This document shows, one piece after another, positions 1 to 64,000 of a stretch of 64,000 nt of DNA. This stretch comes from Candidatus Altimarinota bacterium (GTDB lineage Bacteria > Patescibacteriota > Gracilibacteria > BD1-5 > UBA6164): assembly GCA_028698305.1 (NCBI GenBank), contig JAQVDN010000001.1, forward strand, positions 186,001 through 250,000, read 5' to 3'. Within the stretch, counting starts at the first letter, position 1. Every line of letters begins with the position of its first letter. Made by a program: the position numbers and the translations under genes. Under the pieces are notes generated by a model. That model ran no database searches and was not told the origin of the DNA. It saw nothing but the letters and a program-made list of their open reading frames with translations.

Positions 1-67
1 TAATAATATTTCTTATTATAATATAAATATATAACTTGTCAATAAAACATAACAAACTTTATTTTTC

Positions 68-95
68 TTGCTATTTAATCATTTTTTCTTATAAT
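68..95 (+). promoter_or_regulatory. Promoter of prfA
   Basis: TTGCTA (68-73) and TATAAT (90-95) are separated by 16 bp. The start codon lies 31 bases further on in an A-rich leader with no Shine-Dalgarno sequence. The bases 1-67 upstream hold no gene that can be recognised. Confidence 0.6.
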
Positions 96-126
96 TCGCA
101 AAAATTTAAAAATAATAAATATATTT

Positions 127-1206
127 ATGAAATTCAATTTAGATAATCTAGTAGCCGAATATGAATCTCTGGAACAAAAGATGTCAGATCCAGAGATTTT
201 CAAAGACCAAAAAAAGATAAAAGAAGTTACGGGAAGAAAAAAACAAATAGAAGAAGCAGTAAATTTATACAAACAATATAAGTCTGTATATGAAGCATAT
301 GAAGAAAATAAAGAAATGCTTTATAGTGAAAAAGATGAAGAAATGAGAGATCTTATAAAGATGGAAATAGCAGAAGCAGAAGAAAAAATCCCAAATCTAG
401 AAGAAAGTCTTAAAATTTCATTGTTGCCAAAGGATCCTAATGATGATAAAAATATAATCGTTGAAGTTAGAGCCTGAGCAGGTTGAGATGAAGCATCTCT
501 TTTTGCTGCTGAACTTTCAAAGTCTTATATGCTTTTTGCTGAAAACGAAGGTTATAGTGTAGATATTTCAGAACAATCAGATAATGAAACTGGTTGAGTA
601 AAAGAAATAATTTTTGAAGTAAAAGGTGAGTGAGCATATTCAAGATTTAAATATGAATCATGAGTTCATAGAGTACAAAGAATTCCAGCAACTGAAAGTA
701 AAGGTAGGGTTCATACTTCTACTATTACTGTAGCCATAATGCCTGAAGTAGATGAACTTGATTTTGAATTAAATCCAGATGATGTTGAAATGCAATTTAC
801 AAGATCAAGTTGAGCAGGTTGACAACATGTTAACAAAACAGACTCAGCTGTTCAATTAAAACATATTCCAACTTGAGTAATGGTTTTTTGTCAAGAAGGT
901 AGGTCACAACACAAAAATAGGGAAAAAGCTCGGGCTATTTTGAGAAGTAAACTTTATGCTTTTGAAGAAGAAAAAAGACAAAAAGAATTATGAGAAGCTA
1001 GGTCCTCACAAGTTTGAACTTGAGACAGAAGTGAAAAAATAAGAACTTATAATTTTCCACAAGATAGATTAACAGACCATAGAATAGGTCAAAACTTTTC
1101 AGGTTTACCTCAAATTATGATGTGAAGACTTGCTCCAATTATTGATGCATGTGCTGTTGCTGATCAACAAGCAAAACTTGAAGCTGCTTGAAAAGGAAGT
1201 GTATAA
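127..1206 (+). CDS. prfA: Peptide chain release factor 1 (UAA/UAG specific)
   Basis: This 359-residue protein ends translation at UAA and UAG by binding the ribosomal A site and triggering peptidyl-tRNA hydrolysis. The codon-reading tripeptide is PAT (residues 187-189, within [14 protein letters not shown]), the PxT signature of RF1; the SPF of RF2 is absent. The catalytic GGQ is at 231-233, and its second glycine is encoded by TGA, so the factor needs UGA-as-Gly to make its own active site. The length is normal for RF1. No Shine-Dalgarno precedes the start. An RF1 recognising only UAA/UAG fits an organism that has reassigned UGA. In the standard code the frame would end after 116 residues. 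Confidence 0.97.
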
Positions 1207-1221
1207 AATTTTAAACTAAAT

Positions 1222-2070
1222 ATGAAACCATTTATTGTTTATGAAACATATAAAATAAAAAAGTCAGAAATATATGACTTTTTTATTTATGCTCCACACG
1301 ATTGAATAGATAAATCTTGGCTTGATATAATAAAACAAAATCTAATAGAAAATGACTTTGAAGATAAAACTATCATGGATTATATCATTCACGAATCAGA
1401 TCTAGGTTCTTGAATTATTTCTAAATGAATATTTGAATATATAAAAACTAGATTTCCAGAATTGAAGCTTTGCCTTATAATATGACAAGTTCCTAGAGCT
1501 TTTTGTGATTTTAATCGTTCTATTGAAAATGCTTGTCCAAAAATACTCAAAACAGATTATTTTTTAGAAATGTATAAAGATTCTATTTCTCAAATAGAAA
1601 AGATAATAGAGAAATCTGCTTGTTGAATACATATTCATACAATGTGTTGAAGAGAAAATGATTTTCCTTGGGTTTTTCATGAAAATATAAAAAATCAAGA
1701 TTTGATAGAATTTTTAGAAAAATCTTATTCTTGAGAAGAAAGAAGAGAAAATTTTTTAACTTCAAACAAAGCTTGAGATTATTATTCTTGTAAGATGCTT
1801 GATAGAGAATTGAGAGGAGTTTTTGATAAAGCAAGTATTCCTTTTTATGAAAACAAATCTTATTCTTTAGAAGATAAATATCAAGTCACTAGTTTGATAC
1901 AAAAGGTGCCGTCTTCTTTTATAGAAGTTTTGAAATCAAATATTGCAACTGATGAGACAAAAGACTTTACAAATAATTCTAAAATAGTTTTAGATGATAT
2001 AAAAGTTCAAAAATATATAAGATTACTTAGTGAAGTTATAGAAAAATTTTTAATTAAAAAATATTATTAA
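1222..2070 (+). CDS. N-formylglutamate amidohydrolase-like protein
   Basis: A 282-residue protein (table 25) resembling the N-formylglutamate amidohydrolase family. It shows YAPHDGIDKS near residue 26, ESDLGSG, VPRAFCDFNRSIEN and GIHIHTM, which correspond to the SPHDG, D-x-G, R-x-x-D-x-NR and H-x-H blocks of that zinc hydrolase family. No histidine degradation genes are nearby, so the substrate is uncertain and another N-acyl amide or a peptidoglycan fragment is possible. It starts 15 bases after prfA and is followed after one base by the next gene, so the three are probably one transcript. Confidence 0.6.
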
Positions 2071-2071
2071 T

Positions 2072-2614
2072 ATGACACTTTGATTATTTATAGGTAGATT
2101 AAATCCACCTCATATATGACATATATCTATTATTGATAAAGCTCTTTTTGAAAATGAAAAGGTAATTATTCTTATTTGAACAAAGCTTGATAGAGACCAA
2201 AATAATCCTCTTAGTTTTTTAGAAATAAAAGAATTATTATTACTTAAATATAACAATAATCCAAAATTACAAATTTTGGAATTATTAGATGATAGAAGTG
2301 ACTTGATTTGGATATACAATATATATAAGATACTTTTTGAAAAATGATTAGGTATAAATGATATAAATTTATATGCTTGAGATTTTAAAAATGATAGTGC
2401 TTATACTATAATAAAAAAATATGAAAGTCATTTCAATAATTTTTCTTTCAATTATATAGAATGCTCTAGAGAAGATTCTTTTGTAACTCACAACTGACAA
2501 AAAATCTCTATTAGTGCTACAAATCTGAGACAAGCATTAAGAGATAAAGATTATGAATTAGTAAATATGCTTTGTGATGAAAGGATGATAGAAAAAATCA
2601 AAAATTATTTTTAA
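2072..2614 (+). CDS. Nicotinamide-nucleotide adenylyltransferase-like nucleotidyltransferase
   Basis: A 180-residue class I nucleotidyltransferase. The N-terminus reads LFIGRLNPPHIGH, the GRFxPxHxGH nucleotide-binding block, and ISATNLRQAL near residue 150 matches the C-terminal ISxTxxR block. Both are typical of archaeal-type NMN adenylyltransferase (NadM-like), which joins NMN and ATP to give NAD+. Related cytidylyltransferases share the first motif, so the substrate is inferred. The start ATG lies one base after the preceding stop, which indicates translational coupling. Confidence 0.7.
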
Positions 2615-2625
2615 GCTATAAAAAT

Positions 2626-3255
2626 ATGAATAAATGTATTTATTGTTGAAGCTGAAAAAATATAACTAAAGAACATATTGTTCCTAAATCTATTTTTAGT
2701 TGATATAAATGAAAAAAACGATTGATTACTTTACCAAGTTGTTATGATTGTAATTCTTTTTTTTCAAAAGATGAAGAAATTTTTGTACATCAATTGCATT
2801 TTGTTGAATGAATTGAAAAAAAAGAAATTTTAGAAAAAATACAAAGGAGATTTCTGAATCCAAAGTTAACTAGAAAAAACAAAGAACTAAGAGATACTTT
2901 TTCATATGATGAAAATAATGAATGAGACTTAAGGTTTATTACATCTATTGATGATAAAATATTTAAAAATTGTATATCTAAAATTGTAAAATGATTGTAT
3001 TTTTATAATTTTAATAAAGATTTAACTTTTTTTGATTCTGAATTTATTCTTCAAAGAAAAAATAATTTAAATTTAGATAAGCGTCAATTAATATCTAAAG
3101 AGTTATTTATTGATAAATTTGATTGGAGTAGTTTAATTTTATGAGAAAAATATGATTGATATTTTGAATACTATTATTCTAATATTGATTGAGTTGTTAT
3201 TTATAAATTAATTTTTTATGAAGACATAGAAATATATTGTATCTTTTTTAATTAA
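2626..3255 (+). CDS. HNH-endonuclease-like zinc-finger protein
   Basis: A 209-residue protein of unknown role. The first 45 residues contain CIYCG, KEHIVPKSI and CYDCN, the two Cys pairs and central His of an HNH nuclease fold with a structural zinc. The remainder is rich in Lys, Asn and Phe and matches nothing recognised. Similar stand-alone HNH proteins occur in mobile or defence loci, but here it sits at the end of the prfA operon, 11 bases after the nucleotidyltransferase. Nuclease activity is inferred from the motif only. Confidence 0.55.
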
Positions 3256-3257
3256 AA

Positions 3258-3372
3258 AAATCAAAAATCATTTTTAAACCCCAAAAATTTTGATTTTAAA
3301 ACATTTTACTATAAAAATAGTACATGAAATAAATTATAAAAAACACTCAATTTTTAAAATTGAGTGTTTTTT
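3258..3372 (+). terminator. Two tandem hairpin terminators after the HNH gene
   Basis: An imperfect AT hairpin (AAATCAAAA around 3258 pairing with TTTTGATTT around 3289) is followed by a clean hairpin. In the second, AACACTCAATTTT pairs with AAAATTGAGTGTT and a T run follows (3338-3372). Confidence 0.65.
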
Positions 3373-3432
3373 ATATAAAAATTTGAGTTTATAAACATTT
3401 TTTAAAAAATCCTGTCTACTTTAAGCCATAAT

Positions 3433-3460
3433 TTGATTTTATTAAATATTTATATATACT
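3433..3460 (+). promoter_or_regulatory. Promoter of the toxin-antitoxin pair
   Basis: TTGATT (3433-3438) and TATACT (3455-3460) lie 16 bp apart, 29 bases before the antitoxin start. An autoregulatory operator would be expected here, but no clear palindrome is visible. Confidence 0.55.
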
Positions 3461-3489
3461 ACAAAAGTATTAATTTTTAATATAAAATT

Positions 3490-3723
3490 ATGACAACAAC
3501 TTTAGATAAAAATATTTCTACATTTAAGATAAAAGATGAAGAGTTTGTAGTTATTTCTAAAAAAGATTATTTAAAATTAAAATCAAATTCAAAAAAGGAT
3601 TTTGATATAGATTTTAGAATACTTAATGAAAATGAGATAAGCGATGATTTGAAGAAGAAATTTGAAGAGAGCAAAAAAAAGCCTTTATCAAGTTTTACAA
3701 ATCTAACAAAAGAATATGCTTAA
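3490..3723 (+). CDS. Putative antitoxin of a type II toxin-antitoxin pair
   Basis: A 77-residue, highly charged protein with no glycine and so no UGA codon. The segment EEFVVISKKDYLKL resembles the Phd/YefM-type antitoxin N-terminus, which typically reads yVVIpkeeyekL. The C-terminal half (DDLKKKFEESKKK) is Lys/Glu rich, as in the disordered toxin-wrapping tail of such antitoxins. The assignment rests mainly on context: it overlaps the next gene by eight bases and that gene has a RelE/ParE-like ending. Family membership is not certain. Confidence 0.55.
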   Translation: MTTTLDKNISTFKIKDEEFVVISKKDYLKLKSNSKKDFDIDFRILNENEISDDLKKKFEESKKKPLSSFTNLTKEYA

Positions 3724-3973
3724 TATTAAAGAAATTTATGAGGAAAACTCTATAAAAGAATTTCTTGTAAAAAGGAGATTGTTAACTCAATATTTAAAAT
3801 CAACAAAATTTTTACTTGCTTGAAATTTTGCTAAATTAGATTTTAAATTGAGAGAACCAAAAAAAGATGAAATATATTCTTTTAGAATAAATAAGCAATT
3901 TAGAGCATTTTGATATTTCGAAGAAAATGGAATATTTATAGTTTTTGAAATAAATAACCATTCAAATTTTTAA
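3716..3973 (+). CDS. RelE/ParE-like toxin
   Basis: An 85-residue protein whose C-terminal part, EIYSFRINKQFRAFGYFEENGIFIVFEINNH, follows the RelE/HigB pattern of a beta-sheet with alternating Arg and aromatic residues that ends in a conserved His. RelE-type toxins cut mRNA in the ribosomal A site; ParE relatives poison gyrase. Two glycines are UGA coded. It overlaps the antitoxin frame by eight bases. gyrB begins 16 bases after its stop, so the pair sits directly upstream of gyrase subunit B. Whether that placement has meaning is open. Confidence 0.6.
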
Positions 3974-3989
3974 AATTTAATAAAAAATT

Positions 3990-5888
3990 ATGTCAGAACA
4001 AAGTTACTGAGCTGAGAATATACAGGTCTTAGAATGATTAGAACCTGTTAGAAAAAGACCATGAATGTATATTGGTTCAACAGATGAAAGATGATTACAT
4101 CATCTAGTTTGGGAAATAGTAGACAACTCTATAGATGAAGCTATGGCTGGTCATTGTGATACTATTACGGTAACACTTTGAGCTGATTGATCATGTATGG
4201 TTGAAGATAATGGTAGATGAATACCTGTTGAAAAACATCCTCAAACAGGTAAATCAACTCTTGAAACTATTTTAACAGTATTACATGCTGGTTGAAAATT
4301 TGGTTGAGGTGGTTATAAAGTATCTGGTTGATTACACTGAGTAGGTTCTTCTGTAGTAAATGCTCTTTCTACAAAGCTAGAAGCTTGGGTACATAGAAAT
4401 GGAGAAATACACTATCAATCATTTTCTCTTTGAATATCTGATTGAGATATCAAAGTTGTTTGAAAAACAAAACATACAGGTACTATTATCAAATTTTATC
4501 CTGATGCTAGTATTTTTAAAATAACTACAGAGTTTGATTACAAAACTATTAAAAATAGATTAAGGCAACAAGCATATCTTACAAAATGAATTACTCTTTA
4601 CTTAAATGATGAAAGAACTGGTGAAAGATATAAATATTATTTTGAATGAGGTATTAAATCATATGTAAATTTTTTAAATAAGAAAGAAGATACTATTTGA
4701 GAAATATTTTATGTTGAAAAAGAAAAAAATGATATCCTTGTTGAACTTTCTATGCAATATAATAAAGAATATTCTGATAATATAATAACTTTTGTAAACA
4801 ATATTCATACTCCAGAAGGTTGAAGTCATCTTACATGATTTAGAATGGCTCTTACAAGAACTATAAATAAATATGCAAGAGATAAAGGTATATTAAAAGA
4901 AAAAGATCAAAATTTAACAAATGATGATGTAATTGAATGATTAACATGTGTTATTTCAGTTAAAGTTGTAGATCCACAATTTGAATGACAAACAAAAGGT
5001 AAACTTGGTACTCCTGAAGCAAGATGAGCAGTAGATGCTGTATTTGCAGAAAAATTTTTAGAATTTTTAGAAGAAGATCCAAATAGTGCAAAAAAAATAA
5101 TTGAAAAAGTATTTTTAGCTGCAAAAGCTAGACTAGCAGCAAGAGCAGCAAGAGATACTGTAATTAGAAAAGGTGCATTAGAAGGTATGACTCTTCCAGG
5201 TAAACTATCTGATTGTTCTAGTAAAGATCCACAAAAATCAGAACTATATATAGTAGAGGGAGATTCTGCCTGAGGTTCTGCAAAACAAGGTAGGGATAGA
5301 GAACATCAAGCTATATTGCCATTAAAAGGTAAGATTCTTAATACAGAACAAGCAAGAATTGATAAGATTTTTGCAAATCAAGAAATAAAAAACATGATTA
5401 TTGCACTTGGTACTTCTATAGGTGAAACTTTTGATATAAGTAAACTTAGATATCATAGAATAGTTATAATGACCGATGCCGATGTTGATGGTGCACATAT
5501 TAGAACTTTACTTTTAACTTTCTTTTTTAGATATTTGAAAGATTTAATTAAATCAGGGTATTTATATATTGCTCAACCACCTTTATATAAACTTACAAAA
5601 TGAAAAAAATCATGGTATGTTTATAGTGAGGAAGAAAAACAAGCTATAATTGATGCTGAACAAATAAATTGAGAAAATATTCAAAGATATAAAGGTCTTG
5701 GGGAAATGAATCCAGAACAACTTTGGGAAACAACAATGGATCCTACAACAAGAAAAATGTACAAGGTAAGTATAGAAGATGCAGAACAAGCAGATGAAAT
5801 ATTCAAGATACTTATGTGAGATGAAGTTGCTCCAAGAAGAAGATTTATTCAATCAAGAGCAAAAGATGTAAGAAATTTAGATGTATAA
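3990..5888 (+). CDS. gyrB: DNA gyrase subunit B
   Basis: This 632-residue ATPase subunit of gyrase introduces negative supercoils together with GyrA (encoded at 57.9-60.5 kb). Visible blocks are the GHKL ATPase ([41 protein letters not shown]), the TOPRIM signature [14 protein letters not shown] near residue 422 and the metal-binding [14 protein letters not shown] near 496. Ending is by the usual [18 protein letters not shown] block. Many invariant glycines are TGA. The length is normal for GyrB without the gammaproteobacterial insertion. ParE is the alternative, but GyrA is present and no parC is seen. Confidence 0.96.
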
Positions 5889-5899
5889 AAATATATTCT

Positions 5900-6556
5900 A
5901 TGAGTAGAGTAATAATAACTTGATGAAGTGAATGACTTGGTCTTGAATTATCAAAACTTTTTTTAGAAAAATGATTTGAAGTTATTTGTTTATCAAGAAA
6001 AAAACCAGAAATAGATGTAATTCATATTGAAACTAATTTAACAGATGAAAAATCTATTCAAAAAACTATTGATAAAATTAAAACTGATTATAGAGAATTT
6101 AATTGTTTGATAAATTGTGCATGAGTTATGGATATTGCAGATTTATGAAACATAGATTATAAAAAAACTGAGAAACTATTTAAAATAAATGTATTAGCTC
6201 CGATAATTATAACTTCAGAACTTATAGATTTGATTAAACAAAATGAGTCTGATATAGTAAATATTTGATCTACAGTTTGATTTAAAGCTTATGAAAAACA
6301 ATGTTCTTATTGAGCATCAAAATGGGCAATTAGATGAATAAATGAAAATTTACAATTAGAACTTAAAAAAACAAAATGCAGAGTTATTTGATTTAATCCT
6401 GGTGGATTTAAATCAAAAATTGTTGAAAAAGCCACATGAATAAAACCTGATTTATCTCCATATATGGAACCAAAAGAATTGGCAAAATTATTAATTCAGA
6501 TTTTAGAACTCCCAAAAAATATGGAAGTTTCAGAAATCATTATAAATAGGAAGTAG
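5900..6556 (+). CDS. Short-chain dehydrogenase/reductase
   Basis: A 218-residue SDR oxidoreductase. The nucleotide-binding TGGSEGLGLELS is at residues 7-18, INCAGVMD corresponds to the NNAG block, and YGASKWAIRG supplies the catalytic Tyr and Lys, with the NIGS serine upstream. NPGGFKS matches the PG motif after the active site. NAD(P) use is expected but the substrate cannot be told from the sequence. It starts 11 bases after gyrB, is probably co-transcribed with it and ends at a TAG just before a hairpin terminator. Confidence 0.8.
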
Positions 6557-6593
6557 TTTATAAGTGTCCAAAAAACTAGAACATTGCATTGTT

Positions 6594-6630
6594 AAAAAAT
6601 GAGATTTTTGTGAAAATCTCATTTTATTTT
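6594..6630 (+). terminator. Terminator after the SDR gene
   Basis: AAAATGAGATTTT pairs with AAAATCTCATTTT around a TGTG loop and is followed by a T-rich tail. Confidence 0.75.
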
Positions 6631-6681
6631 GCTTCAATTTAAGCCAAAAATAATTATTTTGATAAAAAGTAAAAAAAAATT

Positions 6682-6709
6682 TTGACTTTAATAAAAAAAA
6701 ATATAAAAT
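6682..6709 (+). promoter_or_regulatory. Promoter of the tRNA cluster
   Basis: TTGACT (6682-6687) and TAAAAT (6704-6709) are 16 bp apart and preceded by a run of A residues. It is almost the same as the second rRNA promoter, including the AAAAA-TTTTGACT context, and lies 29 bases before tRNA-Asn. Confidence 0.65.
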
Positions 6710-6738
6710 CTCACTCGCTTGATAGATAGCAAATATAT

Positions 6739-6813
6739 TCCTCAATAGCTCAGCGGTAGAGTAGATGGCTGTTAACCATTTGGTCGTTGGTTCGAATCCA
6801 ACTTGGGGAGCCA
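6739..6813 (+). tRNA. tRNA-Asn (GUU)
   Basis: The acceptor TCCTCAA pairs with TTGGGGA, the anticodon is GTT, the T-arm is TTGGTTCGAATCCAA and CCA is encoded. It begins 29 bases after a promoter and is followed closely by tRNA-Ser. Confidence 0.93.
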
Positions 6814-6842
6814 ATTAAATATATGTTCTTTAAATATAGTGT

Positions 6843-6930
6843 GGAGAGATGGCTGAGTGGTTGAAAGCAACGGTCTTGAAAACCGTCGTGTCGCAAGACA
6901 CCCAGGGTTCGAATCCCTGTTTCTCCGCCA
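6843..6930 (+). tRNA. tRNA-Ser (UGA)
   Basis: Acceptor GGAGAGA pairs with TTTCTCC, the anticodon is TGA, there is a long variable arm (GTGTCGCAAGACAC) and CCA is encoded. The last 28 bases from the T-loop through the T run (6910-6937) recur exactly at 7068-7095, after a structured repeat. A GCCATT...AATGGC hairpin overlapping the 3' end may terminate it. Confidence 0.94.
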
Positions 6931-6978
6931 TTTTTTTATTAATTAATGGCTTTTTGTTTTCGGATTTATCTTCATATT

Positions 6979-7096
6979 TGGATTCGAAAGGAGGTTTTTT
7001 ACGAAAGTAAAAATTTTATTGTGACAAATAGGAACAATAAAAACGGATGTCTGACCCGTAAGGGCAACGAATCCCTGTTTCTCCGCCATTTTTTTT
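6979..7096 (+). repeat. tRNA-tail structured repeat, copy 1
   Basis: The core, 6979-7056, has three parts: GGATTCGAAAGGAGG, a hairpin TTTTTAC-GAAA-GTAAAAA, and a hairpin TTTTATTGT/ACAATAAAA with an 11-base loop. A small CCC-GTAA-GGG hairpin and a second copy of the tRNA-Ser(UGA) 3' end (7068-7096) follow. The leading GGATTCG is complementary to the CGAATCC of the duplicated T-arm. Two further core copies lie at 7217 and 13076. It resembles a mobile or structured RNA element tied to tRNA 3' ends. No protein is encoded. Confidence 0.7.
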
Positions 7097-7112
7097 TGTT
7101 TTAAAATAAGTT

Positions 7113-7202
7113 GGAGAGGTGGCAGAGTGGCTTATCGCGCACCCCTGCTAAGGGTGTGAACCTTTACGGGTTCCGAGGGTTCAAATCCCTCCCTTTCCGC
7201 CA
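7113..7202 (+). tRNA. tRNA-Ser (GCU)
   Basis: Acceptor GGAGAGG pairs with CTTTCC plus the discriminator G, the anticodon is GCT, there is a long variable arm and CCA is encoded. Its final 21 bases plus ATTCCAAA are repeated after the next structured repeat (7182-7209 equals 7306-7333). Confidence 0.93.
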
Positions 7203-7216
7203 TTCCAAATTGATAG

Positions 7217-7333
7217 TGGATTTGAAAAGGAGGTTTTTTACGAAAGTAAAAATTTTATTGTGACGAATAGGAACAATAAAAACGGATGTCCGACCTGAAA
7301 GGCGACAAATCCCTCCCTTTCCGCCATTCCAAA
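7217..7333 (+). repeat. tRNA-tail structured repeat, copy 2
   Basis: It has the same core as copy 1 with GAAA-capped and 9-bp hairpins conserved. The leading heptamer is GGATTTG here, matching the CAAATCC of its own duplicated tRNA-Ser(GCU) tail, whereas copy 1 has GGATTCG against CGAATCC. The small hairpin changes to CCT-GAA-AGG, so base pairing is kept while sequence changes. The duplicated tail is 7306-7333. Confidence 0.7.
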
Positions 7334-7336
7334 AAC

Positions 7337-7412
7337 GGGCCTGTAGCTCAGGGGTTAGAGCAGTTGGCTCATAACCAATTGGTCGTTGGTTCAATTCCAA
7401 CCAGGCCCACCA
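7337..7412 (+). tRNA. tRNA-Met (CAU)
   Basis: Acceptor GGGCCTG pairs with CAGGCCC, the anticodon is CAT and CCA is encoded. The first pair is G-C, so it is not a typical initiator. It may be elongator tRNA-Met or the tRNA-Ile whose CAU is modified to lysidine; the sequence alone does not settle this. Confidence 0.88.
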
Positions 7413-7444
7413 TCTTTTAAAACAAAGATAGGAATAGTTTAAAA

Positions 7445-7634
7445 TTTTATTTAAAAAATAAGTTTAAAGAAAAACTAAAAAAGTTTTGACTTAATAAATA
7501 AAATTTATACAATTCCGGAGCTTTATAAATAAAGACTCTAAAAAATTAATTTTATTTAAAAAATAAGTTTAAAGAAAAACTAAAAAAAGTTTTGACTTAA
7601 TAAATAAAATTTATAAAATTCCGGAGCTTTATAA
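7445..7634 (+). repeat. Direct duplication in the rRNA leader
   Basis: About 84 bases (7445-7528) recur at 7550-7634 with a single-base indel and one substitution (TTATACAATT versus TTATAAAATT). Each copy contains a complete promoter and the downstream GGAGCTTTATAAA, so the duplication doubled the rRNA promoter. Confidence 0.85.
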
Positions 7635-7835
7635 AAAAGTAAAAGTTACATATTTAATTGTTTTATGATAACAATTTAACTTATTTAAAATAAACTAAAA
7701 AAGTTTTGACAAAATAAATTAAATTAATAATATCTTGAAGCATTTAAGAAATTAACAAGACATTAACTAATTAATAAGTCAATAATCACAAAAAATATAA
7801 AAAAGTTTTGACAAATTAAAATAAATTAATAAACT
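7486..7835 (+). promoter_or_regulatory. Four tandem rRNA promoters
   Basis: P1 is TTGACT at 7486 with TACAAT at 7508. P2 is TTGACT at 7592 with TAAAAT at 7614. P3 is TTGACA at 7706 with TAATAT at 7728. P4 is TTGACA at 7808 with TAAACT at 7830. All four have a 16-bp spacer and the same AAAAAGTTTTGAC context. Multiple strong promoters are usual for rRNA operons; the single operon here would benefit from them. Confidence 0.7.
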
Positions 7836-7955
7836 CTTGTTACTTGAAAAAAGAAATACAGTTCTTTAAAATAAACAGAATATTAAAAGAAAAAACCAAT
7901 TCTAACTAGGAAAACTAAAATAATCAAAAAGTCCTATATTTATATAGGCATTTAA

Positions 7956-9434
<1,479 letters not shown>

Positions 9435-9552
9435 TTTTTCCTTAAGTTGTTTTGGAATTTTCTTTTAATATTGTGTTTATTTTGTTCATTAAAATAATCT
9501 GAATAGTTAAAGTTAGTTAATATCTATTAATAATTAATAGTATATTATAGTG
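9435..9552 (+). other. 16S-23S spacer without tRNA
   Basis: The spacer is about 118 bases and AT rich. No tRNA-Ile or tRNA-Ala is present, unlike many bacterial operons. Confidence 0.8.
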
Positions 9553-12477
<2,925 letters not shown>

Positions 12478-12573
12478 CTATATTCTCAATTATTTATTGA
12501 TTGTATTGATTAACTAACTTTAAGTATTCAGATTATTGAGCGAATTAAACAATTTAATTATTGATATTAGGCT

Positions 12574-12688
12574 CTTGGTAGTTATAACGGTTGAGGTACA
12601 CCTGTTCCCATCCCGAACACAGAAGTTAAGCCAACTCGTGCTAATGGTAGTGCATCTCGTAGATGTGTGAGAGTAGGTAGCTGCCAAG
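12574..12688 (+). rRNA. rrf: 5S ribosomal RNA
   Basis: The terminal stem CTTGGTAG pairs with CTGCCAAG. The loop blocks CCCATCCCGAACACAGAAG and GTTAAGCC are standard. It lies about 100 bases after the 23S end. Confidence 0.95.
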
Positions 12689-12734
12689 ATCTTGATATCA
12701 ATTTTTTTTATGACTTGTATATAATATATTATAT

Positions 12735-12809
12735 GCTCGAGTAGCTCAGTGGAAGAGCAGTGGCCTTCTAAGCCAAAGGTCGTAGGTTCGACCCCTGCCT
12801 CGAGCACCA
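12735..12809 (+). tRNA. tRNA-Arg (UCU)
   Basis: Acceptor GCTCGAG pairs with CTCGAGC, the anticodon is TCT and CCA is encoded. It reads AGA and AGG, the dominant Arg codons of this genome. Confidence 0.93.
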
Positions 12810-12823
12810 TTTTATACATACCC

Positions 12824-12900
12824 GGGTGATTAGCTCAGTTGGCGAGAGCATCTGCCTTACAAGCAGGGGGTCATAGGTTCGAATCCTATATCACCCACCA
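12824..12900 (+). tRNA. tRNA-Val (UAC)
   Basis: Acceptor GGGTGAT pairs with ATCACCC, the anticodon is TAC and CCA is encoded. Its 3' end (12882-12906) recurs at 12989-13013 and, degraded, at 13155-13170. Confidence 0.93.
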
Positions 12901-13014
12901 TTTTTATAATAAGTAAATTTTAATTTAGTAATAACTAAGTTAAAATTTTTTTATGTTTTGGATGAGAAGTTTATGCCCCTTGTGGGTAAATCCTATATCA
13001 CCCACCATTTTTAA
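12901..13014 (+). repeat. Reduced tRNA-tail repeat after tRNA-Val
   Basis: A terminator-like hairpin (AATTTTAATTTAGT pairing with ACTAAGTTAAAATT, 12914-12950) is followed by GGATGAGAAG, a CCC-CTTGT-GGG hairpin and an exact copy of the tRNA-Val 3' end (12989-13013). The two central hairpins of the full repeats are missing, so this looks like a shortened copy. Confidence 0.55.
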
Positions 13015-13075
13015 AATAAAAAGACTCCGATTTAAGTTTTACTTTGATTGGAGTTTTATTTTTGTTTGGATTCGA

Positions 13076-13170
13076 AAGGAGGTTTTTTCTGAAAGAAAAA
13101 TTTTATTGTGACGAATAGGAACAATAAAAACTGAGGTCTGCCCCTTTAGAATAACAAATCCTATTACCCA
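13076..13170 (+). repeat. tRNA-tail structured repeat, copy 3
   Basis: The core matches copies 1 and 2 (GGATTCGAAAGGAGG, then the 9-bp hairpin with ACGAATAGGA in its loop). The first hairpin has changed on both arms, from TTTTTAC/GTAAAAA to TTTTTC/GAAAAA, which keeps pairing. The tRNA-Val tail copy at 13155-13170 is degraded (AAATCCTATTACCCA). Confidence 0.65.
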
Positions 13171-13188
13171 TAATTTAAAATAATGAAA

Positions 13189-13227
13189 CTTTAATTTAGT
13201 AAAAACTAAGTTAGAGTTTTTTTTTGA
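13189..13227 (+). terminator. Terminator closing the RNA block
   Basis: AACTTTAATTTAGT pairs imperfectly with ACTAAGTTAGAGTT and is followed by nine T residues. Confidence 0.6.
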
Positions 13228-13281
13228 TTAATAAATAATTTTATGTTATTATAATACATATTATTATTTAATTATTGTACT

Positions 13282-14040
13282 GTGATTTTATTATCTACAT
13301 CTTCTTTATCATGATATTGATTACATAGAATTTTTCAATTTGCAAAAAAAGCATGATTTGATGGTATTGATTTATCATTAAATTATGATGATTTTGATAT
13401 TTGGGATGAAAAATATATAAAATCTTTATCAGATAATATATGAATTAAGGTGTTATCAATTACTGCACCAAATAGAGGTTTATACGAGGATTCTGTAAAT
13501 AAAATTATGTTATTATCTTCTTTTTTATGAGTACAAGTTGTTAATTTTTCTCCACCGTATATTAAGGATTTAAATGTATCATGGTTTTCAAAAAAATTAA
13601 TAAAAATAAAAAAAGAAAGTAAAATATCTATTTGTGTTAAAAATGTAGAACCTGAATTTTTACTATTAATTATACCAAAATATAGGAATTCTTCTTTACT
13701 TGATATTAAAAAGATTACATGAGACACAGCAATTGATTTATCTTTTCTTGATGGAAGCTCTTGAGTTGATATAATTAAAGCTCAAAAGGTACTTTGAAAT
13801 ACTATTAAAAATGTTTATTTAAGTGATAAAGATTGAACATTGCCATGAAATGCATGATGATGAATTTCTAATCTCCCAATTGAAAGTTTTTTAATGAGAT
13901 TAAAAACTACATGATATAATTGATTTTTGTCTTTAAAAGTTAATCCTATAGAGTTATGAGTTTGAAATGAAGAATTAATATTTCAAAATATATCTAATAT
14001 TATGGATTATTATAAAAGATATTATCTTGATTATAAATAA
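13282..14040 (+). CDS. Xylose-isomerase-like TIM-barrel protein
   Basis: A 252-residue protein of the sugar phosphate isomerase/epimerase and AP-endonuclease-2-like TIM-barrel superfamily. Visible strand motifs are GFDGIDLSLNY, KVLSITAP, VVNFSPPY, ICVKNVEPE, TAIDLSFL and IKNVYLSDKDG, the usual spacing of metal-binding Glu, Asp and His positions in that fold, though some ligands look replaced. No ATG fits: the frame is closed upstream by TAA at 13252, so GTG at 13282 is chosen, and ATT or TTG starts are possible. It lies alone between the RNA block and a terminator. The reaction is unknown. Confidence 0.6.
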
Positions 14041-14070
14041 AAAAAATCGATTTTTAAATCGATTTTTTTT
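14036..14070. terminator. Bidirectional terminator
   Basis: AAAAAATCGATTT pairs with AAATCGATTTTTT. It lies between two convergent genes and overlaps both stop codons, so it can serve each strand. Confidence 0.75.
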
Positions 14071-14965
14071 ATTCTTCTAGATATTTCTTTCATTCCTCAT
14101 AAGCATAATACCATAATGCTGTTTTAAATACTTCTAGAACAGCTGTAAGATATCATAAAGCTAATATTAATCATATAAATATTATACTTAAAATTGTTAT
14201 TGCGATTAATAACAAAAATTTTGTTGTTATTAGTCATATACTTACAATAATTATTATTGGAAAGAATAAAAATATTATAAAATTTATTAAAACTCTCAGA
14301 TTAAGAAAAAATATTAAAAAATATAATTTTGTTGTTTTTTTGATATTTAATATTGATATTTTAGATGATTCTCATATTGATTCAAAAACATTTTTATTGT
14401 TTATAACTATAGCATATTTAGAATATACAAATAATATATTTAAGATCAGAGATATAAAAAATAATATTATAAATATATAATTTATTATCATTATAAATTC
14501 TATTCATATAAATCTTATAGTAAATAAATAAAAATTTAATATACTTATTATTTTGAATTCAGAAAATACATTATTGTATTCAAATAACGGTAAAAATTTA
14601 TATAATCATTGTCAAAAAGCTTCACTACTTCAAATGGGAGTTCATTTATTTTTGAAATAAATATATTTTATTAATCATCATTCAAATATAGGAGTTGAGA
14701 TAAAATATATTATTAAAAATATAATTCATATTATTATAACTTCTAATGCATAATTTGATTCAAAGAATGTAAGTAATTTTTTTAAAGTTTCATCCTTGTT
14801 TCAAAAAATCACTACATAAGTATATATAGCTTGATATACAAGTAAAAATGTTAAAAAAATTATAGATAGTAATCATGGAAATAAATAAAATTTTTTTATT
14901 TTAGTATCTTCTTTTATTATCTTCCGTGCTGGTAATATAATTTTTTCTTTTAAATCATTATCCAT
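14069..14965 (-). CDS. Multi-pass membrane protein
   Basis: A 298-residue integral membrane protein of unknown function with about six hydrophobic segments: near residues 27-50, 72-95, 150-200 (two or three), 225-250 and 255-280. A polar N-terminus (MDNDLKEKIILPARKII) precedes them. The general layout recalls DUF-type membrane proteins common in CPR genomes. Its start overlaps the end of the solute-binding-protein gene by eight bases, so the two are translationally coupled and a shared envelope role is plausible. It is the last gene of the minus-strand operon. Confidence 0.75.
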
Positions 14966-17186
14966 ATAGTTTTTTAAATATAAACTTAGTAAAACCAAAT
15001 ATACTTTTATTTTCAAAATTTATTATTTTTTCTTCTTTTATATAAGACGAACTTAATACATATGATCTTAATTGTTTAATAGGCAATTTTTCATATTTTA
15101 AATCATTTTTTAAATTTTTATCAACAAGTAGGTTTATTTTTGGTGTATATAATGTTTTTATTACTTGTTCATCTTTTAATATTTCAAGTATTTTATCTTG
15201 TATTTCTTTTGTTTTTTCTTCACTTAATATATTTGATTTTAATTCTTCTAATAATAAATCTAAACTTGTCTTTTTTATATTACTAAAATTATATCCATTT
15301 TTTGATTGACTAGAATGGAAATAAGGAAATATATTATAATCAAAAAATCATAAATTTACTCAAGTTAATATCATATCATAATCATCTTTACTTGATAATA
15401 TCTTTGATACAGTATTTAAATCAAATGGTATTATTTCAGTTTCAATTCAAAGTTCTTTTAAAGAATTTTTTATAAAATATGCTGTTTGTTCTAGATTTCT
15501 TTCAGTGTTTAAATAATATAATCTTAGAGTAAATGGATTTAAATCTTTATCATAATATATGTTTTCATCTAATTTATTAACTTTATTTAATTCTTCTTGA
15601 TTAACAAGAGCAAGAGGATTCTCTTTTTTATCAGTATTATTATTTGCTTCTATTATCTTTTTTTCTTCTTGTTTTTTTTCTTCATTTATTAATTCTTCAA
15701 TAAATTTTGTTTCCTCTGTTTTTAATTTTTCTTTATCTTTATAATATAAAAAATTTATTTCTTCTTTTAGGATTTTTTCTCAATTAACTACAAAATATAT
15801 TTTATAATTATTTTTTCATTCTTTCAAATTATTCAAGGATTCTTTTAATCTGTAATAAAACTTTTCATCTCAAGATTTATAATTCTCTAATTTGTATTCA
15901 TTTATAAAAATTTCTTGTACATCTTTATTTGAATTTCATTCAAGCAATATATCTTCCTTTGTAATAAAATTATATTTTTCTACATAAGATGGTTTAACTA
16001 TAGTTATAGAATCTTTTTGAAAATCATCTATTGTTTTTTCTTCTGTTCCTACATTTATTTCTTCATTATTTTCTTTTATCTCAGTATTTGTTTGTTCCTT
16101 AGGTATAAGATCTTCAATAAATTTTGATTTTTTCTTGTATCAAAGAGATTTCATTATAGATTCAAAATTTTTTACTTGAGTTTCTTTTTCTATATTTGTT
16201 TCTGTAATATATGGATTATTTACTATAGAAAAATTATCTTTTCATAGTAAATCTACAAGATTATTAGAATTAATTTTATTAAATATAAAATTTCTGAAAT
16301 TTATATCAGTTATCTTATTTTGATTTATAAATAATCATACATATTGAGGAAGAGTATATTTATAACTGGCAAGTCTAGGAATCGAAGTTCAAACAATATT
16401 TGTATCGTCATTAAATATATTAACTGATTGTTTATTTTTTAAAAAAGTGTTCACATCAGGAAATATATTTAATATTACTCTAGAAATATTTCAATTATTA
16501 TAATGAGGATTTTTGTCTAATACTATTTTAGATACTCATATAGTTAAATCAGAACTGACACTTCATATAATAAATTCTCAAGAGTAGATTCATCATGTAG
16601 TTGGAAAATTTCAGAAAATATTTTCTTTACTTAGTGAGTTTATAGTTTCTTCTGATAATATTGGTTGAAAAAATACATTTAAAAAATTGATATCTTTTTT
16701 ATTATTTTTAAATATTATTATATTATCTTTATATTCAATCTTTGTTTCTTCTAATAAAGAACTTAGTATTATATTTGAATTTGTAGATTTTATAAGTTCA
16801 TAAGTAGAAAAAATATCCAATGCTGTTATTTTTTCACCATTTGACCATTTTGCATCTTCATTTATATAACATTCTATATTTAAAAGAGAACTTATGTCAC
16901 AATTTGCTATATCTCAAATAATTTTATTTTCTTTTAAATCATATTTCAATAAACTTCTGTAAAGAAGAGAAATAATATATTGATTATTTCAAGATAGATT
17001 TTTAATAGGATTTAAACTTGGAAAATTTCAAATTAATCATTCTGATATAGTTCCTCATTTTACAGGAACAGTTTTTGCATCATCATAAAGGTATATGTAT
17101 GTAAGATGAAAAAAAGATGTAAACAAAAATAGAATACTTATTAGAAATAAGTATTTTTTTAGTTTAAGAAATTTTTGAGTTATCAT
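14958..17186 (-). CDS. ABC-type family 5 extracellular solute-binding protein
   Basis: A 742-residue exported protein resembling peptide/nickel solute-binding proteins (SBP_bac_5). An N-terminal hydrophobic segment (residues 12-30) follows a Lys-rich start, with VKGGTISEGLIGNFPSLNP near 40, the family's opening strand, and AKWSNGEKITALD near 110, equal to the W-S-D/N-G-x-P-x-T-A-x-D block. A long Glu/Lys insertion lies around residues 330-500 and makes it larger than the usual 500-600 residues. No permease or ATPase is adjacent. Import of peptides, perhaps from a host cell, is inferred. Confidence 0.75.
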
Positions 17187-17200
17187 AAAATAATTTATAA

Positions 17201-17419
17201 TTATTTAAGTAGAAATAATGCTATTGAATTTATAATAAATAAAACTCATAATATTATGGTAGCATTATGTAAAATTTTTTCAGGTCATCTTTTTGTAATT
17301 TCTCACATTCCGTTGCTCATATCACTTAAATTTAAACTAACATTTTTATTTTGTACTAACACAGTAAAAATAAGTAAAACAGAAATAACAATTTCACTAA
17401 ATATTAATAATTCAAACAT
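17201..17419 (-). CDS. secG: Preprotein translocase subunit SecG
   Basis: A 72-residue protein with two membrane helices (about residues 3-21 and 51-70), a normal SecG length. FTVLVQNKN after helix 1 and the GMGEITKRGPEKILHNAT stretch before helix 2 match the SecG pattern of VLLQ plus the G-x-x-x-x-x-R-G-x-E block. SecG supports SecYE during protein export. It lies three bases after the holin-like gene and 14 bases before the exported solute-binding protein, in the same operon. Confidence 0.85.
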
Positions 17420-17422
17420 TGT

Positions 17423-17818
17423 CTATTTTTTAGAAAATAATAATGAATAAAACATATTCAAAATTGTAAAAATTGCAACAGCAATTATAAAATTTATAGT
17501 TCATTTTATAGAATATGTTATTCAAGGAATAACTAATATATCATTAAATATATAATCAAGTAACCATAAAATTATTCAGTTTACGATAAAAACAACAAGT
17601 CACAAAAACACAAAAAATAGTGGTAGAGTCAGTATTTTTAATATTGGTTTTATTGTAATGTTTATTAATCATAAGATTGCTCATCATATTATATAAGTTT
17701 TTATTCCTCATTCTACTATGACTCAGGCTTCAATTCATTTATCAGGATTTGCATTTAATAAAAATGTTATTGCAAATAAAATTAAAGCATTGAATAAAAT
17801 TGATAAAAATATTTTCAT
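17423..17818 (-). CDS. Phage-holin-4-2 superfamily membrane protein
   Basis: A 131-residue protein with four hydrophobic segments. GLINITIKPILKILTLPLFF followed by GLVVFIVNGIILWLLDY reproduces the core of the family named after mycobacteriophage holin superfamily IV, which typically reads LVNAxIRPILKLLTLPLxxLTLGLFxLVINAxMLWL. Despite the name, most members are ordinary bacterial membrane proteins of unknown role, and nothing else here is phage-like. It is spaced tightly between an unknown membrane protein (one base) and secG (three bases). Confidence 0.75.
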
Positions 17819-17819
17819 A

Positions 17820-18281
17820 TTATAATTTTAATAAATTAATCATCTTTTCACTGAAAGTAAGTTCTCATCATTTTTCTTCGTTTATAAATTGATTTAATAT
17901 GTTTTTTAACTTACTACATATATAATTATCTATTTTTAAATCTATTTTTTTAATTCATTTTTTATTTAAAGTTAATCTCAAAAATATAGCATTTTCTCCA
18001 GAATAAATAAAACTGTAATTATCTATTGATTTAAAATCATAAAAATATTCTCAAATCTTTATTCATAATTCATTTATTTTTACTTCTATTGTTTCAGATG
18101 AATTATTTTCTATAAATAAGCTTATTCAAGCTAATAATATAACTATAAAACTTAATCAATATTGTTTTGTAAAAATTCACCATATTGTCAGTCATAGAAT
18201 AACTGATATAGCTAATATATACCATAATTTTCATCTATTTTTTGAATCTGAAAAGGACCATTCATATATTGTGTTTGACAT
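17820..18281 (-). CDS. Hypothetical membrane protein with two N-terminal helices
   Basis: A 153-residue protein I do not assign to a family. A short polar start (MSNTIYEWSFSDSKNRGK) leads into hydrophobic segments at about 19-36 and 40-55. The rest, 100 residues, is a mixed alpha/beta soluble domain likely facing the cytoplasm (IEVKINELGIKIGEYFYDF, then LTLNKKGIKKIDLKID). CPR genomes often have a similar small membrane protein next to TraC-like genes. It starts one base after the VirB2-like gene ends, in the operon. Confidence 0.7.
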
Positions 18282-18282
18282 T

Positions 18283-18633
18283 TTAACTTAAATTATCAAT
18301 TATTAATTTTATTATAAACCATGATAAACTTGCCAATACAAATCATGTTATAGCCATAATTATAGTGTTCTTACCTTTTGATCTATCTTGTTCAATTGAT
18401 CAAAATAAAATTTGATATGCTCAAAATATTATAAAGATAACAGCAATAGTTCAAGCAATTCACATAGCAAAATCAATTGCTCATCTTATAATATTTAGTA
18501 TATCATTAACATGTATATCTCATTCTCTTAATTGTTTAGTTGTTAAGCTATCTCATAATAATCATGCATCATTGGCAAAAGAATACTTGATACTAGATAT
18601 TATTCAAATAAATGCAAAAAAAATATTTTTCAT
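18283..18633 (-). CDS. VirB2/TrbC-like pilin-type small membrane protein
   Basis: A 116-residue protein with a signal-peptide-like start (MKNIFFAFIGIISSIKYSFA) and two later hydrophobic helices (about 50-70 and 90-110), separated by GSIEQDRSKGKNTI. This order (signal, helix, short charged loop, helix with GKNTIIMAITGFVLASLSW) is that of the TrbC/VirB2 pilin family widespread in Patescibacteria next to PrgI-like and TraC-like proteins. These are thought to be parts of a type IV secretion-like machine. No VirB4 ATPase lies within the window. Confidence 0.65.
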
Positions 18634-18638
18634 AAATT

Positions 18639-19349
18639 TTAGTTTGTTAAATTATAATTTTCTATATTAGATCAAATTGGACTTAAACTATCTAGTCTAG
18701 GATTATAATAGTCTGTTAAAAAGTTTACAAGTTCTTGTTTTTCCATCATTTCTGCTCTAATTCATATATTTTCAAGTCATGTTTTAATTCAATTAAATCT
18801 ACTATTTAATCATTTTTTTAACTTTACAAAATTTCTTAATTGGCTTTTTATAGATATTAAATCAGTTGTTTGATTTATAGATTTCCAAAAACTTGTAAAT
18901 ACTCATAGAATACTGTCATCTTTTACACTTTTATCTCAAATATTATCAAAAGGAATAATTATATAAAATTCTTTCTTCATTATTTGAGCAACTTCTATCA
19001 ATTTTCTAAGATACTCTATATATTCATAAGTTTGATTTTGCAGTAGTTGATTATTTTGTTTTATGGCTTTATCATTTAAATTTCATAAATAAGATTCTAT
19101 ATCAAGTTTTTTAGATCTGACTAATACTTGAATAGGAAAATCAAGAGAATTTAGAAATCTTTGAAAACTTATTATTATTGCATCTTGTTCATCTGTATTT
19201 TTTAATAAAAAATTTATAGTTGAACATTTTACGATTAATCTAGCACTTCAATCCTTCATTATTATGATATTTTCTTTTATACTAGAAAAAGGTAAGTATC
19301 TTTGAGTAGAGCTATCAGGATGCTCTTTTTTATTTGTTTTTACTGACAC
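18639..19349 (-). CDS. TraC-like N-terminal domain protein (type IV secretion associated)
   Basis: A 236-residue soluble protein. The start RYLPFSSIKENIIIMKDGSARLIVKCSTINF followed by QDAIIISFQRFLNSLDFPIQVLVRSK and a Lys-rich helical body is the pattern of the TraC/VirB4 N-terminal-like proteins found in CPR genomes, here without the ATPase part. The chosen start is GTG at 19349; no in-frame ATG lies close upstream. It sits between PrgI-like and VirB2-like genes, which supports the type IV secretion reading. Confidence 0.6.
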
Positions 19350-19366
19350 TTTTATTTATTTAAAAA

Positions 19367-19780
19367 TTAAATTTTATTTAGTTTATCTTCTATTTCTTTC
19401 ATTTTTTCAATTTTTTCCTTAAAATCTATTTTGTTATCAAGCTTATTTTCTATGTTTGAAACAAATCATATATCTATTAAAGAATAACTATCTATTCATT
19501 TTACCCATTTTCTATTTTCTAGATTTACTTTATGTCTTATAAAATTTAATATAAATTGTATAAAAGTCATTTCACTATACTTAAATATAGCAATAAATAT
19601 TCATATAATTGCTATAGTTATAGATGGGATAGCAGCTATTTCTGTGCCTAATGGTGATAGAGATTTAAATATAGAATATCATATTCAAAATCATATCATA
19701 ACAATTGTTAGTTGTCTTAAGCTTAATCATAAGAGTATAGGATCTTCATTTTCTATTTGTACAGGAATCTTATATTGCAT
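19367..19780 (-). CDS. PrgI-family membrane protein
   Basis: A 137-residue protein with MQYKIPVQIENEDPILLGLSLRQL at the N-terminus, two hydrophobic helices (about 28-42 and 50-70) and a cytoplasmic tail containing HKVNLENRKWVKG. This layout matches the PrgI family, small membrane proteins next to TraC/VirB4 ATPases in conjugation systems and in Patescibacteria. It lies between ybeY and the TraC-like gene. The function is inferred from neighbours and layout. Confidence 0.7.
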
Positions 19781-19827
19781 AAAATTATTTATTATAATTT
19801 ATTTTATTTTATTTTAATTATTTTTTC

Positions 19828-20268
19828 TTATTTTCAAAATACTTCTATCCATATTTTATCTTCTATTGCTTGCATAATTTTATATTCATTGTCTAATTCA
19901 TGGTCATATCACAATATATGAAGAGTAGAGTGAATTATTAATTTATAAAATTCTTTTTCTTCTCATAAACCATATTCTATTGCTTGCGATATTATTTTGC
20001 TTTCAGATAATATTATTTCTCATGCTATATCATCATTTGATAAATTATTAAAATTATCAAAATAATGAAAACTTAAAACATCAGTTGTTTTATCAATATT
20101 TCTATAATTTTTGTTCAAGTTTTTTATACTATCATCATCTAAAAAGACTATATTTAGTGTTCATTTTTGAGGGAGATTTACTATATTTCAAATTACATTA
20201 AATATAGTGTCAATGGTTTTTGTATTTATAGCAAAACTTGGCATTGATAAGATATTATATCTAAACAT
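19828..20268 (-). CDS. ybeY: Endoribonuclease YbeY
   Basis: A 146-residue zinc-dependent endoribonuclease used in rRNA maturation and ribosome quality control. The metal-binding signature HSTLHILGYDHE (H-x3-H-x5-H) is complete near residues 115-126, [16 protein letters not shown] matches the family's N-terminal block and GEIILS follows. The length is typical. It is the first gene of the minus-strand operon that continues to 14.07 kb, and is preceded by an AT-rich region shared with the divergent RNA candidate. Confidence 0.92.
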
Positions 20269-20314
20269 AAGAAGTGTTTTTTATTAAAAATAATTTAAAA
20301 ATATTATATTTATT

Positions 20315-20342
20315 TTGCACTATTTTTCAATATTATTATAAT
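20315..20342 (+). promoter_or_regulatory. Promoter of the 6S-like RNA candidate
   Basis: TTGCAC (20315-20320) and TATAAT (20337-20342) with a 16-bp spacer. Transcription should start near 20349, with no open frame following. Confidence 0.6.
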
Positions 20343-20348
20343 TTAAGT

Positions 20349-20585
20349 GTCTATTTTATAGGTGGCAGGTCAAACTAATTTTCCTTACACACACAAAAAC
20401 CTTTGATATGTCTTGGTAGTTTTTCCAAAGAGGATCATATTAAATTATCTTTTTCTGATAGAAAAACGGACAATCAATAATTATTCCTAATAAGGAATAC
20501 AAAAATTTTGACTGACCATAAATATGGATAAAAAAATAAGCTTAAGTTTATAAATAATTATAATTTTTAGCTTGTTTTTTTTTGT
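20349..20585 (+). ncRNA. Structured non-coding RNA candidate, 6S-like
   Basis: A promoter and a terminator (AAGCT...AGCTTG then T run, 20537-20585) bound a region with no open frame. The 5' part (CTATTTTATAGGTGGCAGGTC, positions 20351-20371 in part) is largely complementary to the 3' part (GACTGACCATAAATA near 20510), giving a long bulged closing stem. A hairpin TATTCCT-AATA-AGGAATA lies on the 3' side and CTTTG...CAAAG in the apical part. A long closing helix with a wide open centre and a 3'-side hairpin is the shape of 6S RNA, the sponge of RNA polymerase. Sequence identity to 6S is not shown, and other housekeeping RNAs are possible. Confidence 0.45.
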
Positions 20586-20633
20586 TTCTAGATTATATTA
20601 CAATGACAAAATATTATTACTAATTTTAAAATT

Positions 20634-20834
20634 ATGTCAGATGAAGTTAAAGTGCCTTATGTAAATGAAAATTGTATTGGTTGTTGAGCTTGTGTTGCTA
20701 TATGTAGTGATGTTTTTGATTTGGATGATGAATGAAAAGCCTTTGCAAAAACTTGAATGGATACAAGCAATTCTTCTTGAATAGATGATGCAATTTGAGC
20801 ATGTCCTGTTAATGCTATACATTATAAAGATTAA
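20634..20834 (+). CDS. 4Fe-4S ferredoxin
   Basis: A 66-residue electron carrier. NENCIGCGACVAIC supplies three cluster cysteines (C-x2-C-x2-A-C-x3-C type) and GACPVNAIHY the C-terminal Cys-Pro. With a single full set of ligands it binds one [4Fe-4S] cluster, like other monocluster ferredoxins of about 60-80 residues. Six glycines use TGA. It is a separate unit after the RNA candidate, and no partner oxidoreductase is adjacent. Confidence 0.88.
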
Positions 20835-20923
20835 AAGTAAAGATATTTTTATATTTTTAAGTTGATATTTAAATAAAAATGATATAGAATTGAAGGTGTT
20901 TTTTATTTAATAATAATTTTGTT

Positions 20924-21550
20924 ATGAAATTACAAAAAATTAGATCAGCTTTTACACTGATAGAGTTACTTGTTGTTATTACAATTATTGGTATTCTTGC
21001 TACGGGAGCAGTTTCAGTTTATACAACTCAAATACAAAAGGCTAGAGATTCTAATAGAATTACTGATATAGAAGCTTTGAGATGAGGTATTGAAAATTTT
21101 TATCAAGATATGTCTGTTTATCCATTGTGAAGTACTAATTGGAAAACTGCAGCAGCTGTTGATATGCAAGATTTTTTACCAGTTTTAGCTCAAGATCCTA
21201 AACATAATCAACCTTGTAATGGATCTAGATGTGGTTATGTATATTATGTATGATTTGACTCTTTATGAATCACTCAAGGAGCATATGAATTGTCAACTGC
21301 TTTTGAAAATCAAGGTAATATTACTTGAAAAGCTACAAATGATAGTGGAAATGATAATGCTAGACTTGAAGTTTGAACATTAAATTGAAAAATTACTGCT
21401 ACAGCAGCAGTTGCTCCTTTCAATACAGCATCTGTAGTAACAACTTCATTTGCTTGAGCATGAACTTGATGAACACCAGCAACTTGAACACCAGCAACTA
21501 CAACAACTAATCCTTTAGTAATTGTTAAATCAAATGTTTTTGTAAAATAA
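20924..21550 (+). CDS. Type IV prepilin-like protein
   Basis: A 208-residue prepilin. The short basic leader MKLQKIRSA precedes FTLIELLVVITIIGILATGA, the class III cleavage site and hydrophobic helix with Glu at +5. The globular part has two cysteines (NQPCNGSRCGY), possibly a disulfide, followed by a Thr/Gly/Ala-rich tail (TGGTPATGTPATTTT). Major and minor pilins look alike at this level. It precedes a terminator, and pilT is 1.9 kb downstream. Confidence 0.85.
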
Positions 21551-21560
21551 TGTTTATTTT

Positions 21561-21590
21561 AAAAACTCCTTATTTTAAGGAGTTTTTTTG
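21561..21590 (+). terminator. Terminator after the prepilin gene
   Basis: AAAAACTCCTT pairs with AAGGAGTTTTT around ATTTT, followed by T residues. Confidence 0.8.
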
Positions 21591-21647
21591 TTTTTGAAAA
21601 ATATAATTATTGTATATAATAAATTTATTATTTAATAAATAAAAATT

Positions 21648-22100
21648 ATGAAGGTACTTTTTTTAAAAAATGTAATAAATGTAGGTAAATCTTGAGAAAT
21701 AAAAGAAGTAAAACCATGATATGCTGCAAATATGTTATTCCCTCAATGATTGGCTATAGAACTTACTCCAGAAGCAGAAAGAAAACATAAGGAAAAATTG
21801 AAAAAAGAAGAAAAACATAGGATGGAACTTATAGAAAATAGACATGAAATTGCTGAATCATTAAATCATCAAAAATTTTCTTTTACCTTAAAGACAGGAG
21901 CAAATCATAAGGTTTATGGTTGAATAGGAGAAAAAGATGTAATAGATGAGATAAAAAAGAAATTTAAAATAGAACTTTCAAAGAAACATATAGATATGCC
22001 AGATTGACACTTGAAAAAATTATGAGAACATATTATATATATAAAACTTTGAAAAGATGCAATGGCAAAAATTTTTATAATTCTTAATGAAGAAATATAA
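21648..22100 (+). CDS. rplI: 50S ribosomal protein L9
   Basis: A 150-residue protein. The N-terminal domain MKVLFLKNVINVGKSGEIKE with VKPGYAANMLFPQGLA is diagnostic of L9, followed by the long connecting helix rich in Glu and Lys and the C-terminal RNA-binding domain (NHKVYGGIGEKDV). The length is normal. The stop TAA shares its last base with the ATG of ruvX. Confidence 0.94.
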
Positions 22101-22483
22101 TGTATTTAGGATTAGATTTATGAAATAAAAGATGTTGATTAGCTGTTTATATAGAATGAGTTGTAATACCAAAAGAAATAGTAAATAGGGTAGAAATAAT
22201 AGATAAGATTAAAGAATATATAAAGAAATATGACATAAAAATAATAGTTGTTTGACTTCCATACGATCTCTATAATTTAGATACAAAACAATTAGATAAA
22301 ACTAAAAAATTTATAGAAAAGCTTAAGATTATTTTTCCAAATCAAAAAATTGATTCTATTGATGAAAGATTTACATCTTTTCAGTCAGAAAATATTTTAA
22401 GAGAAATGAATATTTTTGATACAAATTGAAAAAAAGATGCTATTTCTGCTTCTTTAATATTGGAATCTTATCTAAAAATATAA
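22100..22483 (+). CDS. ruvX: RuvX/YqgF-family nuclease (pre-16S rRNA processing)
   Basis: A 127-residue RNase-H-like protein. GLDLGNKRCGLAV carries the first catalytic Asp, IIVVGLPYDLYN follows, and DERFTSFQSE and KDAISASLILESYL supply the later acidic residues. The family includes the putative Holliday junction resolvase RuvX and the YqgF nuclease that trims the 16S 5' end. It overlaps rplI by one base (TAATG), indicating coupling of two ribosome-related genes. Confidence 0.85.
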
Positions 22484-22545
22484 TTTTTTGACATTTTTTT
22501 TATAATATGATTTAATTACTAAGTATTATATATTAAAATAATTTT

Positions 22546-23382
22546 ATGAAAAAATTTAAATTTTTATTTGCAATCTTTATTTCTAGTTTATATATTTCAA
22601 ATGCTTACTCAGCATCAATTGATAATATTCAAGCAATAGATTCGAATAATATAAAAGTAATTGCATCTCAAGATATTATTTTTTCTGATATAAAGGTATA
22701 TTGAGAAGTAAAGGTATTAAAGGATATAAAGATAATTAATTCTTCTAAAGATTCATTAAATACGAGAAAAGTTACTTTAAATTTAGATTCTGATTTAAGT
22801 TTAAATTCATCTTATAGTCTTATATCAGTTTTATGAGCAGAATGAAATATAGAATTTGAAATTTGAGATGATTATATAGGTGAAAAAATTAATTTAAATT
22901 ATTATAATGAAGAAAAAATAATTGAAAAAATAGTTATTATTGACTCTAAAACAATAGAAGTTTATTATAATTATGATATTACTGCAAATGTATTTGAGTA
23001 TAAATTATTAAGCGAATTAAAAATTGATTCATTTTCTTCAGATGGAAATAATATCTTAAATGTAAAATTATCTACACCAATTAAAAAATCATCATCTTAT
23101 ATCTTTATGATTATTTCATTAGAAAATATTGATTGAAAAGAATTAACTTTTGATAATTTCTTATATGATTTTACAACTAATAGTAATTTGATTGATTTAG
23201 AACAACAATCAAATGAACAATTTTTAAATAATGAACAGTTGTTATTTAATGAAAATATTGAGAATATAGCACTAAATGCAGCAGAAACTCCGGATTCATG
23301 AGCTGAAACATGGTTTGTTATGCTTTTAACGTTTATAGTTTCTACATTTTATTTTACTAGAAATAGATTTAAAAAGACTTAA
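22546..23382 (+). CDS. Exported protein with C-terminal membrane anchor
   Basis: A 278-residue protein of unknown function. A signal peptide (MKKFKFLFAIFISSLYISNAYSA, residues 1-23) precedes a beta-rich domain with repeating short strands (NIKVIASQDIIFSDIKVYG). The C-terminus has one hydrophobic helix followed by RNRFKKT (ETWFVMLLTFIVSTFYF), as in surface proteins anchored by a stop-transfer sequence. A possible promoter TTGACA lies at 22488. Placed just before pilT, it could be a surface or pilus accessory protein; this is a guess from position. Confidence 0.7.
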
Positions 23383-23398
23383 TATTAAGTCTTTTTTT
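23371..23398 (+). terminator. Terminator overlapping the anchor-protein stop
   Basis: AAAAAGACTTAAT pairs with ATTAAGTCTTTTT, including the stop codon. Confidence 0.7.
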
Positions 23399-23454
23399 GT
23401 TATTAAAATAAATATGTGATATACTTATATTAAGTTTAATCTTAAAAAATAATT

Positions 23455-24534
23455 ATGGAATTTTTAAAGAGTGATAATATATTGAAAGATCAATTATTAC
23501 AAATAATGGTTGATAATGAATGAAGTGATATGTATATAACAGTATGAACTTATCCAGCAATTAAAATATGATGAGATATAGTTAGGATAGATGACTGAGT
23601 AGAAAAATTTACTTCAGAAGATACAAAAGATTTTGCTTTTTCAATTATAACACAATCTCAATATGATATTTTAATAAAAGAAAAAAATCTAGATTTTTCT
23701 TTTACTTTTTTAGAGAGAAGATTTAGAGCAAATATATCATTTCAATTATGAAATTATATGATTATTTTGAGACTATTGACTTTGGATATTCCAAATATTG
23801 ATGATCTAGGACTTCCTTCAATTTATAAAGATGTTACAAAAAAATGACAATGATTAATCTTGGTTACTTGACCGACAGGTTCAGGAAAAACAACAACTCT
23901 TGCAGCAATGATTGATTATATAAATATAAATTATAATAAGCATATAATAACTATAGAAGATCCAATTGAATATCTACATACTCATAAGAAATCAATAATA
24001 GAACATAAAGAAATATGAAAAGATATAGATGATTATGAAACTGCTCTAATATGATCAATGAGACAAGATCCTGATGTAATAATGTTTTGAGAAATAAGAA
24101 ATAGAAAAGATATGGAAATAGCTTTGAGATTAGCTGAAACATGACATTTAGTTTTATCTACACTACATACAAGAAGTGCATATCAAACTATAACAAGGAT
24201 TTTAGATAGTTTTTCATGAGAAGATAAAAATCAAATTAGGATGCAGTTAGCAGACTCATTACTTGCAATTTTTTCACAAAGACTTTTAAAAAAACTTGAT
24301 TGAACTTGACTCGTTTTAGCTAAAGAAATACTTTTTAAAAATACTGCAGTTGCAAATCTAATCAGAGAAAATGATATTCATCAAATACCTTCAGTTTTAC
24401 AAATGTGATGAAGGGAATGAATGCAATTACTTGAAACAGATATATTGGCATATATAAGTAAAAATATAATTTCAGAAGAAGAATGATTAAAATATTCAAA
24501 TAATCCAAGAATGATAAAGGATAGTGTTGTATAA
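23455..24534 (+). CDS. pilT: Type IV pilus retraction ATPase PilT
   Basis: A 359-residue hexameric ATPase that depolymerises the pilus. The Walker [11 protein letters not shown] is near 138-147, followed by IEDPIEY, the Asp box, [16 protein letters not shown] (Walker B) and the His box [18 protein letters not shown]. The N-terminal domain begins with a PilT-type region (DNEGSDMYITVG, cf. GASDLH). The length matches PilT (about 345) rather than PilB. A promoter TTGTTA-17-TATACT lies upstream near 23399. Retraction pili fit an organism that attaches to and pulls on surfaces or hosts. Confidence 0.93.
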
Positions 24535-24535
24535 C

Positions 24536-24571
24536 AAAAAAAAAACAAGAGTTAACTCTTGTTTTTTTTTT
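24536..24571. terminator. Bidirectional terminator between pilT and a prepilin
   Basis: AACAAGAGTTAACTCTTGTT is palindromic with flanking A and T runs, so it works for both convergent genes. Confidence 0.8.
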
Positions 24572-24585
24572 GTTATACTAAAATA

Positions 24586-25152
24586 TTAATATAAATCATT
24601 TGTATCACCATCAACTAATCCAGATCCAGTAACAGGATTAGTACCTGCAATTAATCATAAAGCATCAGTAGTAGCTTTTTTATAATAACTTCAAGTAATT
24701 CTTGCTTTATTAGTATCATTTTCTATAACTCTACCAGCAACTTGATATCATTTAAATCCAGAAGAAGTAGTCATAGCAAATACATATTGAGAATCACCAT
24801 TATTTGGATCTGTAAAATCAGCTCCATTTTGACCAATAGTAGCAAAATTTACATTACCAACACGATAAGTAGTATCACTTAAAAGAATACCAGAACCAAC
24901 AGATTCAGTACCAGCTAAACGGTTTGTAGTACCTGAATTAGTTAATACAGAACTTAGAGGAGTACTGTTTTTTGTACTATTAGTTTCAATAGCAGAAGCA
25001 ATATTTCTTAAGTCAGAAGCAACTTTAGAATTTTTTGCATCTTGAGAATATCCTTGTAAAGATATAAATGCAATAGTAGCAAGTATAGCTAATATAGTAA
25101 TAACTACGATTAACTCAACCAATGTAAAGGCTTTTTTTGTATTTTTAATCAT
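24586..25152 (-). CDS. Type IV prepilin
   Basis: A 188-residue prepilin. Its leader MIKNTKKA precedes FTLVELIVVITILAILATIA, and its 26-residue helix is identical to that of the DGR target at 53.5 kb, although the codons differ. The globular domain is Thr/Ser/Gly rich (NSTKNSTPLSSVLTNSGTT) and ends with GSGLVDGDTNDLY, with no cysteine pair. Strong composition bias and a gene on its own suggest it may be the major pilin. The frame extends 54 codons past the first TGA. Confidence 0.88.
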
Positions 25153-25317
25153 TGTACGATAAATTAAAAAATAAAATACAAAAATAAATTTTAAGGTTTA
25201 TTTGTCATTTAAGACCTAATTATTTTATCTTTTAATTTGTATTTTAGCAAATATATTTTTTTATTTTACTAGACATAATTTTTAAAATCTTTTTTATAAT
25301 ATTTTAAAAAATAAAAA
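25153..25317. other. AT-rich intergenic region
   Basis: The upstream region of the minus-strand prepilin. A weak promoter is possible near 25200-25230 on the minus strand (ATGACA-16-TATTTT). I see no gene or repeat. Confidence 0.4.
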
Positions 25318-25318
25318 A

Positions 25319-25351
25319 ATAAAAAATCTAGATTTACTTCTAGATTTTTTA
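25319..25351 (-). terminator. Terminator of the pilB-phosphatase-pilC operon
   Basis: AAATCTAGA(TTTACT)TCTAGATTT with a long T-rich tail in the minus direction, just beyond the pilC stop. Confidence 0.75.
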
Positions 25352-25354
25352 TTG

Positions 25355-26569
25355 TTATAATCATTTAACAACTTCTCACATTTGAAAGAATGGCATAAGT
25401 ATAGCAACTACTATAGTACCAACTAATGCTCAAACTATTACTATGATAATTGGTTCCATCATACTAGACATGTTTCATATATATCTTTTTAAATCTCAAT
25501 TATAGTTTTCTCATACTTTTTTTAAAGAATTAGATAAGCTTCAAGTTTCTTCTCATGTACTTACTACATATGCAAATTCTTCAGGAAATAGTTTATTTAA
25601 GTAAATAGATTCTTCATAATCTAGATTTAATCAAAGAGATTTTGATATAGTAAGTCAAACTTCAACTTCATTTTTTATCCTTATTAATTCTTTCTTATAT
25701 GCTAGATTTGGTACTACCTTACTTGATGTTTTCATTGATTCAAGTAATAATACTCATGAATCAAGAAGTATGGTAAAAGATTTTATAAAATATACTATAT
25801 TTGATTGTTTAATTACATATCAAAAAATTGGCATCCTTATAGCGATATTTGCTAATGAAATTCTTCAAATATAGGTCATATTTATAAGTTTATATATTGT
25901 TATAATTCATATGAATCATAAAATAATTTTTCACCAATCATTTGTAATAAAATGAGAAATATCAACTATTTTTTGAGTTATTGCTGGTAATTCACTTCAA
26001 GCTTTTACAAATGATTCAGTAATTCTTGGAACTATGAATATAAGCATGAATGTAACCATCATCAATGTAAGAGTTAAAAGTATCATTGGATATATTAGAG
26101 CTCATTTTACCTTTCATTTTAATTCTATACTTTCAAGTAAATTAGTATCTAATTCAATTAATATCTTTCATAATTGTCATGTTTTTTCTCAAACTCAAAT
26201 TAATGCAGTAGTTAATGGATCGAAAACTTTTGGATATTGATTCATAGTTTCATTTATTCATATACCATGATCAATATTTTCTTTCATTTCTTTTCATATC
26301 TTTTTAAGATAAGGGTTTTTTATCTGTTTAACCAATATTCATAAAGCAGATTTTACATCTATTCAAGAGTTTAAAAATATAGAAAATTTATTGATAAATT
26401 GCCATATTTCTTTTTTACTTACACCTTGAAATAGGCTGATTTCAATATTTTGTCAACCTCTTTTTTTTGCAACTCATCTATACTTTGCTCTCCTAGAATC
26501 TTCTAAAAGTTGTATAAATTTTCTATTGTCAAAATTTCAATATTTATCGTAAAATTTATTTCAAAACAT
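25355..26569 (-). CDS. pilC: Type IV pilus inner-membrane platform protein PilC
   Basis: A 404-residue GspF/PilC-family protein, the usual length. Two cytoplasmic T2SSF domains alternate with three membrane helices. The conserved start KKEIWQFINKFSIFLNSGIDVKSAL matches the family's F..L..LL.aGvpl..AL, and GEKTGQLWKIL and VKGALIYPMILL correspond to GE.sG.L and k..aliYP. It connects the assembly ATPase PilB to the pilus base. It is 14 bases downstream of the phosphatase gene. Confidence 0.9.
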
Positions 26570-26583
26570 ATTTTTTGTTTTAT

Positions 26584-28479
26584 TTAAATATTTCAGTCCT
26601 TAGCAATTATATCTTCAACTTCACTTATTACTGTTGAATAGTCTCATTTCTTATATAATTCCATAAGTATATTATACTTTACTTGCATTTTTTGATTTTT
26701 TTGATCAACCTTATATCTTTTTTCATTACTAATTGCTTTTCTAAGATAAAAATTGATTTTTGGATCTATATATCATTCTTTTATAAATCTTGTTGCTTCC
26801 TCTTTTAATTTTAATATTTCTCAAGTATAATATAAGTTTTCAAGTATTTTTATAAGTCTTTTTATCTCTTTTTTTCTTCTTATTTTTTCTAATTCTTTTT
26901 CTATTTCTTCTCTATTTTTTCATCTCAATGTCCTTAATTCTGCATTATCTAGTTTTTCTTTTATTTTTAGATTTTCAAGATAGTTATCATCTTCTTTAAC
27001 TATATCTTTTGTTATATCTCTTTTCAATATTATTATTGAGACATCATCTTCAAAATTTGATCATCATTTAAAAATCTTAGCATCATTTATCAAATAATCA
27101 TATATATATTTTATATTATTTTCATATTGACATACTATTTTGAAACTTTCTTCTAATCTATCTATTCAATAATATTTTCAATCTATACTCTTACTTTCTA
27201 TTATTCAATCACTATATGTTAATAAGATATCTCAATCATTTAATGCTAATTCTCTAGTTTTAACATGATTTTTATCTTTTATTAATCTAATTCAAGCAGC
27301 TAATCATCAAGGTATTATCTTTTCAACTTTTTTTTCTTTTTTCCTATAAATAAGCATTGGTTCATGTCACATTCATACATATCTTATCTTATTAGTATCT
27401 TTTATTATTTCATATAATATACTTGTAACAAAATTTCTTGATTGTAAATCTTGTTTTAATCAATTATTTATTTCAATAGTTAATTCATCTAAATCTTTAT
27501 TTAAATTATCTTTAAATAATTTATTCATAAGAGTAATTATAAATCAAGCTCTTATACCATGACCAGTTGCATCTCATATGAAAAAATTGTATTTTTCTTT
27601 GCTTTCTTCAAGTCAAAATGTATCACCAGAAATCTTATCTGCTCATAATATTTTTCAATATAAGTCATATCATATTATTTTTTGATTTGTTATTTCTTTA
27701 ACCAATCATTTATGTATATTTTCTAATTTTTTTTCAGCAATTTCTTCGTTTACTCTAGATTCTTCTTCTATAAGTAGATTTATTTCATCAAGTAATTTTT
27801 TTCTTTTTATATTTTCTTTAAGATTCTTATAAAAATTTAGTTTCTTTTTTAATATAGATAATATAGATTTATTTTCTGTTTCATTTTCATTTTTATCGAT
27901 TTTTCAAGTTTCTCATATCAATTGCATTGCTTCATTTTTTGCATTTTTTCTCAATTTTTCTTGTTCTTCTTTTCTTTGTTTTTCTATACTAATTTGAATT
28001 TTTTTCTTTTGTTCATTATAAAATTTTATAACTATAGAATTTTCTTTATTTTCTTCTAAGAATTTTTGAAGTAAATTGAGAGCTACATCAGATCTTTTTG
28101 TTCATATTAGAGAATCTATTTCAGATCTTATCTTTGTAAATCTTATTTTAAATCTTTCTTTTTCTACTATTTTTATATATTTATCTTCTAAGACATTTAT
28201 TTTATCTCTTAATTTGTAAATAGTTTGTTCTTTATTTTTGAAAGAAGCTCTTTCTTTTTCAATAATTTTATTATTTTTTTGAGTTTTTCATTCTAAACTA
28301 ATTTTTTCTAAAAAATTATTTAAAGCATCCTTTTCTTTTGATAATACTTCTTCAGTTGCCAATTTTGCATTTTCCCAATCAGAAAGAGCAATGAAAGTTT
28401 TAATTACTTTTATTGCTTCACTAAATTCACTAACTTTAGTAATATCTATTTTTTTATTTTTTTTGAAAAAATTAAACAT
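26584..28479 (-). CDS. SpoIIE/RsbU-type protein serine phosphatase with coiled-coil flanks
   Basis: A 631-residue PP2C-type phosphatase. Residues about 1-60 form helices, a long Lys/Glu coiled coil follows to about 270, and the catalytic SpoIIE domain lies around 280-500: GADKISGDTFG, FFIGDATGHGIRAGL with the metal-binding Asp, MGHEPMLIYR, LLTYSDGIIES and DDVSIIIL. The C-terminal 110 residues are again helical and basic. Such enzymes dephosphorylate anti-anti-sigma-like or other regulatory proteins. No sensor or STAS partner is seen. Its place between pilB and pilC, with 12-14 base gaps, suggests control of pilus assembly. Confidence 0.85.
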
Positions 28480-28491
28480 AATTTCTTATTA

Positions 28492-29718
28492 TTAAATTAA
28501 TTTTAAGGCTTCTTCTATTGTAGTTTCTCATAATAATGCTTTTATAAGTGCATCTTGAACAATAGTAATCATTCAATTTTTTATAGATGCATCTCTCATT
28601 ATATTGGCACTATCCTTATTTAATATCATTGGTTCAAGATAATCTCATACGATCATTACCTCATGTATTCAAAGTCTTCATTTATATCAAGTTCAACTAC
28701 ATTTTTCACATCATTCTCAGTGATAAAATACAGCATTATTAATATCTTCTTTTGATAATATTGGTCATAGATATTCATCTACTTTTTTCTTTTCATAATC
28801 AGTTATCTTATATTCTTTTTTACAATGAGGACATATTTTTTTACCCAATCTTTGAGATATAACCATCCTCATAGCTGATGCTAGTAGGAAAGGTTCAACT
28901 CACATGTTTATAAGTCTTTGTACTGTTGCAGCTGCTGAGTTCGTATGTATTGTTGAAACAACTAAGTGTCATGTCAATGCTGCTTCAACAGCCAATATTG
29001 CAGTTTCTTTATCTCTTATTTCTCATACCATTATTATATCTGGATCTTGTCTTACAAGCGATCTTAATCAAGTAGAAAATGTATAACCAATATCTGGTCT
29101 AACTTGAGATTGATTTACAAATTCTATATCATATTCTATTGGGTCTTCAAGTGTAGAAATATTTAATTCTAAAGGATTAAAATTTTTTAATATTCAAAAA
29201 AGAGTAGTAGATTTTCAAGATCATGTAGGTCAAGCTACAAGTATGATTCAATATTTACTTTTTAAAGCTTCTCTAACTTTTTCTAAATTTACATCTATTA
29301 ATCATAATGCTTCAATATTTATTAATGATTCATCTTGCTTAAGTATTCTCATTACCACTTTTTCTCAATAACTTGTTGGAAGTGTAGAAAGTCTTATGTC
29401 TATATTTTTTCATTCTTTTTCATAAAAATAAACTATTTTACCATCTTGAGGTTTCTTATTTTCATCTATTTTTATCTTTGATAATACTTTTAATCTAGTT
29501 ATTGTTGCAGAAGTATTTTCTTTATCTATCTTGTCTATTAGAATAAAATCTCAATCTTTACGAAATCTTATAAGTAAAAAATGTTCTGTTGGTTCTATAT
29601 GGATATCTGATGCTCACATATCAACAGCCATCTTGAAAATATTTGAAATATAACTTACTATATCTCAAACTTCTCTTTTTAATGGCAGTTTATCTAATTC
29701 TTGTTTGCTTGGTTGCAT
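28492..29718 (-). CDS. pilB: Type IV pilus assembly ATPase PilB
   Basis: A 408-residue GspE/PilB ATPase. Walker A GPTGSGKS is at 163-170, LEDPIEY follows, Walker B is DIIMVGEIRD and the His box is STIHTNSAAATVQRL. CPHC and CEKC form the tetracysteine zinc motif typical of PilB/GspE but lacking in PilT. It is shorter than the common 560 residues because the N-terminal MshEN domain is missing. It heads the pilB-phosphatase-pilC operon and drives pilus extension. Confidence 0.92.
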
Positions 29719-29838
29719 TTTTATATCATATTACAAAGATTAAACTTTATTTTATTTTATCATTTAATTTGAATAAAATTAAATTATTTAGATTGACAAT
29801 TTACATATTTTAAATTTAAAATAAAAAAAGAAAACTAT

Positions 29839-30627
29839 TTATTTTATAGCTTTCTTTAAATATATTTCCATTATTTTTTCATTTGCTTTCTTTTTAATTT
29901 CATCTGGGGGATTATTATTTGGGTTATTTATGTTATCATCAATTGGAATATTATCATTATTATTTTCTATTGTACTTCAAGTTGAGCTTCAATTAATGTC
30001 CTCTTTAATATCAATATTTTCTTGGTTATCAATAGGAGAATTATATTCTTGATTATCTATATTAATATTTTCAGGTCCATTTATAGCTATATCTCAATTT
30101 TTAAATATTTTTTTTATGTCTTCAATATAAAAATTTGCAGATAATGTTATCAATAAAACAATAAGTGAAAAACTACTAATAATGTATATTTTTCTCGATT
30201 TTTTAACTATTTTATTATTATTATTATCATCATCTTTTTTAATTAATTTTTCAAAGTCACTTTGATAATTTGAAAATAATTCTCATTTATTTTCACTATT
30301 TAAATTACTTTTTTTAATCTCTATTTTTGAGGTAATATCTTCATTATTTTCATCTAAAATTATATTTTGTTTATCATCAGATTCTTTTATATTTTCTATC
30401 TTAATCTTATCTTCATCTTTATTTTCTACAACAGTATCTGGTTTTATGTTTATTTTTTTATTTAACTTTAAAGTTATTTTTCAGGGTTCATTTATTTCTT
30501 GATTTGAATTATTTTCTATATTTATATTGTTTTTTTCATCGTTTAAATCACTAGTAATTAAATCATTACTAGTTTTTTGTTCTATTTTTTTCTTTGTTAT
30601 GTCTTTTAAACTCAGTTTAACAGTCAT
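29839..30627 (-). CDS. Single-pass membrane protein, unknown
   Basis: A 262-residue protein without a recognised family. Residues 1-140 are charged and low in complexity (Lys, Asn, Asp, Glu), one membrane helix lies at about 147-167 (IISSFSLIVLLITLSANF), and the extracytoplasmic part is Asn/Asp/Pro rich (NNDNIPIDDNINNPNNNPPDE). The topology recalls PilN/PilO-like or secretion accessory proteins, but no motif supports that. It lies just upstream of pilB, separated by 120 AT-rich bases, so co-transcription is possible. Confidence 0.65.
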
Positions 30628-30755
30628 TTTTTAAACAAATTAATAATATATGAATATATCTTATAATATTTTTAAAATAAAATCAAATATGAGATTGATT
30701 TTTATTTTTTATAAAATTGATTATTATATAGTAGAATATTATTAATTTTTATAAA

Positions 30756-32072
30756 ATGATAAAACCATTGCCAATTTCTTGATTTTGAGAAAATTTACCA
30801 GAATTTCAATTAATAGAAGATAATTATAAGGAGATAATCAAAAAAAATTATAGTTTGTCAGGTTTTACTCCTATTGATACACCAGTTGTAGAAAGACTTG
30901 AAGTATTGCTTGCAAAATGAGCAGATGATAATGAAGTATATGCTATTTCTAGAGTAAATGGAGAGCAGTGAGATGATAGTTTATTGTGACTTAGATTTGA
31001 TTTAACAGTGCCTTTAGCTCGTTATGTTGCACAATATGAATGAGAATTAACATTTCCATTTAGAAGACAACATATTTCAAGAGTATATAGATGAGAAAGA
31101 CCACAAAAATGAAGATTTAGAGAATTTTATCAAGCTGATGTTGATATTATATGAAATGGTAATCTACCTAATTTTGCTGATGTAGAAGTAATTTCTACCA
31201 TTTATAATTCTTTAAAAGAATTAGATTTTTGAGATTTTGTTATAAATATCAATAATAAAAAATTTCTAAGTTGATTTTTAGAAAGTATTTGAATAAAAAA
31301 TATAAAAGAAACTATTTCTATAATTGATAAAAAAGATAAGGTAAGACATGATAAATTAAGAGAAATGTTTTCTTTTATCTGATTAAAAGAAGAAATAATT
31401 GATAAGATTGTAGAATTTATTAAATTTTGAGAAGAGAAAAATAGTTTGGAAATTATAGATTATTATTTACAATTTGAAAATCAATTATTAAAAGAATGAT
31501 TAGAAGAATTAAGATATCTGTATAATTCCTTGATTTCTCTTTGAGTAGATGAAAGATTTATAAAAATAAATCCATCTATATCTAGATGATTAAATTATTA
31601 TACATGAACAGTTTTTGAAACCTTTGTTGTTTGAGCTGAAAATATGTGAAGTGTAAGTTCTTGATGAAGATATGAAAATCTTGCTTCAAATTTTACTAAA
31701 AATAATTTTCCATGAGTAGGTTGAAGTATAGGTTTATCAAGATTATTGTCAGTTTTAGATTCTATCTGAAAAATAAAAACTAATAGAAAAACTACATCAA
31801 AAGTTATGCTTGTAAATATGTGAGTTGATTTTTTACAAAAAAATCTTGAAATAACAAAGTTTTTAAGACAAAATTCTATAAATACTGAATTATATCTTGA
31901 TGATTCAGCAAAAATTCAAAAACAATTAAAATATGCAAATAATAAAAAAATAAATTATGTAATAATTATTTGAGAAACAGAAATACAAAATGATATAGTT
32001 GTTTTGAAAAACTTAGATTCTTGAGAACAATTTGAAATAAATCAAAAGGATTTACTAAATTATATAAAATAA
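30756..32072 (+). CDS. hisS: Histidyl-tRNA synthetase
   Basis: A 438-residue class II synthetase that charges tRNA-His. Motif 1 region GFTPIDTPVVER, LRFDLTVPLARYVA, motif 2 [30 protein letters not shown] (in part) and the histidine-specific loop GLNYYTGTVFE are visible, with a C-terminal anticodon-binding domain from about 345. The length is usual. It stands alone between a minus-strand gene and a terminator, inside the pilus region. TGA encodes glycines in the class-defining motifs. Confidence 0.94.
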
Positions 32073-32102
32073 AAACTCTTTTTAAAAGAGTTTTTTATTT
32101 TA
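32071..32102. terminator. Terminator between hisS and a prepilin
   Basis: AAAAACTCTTTT pairs with AAAAGAGTTTTTT. A run of A residues on the other side allows use in both directions. Confidence 0.75.
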
Positions 32103-32903
32103 GTCTCATGTACAAGTTATATTGTTACAAGTACAATCTCTATTTATAAGATTTCAATTACTATCAATTATTTGATATTCAACAGGTAAATTGTCTGTTT
32201 GAATATTTTTTCATGATTCTTTTATTTCTACACAACTTCTGTAATCAGTATTTTGCCAATATCTATTATTTGCTTCTGCTTCATTTAAAAGTTCTTCAAA
32301 AGTAGTTCAATCATTATAAACTTCTCACATTGGAAAATTATATGCTAGATTATGGCTTTGTTCTGTAAAAATAAATTTATTTCTATTTGTTGCTCAGTCT
32401 CAAGTTCAAGAATGTATTTCTACATTAGTTCCTTGATTTGCACTAATTGCAAGTATAATAGTAGGTAATATATTTTTAGATACTGATTTATAAGATCAAT
32501 TTAGAATAGCAATAGGTTCATCTGTATTTTCAAGAGTAGTAGATAATTCATATTCTTGAGCATTTTTTGTTATAGAGTATGCATATGCTGATTTTGTTTT
32601 TGGATCCAATGGTAATTTATCTATTGTATTTAGACGAACATTTGAGTTAAATAATCATTGATTAACAACAACTTCTCATCTAAATGTCAGGTTAAAATAA
32701 TCTCATGGATTTGGGAAATATCATCTTTTTTGTTTATAAACTTTTAATGCAGATCACATTTGAGCTAGATCAGATTTTCTTTGAGAATCTCTAGAATCTC
32801 AAAGATAACTTATATAAGAGATAAATCAAATAGTAGAAATAACAGCTAATATACTTATAGATACTATTAATTCAACAAATGAAAATGCTTTTTTATTTTT
32901 CAT
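32100..32903 (-). CDS. Type IV prepilin-like protein with cysteine-rich end
   Basis: A 267-residue prepilin. MKNKKAFSFVELIVSISILA gives the leader, the conserved Phe-Ser-Phe-Val-Glu site and helix. The globular domain contains QRKSDLAQMGSALKVYKQKRGYFPNPG, the helix-to-loop block common in pilins, and three cysteines close to the C-terminus (RSCVE, CTCNNITC gives four in all). It is probably a minor pilin or tip protein. The gene follows the LamG-bearing minor pilin with a 10-base gap. Confidence 0.82.
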
Positions 32904-32913
32904 ATTTTTTAAA

Positions 32914-34335
32914 TTAGTTAGGTTTATATTCTTTTATAATTGTATCAACAATATCATATCTTATACTAGCTTTTCATCAAAGCCATTTTTGAGAAAAATA
33001 ATGTTGTACTCATCTTATTTCATTGTCAGAAAGTGCATGATTCCGTGAAATAATTTCTCATATATCTCATTTAAAATAAGCCTTATCACTAGTATTTACA
33101 TCATCTATTTCTGTTCAAGTAACAGCACTTACATTCCATCTATATATATTTCACAATGCTCAGTATGAATGTTCAGGTTGTGGATCTACATGGTCAGTTT
33201 CATTTACTAATACTCAATTAAGATATATCTTTAGTCTATTTTGAGAATCTATATATTTGTCATGAGTTGTTAAGTTTTCTTTTATATCATCTATTATATT
33301 TTCATGAGTTCTATTTATATGTTTGCTATCTTGAACTATCATAACAAAGTATACAGTATTAGGTAAAACTTCTCATAGATTTACAGATTTAAATTTATGT
33401 CAGGAATCCCGTTCCCAATAGAAGTTAGGATCTGAATCACTAAATTTTGTATCAGCATAATTTTCGCTACATCAATTATAGTTATATCTACAGGCAATAT
33501 TATGTATTCAAGCCCATACATCTCAATTTTCAATCATAAAATTATATCAAGTTGCTGCTCATCATTGTTCATATACTACTTGTCTACTAGTAATATCACC
33601 TCATGTTTTAAATACTATAGCAAATGATTTCTCCATAAAATACAATTGAGATTTATCATCTCAATCATTATTTATTTCATTATTTAGATTCATTGCAAGC
33701 ATTTGATCAACTCAGTTAAAGTTTACAACAGGTAATCAATTTATACCATTTTCTTTATATGTAGGTAGATTTGATGCATATTGTGTTGGTTCAGGTAAGG
33801 TACTTTTTGCTACTGCATCAGGTACTCAATTATATGCTATATTTTTCCAAGTTGATATAGTTTGTCAATCAATCAGTGTCGTATTTTCTAGTCAATCAAT
33901 ATCAGTAGAGTCAAAATGAAAAACTAAGTTATTTATTTCTGTTGGTTTTGTATCATATCTTAATATATCAATTTTCTTTTCAAATTCTCTAATGTAAGTT
34001 TTTCATATATTTTCTTCTGGATCTATATTATTTCAATAATTATCTATATATTTAAAACTTTCATTTCAAGTTCAGGTTTTTATTTCATATTCATTTGTTA
34101 CATTATTCTTATATAACCAAAATTTTTCATTTTGTTGTAAACTATCTATATTTACTCTTTTTAAAATATTTTCAGTATTTGATTTTATCATATATAAATC
34201 AGTTTCTTTTTCATAATTTGAAGTAATATTTTGATTATAGTCAAGAACATTAACTATTCATAACATAGCAAATGATAATATGAAAATGGCAACTATTACT
34301 CAAGCTATTGAGTCAGCTTTTTTATTATTTTTCAT
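32914..34335 (-). CDS. Minor-pilin-like protein with LamG/concanavalin-type domain
   Basis: A 473-residue surface protein. The N-terminal MKNNKKADSIAGVIVAIFIL resembles a PilV-type prepilin leader plus helix without the usual Phe at the site. Residues about 125-460 form a lectin-like beta-sandwich: LVFHFDSTDIDG, NLPTYKENGINWLPVVNFNG, SFAIVFKTGGDITSRQVVYEQGG and the C-terminal FKGDIGEIISRNHALSDNEI typical of LamG/concanavalin domains. Such domains bind glycans or proteins, so a pilus-borne adhesin is likely. It is divergent from the PilW-like gene across a 60-base gap. Confidence 0.7.
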
Positions 34336-34395
34336 TTTACAAAATGTTTAATATATATATCATACATATATTAATATAATTAATTTTTTCTAATT

Positions 34396-35043
34396 GTGAA
34401 ATTTTTTAAAAATAATATAAAAGCATTAACTCTAGTTGAGCTAATAACTTCAGTAGCTATATCTGGAGTACTTTTACTTTTGATATTTGTTTTTTTATCT
34501 GATAGTATAAAATTGCTTCTAGATAACAATGTAAAAGTTAGTTCTGTTGATGAATGATTTAATTTTAAAGATACAATGTGAAGATTTGTTAGATGATGAT
34601 ATAGTGAAGCAATTGTTTTTTCTTGAGTAGTTGATAGTACTTATACTTGAACTACAAATCCTAGTCCAAATGATGTATTGTATCTAAAAAAGTTGGATAT
34701 GACTCAATGAATGCTTGTATGAATTGTTGATATTGAAACAAAAAAAATTCAAAAAAATTATGTTTATTGAAATAATTTTTTAGGTTACAGATATTTATCT
34801 CCTACAGAAATGGCACAAATAGATTTAGATAATTCTATTATTTATACAAAAGAATTTACAAATGATAAGATTTTTCAAAATCTTAGAATGAAAGATTTTA
34901 GAGTAAAAACTTATAATTATTGATGATTAATTGATTTTTATTTTTCAGTTGTTAATTTGTTTGATGAATCATTGTTTGATAAAGATTATGCCGATTTTTA
35001 TATAGATAAATTGGTTATAGATGAATATAATTTAGTTTATTAA
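34396..35043 (+). CDS. Prepilin-like minor pilin (PilW-like)
   Basis: A 215-residue protein. KFFKNNIKALTLVELITSVAISGVLLLL carries the processing site (Ala before Leu-Thr-Leu-Val-Glu) and long helix of prepilins; the rest is a soluble domain of unknown fold. The start is taken as GTG at 34396 because no ATG exists before the leader. With the divergent PilV-like gene and the following PilX-like gene it forms a minor pilin cluster, whose members usually prime pilus assembly and carry tip functions. Confidence 0.7.
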
Positions 35044-35055
35044 TTTGTTTACATA

Positions 35056-36735
35056 ATGAATTTAAATAAAAAAGGTAGTGTTTTTATATATGTTTTAATG
35101 TTAATAAATATTGCTTTAATTATTTGATATGTTGTTTTTAATAATACTTATATATTAAATAATAATATAAATGTTTGAAAAAATTCTGAAGAAGTATTTT
35201 TAGAGTTATCAAATAAATGAAATATAAATATAGAATCTGTTAGACAGTATAATAGTAATTGACAATGATTTTCAGATGTTATATCTTGTCCACAAAATAT
35301 AACAATGAGTTGATCTACTAGTATACAAACATGAATACCATCAACTATGCAATATGATTATTGAACGGTTTTTTGTTATTTTGAATATGATGGTAATTCT
35401 GGAAGAATTTTTTTTGATGAAGAAAGTCAAGATTTTACAGATATATATTATTGATCTTGAATGATTTCTATAATAAATGAAGCAATAGTTGAAGATATTA
35501 TAGTAAATAATAATACATTAGTTGCATCATGAACAACTCCAAATAGTTCAAATGAACAACCTAGTAAATCATTAGATTGAAATTATAGTAATCAGTATTT
35601 ATCTGCTAGAGTAAATGGTTCAAATATAACATATGATTTATGAGCTGATAAGAAATTATCTAATATAATAATATATAAAAAAACAAATTCATCTACTCAA
35701 TATTGGGATAGAGGTGTAGTTTATCTAAAAGATAGATGGAATAATGTTTTAAAAACAATAACATTAACATGAGTTCGTAATAAAACAGTTTTAAATGTTG
35801 ATCTAGGTTATACTTCTCTAGAAACAGCTGATGATATAAGATACATTCAAATTAAATCAACAAATTGAAGTGTTCGTATGAATGTTTCTGAAATTGAAGT
35901 TTTTGAATTAAATGAAACTTGAAATGAAAGATGGATTTCTGAAACAACTTTATGAGATAGTGATGATACAATTTTTTATTTTGATTCTGTTTGAATTTCA
36001 GGAGTTGATAATATGGATGATAATATGAATAGTGATAATTACAGAGCAACTTCAACAGGTAGTGTTTTATATCCAATAGCTTTATGATATCCATGAAATT
36101 ATGTTGATGATGATATAACTCCTAGATTAACTATATTTTCAAGTGTAACTCCTAATAATAATGAATATTATAATATTTTTTGGAATAATCATATAACAAA
36201 TAAAGTTATTAATGATAATATAAATAATGATGATTTGCCAACACAATTAGTTAAAATATGAGATGTAGAAGAGTGATATTTATTTTTTGATATATTTTCA
36301 AATATAGAAAATACTCTTGATTATGATGTTAAAATTATTGAATTTGATAGAAATGCTTATATTGATAAAAATACATTATTTCCAAAAAATGTATGGGAAA
36401 CTAAAAATCTTATAAATAATTATTGATATTTACAACTAAATGCCAATGAATTATCTCTTTCTAGATATAAAACTGGAAATGAATTTAAATTTAATTTTAA
36501 AGATAACGATTATGCTATATTTGTTATCAATAATTTAGATAAAAGTATGGCAATAAGAATAAATTGAGAAGAAAAACCTATTTCATGAAATATAAATGAT
36601 ATAGGTAAAAGTATTTTTATAAATCCTATAGATGATTCAAAAGATACAACTATTGAAACAGTTGCAAATCATATAATTATTGGTTGAGAAAAAAACTTTA
36701 TATGAGAAAATTTTACAATTATATGAGCAAAATAA
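35056..36735 (+). CDS. PilX-like surface protein with discoidin-like domain
   Basis: A 559-residue protein. The start MNLNKKGSVFIYVLMLINIALII is like the PilX/GspK prepilin leader (G-S-V-x-I/V) plus one helix. A region near 175-285 (SKSLDGNYSNQYLSAR, YDLGADKKLSNIIIYKKT, YIQIKSTNGSVRMNVSEIEVFE) follows the F5/8 type C or discoidin domain pattern used to bind sugars or lipids. The C-terminal 270 residues are beta-rich and unassigned. It begins 12 bases after the PilW-like gene. Its role as a pilus tip adhesin is inferred. Confidence 0.65.
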
Positions 36736-36765
36736 AAAAAATCCTTTTAAGGATTTTTTATTTTA
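36734..36765. terminator. Bidirectional terminator
   Basis: AAAAATCCTTTTAAGGATTTTT overlaps both convergent stop codons. Confidence 0.8.
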
Positions 36766-37800
36766 ATAAATTCAAGGTATAAATTTATATCTTACTTTCT
36801 TTTTATATTCTACATAATCCTTATCCATTTCTAGATGTCTTTCTTCAGTAATTGCTCTCATATAATATATACTCATCCATGCTCAAAGTGATAAAAATAT
36901 TATTATTAGATTAAAAAAATCTAGATTTTTTATGTTTAAAATTATTAATGGAATAGCTCATATAAACCAAGCTATATTTTTAGAAATATAAGCTGGATGT
37001 CTTACATATTTATAAGGTCACTTTTCAATTATTCATCTATTTGTTAGATTACTAGCTTTTAGTCATAATGATATTGATGCCCGAGAATATATGGCAAATG
37101 AAATCAATAATACAATATTTAAAAATATATGTAAATATATATTTTCAAATCTAGGAAAATCACTACTATACCATCATATAAAATTGTCTATTGCTCAATT
37201 AAAAGGAGGATAACATACAATTGCTACAACCCATCAAAGCATTGTAGGTTCTACACTTTTAATCTTGTTTCATAGATATTTACTTTCAACTAAGTATCAT
37301 AAAGTGAAAAAAAATAAATCTATAAAAATTATTATTTTAAATATAGTAATAAATAAAAAGCTATTAAAAATACTGTAAAAATTATTTATTATATTATTAA
37401 AATTTAAATCAGAGTAATATAGATTATTTATTACTTCAGATATATTTGAACTTATCCATATAATCATTAAAGGGACAAAAAATAATTTTACAAGCCAAGC
37501 AAGAATAGCATTTTTTTCCTCATTATTTATATTATATTTTTTATCTTTTATTTTATTTTTGATTGCTCAAAATATAATCCTAGCTTTTGATATTTCTTTT
37601 TCAAGAAAATAAAAAGGTATAAGAATTATAAAATAAAATATCATTAAGTAAAAAAAGATATCTTTTGTATTTATTGTTATATCAATGATTCTTATATTAT
37701 AAAATAAGAATCAATTGTAATATCAGTTTGTAGTAAAAAATATGTATCATAAGATAATTATTATGATAGTAGAAATATAATTTTTGATTAATTCTTTCAT
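36763..37800 (-). CDS. Membrane-bound methyltransferase of the ICMT/PEMT type
   Basis: A 345-residue multi-pass membrane protein. The C-terminal domain shows GPYKYVRHPAYISKNIAWFIGA, then EERHLEMDKDYVEYKKKVRYKFIPGIY, the SAM-binding RHP and late EE/Y block of isoprenylcysteine carboxyl methyltransferases and phospholipid methyltransferases. Six or more hydrophobic segments precede it, making it longer than most bacterial relatives (about 200). The substrate is unknown; a lipid or quinone-like molecule is possible. It is transcribed alone. Confidence 0.7.
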
Positions 37801-37905
37801 AAAGTTTTGTAATTTATATTATAATTATTTTATAAATAAAACTATAAATTGCAATTTGATATTTTTTTAATAAAATAATTTTCATTATTTTATTAAATTT
37901 TTTTA

Positions 37906-38493
37906 ATGAAAAAAGGACACATATTTTTTATATCATGAGTTGCTTGAGCTTGAAAATGAACTGTTATAAAATCTCTTTTAAAAGATAAGATTTTTAATTT
38001 AGAGCTTTGTTTATCTTGCAAAACTAGAGAGTTTAGAAAATGAGAGATTGATGGAGTTGATTATATAAAGTTGAGTGTAGATGATTTTAAAAAAGCTATT
38101 TCTTCTTGAGAATTTCTAGAATATAATTTTGTCCATAATCAAGCATATTATTGAACAAGACTTAAGGATGTAATAGATAATTGAATAAATCTTTGAAAAT
38201 ATATAATAAAAGAAATGGATATTTTAATATTACCAAAAGTTTTAGATGAAAAAAAGATATCAAAACAAGATTTTACATATATTTTTTTAGATATTCCGTT
38301 AGAAAAAATTAAAGAAAGAATGATCTTAAGATGAGATAATGTTGTAGGTATTGATTATCAAAATAGGATTGAGTCTGCAAAAAAAGAAAAAGAATTATCT
38401 TATTTAGCAGATTATATTATAGATGCTAGTTTAATTCCTGAACATACATTAGAAGAATTAAAAAAAATAATTGTTAATAAGATAAATAATTAA
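37906..38493 (+). CDS. gmk: Guanylate kinase
   Basis: A 195-residue nucleotide kinase that makes GDP from GMP. FISGVAGAGKGTVIKSLL is the P-loop, CKTREFRKGEIDGVDY the GMP-binding Ser/Arg/Tyr region and FVHNQAYYGT matches the EyaevHGNyYGT block (the canonical Glu-x-His-Gly is altered). RMILRGD is the lid Arg region. Members of this group often diverge; a related P-loop kinase is a weaker option. trmD follows after five bases. Confidence 0.82.
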
Positions 38494-38498
38494 TCATT

Positions 38499-39152
38499 AT
38501 GAAAATACATATAATTACAATATTTCCAGAGAGTTTTCAGTCCTATTTTTCAAGTTCTATCTTATCAAGAGCAATAAAAGATGAAAAACTTAAAATTAAT
38601 TTTTATAAATTAAATGATTTTAGTAGTGATAATTTTAAAAGAGTTGATTCAAAGGCATATGGTATGCATGGTCAAGTTATATCACCAGAACCATTAAGTA
38701 AGGCAATTGAGTTTGTATTTTCAAAGATTTGAAAAAAAATTCCTGTTATATATATGGCAGCTTCATGAGATTTACTAAATCAAGAAAAAATTGAAGATTA
38801 TTATGAAAAATTGAATTGAGAGTTTATTATAATTTGTGGTCATTATGAATGAATAGATAATAGGATTATTGACTTATATGTTGATCATTGCATAAGTATA
38901 TGAGAATATGTTTTAACTAGTGGCGAATTGGCAGCAAGTGTTTTTATAGATTCTTTAGCTAGAAATATACCATGAGTTTTATGAAATAGTTTATCTTTAG
39001 AAGAAGAAAGTTTTTCAAAAATATTTGATAGACAAAAAGAATATCCTGTATATACTAGGCCAGAGGTTTTTATGTGAAAAAAAGTACCTGAAATATTACT
39101 TTCAGGTAATCACAAAAAAATACAAGAATGGAAAATAAAAAATTTAATTTAA
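38499..39152 (+). CDS. trmD: tRNA (guanine-N1-)-methyltransferase TrmD
   Basis: A 217-residue SPOUT methyltransferase that methylates G37 next to the anticodon and prevents frameshifting. IHIITIFPESFQSYF opens the protein. YGMHGQVISPEP replaces the usual GGGxGMVMKPEP, and CGHYEGIDNRI plus SIGEYVLTSGELAA form the knotted SAM site. CGH replaces the common CGR. The length is close to family standard. It forms a small operon with gmk and the following membrane protein. Confidence 0.9.
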
Positions 39153-39157
39153 GATAT

Positions 39158-39595
39158 ATGGAAGTAGAAAAAATAGATTTATATTTACAATCAATGTGGG
39201 AAGCTGTTACTTTTGAGTTTGCCTTAAAATTGGCTATTCTTTATTTTTTTATTACTTGGATTGTATTAATAATTTGGGTTATAAAAGATATTTCTATCAG
39301 GACAAACAATATTTTTTATCAAATATTTTCTGTTTTAATTATATTATCTTTAACTCCTTTTGGTATATTTTTATATCTTTTAATAAGACCTAGAAGAACA
39401 TTATATGATAGATATTATGAAGAAATAGAAGATAATTTGGAGATATTTAATCAAATAGTTGAAGAAAGAAAAAAAGAACTTGAGAAAAAGGTAGATAGTA
39501 AATTTCAAAAAACTCTTATAGAAAAAGTAGATAAAAAAATAGAAGAAAATAAAAAGGAAGATGATAATAAAAAAGATTTAGATGATGAAGCATAA
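39158..39595 (+). CDS. Small membrane protein with PLDc_N-like helices and coiled-coil tail
   Basis: A 145-residue protein with two helices (about 15-37 and 50-72), the second ending in LRRP-like RPRRTLYDRYYEE, as in the cardiolipin synthase N-terminal type domains that occur alone in CPR. A highly charged coiled tail (EERKKELEKKVDSKF...) follows. The ATG at 39158, just after the trmD stop, is preferred. An upstream ATG at 39128 would overlap trmD by 25 bases and add ten residues. It has only one glycine, coded GGT, so the frame is also open in the standard code. Confidence 0.65.
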   Translation: MEVEKIDLYLQSMWEAVTFEFALKLAILYFFITWIVLIIWVIKDISIRTNNIFYQIFSVLIILSLTPFGIFLYLLIRPRRTLYDRYYEEIEDNLEIFNQIVEERKKELEKKVDSKFQKTLIEKVDKKIEENKKEDDNKKDLDDEA

Positions 39596-39633
39596 AAAAT
39601 AACTTATTTTAAAATAAGTTATTTTTTTTTATT
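39595..39633. terminator. Bidirectional terminator
   Basis: AAATAACTTATTTT pairs with AAAATAAGTTATTT with A and T flanks, between convergent genes. Confidence 0.8.
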
Positions 39634-40927
39634 ATGCAAAAAATGAATTAATTATTTTTCTATATATCATTCTTTGTTTTAATTCAGAATAATATTTTGT
39701 ATCTGGTAAATATAAATCTTTTAATCTTTTTAATACTTCTGGATTTTCAAATTTAGTAAGTATTTTTTCTATTTCGATCATCATTTCGTCATCATTAACT
39801 TCCATTTTTTCTAAACTTGCCAATTTGTTTAAAATTAATTCTCATTTTAATCTAATAATAGCTACATCTTTTACATGTTTTTCTTTATATTGTTCTTCAT
39901 CCATTTTTAAACTTTCAAGATAATCTGACATTTTTACACCATCTTGAGCCATATTTTGTTTTATTTCAGAAAAAACTTTTTCAATTTGATTTTTTAATAG
40001 ATTTTCTCATATATCAAGAGTTGAAATCTTAATAAGTTCATCAACTAATTCTTTTTCTTCTTCAAGTCTAGCATTTGATTCTTTTACATCTAATAATTCT
40101 TCTTTTATCAGTGCTTTAAATCATTCTAAATCTAAGTCTTTTCATCTTAAAGCTTTTATAAACTCAGCATTAAATTCTGGTTTTACAGCAACTTCTATTT
40201 GATTAACTTTTACTTTAAAACTAGTTTCTTTTCAAGCAAAATCACTATTATGATAATCTTTTGGAAATGTAACTGGAAATTCTAGTTCTTCTCCAATTTT
40301 AGCTCAAACTATTTTTTCTTCAAAACCAGGAACAAGTAAATTTGATCCAAGAATTAAAGGATAGTTTTTCATAGAAGTATTATCAAGTAGAGTTCCATTT
40401 TCAAAACCATCAGTATCTATACTTACTCTATCTCATAATTTAGCTTTATATTCAGCATCTTCATTTTTCTCAAATTTTGTAAATCTTTTTTCTATATCAG
40501 TTAAAGCATTTTGAACTTCTTCATCACTAACAGAAACTTCTTTTTTCTTCAATGATATTTTTTTGTAAGTATCTTTAATCTCTACATTTGGTAATACTTC
40601 AACATGTATTTTTATAATTAAAGGTGATTCTGAAACTATTTCTTTTATTTCTCATTGAGCTACTGGTACTAATCATTCTTTTCTAAGAGAATCTCTATAC
40701 ATTGTATCTATAGAAAAATCAATAGCCATTCTATTTATATATTCTTCTCAAAATTGTTTAACGATTATATTTTCAGGTACTATACTACCTTTTCTAAATC
40801 ATTTTACTTCTGCATTTTTTTGTAAGTGTTTAATAGCTTTTTGTCTAGATTTAGCTATATTTTCAGTTGTTTCTTCTACAATTAATTCAACTATAGATTT
40901 TTCTAAATTATTTCTTGTTATTTTCAT
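39632..40927 (-). CDS. tig: Trigger factor
   Basis: A 431-residue ribosome-bound chaperone and prolyl isomerase. The N-terminal ribosome-binding domain includes KGFRKGSIVPENIIVKQFGEEY (cf. GFRxGKvP signature), the FKBP domain spans about 160-245 (LGDRVSIDTDGFENG, LVPGFEEKIVGAKIGEE, VTFPKDYHN), and a helical C-terminal domain follows. The length is normal. A strong promoter lies upstream (40971-40998). Confidence 0.93.
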
Positions 40928-40970
40928 AATTATTACATAAAATAAATAAATTTCTTTTTAAACGGACGGC

Positions 40971-40998
40971 ATTATATATAAAATAAATAAAATATCAA
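40971..40998 (-). promoter_or_regulatory. Promoter of tig
   Basis: Reading the minus strand, TTGATA (40998-40993) and TATAAT (40976-40971) lie 16 bp apart. A short leader starting near CCGTCCG then leads to the ATG at 40927, again without a Shine-Dalgarno. Confidence 0.65.
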
Positions 40999-41008
40999 TT
41001 TTTGTATT

Positions 41009-41037
41009 AAAAAATAAGTCTTTTAGACTTATTTTTT
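41009..41037 (-). terminator. Terminator of the 374-residue protein gene
   Basis: AAAAAATAAGTC pairs with GACTTATTTTTT around TTTTA; it overlaps the stop codon at 41036. Confidence 0.7.
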
Positions 41038-42160
41038 AATACCTTCACATATCATAATCATAATTTCAAGTTTTTTCATTAAAAATATATATTATTCAAT
41101 AATCATCATATTGTTGAAAATCAGTAGGTAGGAAATCAATATATCATTTATCAAATAATTCTTTTGCATTTATGGAATTTTTTCAAGTTTTTTCAAAATA
41201 TATCTTATTTGCATCTTCTATATAATGTAGATTTAATTCTCTAATTGCTTTATTTAAATAATTTGTACATTGAGTATCTTGAGTTACTTCTTCTACTTTA
41301 TATCATGAAAAAGTTTTTGTTCTTATATCTTCAATTGTTCTTACAAGTTTTCAATTTAAATTGATATTTTTATTTAAAAAAATTCAATATCATATATTTT
41401 CTAACTCTTTTGATAATACTGAACATATTTCATTTTCTGGATCTATTTGATAAGTAAGATTTAAAAACATAAAAAATGACTTTTCTCTATTTCATCATTT
41501 TCATTGCATTATTGCAGCCATAGTTTTTGCTCATTCAATAGAGTCTGTATTTGCACTTGCAATCTTATAATATTTAGCTGAAGAAATTGGATCATTTAAA
41601 TAATAATAATACAAGAAAGCAAGATAATATGGAACTTTATAATTTAAACAAGGATCTTGGAATTGTTTATTTTTCCAGATTTTTAATAAATTATCTTCAT
41701 TTTTCAATTTTTCAATCTTATCTTTATCACAAAAATTTTCAATTCATTTTAATCATATTAACTCTGCTTGTTTTGTATGTAAATCTTGTTCTTCTTTAGT
41801 TAGATTTTCATATCTTTCTTCATATCATGGTAAAAGAAGCATTCAAATTGTGTAAGGTTTTTCAAAATATGGATTTAATTCTGTCACCAAATCAAGTATT
41901 GCATAAAGATATTTTTTATATTCGCTATGAAAAGCATTTGCTCATATATATTGTATAGTTTTTAACCAGTAAAAATCTGCTTTCATATTTTCAAATCAAA
42001 AAGCAGTTGCTTTAGCTATATCTTTATTAGGTAGATTTTCAGGATGTTTTACTAAATTGTATTTTATTTCTTTGTGTTTTTCATAGTTTATTTCGTTTAT
42101 TTTAAAAAAAGCAAATAAACTTATACATACCAATATACTTATAATTAACTTTTTAATCAT
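41036..42160 (-). CDS. Membrane-anchored helical repeat protein, unknown
   Basis: A 374-residue protein with an N-terminal anchor (IISILVCISLFAFF, residues 6-19) and an all-helical body. Segments such as AFLYYYYLNDPISSAKYYKIA and DTQCTNYLNKAIRELNLHYIED look like degenerate tetratricopeptide repeats. No enzyme motif is seen. It begins 10 bases after the Jag-like gene, so the two share an operon. A scaffold role at the outer face of the membrane is possible but unsupported by motif. Confidence 0.6.
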
Positions 42161-42170
42161 ATTTTAAATA

Positions 42171-42662
42171 TTAAATATCATTTCAATCTAAATCAATAGT
42201 TATTTTTTCATTAACTTTACAAATATAAAGTCTTCTTTGATTTCATTCTCAAATACTTTTTGTATAGATCTTATCATTTTTATAATCAGCCACGATTGAA
42301 TGTATTTTTTTTCTATCATATGCTGAATAATATGGTAGCATTAGATCTTTTCAATTTTTTTCAACTAATTTTATTTTTTCTAAGATAAATATTTTTAATC
42401 TATCATCCTTACTTTTTATATAATCATTTACTTCTAAATGAATCTTTATTGGCTCAGAAATATTTCTTTTTATTATTAGTTTTAATATGTTTGAGATATG
42501 ATCTAAATTTTTTCAATTTGGTCATATTATTAATCAAGATTCAGGAGAATTAATTTTTACCAAAAATATATTTTTTTCTTGGTTTAATACTTCAATAGAA
42601 TCAATTTTTATCAAAAAATTGTTAAAAAACTCACTAGTTAAAGAATTTATTTTATCAATCAT
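42171..42662 (-). CDS. Jag/KhpB-like RNA-binding protein (KH and R3H)
   Basis: A 163-residue protein. SGLIIGPNGKNLDHI is a KH-type GxxG loop (about 48-62), and DRKKIHSIVADY with SIGEGNQRRLYI is the R3H motif (R-x3-H) near 115-150. This pairing is the core of Jag/KhpB/EloR, an RNA-binding regulator linked to cell elongation. The N-terminal Jag_N domain is lacking. It lies divergently from infB. Confidence 0.8.
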
Positions 42663-42735
42663 AATAAAAAAATTAATTTTAAATTTTTTTATTAGATTAA
42701 TTAAAAATAGCTTTGTTGCAAGTTTTTATATTTTT

Positions 42736-42763
42736 TTGACTTTTTATAAAAAATACTTATCTT
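42736..42763 (+). promoter_or_regulatory. Promoter of infB
   Basis: TTGACT (42736-42741) and TATCTT (42758-42763) with 16 bp between them, 42 bases before the start. Confidence 0.6.
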
Positions 42764-42804
42764 CTAACAAATGTTTTTCTTTATTTATATGAACCAAGTT
42801 TTAA

Positions 42805-45315
42805 ATGTCAGATAAAAAAATAGTTGATGATTATTATTCTCAAATCAATACAAATTCTACTGAGGATAAAAAGTCTTCTCAAAAAAAACCAATAGTTACT
42901 ACAAAGAAAAAAATTGTAGTTAGAAAACCATCAGAAATAAAGGCTGATGCTGAAAAATTAAATGAAAAGATTTTAAATAGTTGAGAAAAAAAACAAAATA
43001 TTAAATGAAAAGATAATAACTCTAAAAATATAGTTCAAAAAATTGAAGTAATTAAAAGAGCTGATAGGCCAAAAATTGAAAAATCTCAAAATCAAAAATC
43101 ATTTGTTAAAAATAATAACTCTAATACTGGCTCAAATAATTGAGGTGGTAGATTTAGTGGGAATAAAAATTTTTCTAAAACAAATAATAATAGTAATAGT
43201 AATAATAGTAGTAATAATAGTAGTAATAATAGTAATAGAGAAACTACAACAAATAATTTTAAATCAAATAAAGATAATATAAAATTTCCTGTTATTTCAT
43301 GAGATGATTCTTCTTCTTTTTTATGAAAAAAATCATTTTCAAATAATAAAAATATTTCTAAATCTAAACAAAAATTAAAGGATGAAGAAACTAATAAAAA
43401 GTCAAAGCTAAACACTTTTGGTAAAACAAGAGGTAAGGTTAGATTTAATCAAGAAGATGATCTTGTTTTTACTAGGTCAAATAAGATGCAAAAATCAAAA
43501 AAAGAGGAGAAAAAAGTAGAAGATATAAAACAAAATCTTGTTGATAGAAAGTGAGAATTAGTTATTGTTCCAGATTTTTTGTCTATAAAAGAATTATCAG
43601 AAAAAATAGGTATCGCTCTCCCAAAATTAATTGCAGAATTTATGAAAAACTGAATGATGGTTAATCTAAATTCAAAAGTTGATTTTGAAACTGCTTCAAT
43701 AATTTCTGATGCTTTTGAGATTAAGTTAGAAAGGGAAAATGCTTTATGAGCAAGTACTGAGGATATTGTTTTATGAGACATATCATCATTTTTATCGGAA
43801 GATGATCATACAAAACTTATCCCAAGATCACCAGTTATATCTATAATGTGACATGTTGATCATGGTAAAACTTCATTACTTGATTATATTAGAAAATCTA
43901 AAGTTGCATCATGAGAGGCATGATGAATAACTCAAAGTATATGAGCTTATCAAGTAGAACTTGATAATTGAAATATAACATTTTTAGATACTCCAGGTCA
44001 TGAAGCTTTTACTGTTATGAGAGCTAGATGAGCAAAATCAACAGATATTGCAATATTAGTTGTTGCAGCTGATGAATGAGTAAAACCACAAACTATAGAA
44101 AGTATAAATCATGCTCGTGAAGCAAATATACCAGTTATTGTTGCTATAAATAAAATGGATAAGGTTTGAGCAAATCCAGATCATGTAAAATGACAATTGG
44201 CAGAACATTGACTTGTGGCTGAAGATTGGGGATGAGATACTCCAATGGTTCCAGTTTCAGCTCATACTTGATTTTGAATAGATGAATTATTGGAAATAAT
44301 ATTACTTGTTGCAGAGATGAAAGAACTTAAAGCTAATCCTGATAGAAATGGGGTTGCTACTGTTATAGAATCTCATTTAGATTGAAATTTATGACCGATT
44401 GCTACAGTTCTAATTAATACATGAACAATTAATTCATGAGATAATATAGTTTGTCAAGATTCTTATTGAAAAGTAAAAATATTGAAGAATTATCAAAATC
44501 AAAAAGTTAAATTCGCTAAACCAGGAGAACCTGTTTTAATAGTTTGACTTGATAGAGTTGTAGATGGATGAGATATATTGCAAGTAGTAAATTCTTCAGA
44601 TATAGCAAAACAAAAAGCAATAGAGTATAAAGTTGTTTTAGAAAAACAAAAAAAATCATGATCTTCTTGATTAGAATTGCTTATGTCTAGAATAAAATCT
44701 GGTAATCTAAAACAATTAAAAATAATTTTAAAAGCAGATACTAATTGATCTTTGGAGGCTATAAAAGCAGCATTGGTTAAACTATCTACCCCTGAAACAA
44801 CAGTTTCAATCATTCATGCTTGAGTTTGATCGATTACAGAATGAGATATATTGATGTGACAATGAAGTCAAGCTATACTTGTATGATTTAATGTCTGAGT
44901 ATTACCAACTGCAAAATCAACATTGGAATCATCAAAAGTAGAATTTATTTCAAGTGATATCATATATCATATAACTGAAAAAATTGAAAAAATAGTTACA
45001 TGAATGCTTGATCCAAAAGAAGTTGAAGTTATTCTTTGAAAAGCAAAAGTTTGAGGAATTTTCTTTACAGATAAAAAATTTATGATTGTTTGACTTATAA
45101 TTCAAGCTGATAATAAAGTTGAAAATAATACTTTAGTAAGAATTATAAGAAAGAAAAAATTTTTGTGAAATGGTAAGATAGATTCATTAAAACAATGAAC
45201 TTTAGAAGTAAAAGAAGTTGAATGACCAACTGAATGTTGAATAAAATTAACAACAAATGTTTCTGTAGAGGTTTGAGATGAATTAGAAATTTTCAAATTA
45301 GAAATACAAAAATAA
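42805..45315 (+). CDS. infB: Translation initiation factor IF-2
   Basis: An 836-residue GTPase that places initiator tRNA on the ribosome. The N-terminal 250 residues are low-complexity Lys/Asn/Ser. An IF2_N-like segment ([26 protein letters not shown]) follows, then the G domain with GHVDHGKT near 349, [12 protein letters not shown] and the SA motif, and the C-terminal beta-barrel and tRNA-binding domains. TGA encodes several G-domain glycines. The length is typical. It is followed by a cyclic-nucleotide-binding gene after 25 bases. Confidence 0.96.
43175..43245 (+). repeat. Trinucleotide low-complexity tract inside infB
   Basis: Runs of AAT and AGT codons give an Asn/Ser-only stretch of about 20 residues in the disordered N-terminal part of IF-2. 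Such tracts are prone to slippage, and because the unit is three bases changes stay in frame. Confidence 0.8.
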
Positions 45316-45340
45316 TCAACTTATTAATTAAAATATAATT

Positions 45341-45766
45341 ATGAATATTTTAGATGGTGTAAAAATATTAGATTATTTATCTCAAGAAGATAGAGAAAAT
45401 CTTAGCTATTTTTGTCAAGAAAAAATTATGCAAAAATGAGAGATTTTATTTAAAGAATGAGATGATGCAGATGCTATGTATATTTTAAAAAAATGAAGTT
45501 TTGAAATAAAAAAGAGTATAGAATGACAGGAAATAGTATTATGAAAGGTTGTATCTGAAGAAATATTATGAGAAATGGCATTATTTTGAGATACTAATAA
45601 AAGAATGGCTACTGCAATAGCTTTAGAATATACAGAAATGGTTATAATCTTATCTTTTTCAATAAAAGATTTATCAAAAAAATATCCATTACTATTATCA
45701 AAGATAAAAGATATTATAAATGAAAGAATAATTGATAATAAGATTGTAGAAACAACTTTAAATTAA
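45341..45766 (+). CDS. Cyclic-nucleotide-binding domain protein (CRP-like, no DNA-binding part)
   Basis: A 141-residue protein comprising only the cNMP-binding beta-roll. QKGEILFKEGDDADAMYILKKGSFEIKK and SEEILGEMALFGDTNKRMATAIALE follow the CNB pattern, including the GE-x-A/M-LF phosphate-binding cassette (the usual RxAxV Arg is seen as KRMATA). The helix-turn-helix of CRP is missing, so it is more likely a sensor subunit than a transcription factor. No partner is adjacent apart from infB. The ligand is unknown. Confidence 0.75.
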
Positions 45767-45795
45767 TACTTAAATAAATCGCTATATAGTCAAGT

Positions 45796-45849
45796 AAAAA
45801 TAACTAAATGCAAAAAATAAAAAAAAGATTTGCATTTAGTTATTTTTTA
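45796..45849 (+). terminator. Strong terminator before infA
   Basis: AAATAACTAAATGCAAA pairs with TTTGCATTTAGTTATTT (17 bp) with a T-rich tail. The downstream arm also contains the -35 box of the infA promoter. Confidence 0.85.
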
Positions 45850-45857
45850 TATACAAT
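45830..45857 (+). promoter_or_regulatory. Promoter of the infA ribosomal operon
   Basis: TTGCAT (45830-45835) and TACAAT (45852-45857), 16 bp spacer. The -35 element lies in the second arm of the preceding terminator, so the two signals overlap. Confidence 0.55.
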
Positions 45858-45892
45858 GCTGGCACATTTTTGTTATTTTATTGACTAAATTT

Positions 45893-46123
45893 ATGTCAAA
45901 CAAAGAAGATAAAATCGAGGTAGAATGAACTATAATTAAGGCTCTACCTGGTCTGGTATTTGATATTCAATTACCAGAAGAGTTTTGATGAACGATTATC
46001 CAAGGTTATCTTAGTTGAAAAATGAGAAATAATTTTATAAAACTTATTGAATGAGATAAGGTTTTAGTAGAGTTATCACCTTATGATTTAACAAAAGGAA
46101 GGATAGTTTTTAGACAAAAATAG
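45893..46123 (+). CDS. infA: Translation initiation factor IF-1
   Basis: A 76-residue OB-fold protein. DKIEVEGTIIKALPGLVFDIQL, the GYLSGKMRNNFIKL stretch and GDKVLVELSPYDLTKGRIVFR match IF-1, including the typical YDLTKGRI end. It ends at TAG. Genes for L36, S13, S11, S4, alpha and L17 follow, the usual end of the bacterial spc/alpha cluster. Confidence 0.94.
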
Positions 46124-46183
46124 TTTTTCCCAGTGTTTTTGTAAAAAACCGGAAAATATTTTAATTGATTACTTATTTTGGTT

Positions 46184-46300
46184 ATGAAAGTAAGACCATC
46201 TGTAAAACCAATTTGTGACAAATGTAAGATTGTTAGAAGAAATGGTATTGTCAGAGTTATTTGTAGCGTAGAACCAAAACACAAACAAAGACAAGGATAA
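46184..46300 (+). CDS. rpmJ: 50S ribosomal protein L36
   Basis: A 38-residue zinc-binding protein: [20 protein letters not shown], then [14 protein letters not shown]. The C-x2-C and later Cys and His are the zinc ligands. Both glycines are GGN, so the gene has no UGA. It is 60 bases after infA. Confidence 0.93.
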
Positions 46301-46347
46301 TTACAATCTTATAGAACTATTTTATATTTAATTATATAATAAATAAT

Positions 46348-46716
46348 ATGGCAAGAATTGCTTGAGTAAATTTACCAAATGGTAAACATGTTGAAATAGC
46401 TTTAACATACATATATGGTATATGAAGAGCTGCTTCAAACGAAATCTTAGAAAAGGTTTGAATTGAAAAAACAACTAAAATTGAAACTATTTCAGAAGCT
46501 GATTTAGATAAGATCAGAGATGAAATAAAAGAAAATTATGTTGTTGAATGAGATCTAAGAAGATTAATTGCTGGTAATATAAAAAGATTACAAGAAATTA
46601 ATTGTTATAGAGGTCAAAGACATAGAAAAAGACTTCCAGTTAGAGGGCAAAGTACAAAAACTAATGCTAGAACTAGAAAAGGTAAATCGACAGCTATTGC
46701 TGGTAAAAAGAAATAA
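46348..46716 (+). CDS. rpsM: 30S ribosomal protein S13
   Basis: A 122-residue protein. [20 protein letters not shown] and the helix-two-turns-helix [17 protein letters not shown] open it, and [26 protein letters not shown] is the conserved C-terminal basic tail. It contacts the head of the 30S subunit and tRNA in the P site. Starts in an AATAATATG context without Shine-Dalgarno. Confidence 0.95.
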
Positions 46717-46763
46717 TATTTTTTCTTTAACTATGTATAATATTTAAAAATTTAATTTATATT

Positions 46764-47156
46764 ATGGCTAAAACTACTATTAAAAAAAGTAAAAAAACTA
46801 GACAAATAATCCCTCATGGGCAAGCTCATATAAATGCTACATTCAATAATACTATTGTTAGTATTACTGATGAAAAAGGTAGTGTTTTAACTTGGTCATC
46901 TGGTGGTTCAGCTGGTTTTAAAGGTGCTAGAGAAGCTACTCCATATGCTGCACAAGTTGTAGCTGAACAAGCTATTTCAAAAGCAAAAACACTTCATTCT
47001 ATTGAATCAGTAGATGTTTATGTAAAATGAATAGGTATATGAAGAGAACAAGCTATTAGAGGTTTAATCTCTGGTGGAGTTGATTTAAAAGCTATTTTTG
47101 ATATAACTCCAGTTCCACACAATGGATGTAGAAAGAAAAAAGTAAGAAAATTATAA
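46764..47156 (+). CDS. rpsK: 30S ribosomal protein S11
   Basis: A 130-residue protein. AHINATFNNTIVSITDEKG, SSGGSAGFKGAREATPYAAQ and ITPVPHNGCRKKKVRKL are diagnostic. Only two of its many glycines (KGIGIG region) use TGA; most are GGT, unlike neighbouring metabolic genes. Confidence 0.96.
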
Positions 47157-47216
47157 TTCTTACGTTTATAAAAACTAAATAAACAATTTTTTAAATTTTA
47201 AATTTTAAATTTAATT

Positions 47217-47840
47217 ATGAGGTATACTTGACCAAAGAAAAAACTTTGTAGAAGAGAAGGTGTAAATCTATTTGGTACTGAAAAATATGATTTAACTGAC
47301 TCAAAAAGAGCTCCTCTAAGAAGTAGAAAAGCTAGTGAGTTTGGTACTCAATTGAGAAAAAAACAAATGGCTAAAAGAATGTTTGGATTATCTGAAAAAC
47401 AATTTGCTTCTTATTTTAAAAAAGCTCAAAACTCAAATAGTGTATGAACTACTTGAGATAAAATGTTACAATTATTAGAATTAAGATTAGATAATGTAGT
47501 TTATAGAGCAAATTTTGCTAGAACGAGAATTCAATCTAGACAATTCGTTAATCATGCACATTTTACATTAAACGGTGTTAAAGTTGATGTTCCATCTATT
47601 GCTGTAAAAGTATGAGATGTGATTGCATTAAGAGATAAATTAAAAGAATCTGCTTTATATAAATCATTATTAGAAGAATTAGAAGAATTTTCAAAAGCTA
47701 ATAAAGGTAAAGTAACTGCTTGTAAATGGATTGATGTTGATTCAAAAAAATTAACAATAACTATTTTAGCATTACCTGGTAAAGAAGACTTTGACCAAAT
47801 AATTGATATCCAAAAAATAGTTGAGTTCTACTCAAAATAA
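47217..47840 (+). CDS. rpsD: 30S ribosomal protein S4
   Basis: A 207-residue assembly-initiating 16S-binding protein. [20 protein letters not shown] opens it, and [28 protein letters not shown] is the S4 RNA-binding domain. Only one Cys lies in the N-terminal region, so the zinc-binding type is not indicated. In many bacteria S4 autoregulates the alpha operon; the 60-base gap upstream could hold a target but shows no obvious structure. Confidence 0.95.
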
Positions 47841-47880
47841 TAAATACTAGTTTATGTTATTTTTGTAATCAATTTAAAAT

Positions 47881-48861
47881 ATGCACATTATTCATAATAC
47901 AATAGGAGTTCCTAAAATTACTCAAAAAGATTTAGATAGTACTACTTCTTCTTTCATTGTAGGGCCTTTACCAAAATGATATGGTGTAACTTTAGGGAAT
48001 TCTTTAAGAAGAATACTTTTATCTTCAATACCTTGAACAAAAGTAACTTGAATAAAAGTAAAAGGAGTAAATCATGAATATTCAACACTTCCATGAGTTA
48101 AAGATTCAATAATAGATATAATGTTAAATCTTAAATGATTGGTTTTAGCAAAAAGTGATATTTGAGTAGAGTGGTTAAAATTAAATAAAACAAAATCTTG
48201 AAAAGTTACAGCAGCTGATATTAAAGCATCAGCTTGAATAGAAATAATCAATAAAGATTTATATATTACTGAAATTGATCAAGATGGTTTAGAATTGGAT
48301 ATTGATATTAGAATTGAAAAATGAGTTTGATATTTAACTCAAGAAGAGTTATTAGAAAGAGAAGAAGATGTAGAAGTTTTACTTGTAGATACTAACTTTT
48401 CACCTGTATTAAATGTAAAATATGATATAGAAAAAGCTAGATTCTGAGACATGATTAACTTAGACTCTTTGGAGATGACAATAACTACTGATTGATCAAT
48501 AACACCTGTAAATGCATTAAAATTTTCTGGAGATATGTTAACTTCATATTTTTCAATATTTAATGAAGAAGCATTACAAGTAGAATGACAATTCATTTCT
48601 AATGTAAAAGAATTAATATCAAGAGAAAAAGAAGAAGTTCAAGAAGAGTTAGAAAAGGAAACTTATACTCCAATTGAAATCATGTGATTATCTCCTAGAA
48701 CATTAAACGCTTTAATAAATTGAGATATACTTTCAATTGAAAAGTTAACAAAATGTACTGAAACAAAACTTTCTTCAATCAAATGATTTGGTAAGAAGGC
48801 TATGACTGAAATTAGATCATCTTTAGCTGAAAGAGGTTTAAAACTTTTAGGTGATGACTAA
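47881..48861 (+). CDS. rpoA: RNA polymerase subunit alpha
   Basis: A 326-residue subunit. The N-terminal dimerisation domain has FIVGPLPKGYGVTLGNSLRR ILLSS (in two parts), a hallmark of alpha. The C-terminal domain (about 255-320) has MGLSPRTLNALINGDILSI and IKGFGKKAMTEIRSSL, the helix-hairpin-helix that contacts UP elements and regulators. The conserved 265-type Arg is present as SPRTLNAL. Strongly supported by position between S4 and L17. Confidence 0.96.
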
Positions 48862-48889
48862 TATATCTAATTAATAATTTTTTATAAAA

Positions 48890-49252
48890 ATGAGACATAG
48901 AGTTAGAAAAAACTTAAAGTTCAACAATAAAAGTTTCTCACATAGAGATGCTATGGAAAGAAACCTATTAACATCTTTTTTCTTACATAAATCTATACAA
49001 ACTACAGAAAAAAAAGTTAATTTAATCGTTCCTATGATTGATAAATTAATAAATGTAGTTAATACAAAAGATGAAATGAACGCTATTAGATATGCAATGA
49101 AATATCTATATACAAAAGAAGCAAGTCTTGAATTATTCAAAAATGTTGCTCCAAAATATAAAGGAAACAAAACTTCTGGTTTTACTAGAGCTACTACTAT
49201 TAAATATAGAGATGGTGATGCTGCTAAATTAGTTAAATTAGAATTAGTTTAA
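48890..49252 (+). CDS. rplQ: 50S ribosomal protein L17
   Basis: A 120-residue protein: MRHRVRKNLKFNNKSFSHRD, RNLLTSFFLHKSIQTTEKK and GFTRATTIKYRDGDAAKLVKLELV. It contains glycines but no TGA codon at all. It follows rpoA by 28 bases, as in most bacteria. Confidence 0.95.
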   Translation: MRHRVRKNLKFNNKSFSHRDAMERNLLTSFFLHKSIQTTEKKVNLIVPMIDKLINVVNTKDEMNAIRYAMKYLYTKEASLELFKNVAPKYKGNKTSGFTRATTIKYRDGDAAKLVKLELV

Positions 49253-49275
49253 TATTTACTTAAGTTTAATTAGAC

Positions 49276-49704
49276 ATGAAAACTATTACTCCAACACAAT
49301 TAAAAGGTGATGAAAGAAAATGGTATGTAATTGATGCTCAAGATGAAACTCTTGGTAGATTAGCAACTAAAATTGCTGTAATCTTAAAAGGTAAGAATAA
49401 AGCATCATTTGCACCTCACATAGATAATGGAGATTACGTTATAGTAACTAATTGTGATAAATTTGCTGTTACTGGTAAAAAGTTAACAGATAAAATGTAT
49501 TACAGACATAGTGGTTACTTAGGTGGTCTTAAAGAAATTTCTTTAGGAAATTTATTAGAAAAGAAACCAACTAAAGCTTTAGAATTAGCTGTATTTGGTA
49601 TGCTTCCAAAAAATAAATTAAGAAAAGAAATGTTATCTAGATTAAAATTATTTACTTGAGTTGAACATACTTATGTTGCTCAAAAACCTGAACTTATAAA
49701 ATAA
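49276..49704 (+). CDS. rplM: 50S ribosomal protein L13
   Basis: A 142-residue protein. RKWYVIDAQDETLGRLATKIA, GDYVIVTNCDKFAVTGKKLTDK and YRHSGYLGGLKE are diagnostic, and AVFGMLPKNKLRKEMLSRLKLF is the C-terminal signature. A single TGA (at 49658-49660) would truncate it after 127 residues in the standard code, 15 residues before the true end. rpsI follows after 12 bases. Confidence 0.95.
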
Positions 49705-49716
49705 TTAAAATTATTT

Positions 49717-50109
49717 ATGGCAAATAAATATACTTATAACATTTGAAAAAGAAAAACTGCATCTGCTCAAGTAAAATTATTTGAGGGGAAAGGTGAAGAT
49801 ATGATAAATGGTAAAAAGACTTCAGAATATATAACTAGAACAGATTTGTTTGAAGTTGTTTATTCTCCTTTGAAAGCTTGTAAAGCTAAAGATGAGTTTT
49901 ATTTTGAAGTTGAAATAAATGGTTCATGAATTTCAGCTCAAGCTGATGCAATTAAATTAGGAATATCTAGAAATTTAGCTGAAAAAAATGAAGGTTTTAA
50001 AAAAATCTTAAAAGCTGCTTGATTTTTAACTAGAGATGCTAGAAAAGTTGAAAGAAAAAAACCAGGACAAAAGAAAGCAAGAAAATCTCCATCTTGGTCA
50101 AAAAGGTAG
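49717..50109 (+). CDS. rpsI: 30S ribosomal protein S9
   Basis: A 130-residue protein. NIGKRKTASAQVKLFEGKGE begins it, GISAQADAIKLGISRNL is the central block and LTRDARKVERKKPGQKKARKSPSWSKR is the conserved tail, whose terminal KR contacts P-site tRNA. It ends the rplM-rpsI pair at a TAG. Confidence 0.95.
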
Positions 50110-50222
50110 TTTACTATCTTTGTTCATTATCTGATTTAATCAGCTAATAATGAAAAAATCTAAATTGTTATCTGACTTAGATTGGATAATGAAAAAACAT
50201 TTAATTTATAAATATTGTAGAA
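50110..50222 (+). promoter_or_regulatory. Structured leader of rpsL
   Basis: Two inverted repeats fill the gap: CATTAT..GATT-AATC..ATAATG (about 50126-50152) and AATCTAA...TTAGATT (about 50157-50194). They may form a terminator-like or ribosomal-protein-binding leader ahead of rpsL; no Shine-Dalgarno is present. Confidence 0.4.
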
Positions 50223-50642
50223 ATGCCTACTATAAATCAATTAATTAAAAAAAGAAGAAAATCTCCAGTTTCTAAAAGTAAATCACCTGCTTTACAAGTG
50301 ATAAAAAATTCTATTAGAAAAAAAACTGTTGCGATTGATTGAGGATGTCCTCAAAAAAGAGGGGTTTGTGTTAAAGTAACTACAATGACTCCTAAAAAAC
50401 CAAACTCAGCCCTTAGAAAAGTTGCTAGAGTTAGATTAACTAATTGATATGAAGTAAATGCTTATATTGGTGGTGAATGACATAATCTTCAAGAACACTC
50501 TGTAGTTGCTATTAGAGGTTGAAGAGTAAAAGATCTACCATGAGTAAGATATCATATCGTTAGAGGTTTACTTGATTCTGAATGAGTAAAAAACAGAAAA
50601 CAAGGTAGATCATTATATGGTGCTAAAAGACCAAAAAAATAG
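50223..50642 (+). CDS. rpsL: 30S ribosomal protein S12
   Basis: A 139-residue decoding-site protein. [20 protein letters not shown] opens it, [20 protein letters not shown] carries the Lys of the PNSA streptomycin site, and [17 protein letters not shown] the second site. Glycines of the HNLQEHSVV neighbourhood (GEGH) use TGA. A hairpin and rpsG follow, without fusA or tuf. Confidence 0.96.
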
Positions 50643-50653
50643 AACTTTTTAAT

Positions 50654-50704
50654 AAACAAAAATGGAGTAAGTTTTAACAATTACTGAAAAATACCATTTT
50701 TGTT
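50654..50704 (+). promoter_or_regulatory. rpsL-rpsG intercistronic hairpin
   Basis: AAACAAAAATGG pairs exactly with CCATTTTTGTTT, and the loop itself holds AGTAA...TTACT. The position equals that of the S7-binding translational operator in the enterobacterial str operon. Function as an S7 autoregulatory site is inferred; a terminator is the alternative. Confidence 0.5.
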
Positions 50705-50732
50705 TAATTATATATTATTAATTGTTATTAAA

Positions 50733-51164
50733 ATGAAACAAGTTGAACAATCAATGTTTGAAAAATTTACAAATTATGTAATGCTTCATGGTAAAAAAAG
50801 TATTGCTATAAAAATTATGGATGATACTTTTGAAGAAATAAAAGCTAAAGGACAAAAAAGTCCAAAAGCAATTTTTGATAAAGCTATTGAAAACATTATT
50901 CCTAAAATTGAGGTTAGACCAAAAAGAGTTTGAGGTTCTATTTACCAAGTTCCACAAGAGGTTAAACCAAAAAGACAATTATTTTTAGCATCAAAATGGA
51001 TCATAGATTCAGCTAGAAGTAAAAAAGGTGCTTCTTTTTCTAAGTTTTTAGCTAATGAATTAATAGAAGCTGCTAACGAAACTGGTACTGCTTATAAGAA
51101 AAAATTAGAAGTTTACAAGATGGCTGAAGCTAATAAAGCTTTTGCTAGATTTGCAAACAGATAG
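50733..51164 (+). CDS. rpsG: 30S ribosomal protein S7
   Basis: A 143-residue 16S-binding protein (head assembly). FTNYVMLHGKKSIAIKIMDD, the AIENIIPKIEVRPKRVGG block and SKFLANELIEAANETGTAYKKK are diagnostic. An in-frame ATG at 50700 would add 11 hydrophobic residues (FNYILLIVIK) unknown in S7; ATG at 50733 is preferred. It is slightly shorter than the usual 156 residues because the N-terminal tail is short. Confidence 0.95.
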
Positions 51165-51173
51165 TTTAAATCT

Positions 51174-51262
51174 CAAATAAATTTTTAATTTATTTGTTTG
51201 ATTTAAGCTATGCTGGCCTATATTAGATTTAAATTATAAAATAATTTAAACATCTAATAAGG
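51174..51262 (+). promoter_or_regulatory. Terminator of rpsG and structured leader of rpmA
   Basis: CAAATAAAT-TTTTA-ATTTATTTG (51174-51197) is a perfect hairpin ending rpsG. A longer inverted repeat (TATTAGATTTAAATTAT with ATAATTTAAACATCTAATA, about 51221-51260) then precedes rpmA. The second may be a ribosomal-protein leader. A TTGATT at 51198 could be a -35 box. Confidence 0.5.
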
Positions 51263-51302
51263 ATCAGTATAATATTTTATTTAATTCATAATTTAACTAA
51301 AA

Positions 51303-51575
51303 ATGGCTCACAAGAAAGCTCAATGATCTACATCGAATGGTAGAGATAGTAATGCCAAAAGATTAGGTGTTAAACTATTTTGAGGACAAAAAGTTATTTC
51401 TGGTAACATCATAGTAAGACAAAAAGGTAATAAATTCTGGCCAGGAGAAGGTGTTTCTCAAGGACATGATTTCACTTTATTTGCTGTTAAAGATGGATCA
51501 GTAACTTTTACTGAAAAGAAAAGAAAAAGATTTGATGGTAGAACTTTTGTTGATACTTACATTTCTATTGTATAA
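51303..51575 (+). CDS. rpmA: 50S ribosomal protein L27
   Basis: A 90-residue protein: MAHKKAQGSTSNGRDSNAKR, VISGNIIVRQKGNKFWPGEG and FTLFAVKDGSVTFTEK. The N-terminus begins directly with AHKKA, with no cleavable extension as in Firmicutes. The usual partner rplU (L21) is absent upstream. Confidence 0.95.
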
Positions 51576-51581
51576 TTTTAT

Positions 51582-51616
51582 AAAAAGTCAATATTTATAT
51601 TGACTTTTTATTTTTT
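51582..51616 (+). terminator. Terminator after rpmA
   Basis: AAAAAGTCAATAT pairs with ATATTGACTTTTT, followed by a T run. Confidence 0.8.
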
Positions 51617-51799
51617 ATTATTATAATTTTTTCGTAAAATATATATTAAAGTAATAAATTACTTTAATTCAAGTGAAAAATGGATAATAGCCTTAAACCA
51701 AAAGTACACCAATTAATTGGTGCAACTTGATTAAATTTCTTAATGAAATTAGTTTTACAATCAAATAAAAAAGATATGCATTTATGCATATCTTTTTTA
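51617..51799 (+). ncRNA. Possible small transcript with palindromes
   Basis: This short AT-rich unit contains the perfect 16-bp palindrome CACCAATTAATTGGTG (near 51704-51719), a looser inverted repeat TTGATT...AATCAA, and the hairpin GATATGCATTTATGCATATC followed by T residues (about 51772-51797). An ATG at 51680 opens a frame that runs on past the hairpin into the antisense of the next gene, so coding seems unlikely. It may be a small RNA; the last hairpin also terminates the convergent gene. Confidence 0.3.
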
Positions 51800-52975
51800 T
51801 TTGATCATTTCTCAAGGCAAAGTAAAACCATCATTTTCTATTATTCTACCAGGCATAGAATAAGATTTTATTCAAGTTTTTACATTATCTCATATTATTA
51901 TTCATAATTTTCTAAGTCAACTATCTATTAATTCTCATTTTATCATTACTTTTATGTTTTTATTATCATGCCTTACATTTGCACTTATAAATCCACCTCA
52001 TATATTAACATGATTTCAAATTATTGAATCTCAAATATAACTTAAATGTGCCAAATTTGTTTTATCTCATATACTGGTATTTTTTATTTCAACTGCATTT
52101 CAGATTCTACATTCATCTCATATAACAGTATTTCATCTTATATAGGTATTAGGTCATATACTAGTATTTTCTCATATATAAACATTTCATTCAATATATG
52201 TTCAACTTTTTAATATAGATCATTTTCATAAAATTATATTTCATTTTATCGTAACATTATCTTCTATTTTTCATTTTATTTCAGACTCTTTTAATTTATC
52301 AAGAAAAAATGAATTTGCTTTTAGTATATCCCAAGGATATCATACATCTATAAATTCTTTTTTTATTTCAATTGCTTTAAGAGGATATTTATTTATATAA
52401 ACATTTATAGCATCTGTTATTTCATATTCTCATCTTTTTGAAAGAGGAATATTTTTTACTATTTCTAAAATATTAGAATTAAATTTATAAACTCAAAGAT
52501 TTGCTAGATTTCATATATAATTTTCAGGTTTTTCAACTATTTCTCTTATATTATTATCATCATCTACTTTGAAAACCCCATATATTTCTGGATTTATAAC
52601 TTGTTTTACAAGAGCTCAGTATCATTTATATTCTAAAATAGTTTTTAAATCATTTTTATTAAAAATAGAATCTCAGTTTAATACTATTAAGTCAAAATCT
52701 GATTCTATTCATTTAATTGCAGCTCAAGTTCATTTTTCATCATTTTGTAAATGATAAATCATTGGTACTCATTTAAAGTTATTTCAAAAATAATTTTCAA
52801 TTATTTCAGCTTTATATTTTACAACTATTATTATTTCTTTCACATATTTGTAAATACTTTCCAAGTTATGTTCTAAAATAGGTTTTCACATTATTTTTAT
52901 CATTGGTTTTGGAGTAGTATTAGTCAGAGGTCTTAATCTACTACCTTCTCAAGCTGCTAGTATTATTGCTTTCAT
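51797..52975 (-). CDS. Sugar-1-phosphate nucleotidylyltransferase with left-handed beta-helix domain
   Basis: A 392-residue bifunctional-type enzyme. AAGEGSRLRPLTNTTPKPMI is the nucleotide-binding start, LIVLNGDSIF is the metal-binding GD motif and EKPENYIGNLANLGVYKF matches the sugar-binding block. From about 235 hexapeptide repeats (ILGKGSILKSGTYIEGNVYIG) form a left-handed beta-helix as in GlmU or archaeal glucose-1-phosphate thymidylyl/acetyltransferases. It activates a sugar for cell-surface glycans. The exact sugar is not evident. Confidence 0.82.
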
Positions 52976-53150
52976 AAATTATATATTTTAGTAATATTTT
53001 TTTTATTTTAAACTTTTAATTTTTTTTGTAAAGTTTGCTTTAAAAAAAACTTGTGAGACAAGATGATTATTGGATGAAAATAAAAGAAATTATTAATAAA
53101 TATATTAAGAGCAATCTATATAAATAATCAAGTAAAAAATATCAATTTTA
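52976..53150. other. AT-rich intergenic region
   Basis: No gene or repeat is recognised between the nucleotidylyltransferase start and the promoter of the decamer-repeat unit. Confidence 0.4.
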
Positions 53151-53178
53151 TTGATTAAATAAACTATAAATTTATAAT
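53151..53178 (+). promoter_or_regulatory. Promoter of the decamer-repeat unit
   Basis: TTGATT (53151-53156) and TATAAT (53173-53178) are 16 bp apart. Transcription should begin near 53185, 21 bases before the ATG. Confidence 0.65.
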
Positions 53179-53205
53179 AAAAATATTAATTACTAGTTTA
53201 TTATT

Positions 53206-53343
53206 ATGCTACAACAAGCTACAACAAGCTACAACAAGCTACAACAAGCTACAACAAGCTACAACAAGCTACAACAAGCTACAACAAGCTTAGAAAATGA
53301 TATAGACTGTCTGAAAAAAAACAGGTATTTATTTGTGAGTTAA
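53206..53343 (+). CDS. Short repetitive peptide encoded by a decamer tandem repeat
   Basis: A 45-codon open frame beginning MLQQATTSYNK, in which the ten-residue unit LQQATTSYNK is read about 2.7 times, followed by a unique end LENDIDCLKKNRYLFVS. Because the 10-bp DNA unit is not a multiple of three, three copies give one full protein period, and gain or loss of one copy shifts the frame of the unique end. It lies between a good promoter and a strong terminator and may be translated. A non-coding role for the RNA or DNA is equally possible. Confidence 0.4.
   Translation: MLQQATTSYNKLQQATTSYNKLQQATTSLENDIDCLKKNRYLFVS
53211..53290 (+). repeat. Tandem repeat, eight perfect copies of ACAACAAGCT
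   Basis: Eight identical 10-bp units without one substitution, preceded by ATGCT, which matches the unit's last bases. Perfect identity implies recent expansion or active maintenance. It is not a CRISPR: there are no spacers. Confidence 0.97.
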
Positions 53344-53371
53344 AACTCATGAGTAAATATCTGTTTTTTTG
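53316..53371 (+). terminator. Terminator of the decamer-repeat unit
   Basis: AACAGGTATTTA...GAGTT pairs with AACTC...TAAATATCTGTT and a T run follows. The stop codon lies in the loop. Confidence 0.75.
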
Positions 53372-53483
53372 GCTCATTAAAATAAACAGGAACTTTTGCA
53401 AGATATTTATTTAAAAAATAAATATTGTTAATTGTGTTAAAAAATCTCCTAAAAAACGAAAATAATATATAATATATAAAAAT

Positions 53484-55244
53484 ATGAAAATAAACAAAAC
53501 CAAAGCTTTCACCCTAGTAGAATTAATAGTAGTAATAACAATACTAGCCATACTAGCAACAATAGCCTTTATAAGCCTAAATGGATATGCATCAAATTCA
53601 AGAGATAGTAAGAGAAAGAGCGATATAGCAAGTATGAGAAAGGTACTAGAACTAAGCTACCTAAAAAATAATCATTACCCAGAACCAGATAATGCAACTA
53701 ATATAACATATAGTTGAGGTTTAGCCTGGTATATCTGAGAATTTGGAGAAGAAGTAAGAAGGAAGGTAGAGAGAATAAATCCAGTACCAAAAGACCCATT
53801 ATTAGATATATACTATGCATATTGAGTAACAAATAATAGACAAGAATATGAACTATGAGCAATGCTAGAGAATGCAAATAATGTATCAATGAATATAATA
53901 AACCAAGCAAATGCAAATAGTGAATGATATACAACATATATAAGCTGAAATTATAATAAGAAGATAATATCAATAAGAGACTGAAATACGATAAGAATAC
54001 TATGAGTACCAACATTGATAACAACGAATCCAAGTATAACAGAGTTACAAACAGTTACTGACCAAGAAAGAAGAAGCTTGTTTTCAATAAATAATAAAAC
54101 AAACCTACCAGGAAAAGTAATAGAGAAGATAAATACATGAATACTATGAGAATGATTTATAGTAACAGCAGAAGAAATCTATGAAAACTGAACAATACAA
54201 AACACAGATGTAAATGGATGAGAAACTAGTTTATTATTGTATGAATGAACAATACAAGATTTAAACAATGAAACAACAAAAGAGAAGGTATGAGAGAATA
54301 TAATATCATACTATATGTGAACAGAAAGTACAATATGAAATCTATATCAAGAGATGACATGATTGGATGGAATAACAGTACTAGATGCACTGATAAGTAA
54401 TAAACAATGATGATTGAATAATAAGGATGTAGCATTGAGTGAAAGTAGTAATGATGGATGAACATCAAGTTGAGGATGAGTTGTACCTACATATACTTGT
54501 TCAGCACAACCAAATTATACAAATGCAAATTTTGTAGAATGAACTCCAACAATAGTAAATGAAGCTTGGCAAAATACAAATAATATAAATCCATGTTATT
54601 ATGAGTGTATAAATTGATATACTTGAAGTGAGTGTAATGTAGCTCCATTAGTATGATGGAGAGCATTAGATATAAATTGTGATATAGAAGATATAACAAT
54701 ATGAACACAAACTTGGGCATGATGTAATTCAACATTATGAACAGGTATAGAATATAGTATAGATCAAAATTGTTATAATTATGTATGATGAACAACAACA
54801 TGATGTAATAGACCAAGTAATGAGAAAGAAAATGTATATAATGCTACATATTGAGTAAATAATATATGGTGAAAACTATATACTTGGGCAAATTCTCCTA
54901 GTGCATGTCCAAGTTGACGGCATGTACCAACAGATGGAGAATGGACTACATTAACTAATTATATTATTGCACAAAATTGATGAAATACTGCTATATGATG
55001 GGCCGCACAATCTTGAAAAAATGAAACAAATAATTTAGTTAAAGCTTTAAAAATACCTTTAGCAGGTTACCGTAATACTGTTGGTTCTACGTTCGGCAAT
55101 CGTGGTTACGTTACGCACTTATGGTCGAGTACGCCTAATAGTACTAATGCGTATGGCAGGAACTTGTATTGGAATGGTTCTACAGTTGGTCGTAGCAACA
55201 ATAGTCAGGCGTTCGGTTTTTCTGTTAGATGTATAAAGGATTAA
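53484..55244 (+). CDS. DGR target: prepilin-like protein with diversified C-type-lectin-like domain
   Basis: A 586-residue surface protein. MKINKTKA precedes FTLVELIVVITILAILATIA, a type IV prepilin processing site and helix. A beta-rich middle and a Ser/Gly linker (near 320) follow, then a Cys-rich stretch (residues about 340-400). The final domain (about 400-586) contains IGTQTWAG, RHVPTDGEWTTL, LWSSTPNS and GFSVRCIKD, the Fib_succ_major/FGE-type C-lectin fold. Residues 525-584 are the variable repeat of the retroelement. TGA codes many glycines. The accessory, Avd, template and RT genes lie directly downstream. Display on a pilus tip for host or prey binding is inferred. Confidence 0.93.
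55057..55236 (+). repeat. Variable repeat (VR) of the diversity-generating retroelement
   Basis: 180 bases align without gaps to the template repeat at 56301-56480. Twenty positions differ, and at every one the template has A (11 to G, 8 to T, 1 to C). Most fall in Asn AAC/AAT codons of the template, which become Tyr, Gly, Val, His, Ser or Phe. It ends eight bases before the stop of the target gene, the standard DGR location. Confidence 0.97.
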
Positions 55245-55400
55245 GTGACACCCAAAGAGCGATAGCGATTTGTTGGTGGAAGTTATGCAGAACATAGTTT
55301 TGTTCCAAGAGTGTAACGATTGGTTTACAAAACTAATGTGGAGCAATTCGTCTCTTTGCTCTCTTTGTCTCTTTTTTGCTTCTTTTTCTAAAAGAAGATA
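55245..55400 (+). promoter_or_regulatory. Structured, GC-richer region downstream of VR
   Basis: Nested inverted repeats: CAAAGAG (55253-55259) with CTCTTTG (55352-55358), enclosing TAGTTTTGT (55295-55303) with ACAAAACTA (55327-55335). DGRs often need a hairpin or cruciform just beyond VR for efficient retrohoming; this could be that element or a 3' UTR structure. Confidence 0.45.
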
Positions 55401-55406
55401 CATTTA

Positions 55407-55450
55407 TTACAAAAAATGAAAGTGATTTTATACACTTTCATTTTTTGTAA
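55407..55450 (+). terminator. Terminator after the DGR target
   Basis: TTACAAAAAATGAAAGTG pairs with CACTTTCATTTTTTGTAA. The long stem is perfect. Confidence 0.75.
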
Positions 55451-55470
55451 TTTAAAAATAAAATATATAT

Positions 55471-55812
55471 ATGAAAAAAGATTCTTATGATAAACTAAAT
55501 GATGGTTTTGTTAATCTATATGAACAGTGAATTTTTATAAGATGTTATGAAAAAAGTGCAATTTTATTAGCTGAAATAACTTGATATAAATTGTATCCAA
55601 ATATAGACAAAAAAACTTGATTTATATTTTTGGAGCTATGATTTCCAAAAGACTATAAACAAAAGATTTTAACTAATCTAGAAAATAGATGAAATTTTAT
55701 AAGAATAATTGATAAAATTTGAAATATAAGTGAAACATTTTGAAATACAAGATTAGAAATAGAAGAATCTAAATTAAAAGAAATAAAAAATAATTTAATA
55801 AAATTTAATTAA
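55471..55812 (+). CDS. MutS-domain-I-like DGR accessory protein
   Basis: A 113-residue protein. FIRCYEKSAILLAEITGYKLYPN, then GFIFLELGFPKDYKQKILTNLENRGNFIRIID follows the order of MutS domain I, the mismatch-recognition module (FYELYGEDA..., GFP..., L...GYKVAI.EQ). MutS-like (MSL) small proteins are known as DGR accessory factors. The Phe-x-Glu mismatch wedge is not clearly kept (IRCYEKS). It lies two bases upstream of avd and probably works with RT and Avd. Assignment comes from pattern and position. Confidence 0.6.
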
Positions 55813-55813
55813 A

Positions 55814-56164
55814 ATGGTCTTATATGATAATTTGCCAGTATATAAAGAAAGTTATGATTTACTGATTCAAATATTTGAAGTAGTAAAAAAATTTGAAAAA
55901 CAATACAAATATACAATTTGAGATAAAATAAAAAATGAAATAGTAGATTTAATAACAAATATATATAGAGCAAATTCTAGTTTTGAAACTAGAATTTTAA
56001 ATATAAAAAGAGCTCGTGAACAAATAGAAATTTTAAAACTATATTTTAGGCTTTCAAGAGATTTAAAAATATTATCAATAAATAAATTTGCTGATTTAGC
56101 ATTAAAAATTGAAAATTTATCAAAGCAATTATATTCTTGGGAAAAGAGTTGTATAAAAAATTAA
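55814..56164 (+). CDS. avd: Accessory variability determinant (Avd), four-helix bundle
   Basis: A 116-residue all-helical protein rich in Lys and Ile. NLPVYKESYDLLIQIFEVVKKF, then LITNIYRANSSFETR and REQIEILKLYFRLSRDLKIL match the bAvd/23S-intervening-sequence four-helix family. Avd pentamers bind the DGR reverse transcriptase and template RNA and are needed for mutagenic cDNA synthesis. It lies directly before the template repeat, its usual place. Confidence 0.88.
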
Positions 56165-56572
56165 AATATGGCGAGATTTTATAAAATCATAGTATTTTAT
56201 AAAGAGTGCCTATTAATCCTAGTAATCCACTGGAAAATTTTCTAGTAGTAAAAGATATTATATTTTGTTAAATATAATACAAAGTTAGAGATTACCATAG
56301 CTTTAGCAGGTAACCGTAATACTGATGGTTCTACGTTCAACAATCGTGGTAACAATACGAACTTATGGTCAAGTACGCCTAATAGTACTAATGCGTATAA
56401 CAGGAACTTGAATTGGAATAATTCTACAGTTAATCGTAACAACAATAGTCAGGCGAACGGTTTTTCTGTTAGATATATAAGGCTTAAAATAATATTAACT
56501 TAGTATTTTATAAATACTCTACTTAAATCCAGATTTTTTCTGGATTTTTTTATAATCTAAAATTAATAAACA
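56165..56572 (+). ncRNA. DGR template RNA region
   Basis: The avd-RT gap contains the template repeat. The 14-base TAGTATTTTATAAA occurs on both sides (56190-56203 and 56501-56514), and a palindrome GATTTTATAAAATC lies at about 56175-56188. A hairpin AAATCCAGA-TTTTT-TCTGGATTT with T tail (56526-56552) ends it. The region is transcribed with avd or as its own RNA and provides template and primer. Confidence 0.7.
56301..56480 (+). repeat. Template repeat (TR) of the diversity-generating retroelement
   Basis: The 180-base donor of the VR. Its codons are built for diversification: clustered AAC/AAT codons at the positions that vary, while fixed residues avoid adenine at the first two positions (Arg CGT, Thr ACG, Ala GCG). 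It has no start codon in frame and is not itself translated. Confidence 0.96.
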
Positions 56573-57745
56573 ATGAATAATAAACTACTTTATAATCTAT
56601 TTCAAGCCTACTACGAAGCAAGAAAGAATAAAAGAAATACACTAAATCAACTAGATTTCGAATTTAATCTAGAAGAAAATATTATAAAACTATATGATGA
56701 ACTTATCTCTTGAACTTATAAAGTTTGAAAAAGTATTTATTTTATACAAACTCATCCAGTAAAAAGAGAGATTTTTGCTTGAAATTTTAGAGATAGGATA
56801 GTTCATCATCTAATTTATGATTATATATTACCTATATTTGAAAAAGACTTTATATATGATAGTTACTCTTGTAGAAAATGAAAATGAACTAGTTTTTGAG
56901 TCGAAAGAATAGAAAGATTTATAAGAAGTTGTAGTGAAAACTACACAGAAAATTGCTATATATTAAAACTAGATATAAGCTGATATTTTATGAGTATAGA
57001 TAAAGATATACTTTTTGAAAAAATAGAAAATATATTGAGTAATAAAAAAGATTTATTAAAAATAGACTATAATTTTATTCTATATCTTATAAAAGAAATC
57101 ATATATAATGATCCAACAAAAAATAGTATTTTCAAATGAAAAAGAAGTGATTACATATGACTTCCAAAAAATAAGAGTCTATTTTTTGCAAAACAAAATT
57201 CTTGACTTCCGATTTGAAACTTAACAAGTCAACTCTTTTCAAATATTTATCTAAGTGATTTTGATAAATATATAAAAGAAGAATTAAAGATAAAATATTA
57301 TGGTAGATATGTAGATGATTTTGTAATTATTCATAAAGATAAAAACTATTTAAAAGAAGTTATCAAGAAAATAAATAAATACTTAAAATATAATTTACTT
57401 TTAAATCTTCATCCAAAAAAGATTTACTTGCAAGATTATACTAAGTGAGTTTTATTTTTATGAGTATTTATAAAACCATATAGAACATATATTAGAAAAA
57501 GAAGTATATGATATTTTTATAAGAAAATTGAAGTATTAAATAAAAGACTAGAAAACAATGATTTAAAAATAGATAGTAAACTTAAACAAGATTTTTTAAG
57601 TATAATAAATTCATATCTTTGATTTTTAAAACATCATAAAAGCTACAAAAAAAGAAAGCATTTACTTTTAAATCAAGTAAGTGCTTCTTTTTGGAATTAT
57701 TTTTTTATATCTAATAATTATACATTGGTTAAAAAAAAGAAATAA
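56573..57745 (+). CDS. DGR reverse transcriptase
   Basis: A 390-residue reverse transcriptase of the DGR clade. Fingers motifs include [19 protein letters not shown] and ILKLDISGYFMSID (first catalytic Asp). [20 protein letters not shown] near 206-225 is the I/LGxxxSQ motif that marks DGR enzymes, and YVDD is at 246-249. [18 protein letters not shown] gives motifs D and E. It lacks the maturase or nuclease domains of group II introns. It copies TR RNA into cDNA with errors opposite adenines. Confidence 0.96.
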
Positions 57746-57838
57746 TAATTATTTAAACAAAATCTATAATTTTCTAGATTTTAATAAAATATAGTTATAT
57801 TTGAAACTAAATAATAAATTTTAAAATGTTATTTTCTC

Positions 57839-57866
57839 TTGATTTATTCAGAAAAACAAGTATATT
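57839..57866 (+). promoter_or_regulatory. Promoter of gyrA
   Basis: TTGATT (57839-57844) and TATATT (57861-57866), 16 bp spacer, 36 bases before the start. A weak hairpin AATCTA...TAGATT (about 57767-57785) could end the RT transcript. Confidence 0.55.
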
Positions 57867-57901
57867 TATAACATATTTTAAGGCTTAAAAAAAGTAAAGA
57901 T

Positions 57902-60451
<2,550 letters not shown>

Positions 60452-60480
60452 TAAAAAAACTCCCGTAGGGAGTTTTTTAT
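60452..60480. terminator. Bidirectional terminator after gyrA
   Basis: AAAAAACTCCCG-TA-GGGAGTTTTTT, the most GC-rich terminator in the window, between convergent genes. Confidence 0.85.
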
Positions 60481-62708
60481 TATATATTTTTTGTAAATCA
60501 ATCTATATCAAAATATGGTTTTCATAAAACATATTTTTGTAAAAAAGTTTCTGTTATTTTAGAACTTCACTTTTTAATAGCATTATCACTATAACCATTA
60601 GATATAATTTGTCTATTATTTTTTTGAGAAAAAATATTCTTAAATTCTGCCATAGATTTAGTAGAATCTATTTTTTCTTCTCAAATAGAAGATAGTATAG
60701 AGTTAAGAAATATTTTTACATTATTTTCTTCAAAATAATTTGATCATATATTAAATCAAATTCATTTTTTATTTCAAATTGCAGTGAAAATATATTTTCT
60801 ATATTCCCATAAATCACTTAATCATAGTTCATTTAGAGTTTTATAAAAATCTATTATATTTTTAAGAGCCTCAGGACTTGATTTTACAATATTTTTTTCT
60901 TCAACAGACAGGGAAATATTGTGAGTTCAATTTGGGAGGTTAATTTCTAAACTTCAAGAATTTGTATTATAAGAATAAGAATTTGTTTCTATTTTTGTGT
61001 TTGAAGAATTATCTTCTATATTGTTAAAACCATTTTTTATAATTTGTATTTCTTTTTTTTCTTTTTCTAGATTTTCTATTTCTGTCTTTAAATTTTCATT
61101 TTCACTTAATATCTTTTCTAAATGTTTTTTATATTCAAGTTTTCAAGTTCATATATCTATTGCTTCTTGTTCTGTAATTTGTGCAATTATTTTTCAAACA
61201 GTTTTTGCTTCTGAAGCTCTTGTCATACTTGTTCTAGCATTTTCTTCATGTTTTCTAGCTTCTTCAGGATTTCAATTTCTTATAGCTTCTTCTGCTAATG
61301 TTTTATGTTCTAAAGCAGCTTTTTCACTTTTTGCTCAAGAAACTTCAGCTGCTTTACTTGCTGTTTGAGTTTGTGATAATTTAGCATCATATTTTATATT
61401 AAATTTTCCAATTATATTAAATACTTTATCTAAATTACTTACACTTATATTTGATTCAATTTCATTTAAAACTTCATTAGTTACTTTTTCTGCTTCAATA
61501 TTTGCTTCTGCTTCAGATTTTCAGTTTTTTATTAACTTGGCCTTAACTGGTTCAAAAAATAATTTTCTTAAAGCAGATTCTTTATTTTTGATTTCTATAT
61601 CAAACTCTTCTAGTAATGCTTTTTTTTCTTCTCATTCTAGATTTTTTATTGAGTTTAAATTATTTTTAAATTCAATAATAGTATTAGATGATTTAATTTT
61701 ATTAAAAATAGGCAATATTTTTTCTCTAAAATAGTTTTTTACTCATTCGATTAAACTTCATATTTTTCATAAAAAACTAGCTCATTTTAAATCAGCATCT
61801 TTTTCTTTTTGTCTCTCAACAAATCAAAGTATTTCATTTGCTTTATTTTTTTCAAATTTTTTTATTAAATTTTCAGCTGTCAATTCTCATTTACTTTCTA
61901 AAAATCATAAATAATTTTTTAATGCTTTATTTCATAAATTTTGTACATTATTTGTTCTTAATGCACTTTCAACTAATGGAGCATTTGTTATATAGTTTCA
62001 CATACTTAAGTGATATGCATGTATGTCTCAATTTCAATTATATCACTTTTCTAATCATATTCTTTTAATTATATCATCTTGAAATTGATTTGTTCTAATT
62101 ACTTCTTCTTGAGATAAGAAAACATCAGCTGATGTAGAGTCTAAACCAAAAAGACTTGCTACTTTTCATGCAGTATTTCATGTTTTATATTCTCATAGTT
62201 TTTTTCTATCTTCATTTGAAATAGTTAATAATTTTTTTAACTCTGTTTCTGAAAATTTTTCTTTTTTAAAGTATTTTGTGATTAATTCTTTTTTCTCAGA
62301 TAATTTTATTGCTTCAGCTTTCACTTTATCAGTATCTGTTCATTTAATTCTATCTCAAGCCTTACTCCAAAAATTTTTACTTTCTTTAATTCATGATTTC
62401 TCTGCTAGTGATACTATATCTGACAATTCAAACATTATCTTAGCTTTTTCATCTTCTGTTATTTTTTTATCATTGTTTATAGCATTTATTATACTTTTTT
62501 CTAAATCTTTATATTCTTTAACAAATGATTTTAACATATTATCCAATTCTTGATATCTTTTAGGATTGTTTTTACTTTTATCTCTTTCTTCTTTTACACT
62601 TTTTGTTAACTCATAAGCTTCTTTTAAAGCACTTTGAATTTCATTATGTTTTTCAATTTTTAAAGATAGTTTAGCATATTCATATTTAGATATTTCTTGA
62701 GGATCCAT
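60480..62708 (-). CDS. Large coiled-coil protein, unknown
   Basis: A 742-residue protein of no recognised family. It has no signal peptide or membrane helix (MDPQEISKYEYAKLSLKIEKHN at the start). Most of the sequence is helical and rich in Lys, Glu and Ala. Heptad regions are strong at about 20-90 and 500-580 (ASKAAEVSGAKSEKAALEHKT, ARKHEENARTSMTRASEAK). The C-terminal 130 residues look globular (HNISLSVEEKNIVKSS...). A structural or secreted-effector role is possible. It is transcribed alone, convergent with gyrA. Confidence 0.6.
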
Positions 62709-62847
62709 AGTTTTATATAAATTATATAATTTTATTTATTTTATTTTACTATATTTTGCTTTTTAATTCAAAAAATTAGAGCTTTTTATTTGATAAAAAT
62801 AGCTTTTTATTTAAAATAAAACAAACTTTAAAATTAATTATTAATTT
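62709..62847. other. Divergent intergenic region
   Basis: AT-rich spacer between the coiled-coil gene and alaS; it must hold promoters for both, but I see no clear -35/-10 pair. Confidence 0.4.
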
Positions 62848-64000
62848 ATGCAATATTTAAGCTCAGATATAAGACAAAAATACTTAGATTTTTTTAAGAG
62901 TAAATGACATGCAATAATTCCAAGTGCACCAGTAGTTCCAGAAAATGACCCAACAGTTTTATTTAATACTGCTGGTATGCAACCACTTGTTCCATATTTA
63001 CTTTGAGAAACTCATCCACTTGGGAAAAGATTAGCTGATAGTCAAAAATGTATAAGAACTTGAGATATAGAAGAAGTAGGTGATAATAGTCATCTTACAT
63101 TTTTTGAAATGCTTTGAAATTGGTCACTTTGAGATTATTTTAAAAAAGAAAGTATAGCTTATTCTTGGGAATTTTTAACAAGTAAAGATTGGCTTGCTCT
63201 TGATCCGAGAAAGATAGCAGTTACAGTTTTTGAGTGAGATTCTGATGCTCCAAGAGATGAAGAATCAGCTAGTATTTGGGCTAGTGTTGGTATGCCAAAG
63301 GATAGAATATCTTATCTTCCAAAAAAAGACAATTGGTGGGCAGCTGGTGATACTTGACCTTGCGGACCAGATACAGAAATATTTTATTGGGTATGAAATA
63401 GTGAATTTCCACCAGTTTGAAGTAATGTTTGAAATGACGAAAAAAATTGGATGGAAATCTGGAATAATGTATTTATGGAATACAATAAATTACCAGATGG
63501 TAGTTTAGTTAAACTTCCGGCTCAAAATGTAGATACTGGTATGTGACTTGAAAGAATTACAGCTACACTAAATTGAGAAAAAACAGTATATAATACAGAT
63601 ATTTTTAGTGAAATAATATCTTCAATTTCAAAAGAAATAGGAGTTGCTTACAATGATGAAACTATGAGATCTATTAGAATAATAGCTGATCATTCTAGAA
63701 CAGCAACAGTTATGATAAGTGACTGAGTAATTCCAGCTAACGTAGATCAAGGTTATGTACTTAGAAGACTTATAAGAATTGCTATAAGACAAGCATATAA
63801 ATTATGATTTAAATGAGAATTTTTAAGTAAGGTTTCTCTTACAGTTATAGAAAAATTGTGAGTTGCTTATCCTCATATGATAGAAAAAAAAGAAGAAATA
63901 GTTAGCGAAATACTTAGAGAAGAAAAACAATTTTGAGAAACTCTTGAAAAATGATTAAAAGAATTTGAAAAGCTTGTTTCATGATTTCAAATTGCTTTTG
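62848..64000 (+). CDS. alaS: Alanyl-tRNA synthetase, N-terminal part
   Basis: The 384 codons present cover the class II catalytic core; the gene continues beyond the window. [18 protein letters not shown] is the usual start, [16 protein letters not shown] is motif 1, the FFEMLGNWSLGDYFKKE block is motif 2, [16 protein letters not shown] is a glycine-rich loop and NVDTGMGLERI is motif 3. Invariant glycines are TGA. The editing and C-Ala domains would follow to the right. Confidence 0.95.

Follow-up and report, generated by a model that had tools for sequence, protein, structure and literature searches.

The stretch from 53484 to 57745 of the analysed window (64,000 nucleotides in total) holds, on one (+) strand and with genes read under genetic code table 25, a full diversity-generating retroelement (DGR) in the order target with variable repeat (VR), MSL, avd, template repeat (TR) and reverse transcriptase (RT), and we consider it very probable that the locus is a chromosomal DGR that functions now or did so until recently. 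The first-pass annotation had described a complete DGR with intact-looking parts in canonical order on a single strand, and all of these parts were recovered; as judged by sequence they are intact, RT, avd, MSL and target all being open under table 25. The element is flanked by a sugar nucleotidyltransferase gene on one side and by gyrA on the other. The 147-bp empty sites of the congeners G001, G002 and G004 match the window to the left of ~53048 and to the right of ~57823, and by this comparison the DGR is a discrete ~4.8-kb island (approximately 53048..57822) whose site is empty in three congeners. The table 25 (UGA=Gly) assignment made earlier for this Gracilibacteria-type genome is supported by the first half of GyrA, where the 11 TGA codons fall opposite Gly in 6 cases, Ala in 3, His in 1 and a gap in 1, and by the RT motif GLPIGNLTSQ, both invariant glycines of which are encoded by TGA. 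We also considered that the UGA=Gly code alters template design and rejected the idea, as TRs of code-25 loci (L031 and L033 left out of the comparison) still use AAY codons; the TRs of G003 and G054 contain in-frame TGA, which the VR retains without mutation.

The target gene (53484..55244, + strand) encodes 586 amino acids and starts with the prepilin-type N-terminal motif that had been proposed (53493..53570; Pfam N_methyl, 3.8e-7). The 1.29-Mb assembly carries T4P/T2S inner-membrane T2SSF genes (8 domain hits) and 15 N_methyl hits. At its C-terminus the target has a FISUMP/Fib_succ_major domain (Pfam Fib_succ_major, 1.9e-16, over the cut-off; NCBIfam TIGR02145, 5.4e-14), a published DGR target domain (PMC4159848), and the VR makes up the last third of it. 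Placing the variable residues on a lectin surface was dropped, since the predicted FISUMP model is too poor (pLDDT 51).

The VR (55053..55236, + strand) comprises the last codons of the target and aligns with the TR (56297..56480, + strand) ungapped over 184 nt. Out of 21 differences, 20 are at TR adenines (12 A>G, 7 A>T and 1 A>C, with 64 adenines among the 184 nt of the TR; Fisher p = 1.1e-9), in agreement with the earlier statement that the VR had clearly been rewritten from the TR, and the sole non-adenine difference lies right at the 5' margin of the repeat. The 3' ends, where IMH (in the VR) and IMH* (in the TR) would be expected, are common to both repeats save for one difference (56475 A>G). 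When the TR was searched against the whole 1.29-Mb assembly, exactly two matches were obtained, the TR itself and the VR at 55053-55236, and thus no further VR elsewhere in the genome. Furthermore, the VR was compared across four genomes (the window, G033, G066 and G054) and found to be variable at 16/16 shared template Asn positions versus 1/24 non-Asn positions (p = 2.7e-10), the lone variable non-Asn position being a GAT codon altered at its A. An absence of VR variation among relatives had been named beforehand as the observation to speak against a DGR; variation is present and is confined to adenine-bearing template codons.

It is unlikely that the locus is a relic in which the VR was rewritten formerly and the system is now inactive. 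Such elements do decay, as the congener G002 has a disrupted RT, left in pieces with TAG/TAA stops; in the window, however, the four genes are open, the RT has a nucleotide identity of 94.8% to that of G003, above the adjacent gyrA (89%), and TR and VR lack non-adenine drift over 180 nt. Pilins are classic targets of gene conversion and the target is a prepilin-type protein, which favours an RT-independent origin of the VR/TR difference by conversion with silent cassettes as donors, the way in which pilins vary antigenically; with differences that are adenine-specific, no other copy of the TR in the assembly as donor, and RT and avd adjoining the TR, we regard this origin as very improbable.

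The RT (56573..57745, + strand, 390 aa) contains the DGR hallmark GLPIGNLTSQ (57203..57232, + strand), in which IGNLTSQ fits the motif (I/V/L)GxxxSQ and is invariant in 9 sequences, and the active-site YVDD (57308..57319, + strand) read from the sequence and alignment. Its best structure-database match is a DGR RT (PDB 8ub7, 4.2e-34) versus 1e-10 for the best group II RT, it matches PHROG 1423 (7.7e-99), and in a tree that separates 43 DGR RTs from three non-DGR RTs (group II, CRISPR-type and retron-like controls) it is on the DGR side, and not with retrons or group II introns, the placement that the first-pass annotation had listed as evidence against a DGR. Generic models of other classes do match (group II 1.1e-29, Drt2 8.1e-16, retron 2.2e-15), but all far under their curated cut-offs, and given the hallmark motif, the structural matches and the clustering with RTs from loci with A-biased TR/VR pairs, an RT of a retron, group II intron or DRT defence class beside an incidental repeat is hardly credible. 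A search of IMG/VR with the RT confirmed no relatives.

Between the target and the TR lie the two accessory genes that had been annotated. The product of the first, MSL (55471..55812, + strand, 113 aa), was described as MutS-like; although its sequence match to MutS_I (PF01624) is under the Pfam cut-off (E = 0.022, 15.4 bits vs 20.6), its AF2 model (pLDDT 83) gave only MutS/MSH proteins among the best 50 PDB matches listed by Foldseek (best E 1.5e-5), and the homologue in G003 passes the cut-off with 30.9 bits. The predicted structure thus supports a MutS domain I fold. Two relatives, L040 and L141, carry an RT with a fused MSL domain, and we found no report of such a fusion in the literature searched. 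The avd gene (55814..56164, + strand, 116 aa) starts 1 nt past the MSL stop codon, and its product matches Pfam bAvd (1.4e-16, over the cut-off) and the PHROG 3206 Avd family (6.6e-19), and scores 52.9 bits with NCBIfam DivGenRetAVD, under the cut-off of 80.

Abutting the TR on its 5' side is a structured leader RNA (56168..56302, + strand). Positions 56171-56302 match Rfam RT-7 (RF03028) end to end and with the same helices, but with 33.8 bits, far under the gathering score of 116.8. Using a structure derived from the RT-7 alignment and folding, two-sided changes were observed in 22 of 37 pairs, a level reached in 0 of 500 shuffles. Rfam RT-15 similarly abuts the TR in the DGR of Pseudomonas phage Cruim01. 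Between TR and RT there is a terminator-like hairpin with a T-run (56525..56554, + strand), one of 5 found versus 0.7 expected in the region.

The 3' flank of the VR contains a hairpin (55249..55278, + strand) 12 nt past the repeat, with a GATA (GRNA-type) tetraloop and tandem G-A mismatches; its stem is imperfect and its DNA fold score modest (z = -2.3). A homologous hairpin occurs 3' of the VR in G002, and a similar element 5' of the TR in G003 and G033. Further downstream, a period test, a PWM and a held-out check identified tandem iterons of ~8 nt (gcaattcg tctctttg c tctctttg tctctttt; 55343..55375, + strand), followed by a long A/T-rich inverted repeat with a 19-bp stem (55406..55451, + strand), read by eye and unscored. 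Tandem ACTATTTG-like ~8-nt iterons are present 3' of the VR in 40 of 70 related DGRs, never 3' of the TR, and absent 5' of TR or VR by period test and PWM. In more divergent held-out loci the strict PWM found 2/23 and a looser motif 3/21 versus 0.1 expected, and the strict result implies that the iteron signal resides mainly in the closer RT lineage. Pairing of the iterons with the conserved ACAAA of the leader was rejected as inconsistent across loci, and replacement of hairpins by iterons was rejected as well, simple hairpin scores differing little between loci with and without iterons.

We found no description of iterons 3' of the VR in the literature searched, and we propose them as a candidate new cis element. 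The recognition of the recipient VR versus the donor TR, as well as cDNA priming and integration, is still poorly understood in DGRs. We suggest, tentatively and with close to even confidence, that the iterons, with their consensus ACTATTTG and a period of 8-9 nt, act in cis to designate the recipient, as a hitherto undescribed signal shared by a broad DGR lineage that extends over CPR bacteria, Bacteroidota and Proteobacteria. They would direct the RT-Avd(-MSL)-RNA complex, or else the priming event, to the repeat that is to be overwritten, either alongside the hairpin of the BPP-1 type or instead of it. If so, a conserved repeat array found at recipients only would offer a direct way into VR/TR discrimination, in a lineage where MutS-I domains are at times fused to the RT. 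That the iterons instead serve transcription of the target gene or the stability of its RNA, or arose by slippage, is a real possibility, if short of even: they are located directly past the stop codon of the target, have a high T content and are often followed by a hairpin with a T-run. On the other hand, their absence 3' of the TR and 5' of either repeat, and the retention of the 8-9 nt period while the unit differs by locus (for example TCTACTTG in L108), argue against this alternative to a homing element.

For the locus as a DGR we propose the following mode of action. The avd-RT intergenic region would be transcribed as an RNA of ~380 nt consisting of the structured leader, the TR and the terminator. 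Together with Avd, and probably also with MSL, the RT would copy the TR to cDNA, misincorporating opposite template adenines, and this cDNA would take the place of the VR in the 3' end of the target gene, mutable template codons being mostly AAY; the 3' flank with its GATA-loop hairpin and octamer iterons may mark the VR, not the TR, as the recipient. As a prepilin-type protein, the target probably undergoes cleavage and assembly through the type IV pilus machinery, and its hypervariable FISUMP (C-type-lectin-like) domain would be displayed outside the cell, where it plausibly binds other cells or surfaces. The case is one of a discrete DGR island within a reduced genome that reads UGA as Gly; the surface protein that it would diversify is of pilus type and could bring about contact with other cells, and the island may be active today.

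The first-pass annotation held that DGRs are known in CPR bacteria, where they are indeed common (PMC8144416), and that a prepilin-type target with an MSL-like protein in a table-25 genome deserves description. The combination is present, but its novelty was overstated: CPR DGRs, MSL as a DGR accessory (PMC10053308) and Fib_succ_major targets are published, a related RT is found in 14 of 77 genomes of the same order, the target/avd/TR/RT set is also present in relatives, and the recoding leaves no visible mark on template design. The DGR is of a known kind and ordinary for its group. With the DGR of Bordetella phage BPP-1 (mtd-VR, avd, TR, brt) it has in common the order target-VR, avd, TR, RT, the adenine-specific TR/VR difference and the GRNA-loop hairpin 3' of the VR (PMC3240598). 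The RTs are 28% identical, and unlike BPP-1, in which the PWM found no iterons, the window has octamer iterons, an extra MSL gene, a prepilin/FISUMP bacterial target and the RT-7-like leader 5' of the TR. Clade 2 of the CPR DGRs in Roux et al. 2021, reported there to occur in Patescibacteria only (PMC8144416), likewise comprises cellular DGRs of Patescibacteria genomes, a likeness by host; in contrast to its targets, typically without recognisable domains, the present target has clear prepilin and FISUMP domains. As in MSL-bearing DGRs (MutS_I, PF01624; PMC10053308), a MutS-domain-I-like gene adjoins avd and RT, but here it is divergent. The DGR of the congener Gracilibacteria bacterium STD2_250 (JAQUZB010000014; G003) occupies the same chromosomal site with an RT 94-95% identical, whereas its order is target-MSL-TR-avd-RT and its target, MSL, TR and avd are much diverged from those of the window.

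Translated under table 25, the locus at 53484-57745 was found to contain all the parts claimed for it in the first-pass annotation, namely the target gene with the VR (a protein of 586 aa), the genes for MSL (113 aa), Avd (116 aa) and RT (390 aa), and the TR, these five elements being read on the plus strand. The VR (55053-55236) and the TR (56297-56480) align without gaps over the 184-nt repeat, and TR adenines account for 20 of the 21 differences between them (12 A>G, 7 A>T, 1 A>C; Fisher p 1.1e-9), which fall for the most part at codon positions 1 and 2, in agreement with the claim that the VR was rewritten from the TR. Only two matches to the TR, the TR itself and the VR, and one RVT_1 gene were found in the assembly, which comprises 1.29 Mb in 18 contigs and is 88% complete. 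The target carries N_methyl (3.8e-7) and Fib_succ_major (1.9e-16) domains, Avd matches bAvd (1.4e-16) and the PHROG Avd family (6.6e-19), and the RT matches RVT_1 (4e-19) and PHROG 1423 (7.7e-99). Among solved structures the best match of the RT was chain 8ub7 (4.2e-34), which we take to be the BPP-1 enzyme; the next, a group II RT, scored 1e-10. Of the 46 RTs placed in a tree, 43 are DGR or DGR-like, and these split with full SH-aLRT support from the group II, CRISPR-type and retron-like RTs used as controls, the deep branching order being unsure owing to long branches; the phylogeny thus places the RT with the DGR type. Only with UGA read as Gly is the RT intact, because TGA encodes both glycines of its invariant motif GLPIGNLTSQ. 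In the first half of gyrA, which adjoins the DGR, 11 TGA codons were aligned to E. coli GyrA, where six face Gly, three Ala, one His and one a gap. Judged by sequence, this is a confirmed, intact DGR of known kind.

Furthermore, we compared the VRs of the window and of three other genomes (G033, G066, G054), the TR protein being nearly identical in all four. At the 40 positions where the four TRs agree, all 16 Asn positions vary among the VRs vs 1 of the 24 remaining positions (p 2.7e-10); this exception is an Asp (GAT) altered at its A. Each of the four VRs has thus been rewritten independently at template adenines.

The conserved leader that precedes the TR has five main helices, and the stretch from TR to RT contains a terminator-like hairpin. 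Two-sided changes were observed in 22 of 37 leader pairs among 10 related leaders (inserts were removed by hand in the rows of G003 and G033), giving 65 such cells vs 24 in shuffles, a level reached by none of 500 shuffles and lost when the pairing partner was slid. Rfam RT-7 (RF03028) matches the leader end to end (E 2.2e-5), its 33.8 bits lying far under the gathering score. Pseudomonas phage Cruim01 has a DGR with two VRs, in which RT-15 is annotated and was detected (L185:4681-4873) upstream of the TR and directly abutting it; thus Rfam RT-n families of the RT-7/RT-15 type are probably DGR template leaders. In L139, the G066 locus, the conserved leader is absent upstream of the TR, though the TR/VR pair is clean, and this copy is probably rearranged or partly lost.

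The MSL sequence matches MutS_I at 0.022 only; its homologue in G003 exceeds the Pfam cut-off, and a G-F / A / GFP core is common to the alignment of 10 relatives. The predicted fold (pLDDT 83) retrieved MutS/MSH proteins only among the 50 matches listed (best 1.5e-5). In addition, a single 649-aa frame in G023 (L040:7193-9139) joins an MSL domain to the C-terminal side of an RT domain, and a 581-aa protein of G073 (L141) has, as judged by eye, the same arrangement. These fusions support MSL acting together with the RT. In the proposed mechanism, RT-Avd would act on leader-TR RNA by standard mutagenic retrohoming, with MSL as the putative RT partner, perhaps one that binds nucleic acid with distortions or mismatches (a speculation from MutS domain I), and the diversified output would be displayed on a pilus-type anchor. 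The genome holds T2SSF genes and additional prepilins.

Of 77 genomes from the order, 14 carry a related RT, and in the phylum 29 of 380 sampled genomes do; four small CPR genomes (G048, G384, G233, G239) each have at least three DGR-type RT genes or fragments. Targets combining a prepilin with FISUMP recur in G003 (where the FISUMP match is under cut-off), G033, G054 and G045, so the prepilin coupling, earlier regarded as special, is a family trait. Nor does the interest lie in the recoded genome, as had been proposed; it rests on the RT-MSL fusions, an island with probable module exchange and recipient-side iterons.

In the congeners G001, G002 and G004 (L210, L211, L213), a 147-bp gap without a DGR separates the nucleotidyltransferase gene from gyrA. 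This empty site matches the window flanks on either side of about 53048-57822, which delimits the DGR as a discrete island about 4.8 kb long; no recombinase gene was found inside it. Other genes occupy the site in G005 (L212). The nearest named relative, 'Candidatus Gracilibacteria bacterium STD2_250' (G003, L028), has a DGR at the same chromosomal site, with the same right junction as the window and the order target-MSL-TR-avd-RT. Nucleotide identity between the two is 94.8% for RT, 89% for gyrA, 73% for avd and 70% for TR, while only the first 144 nt of the target match and MSL lacks a proper match. The TR (89%), TR-RT spacer (93%), avd (80%) and MSL (76%) of the window are nearer to those of G033, a member of another genus, although the RT of G033 is only 76% identical. 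The simplest reading is that a target-accessory-TR module has been exchanged while the RT stays put. Near the left end of the island, at 53208-53290, GCTACAACAA is repeated perfectly in tandem eight times, and a strong terminator-like hairpin of 20 bp comes after it (53320-53365). G002 has, at L036 and L037, RT pieces with TAG/TAA stops and a TR/VR pair that is still adenine-biased; this DGR is decaying.

A hairpin with a GATA loop, which fits the GRNA loop consensus (PMC3240598), begins 12 nt past the VR end. A hairpin element of about 50 nt (55243-55292), with the GATA loop and tandem G-A mismatches, follows the VR in the window and in G002, and a similar one lies inside the TR leader in G003 (L028 7701-7759) and G033 (L029 7079-7126). 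Farther 3' are the iterons, four tandem octamers at 55343-55375. Period-8/9 tandem repeats (p<=0.05) are enriched 3' of the VR, in 32 of 64 related loci, vs 1/65 3' of the TR, 2/63 5' of the VR and 3/64 5' of the TR. A PWM of the VR 3' flanks, ACTATTTG, detected runs of at least two units 3' of the VR in 40 of the 70 loci but in none of them 3' of the TR, with a unit spacing of 8 nt (59 times) or 9 nt (9 times); since it was trained on these flanks, the period test is the unbiased one. The loci come from CPR, Bacteroidota, Proteobacteria and others, and the signal is weaker in more divergent held-out loci (strict PWM 2/23; loose motif 3/21 vs 0.1 expected). The open-access papers searched on DGR cis elements gave no mention of such repeats, whose novelty is therefore provisional. 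In BPP-1 a search for iterons found none, and its DGR thus differs from that of the window, which carries them 3' of the VR.
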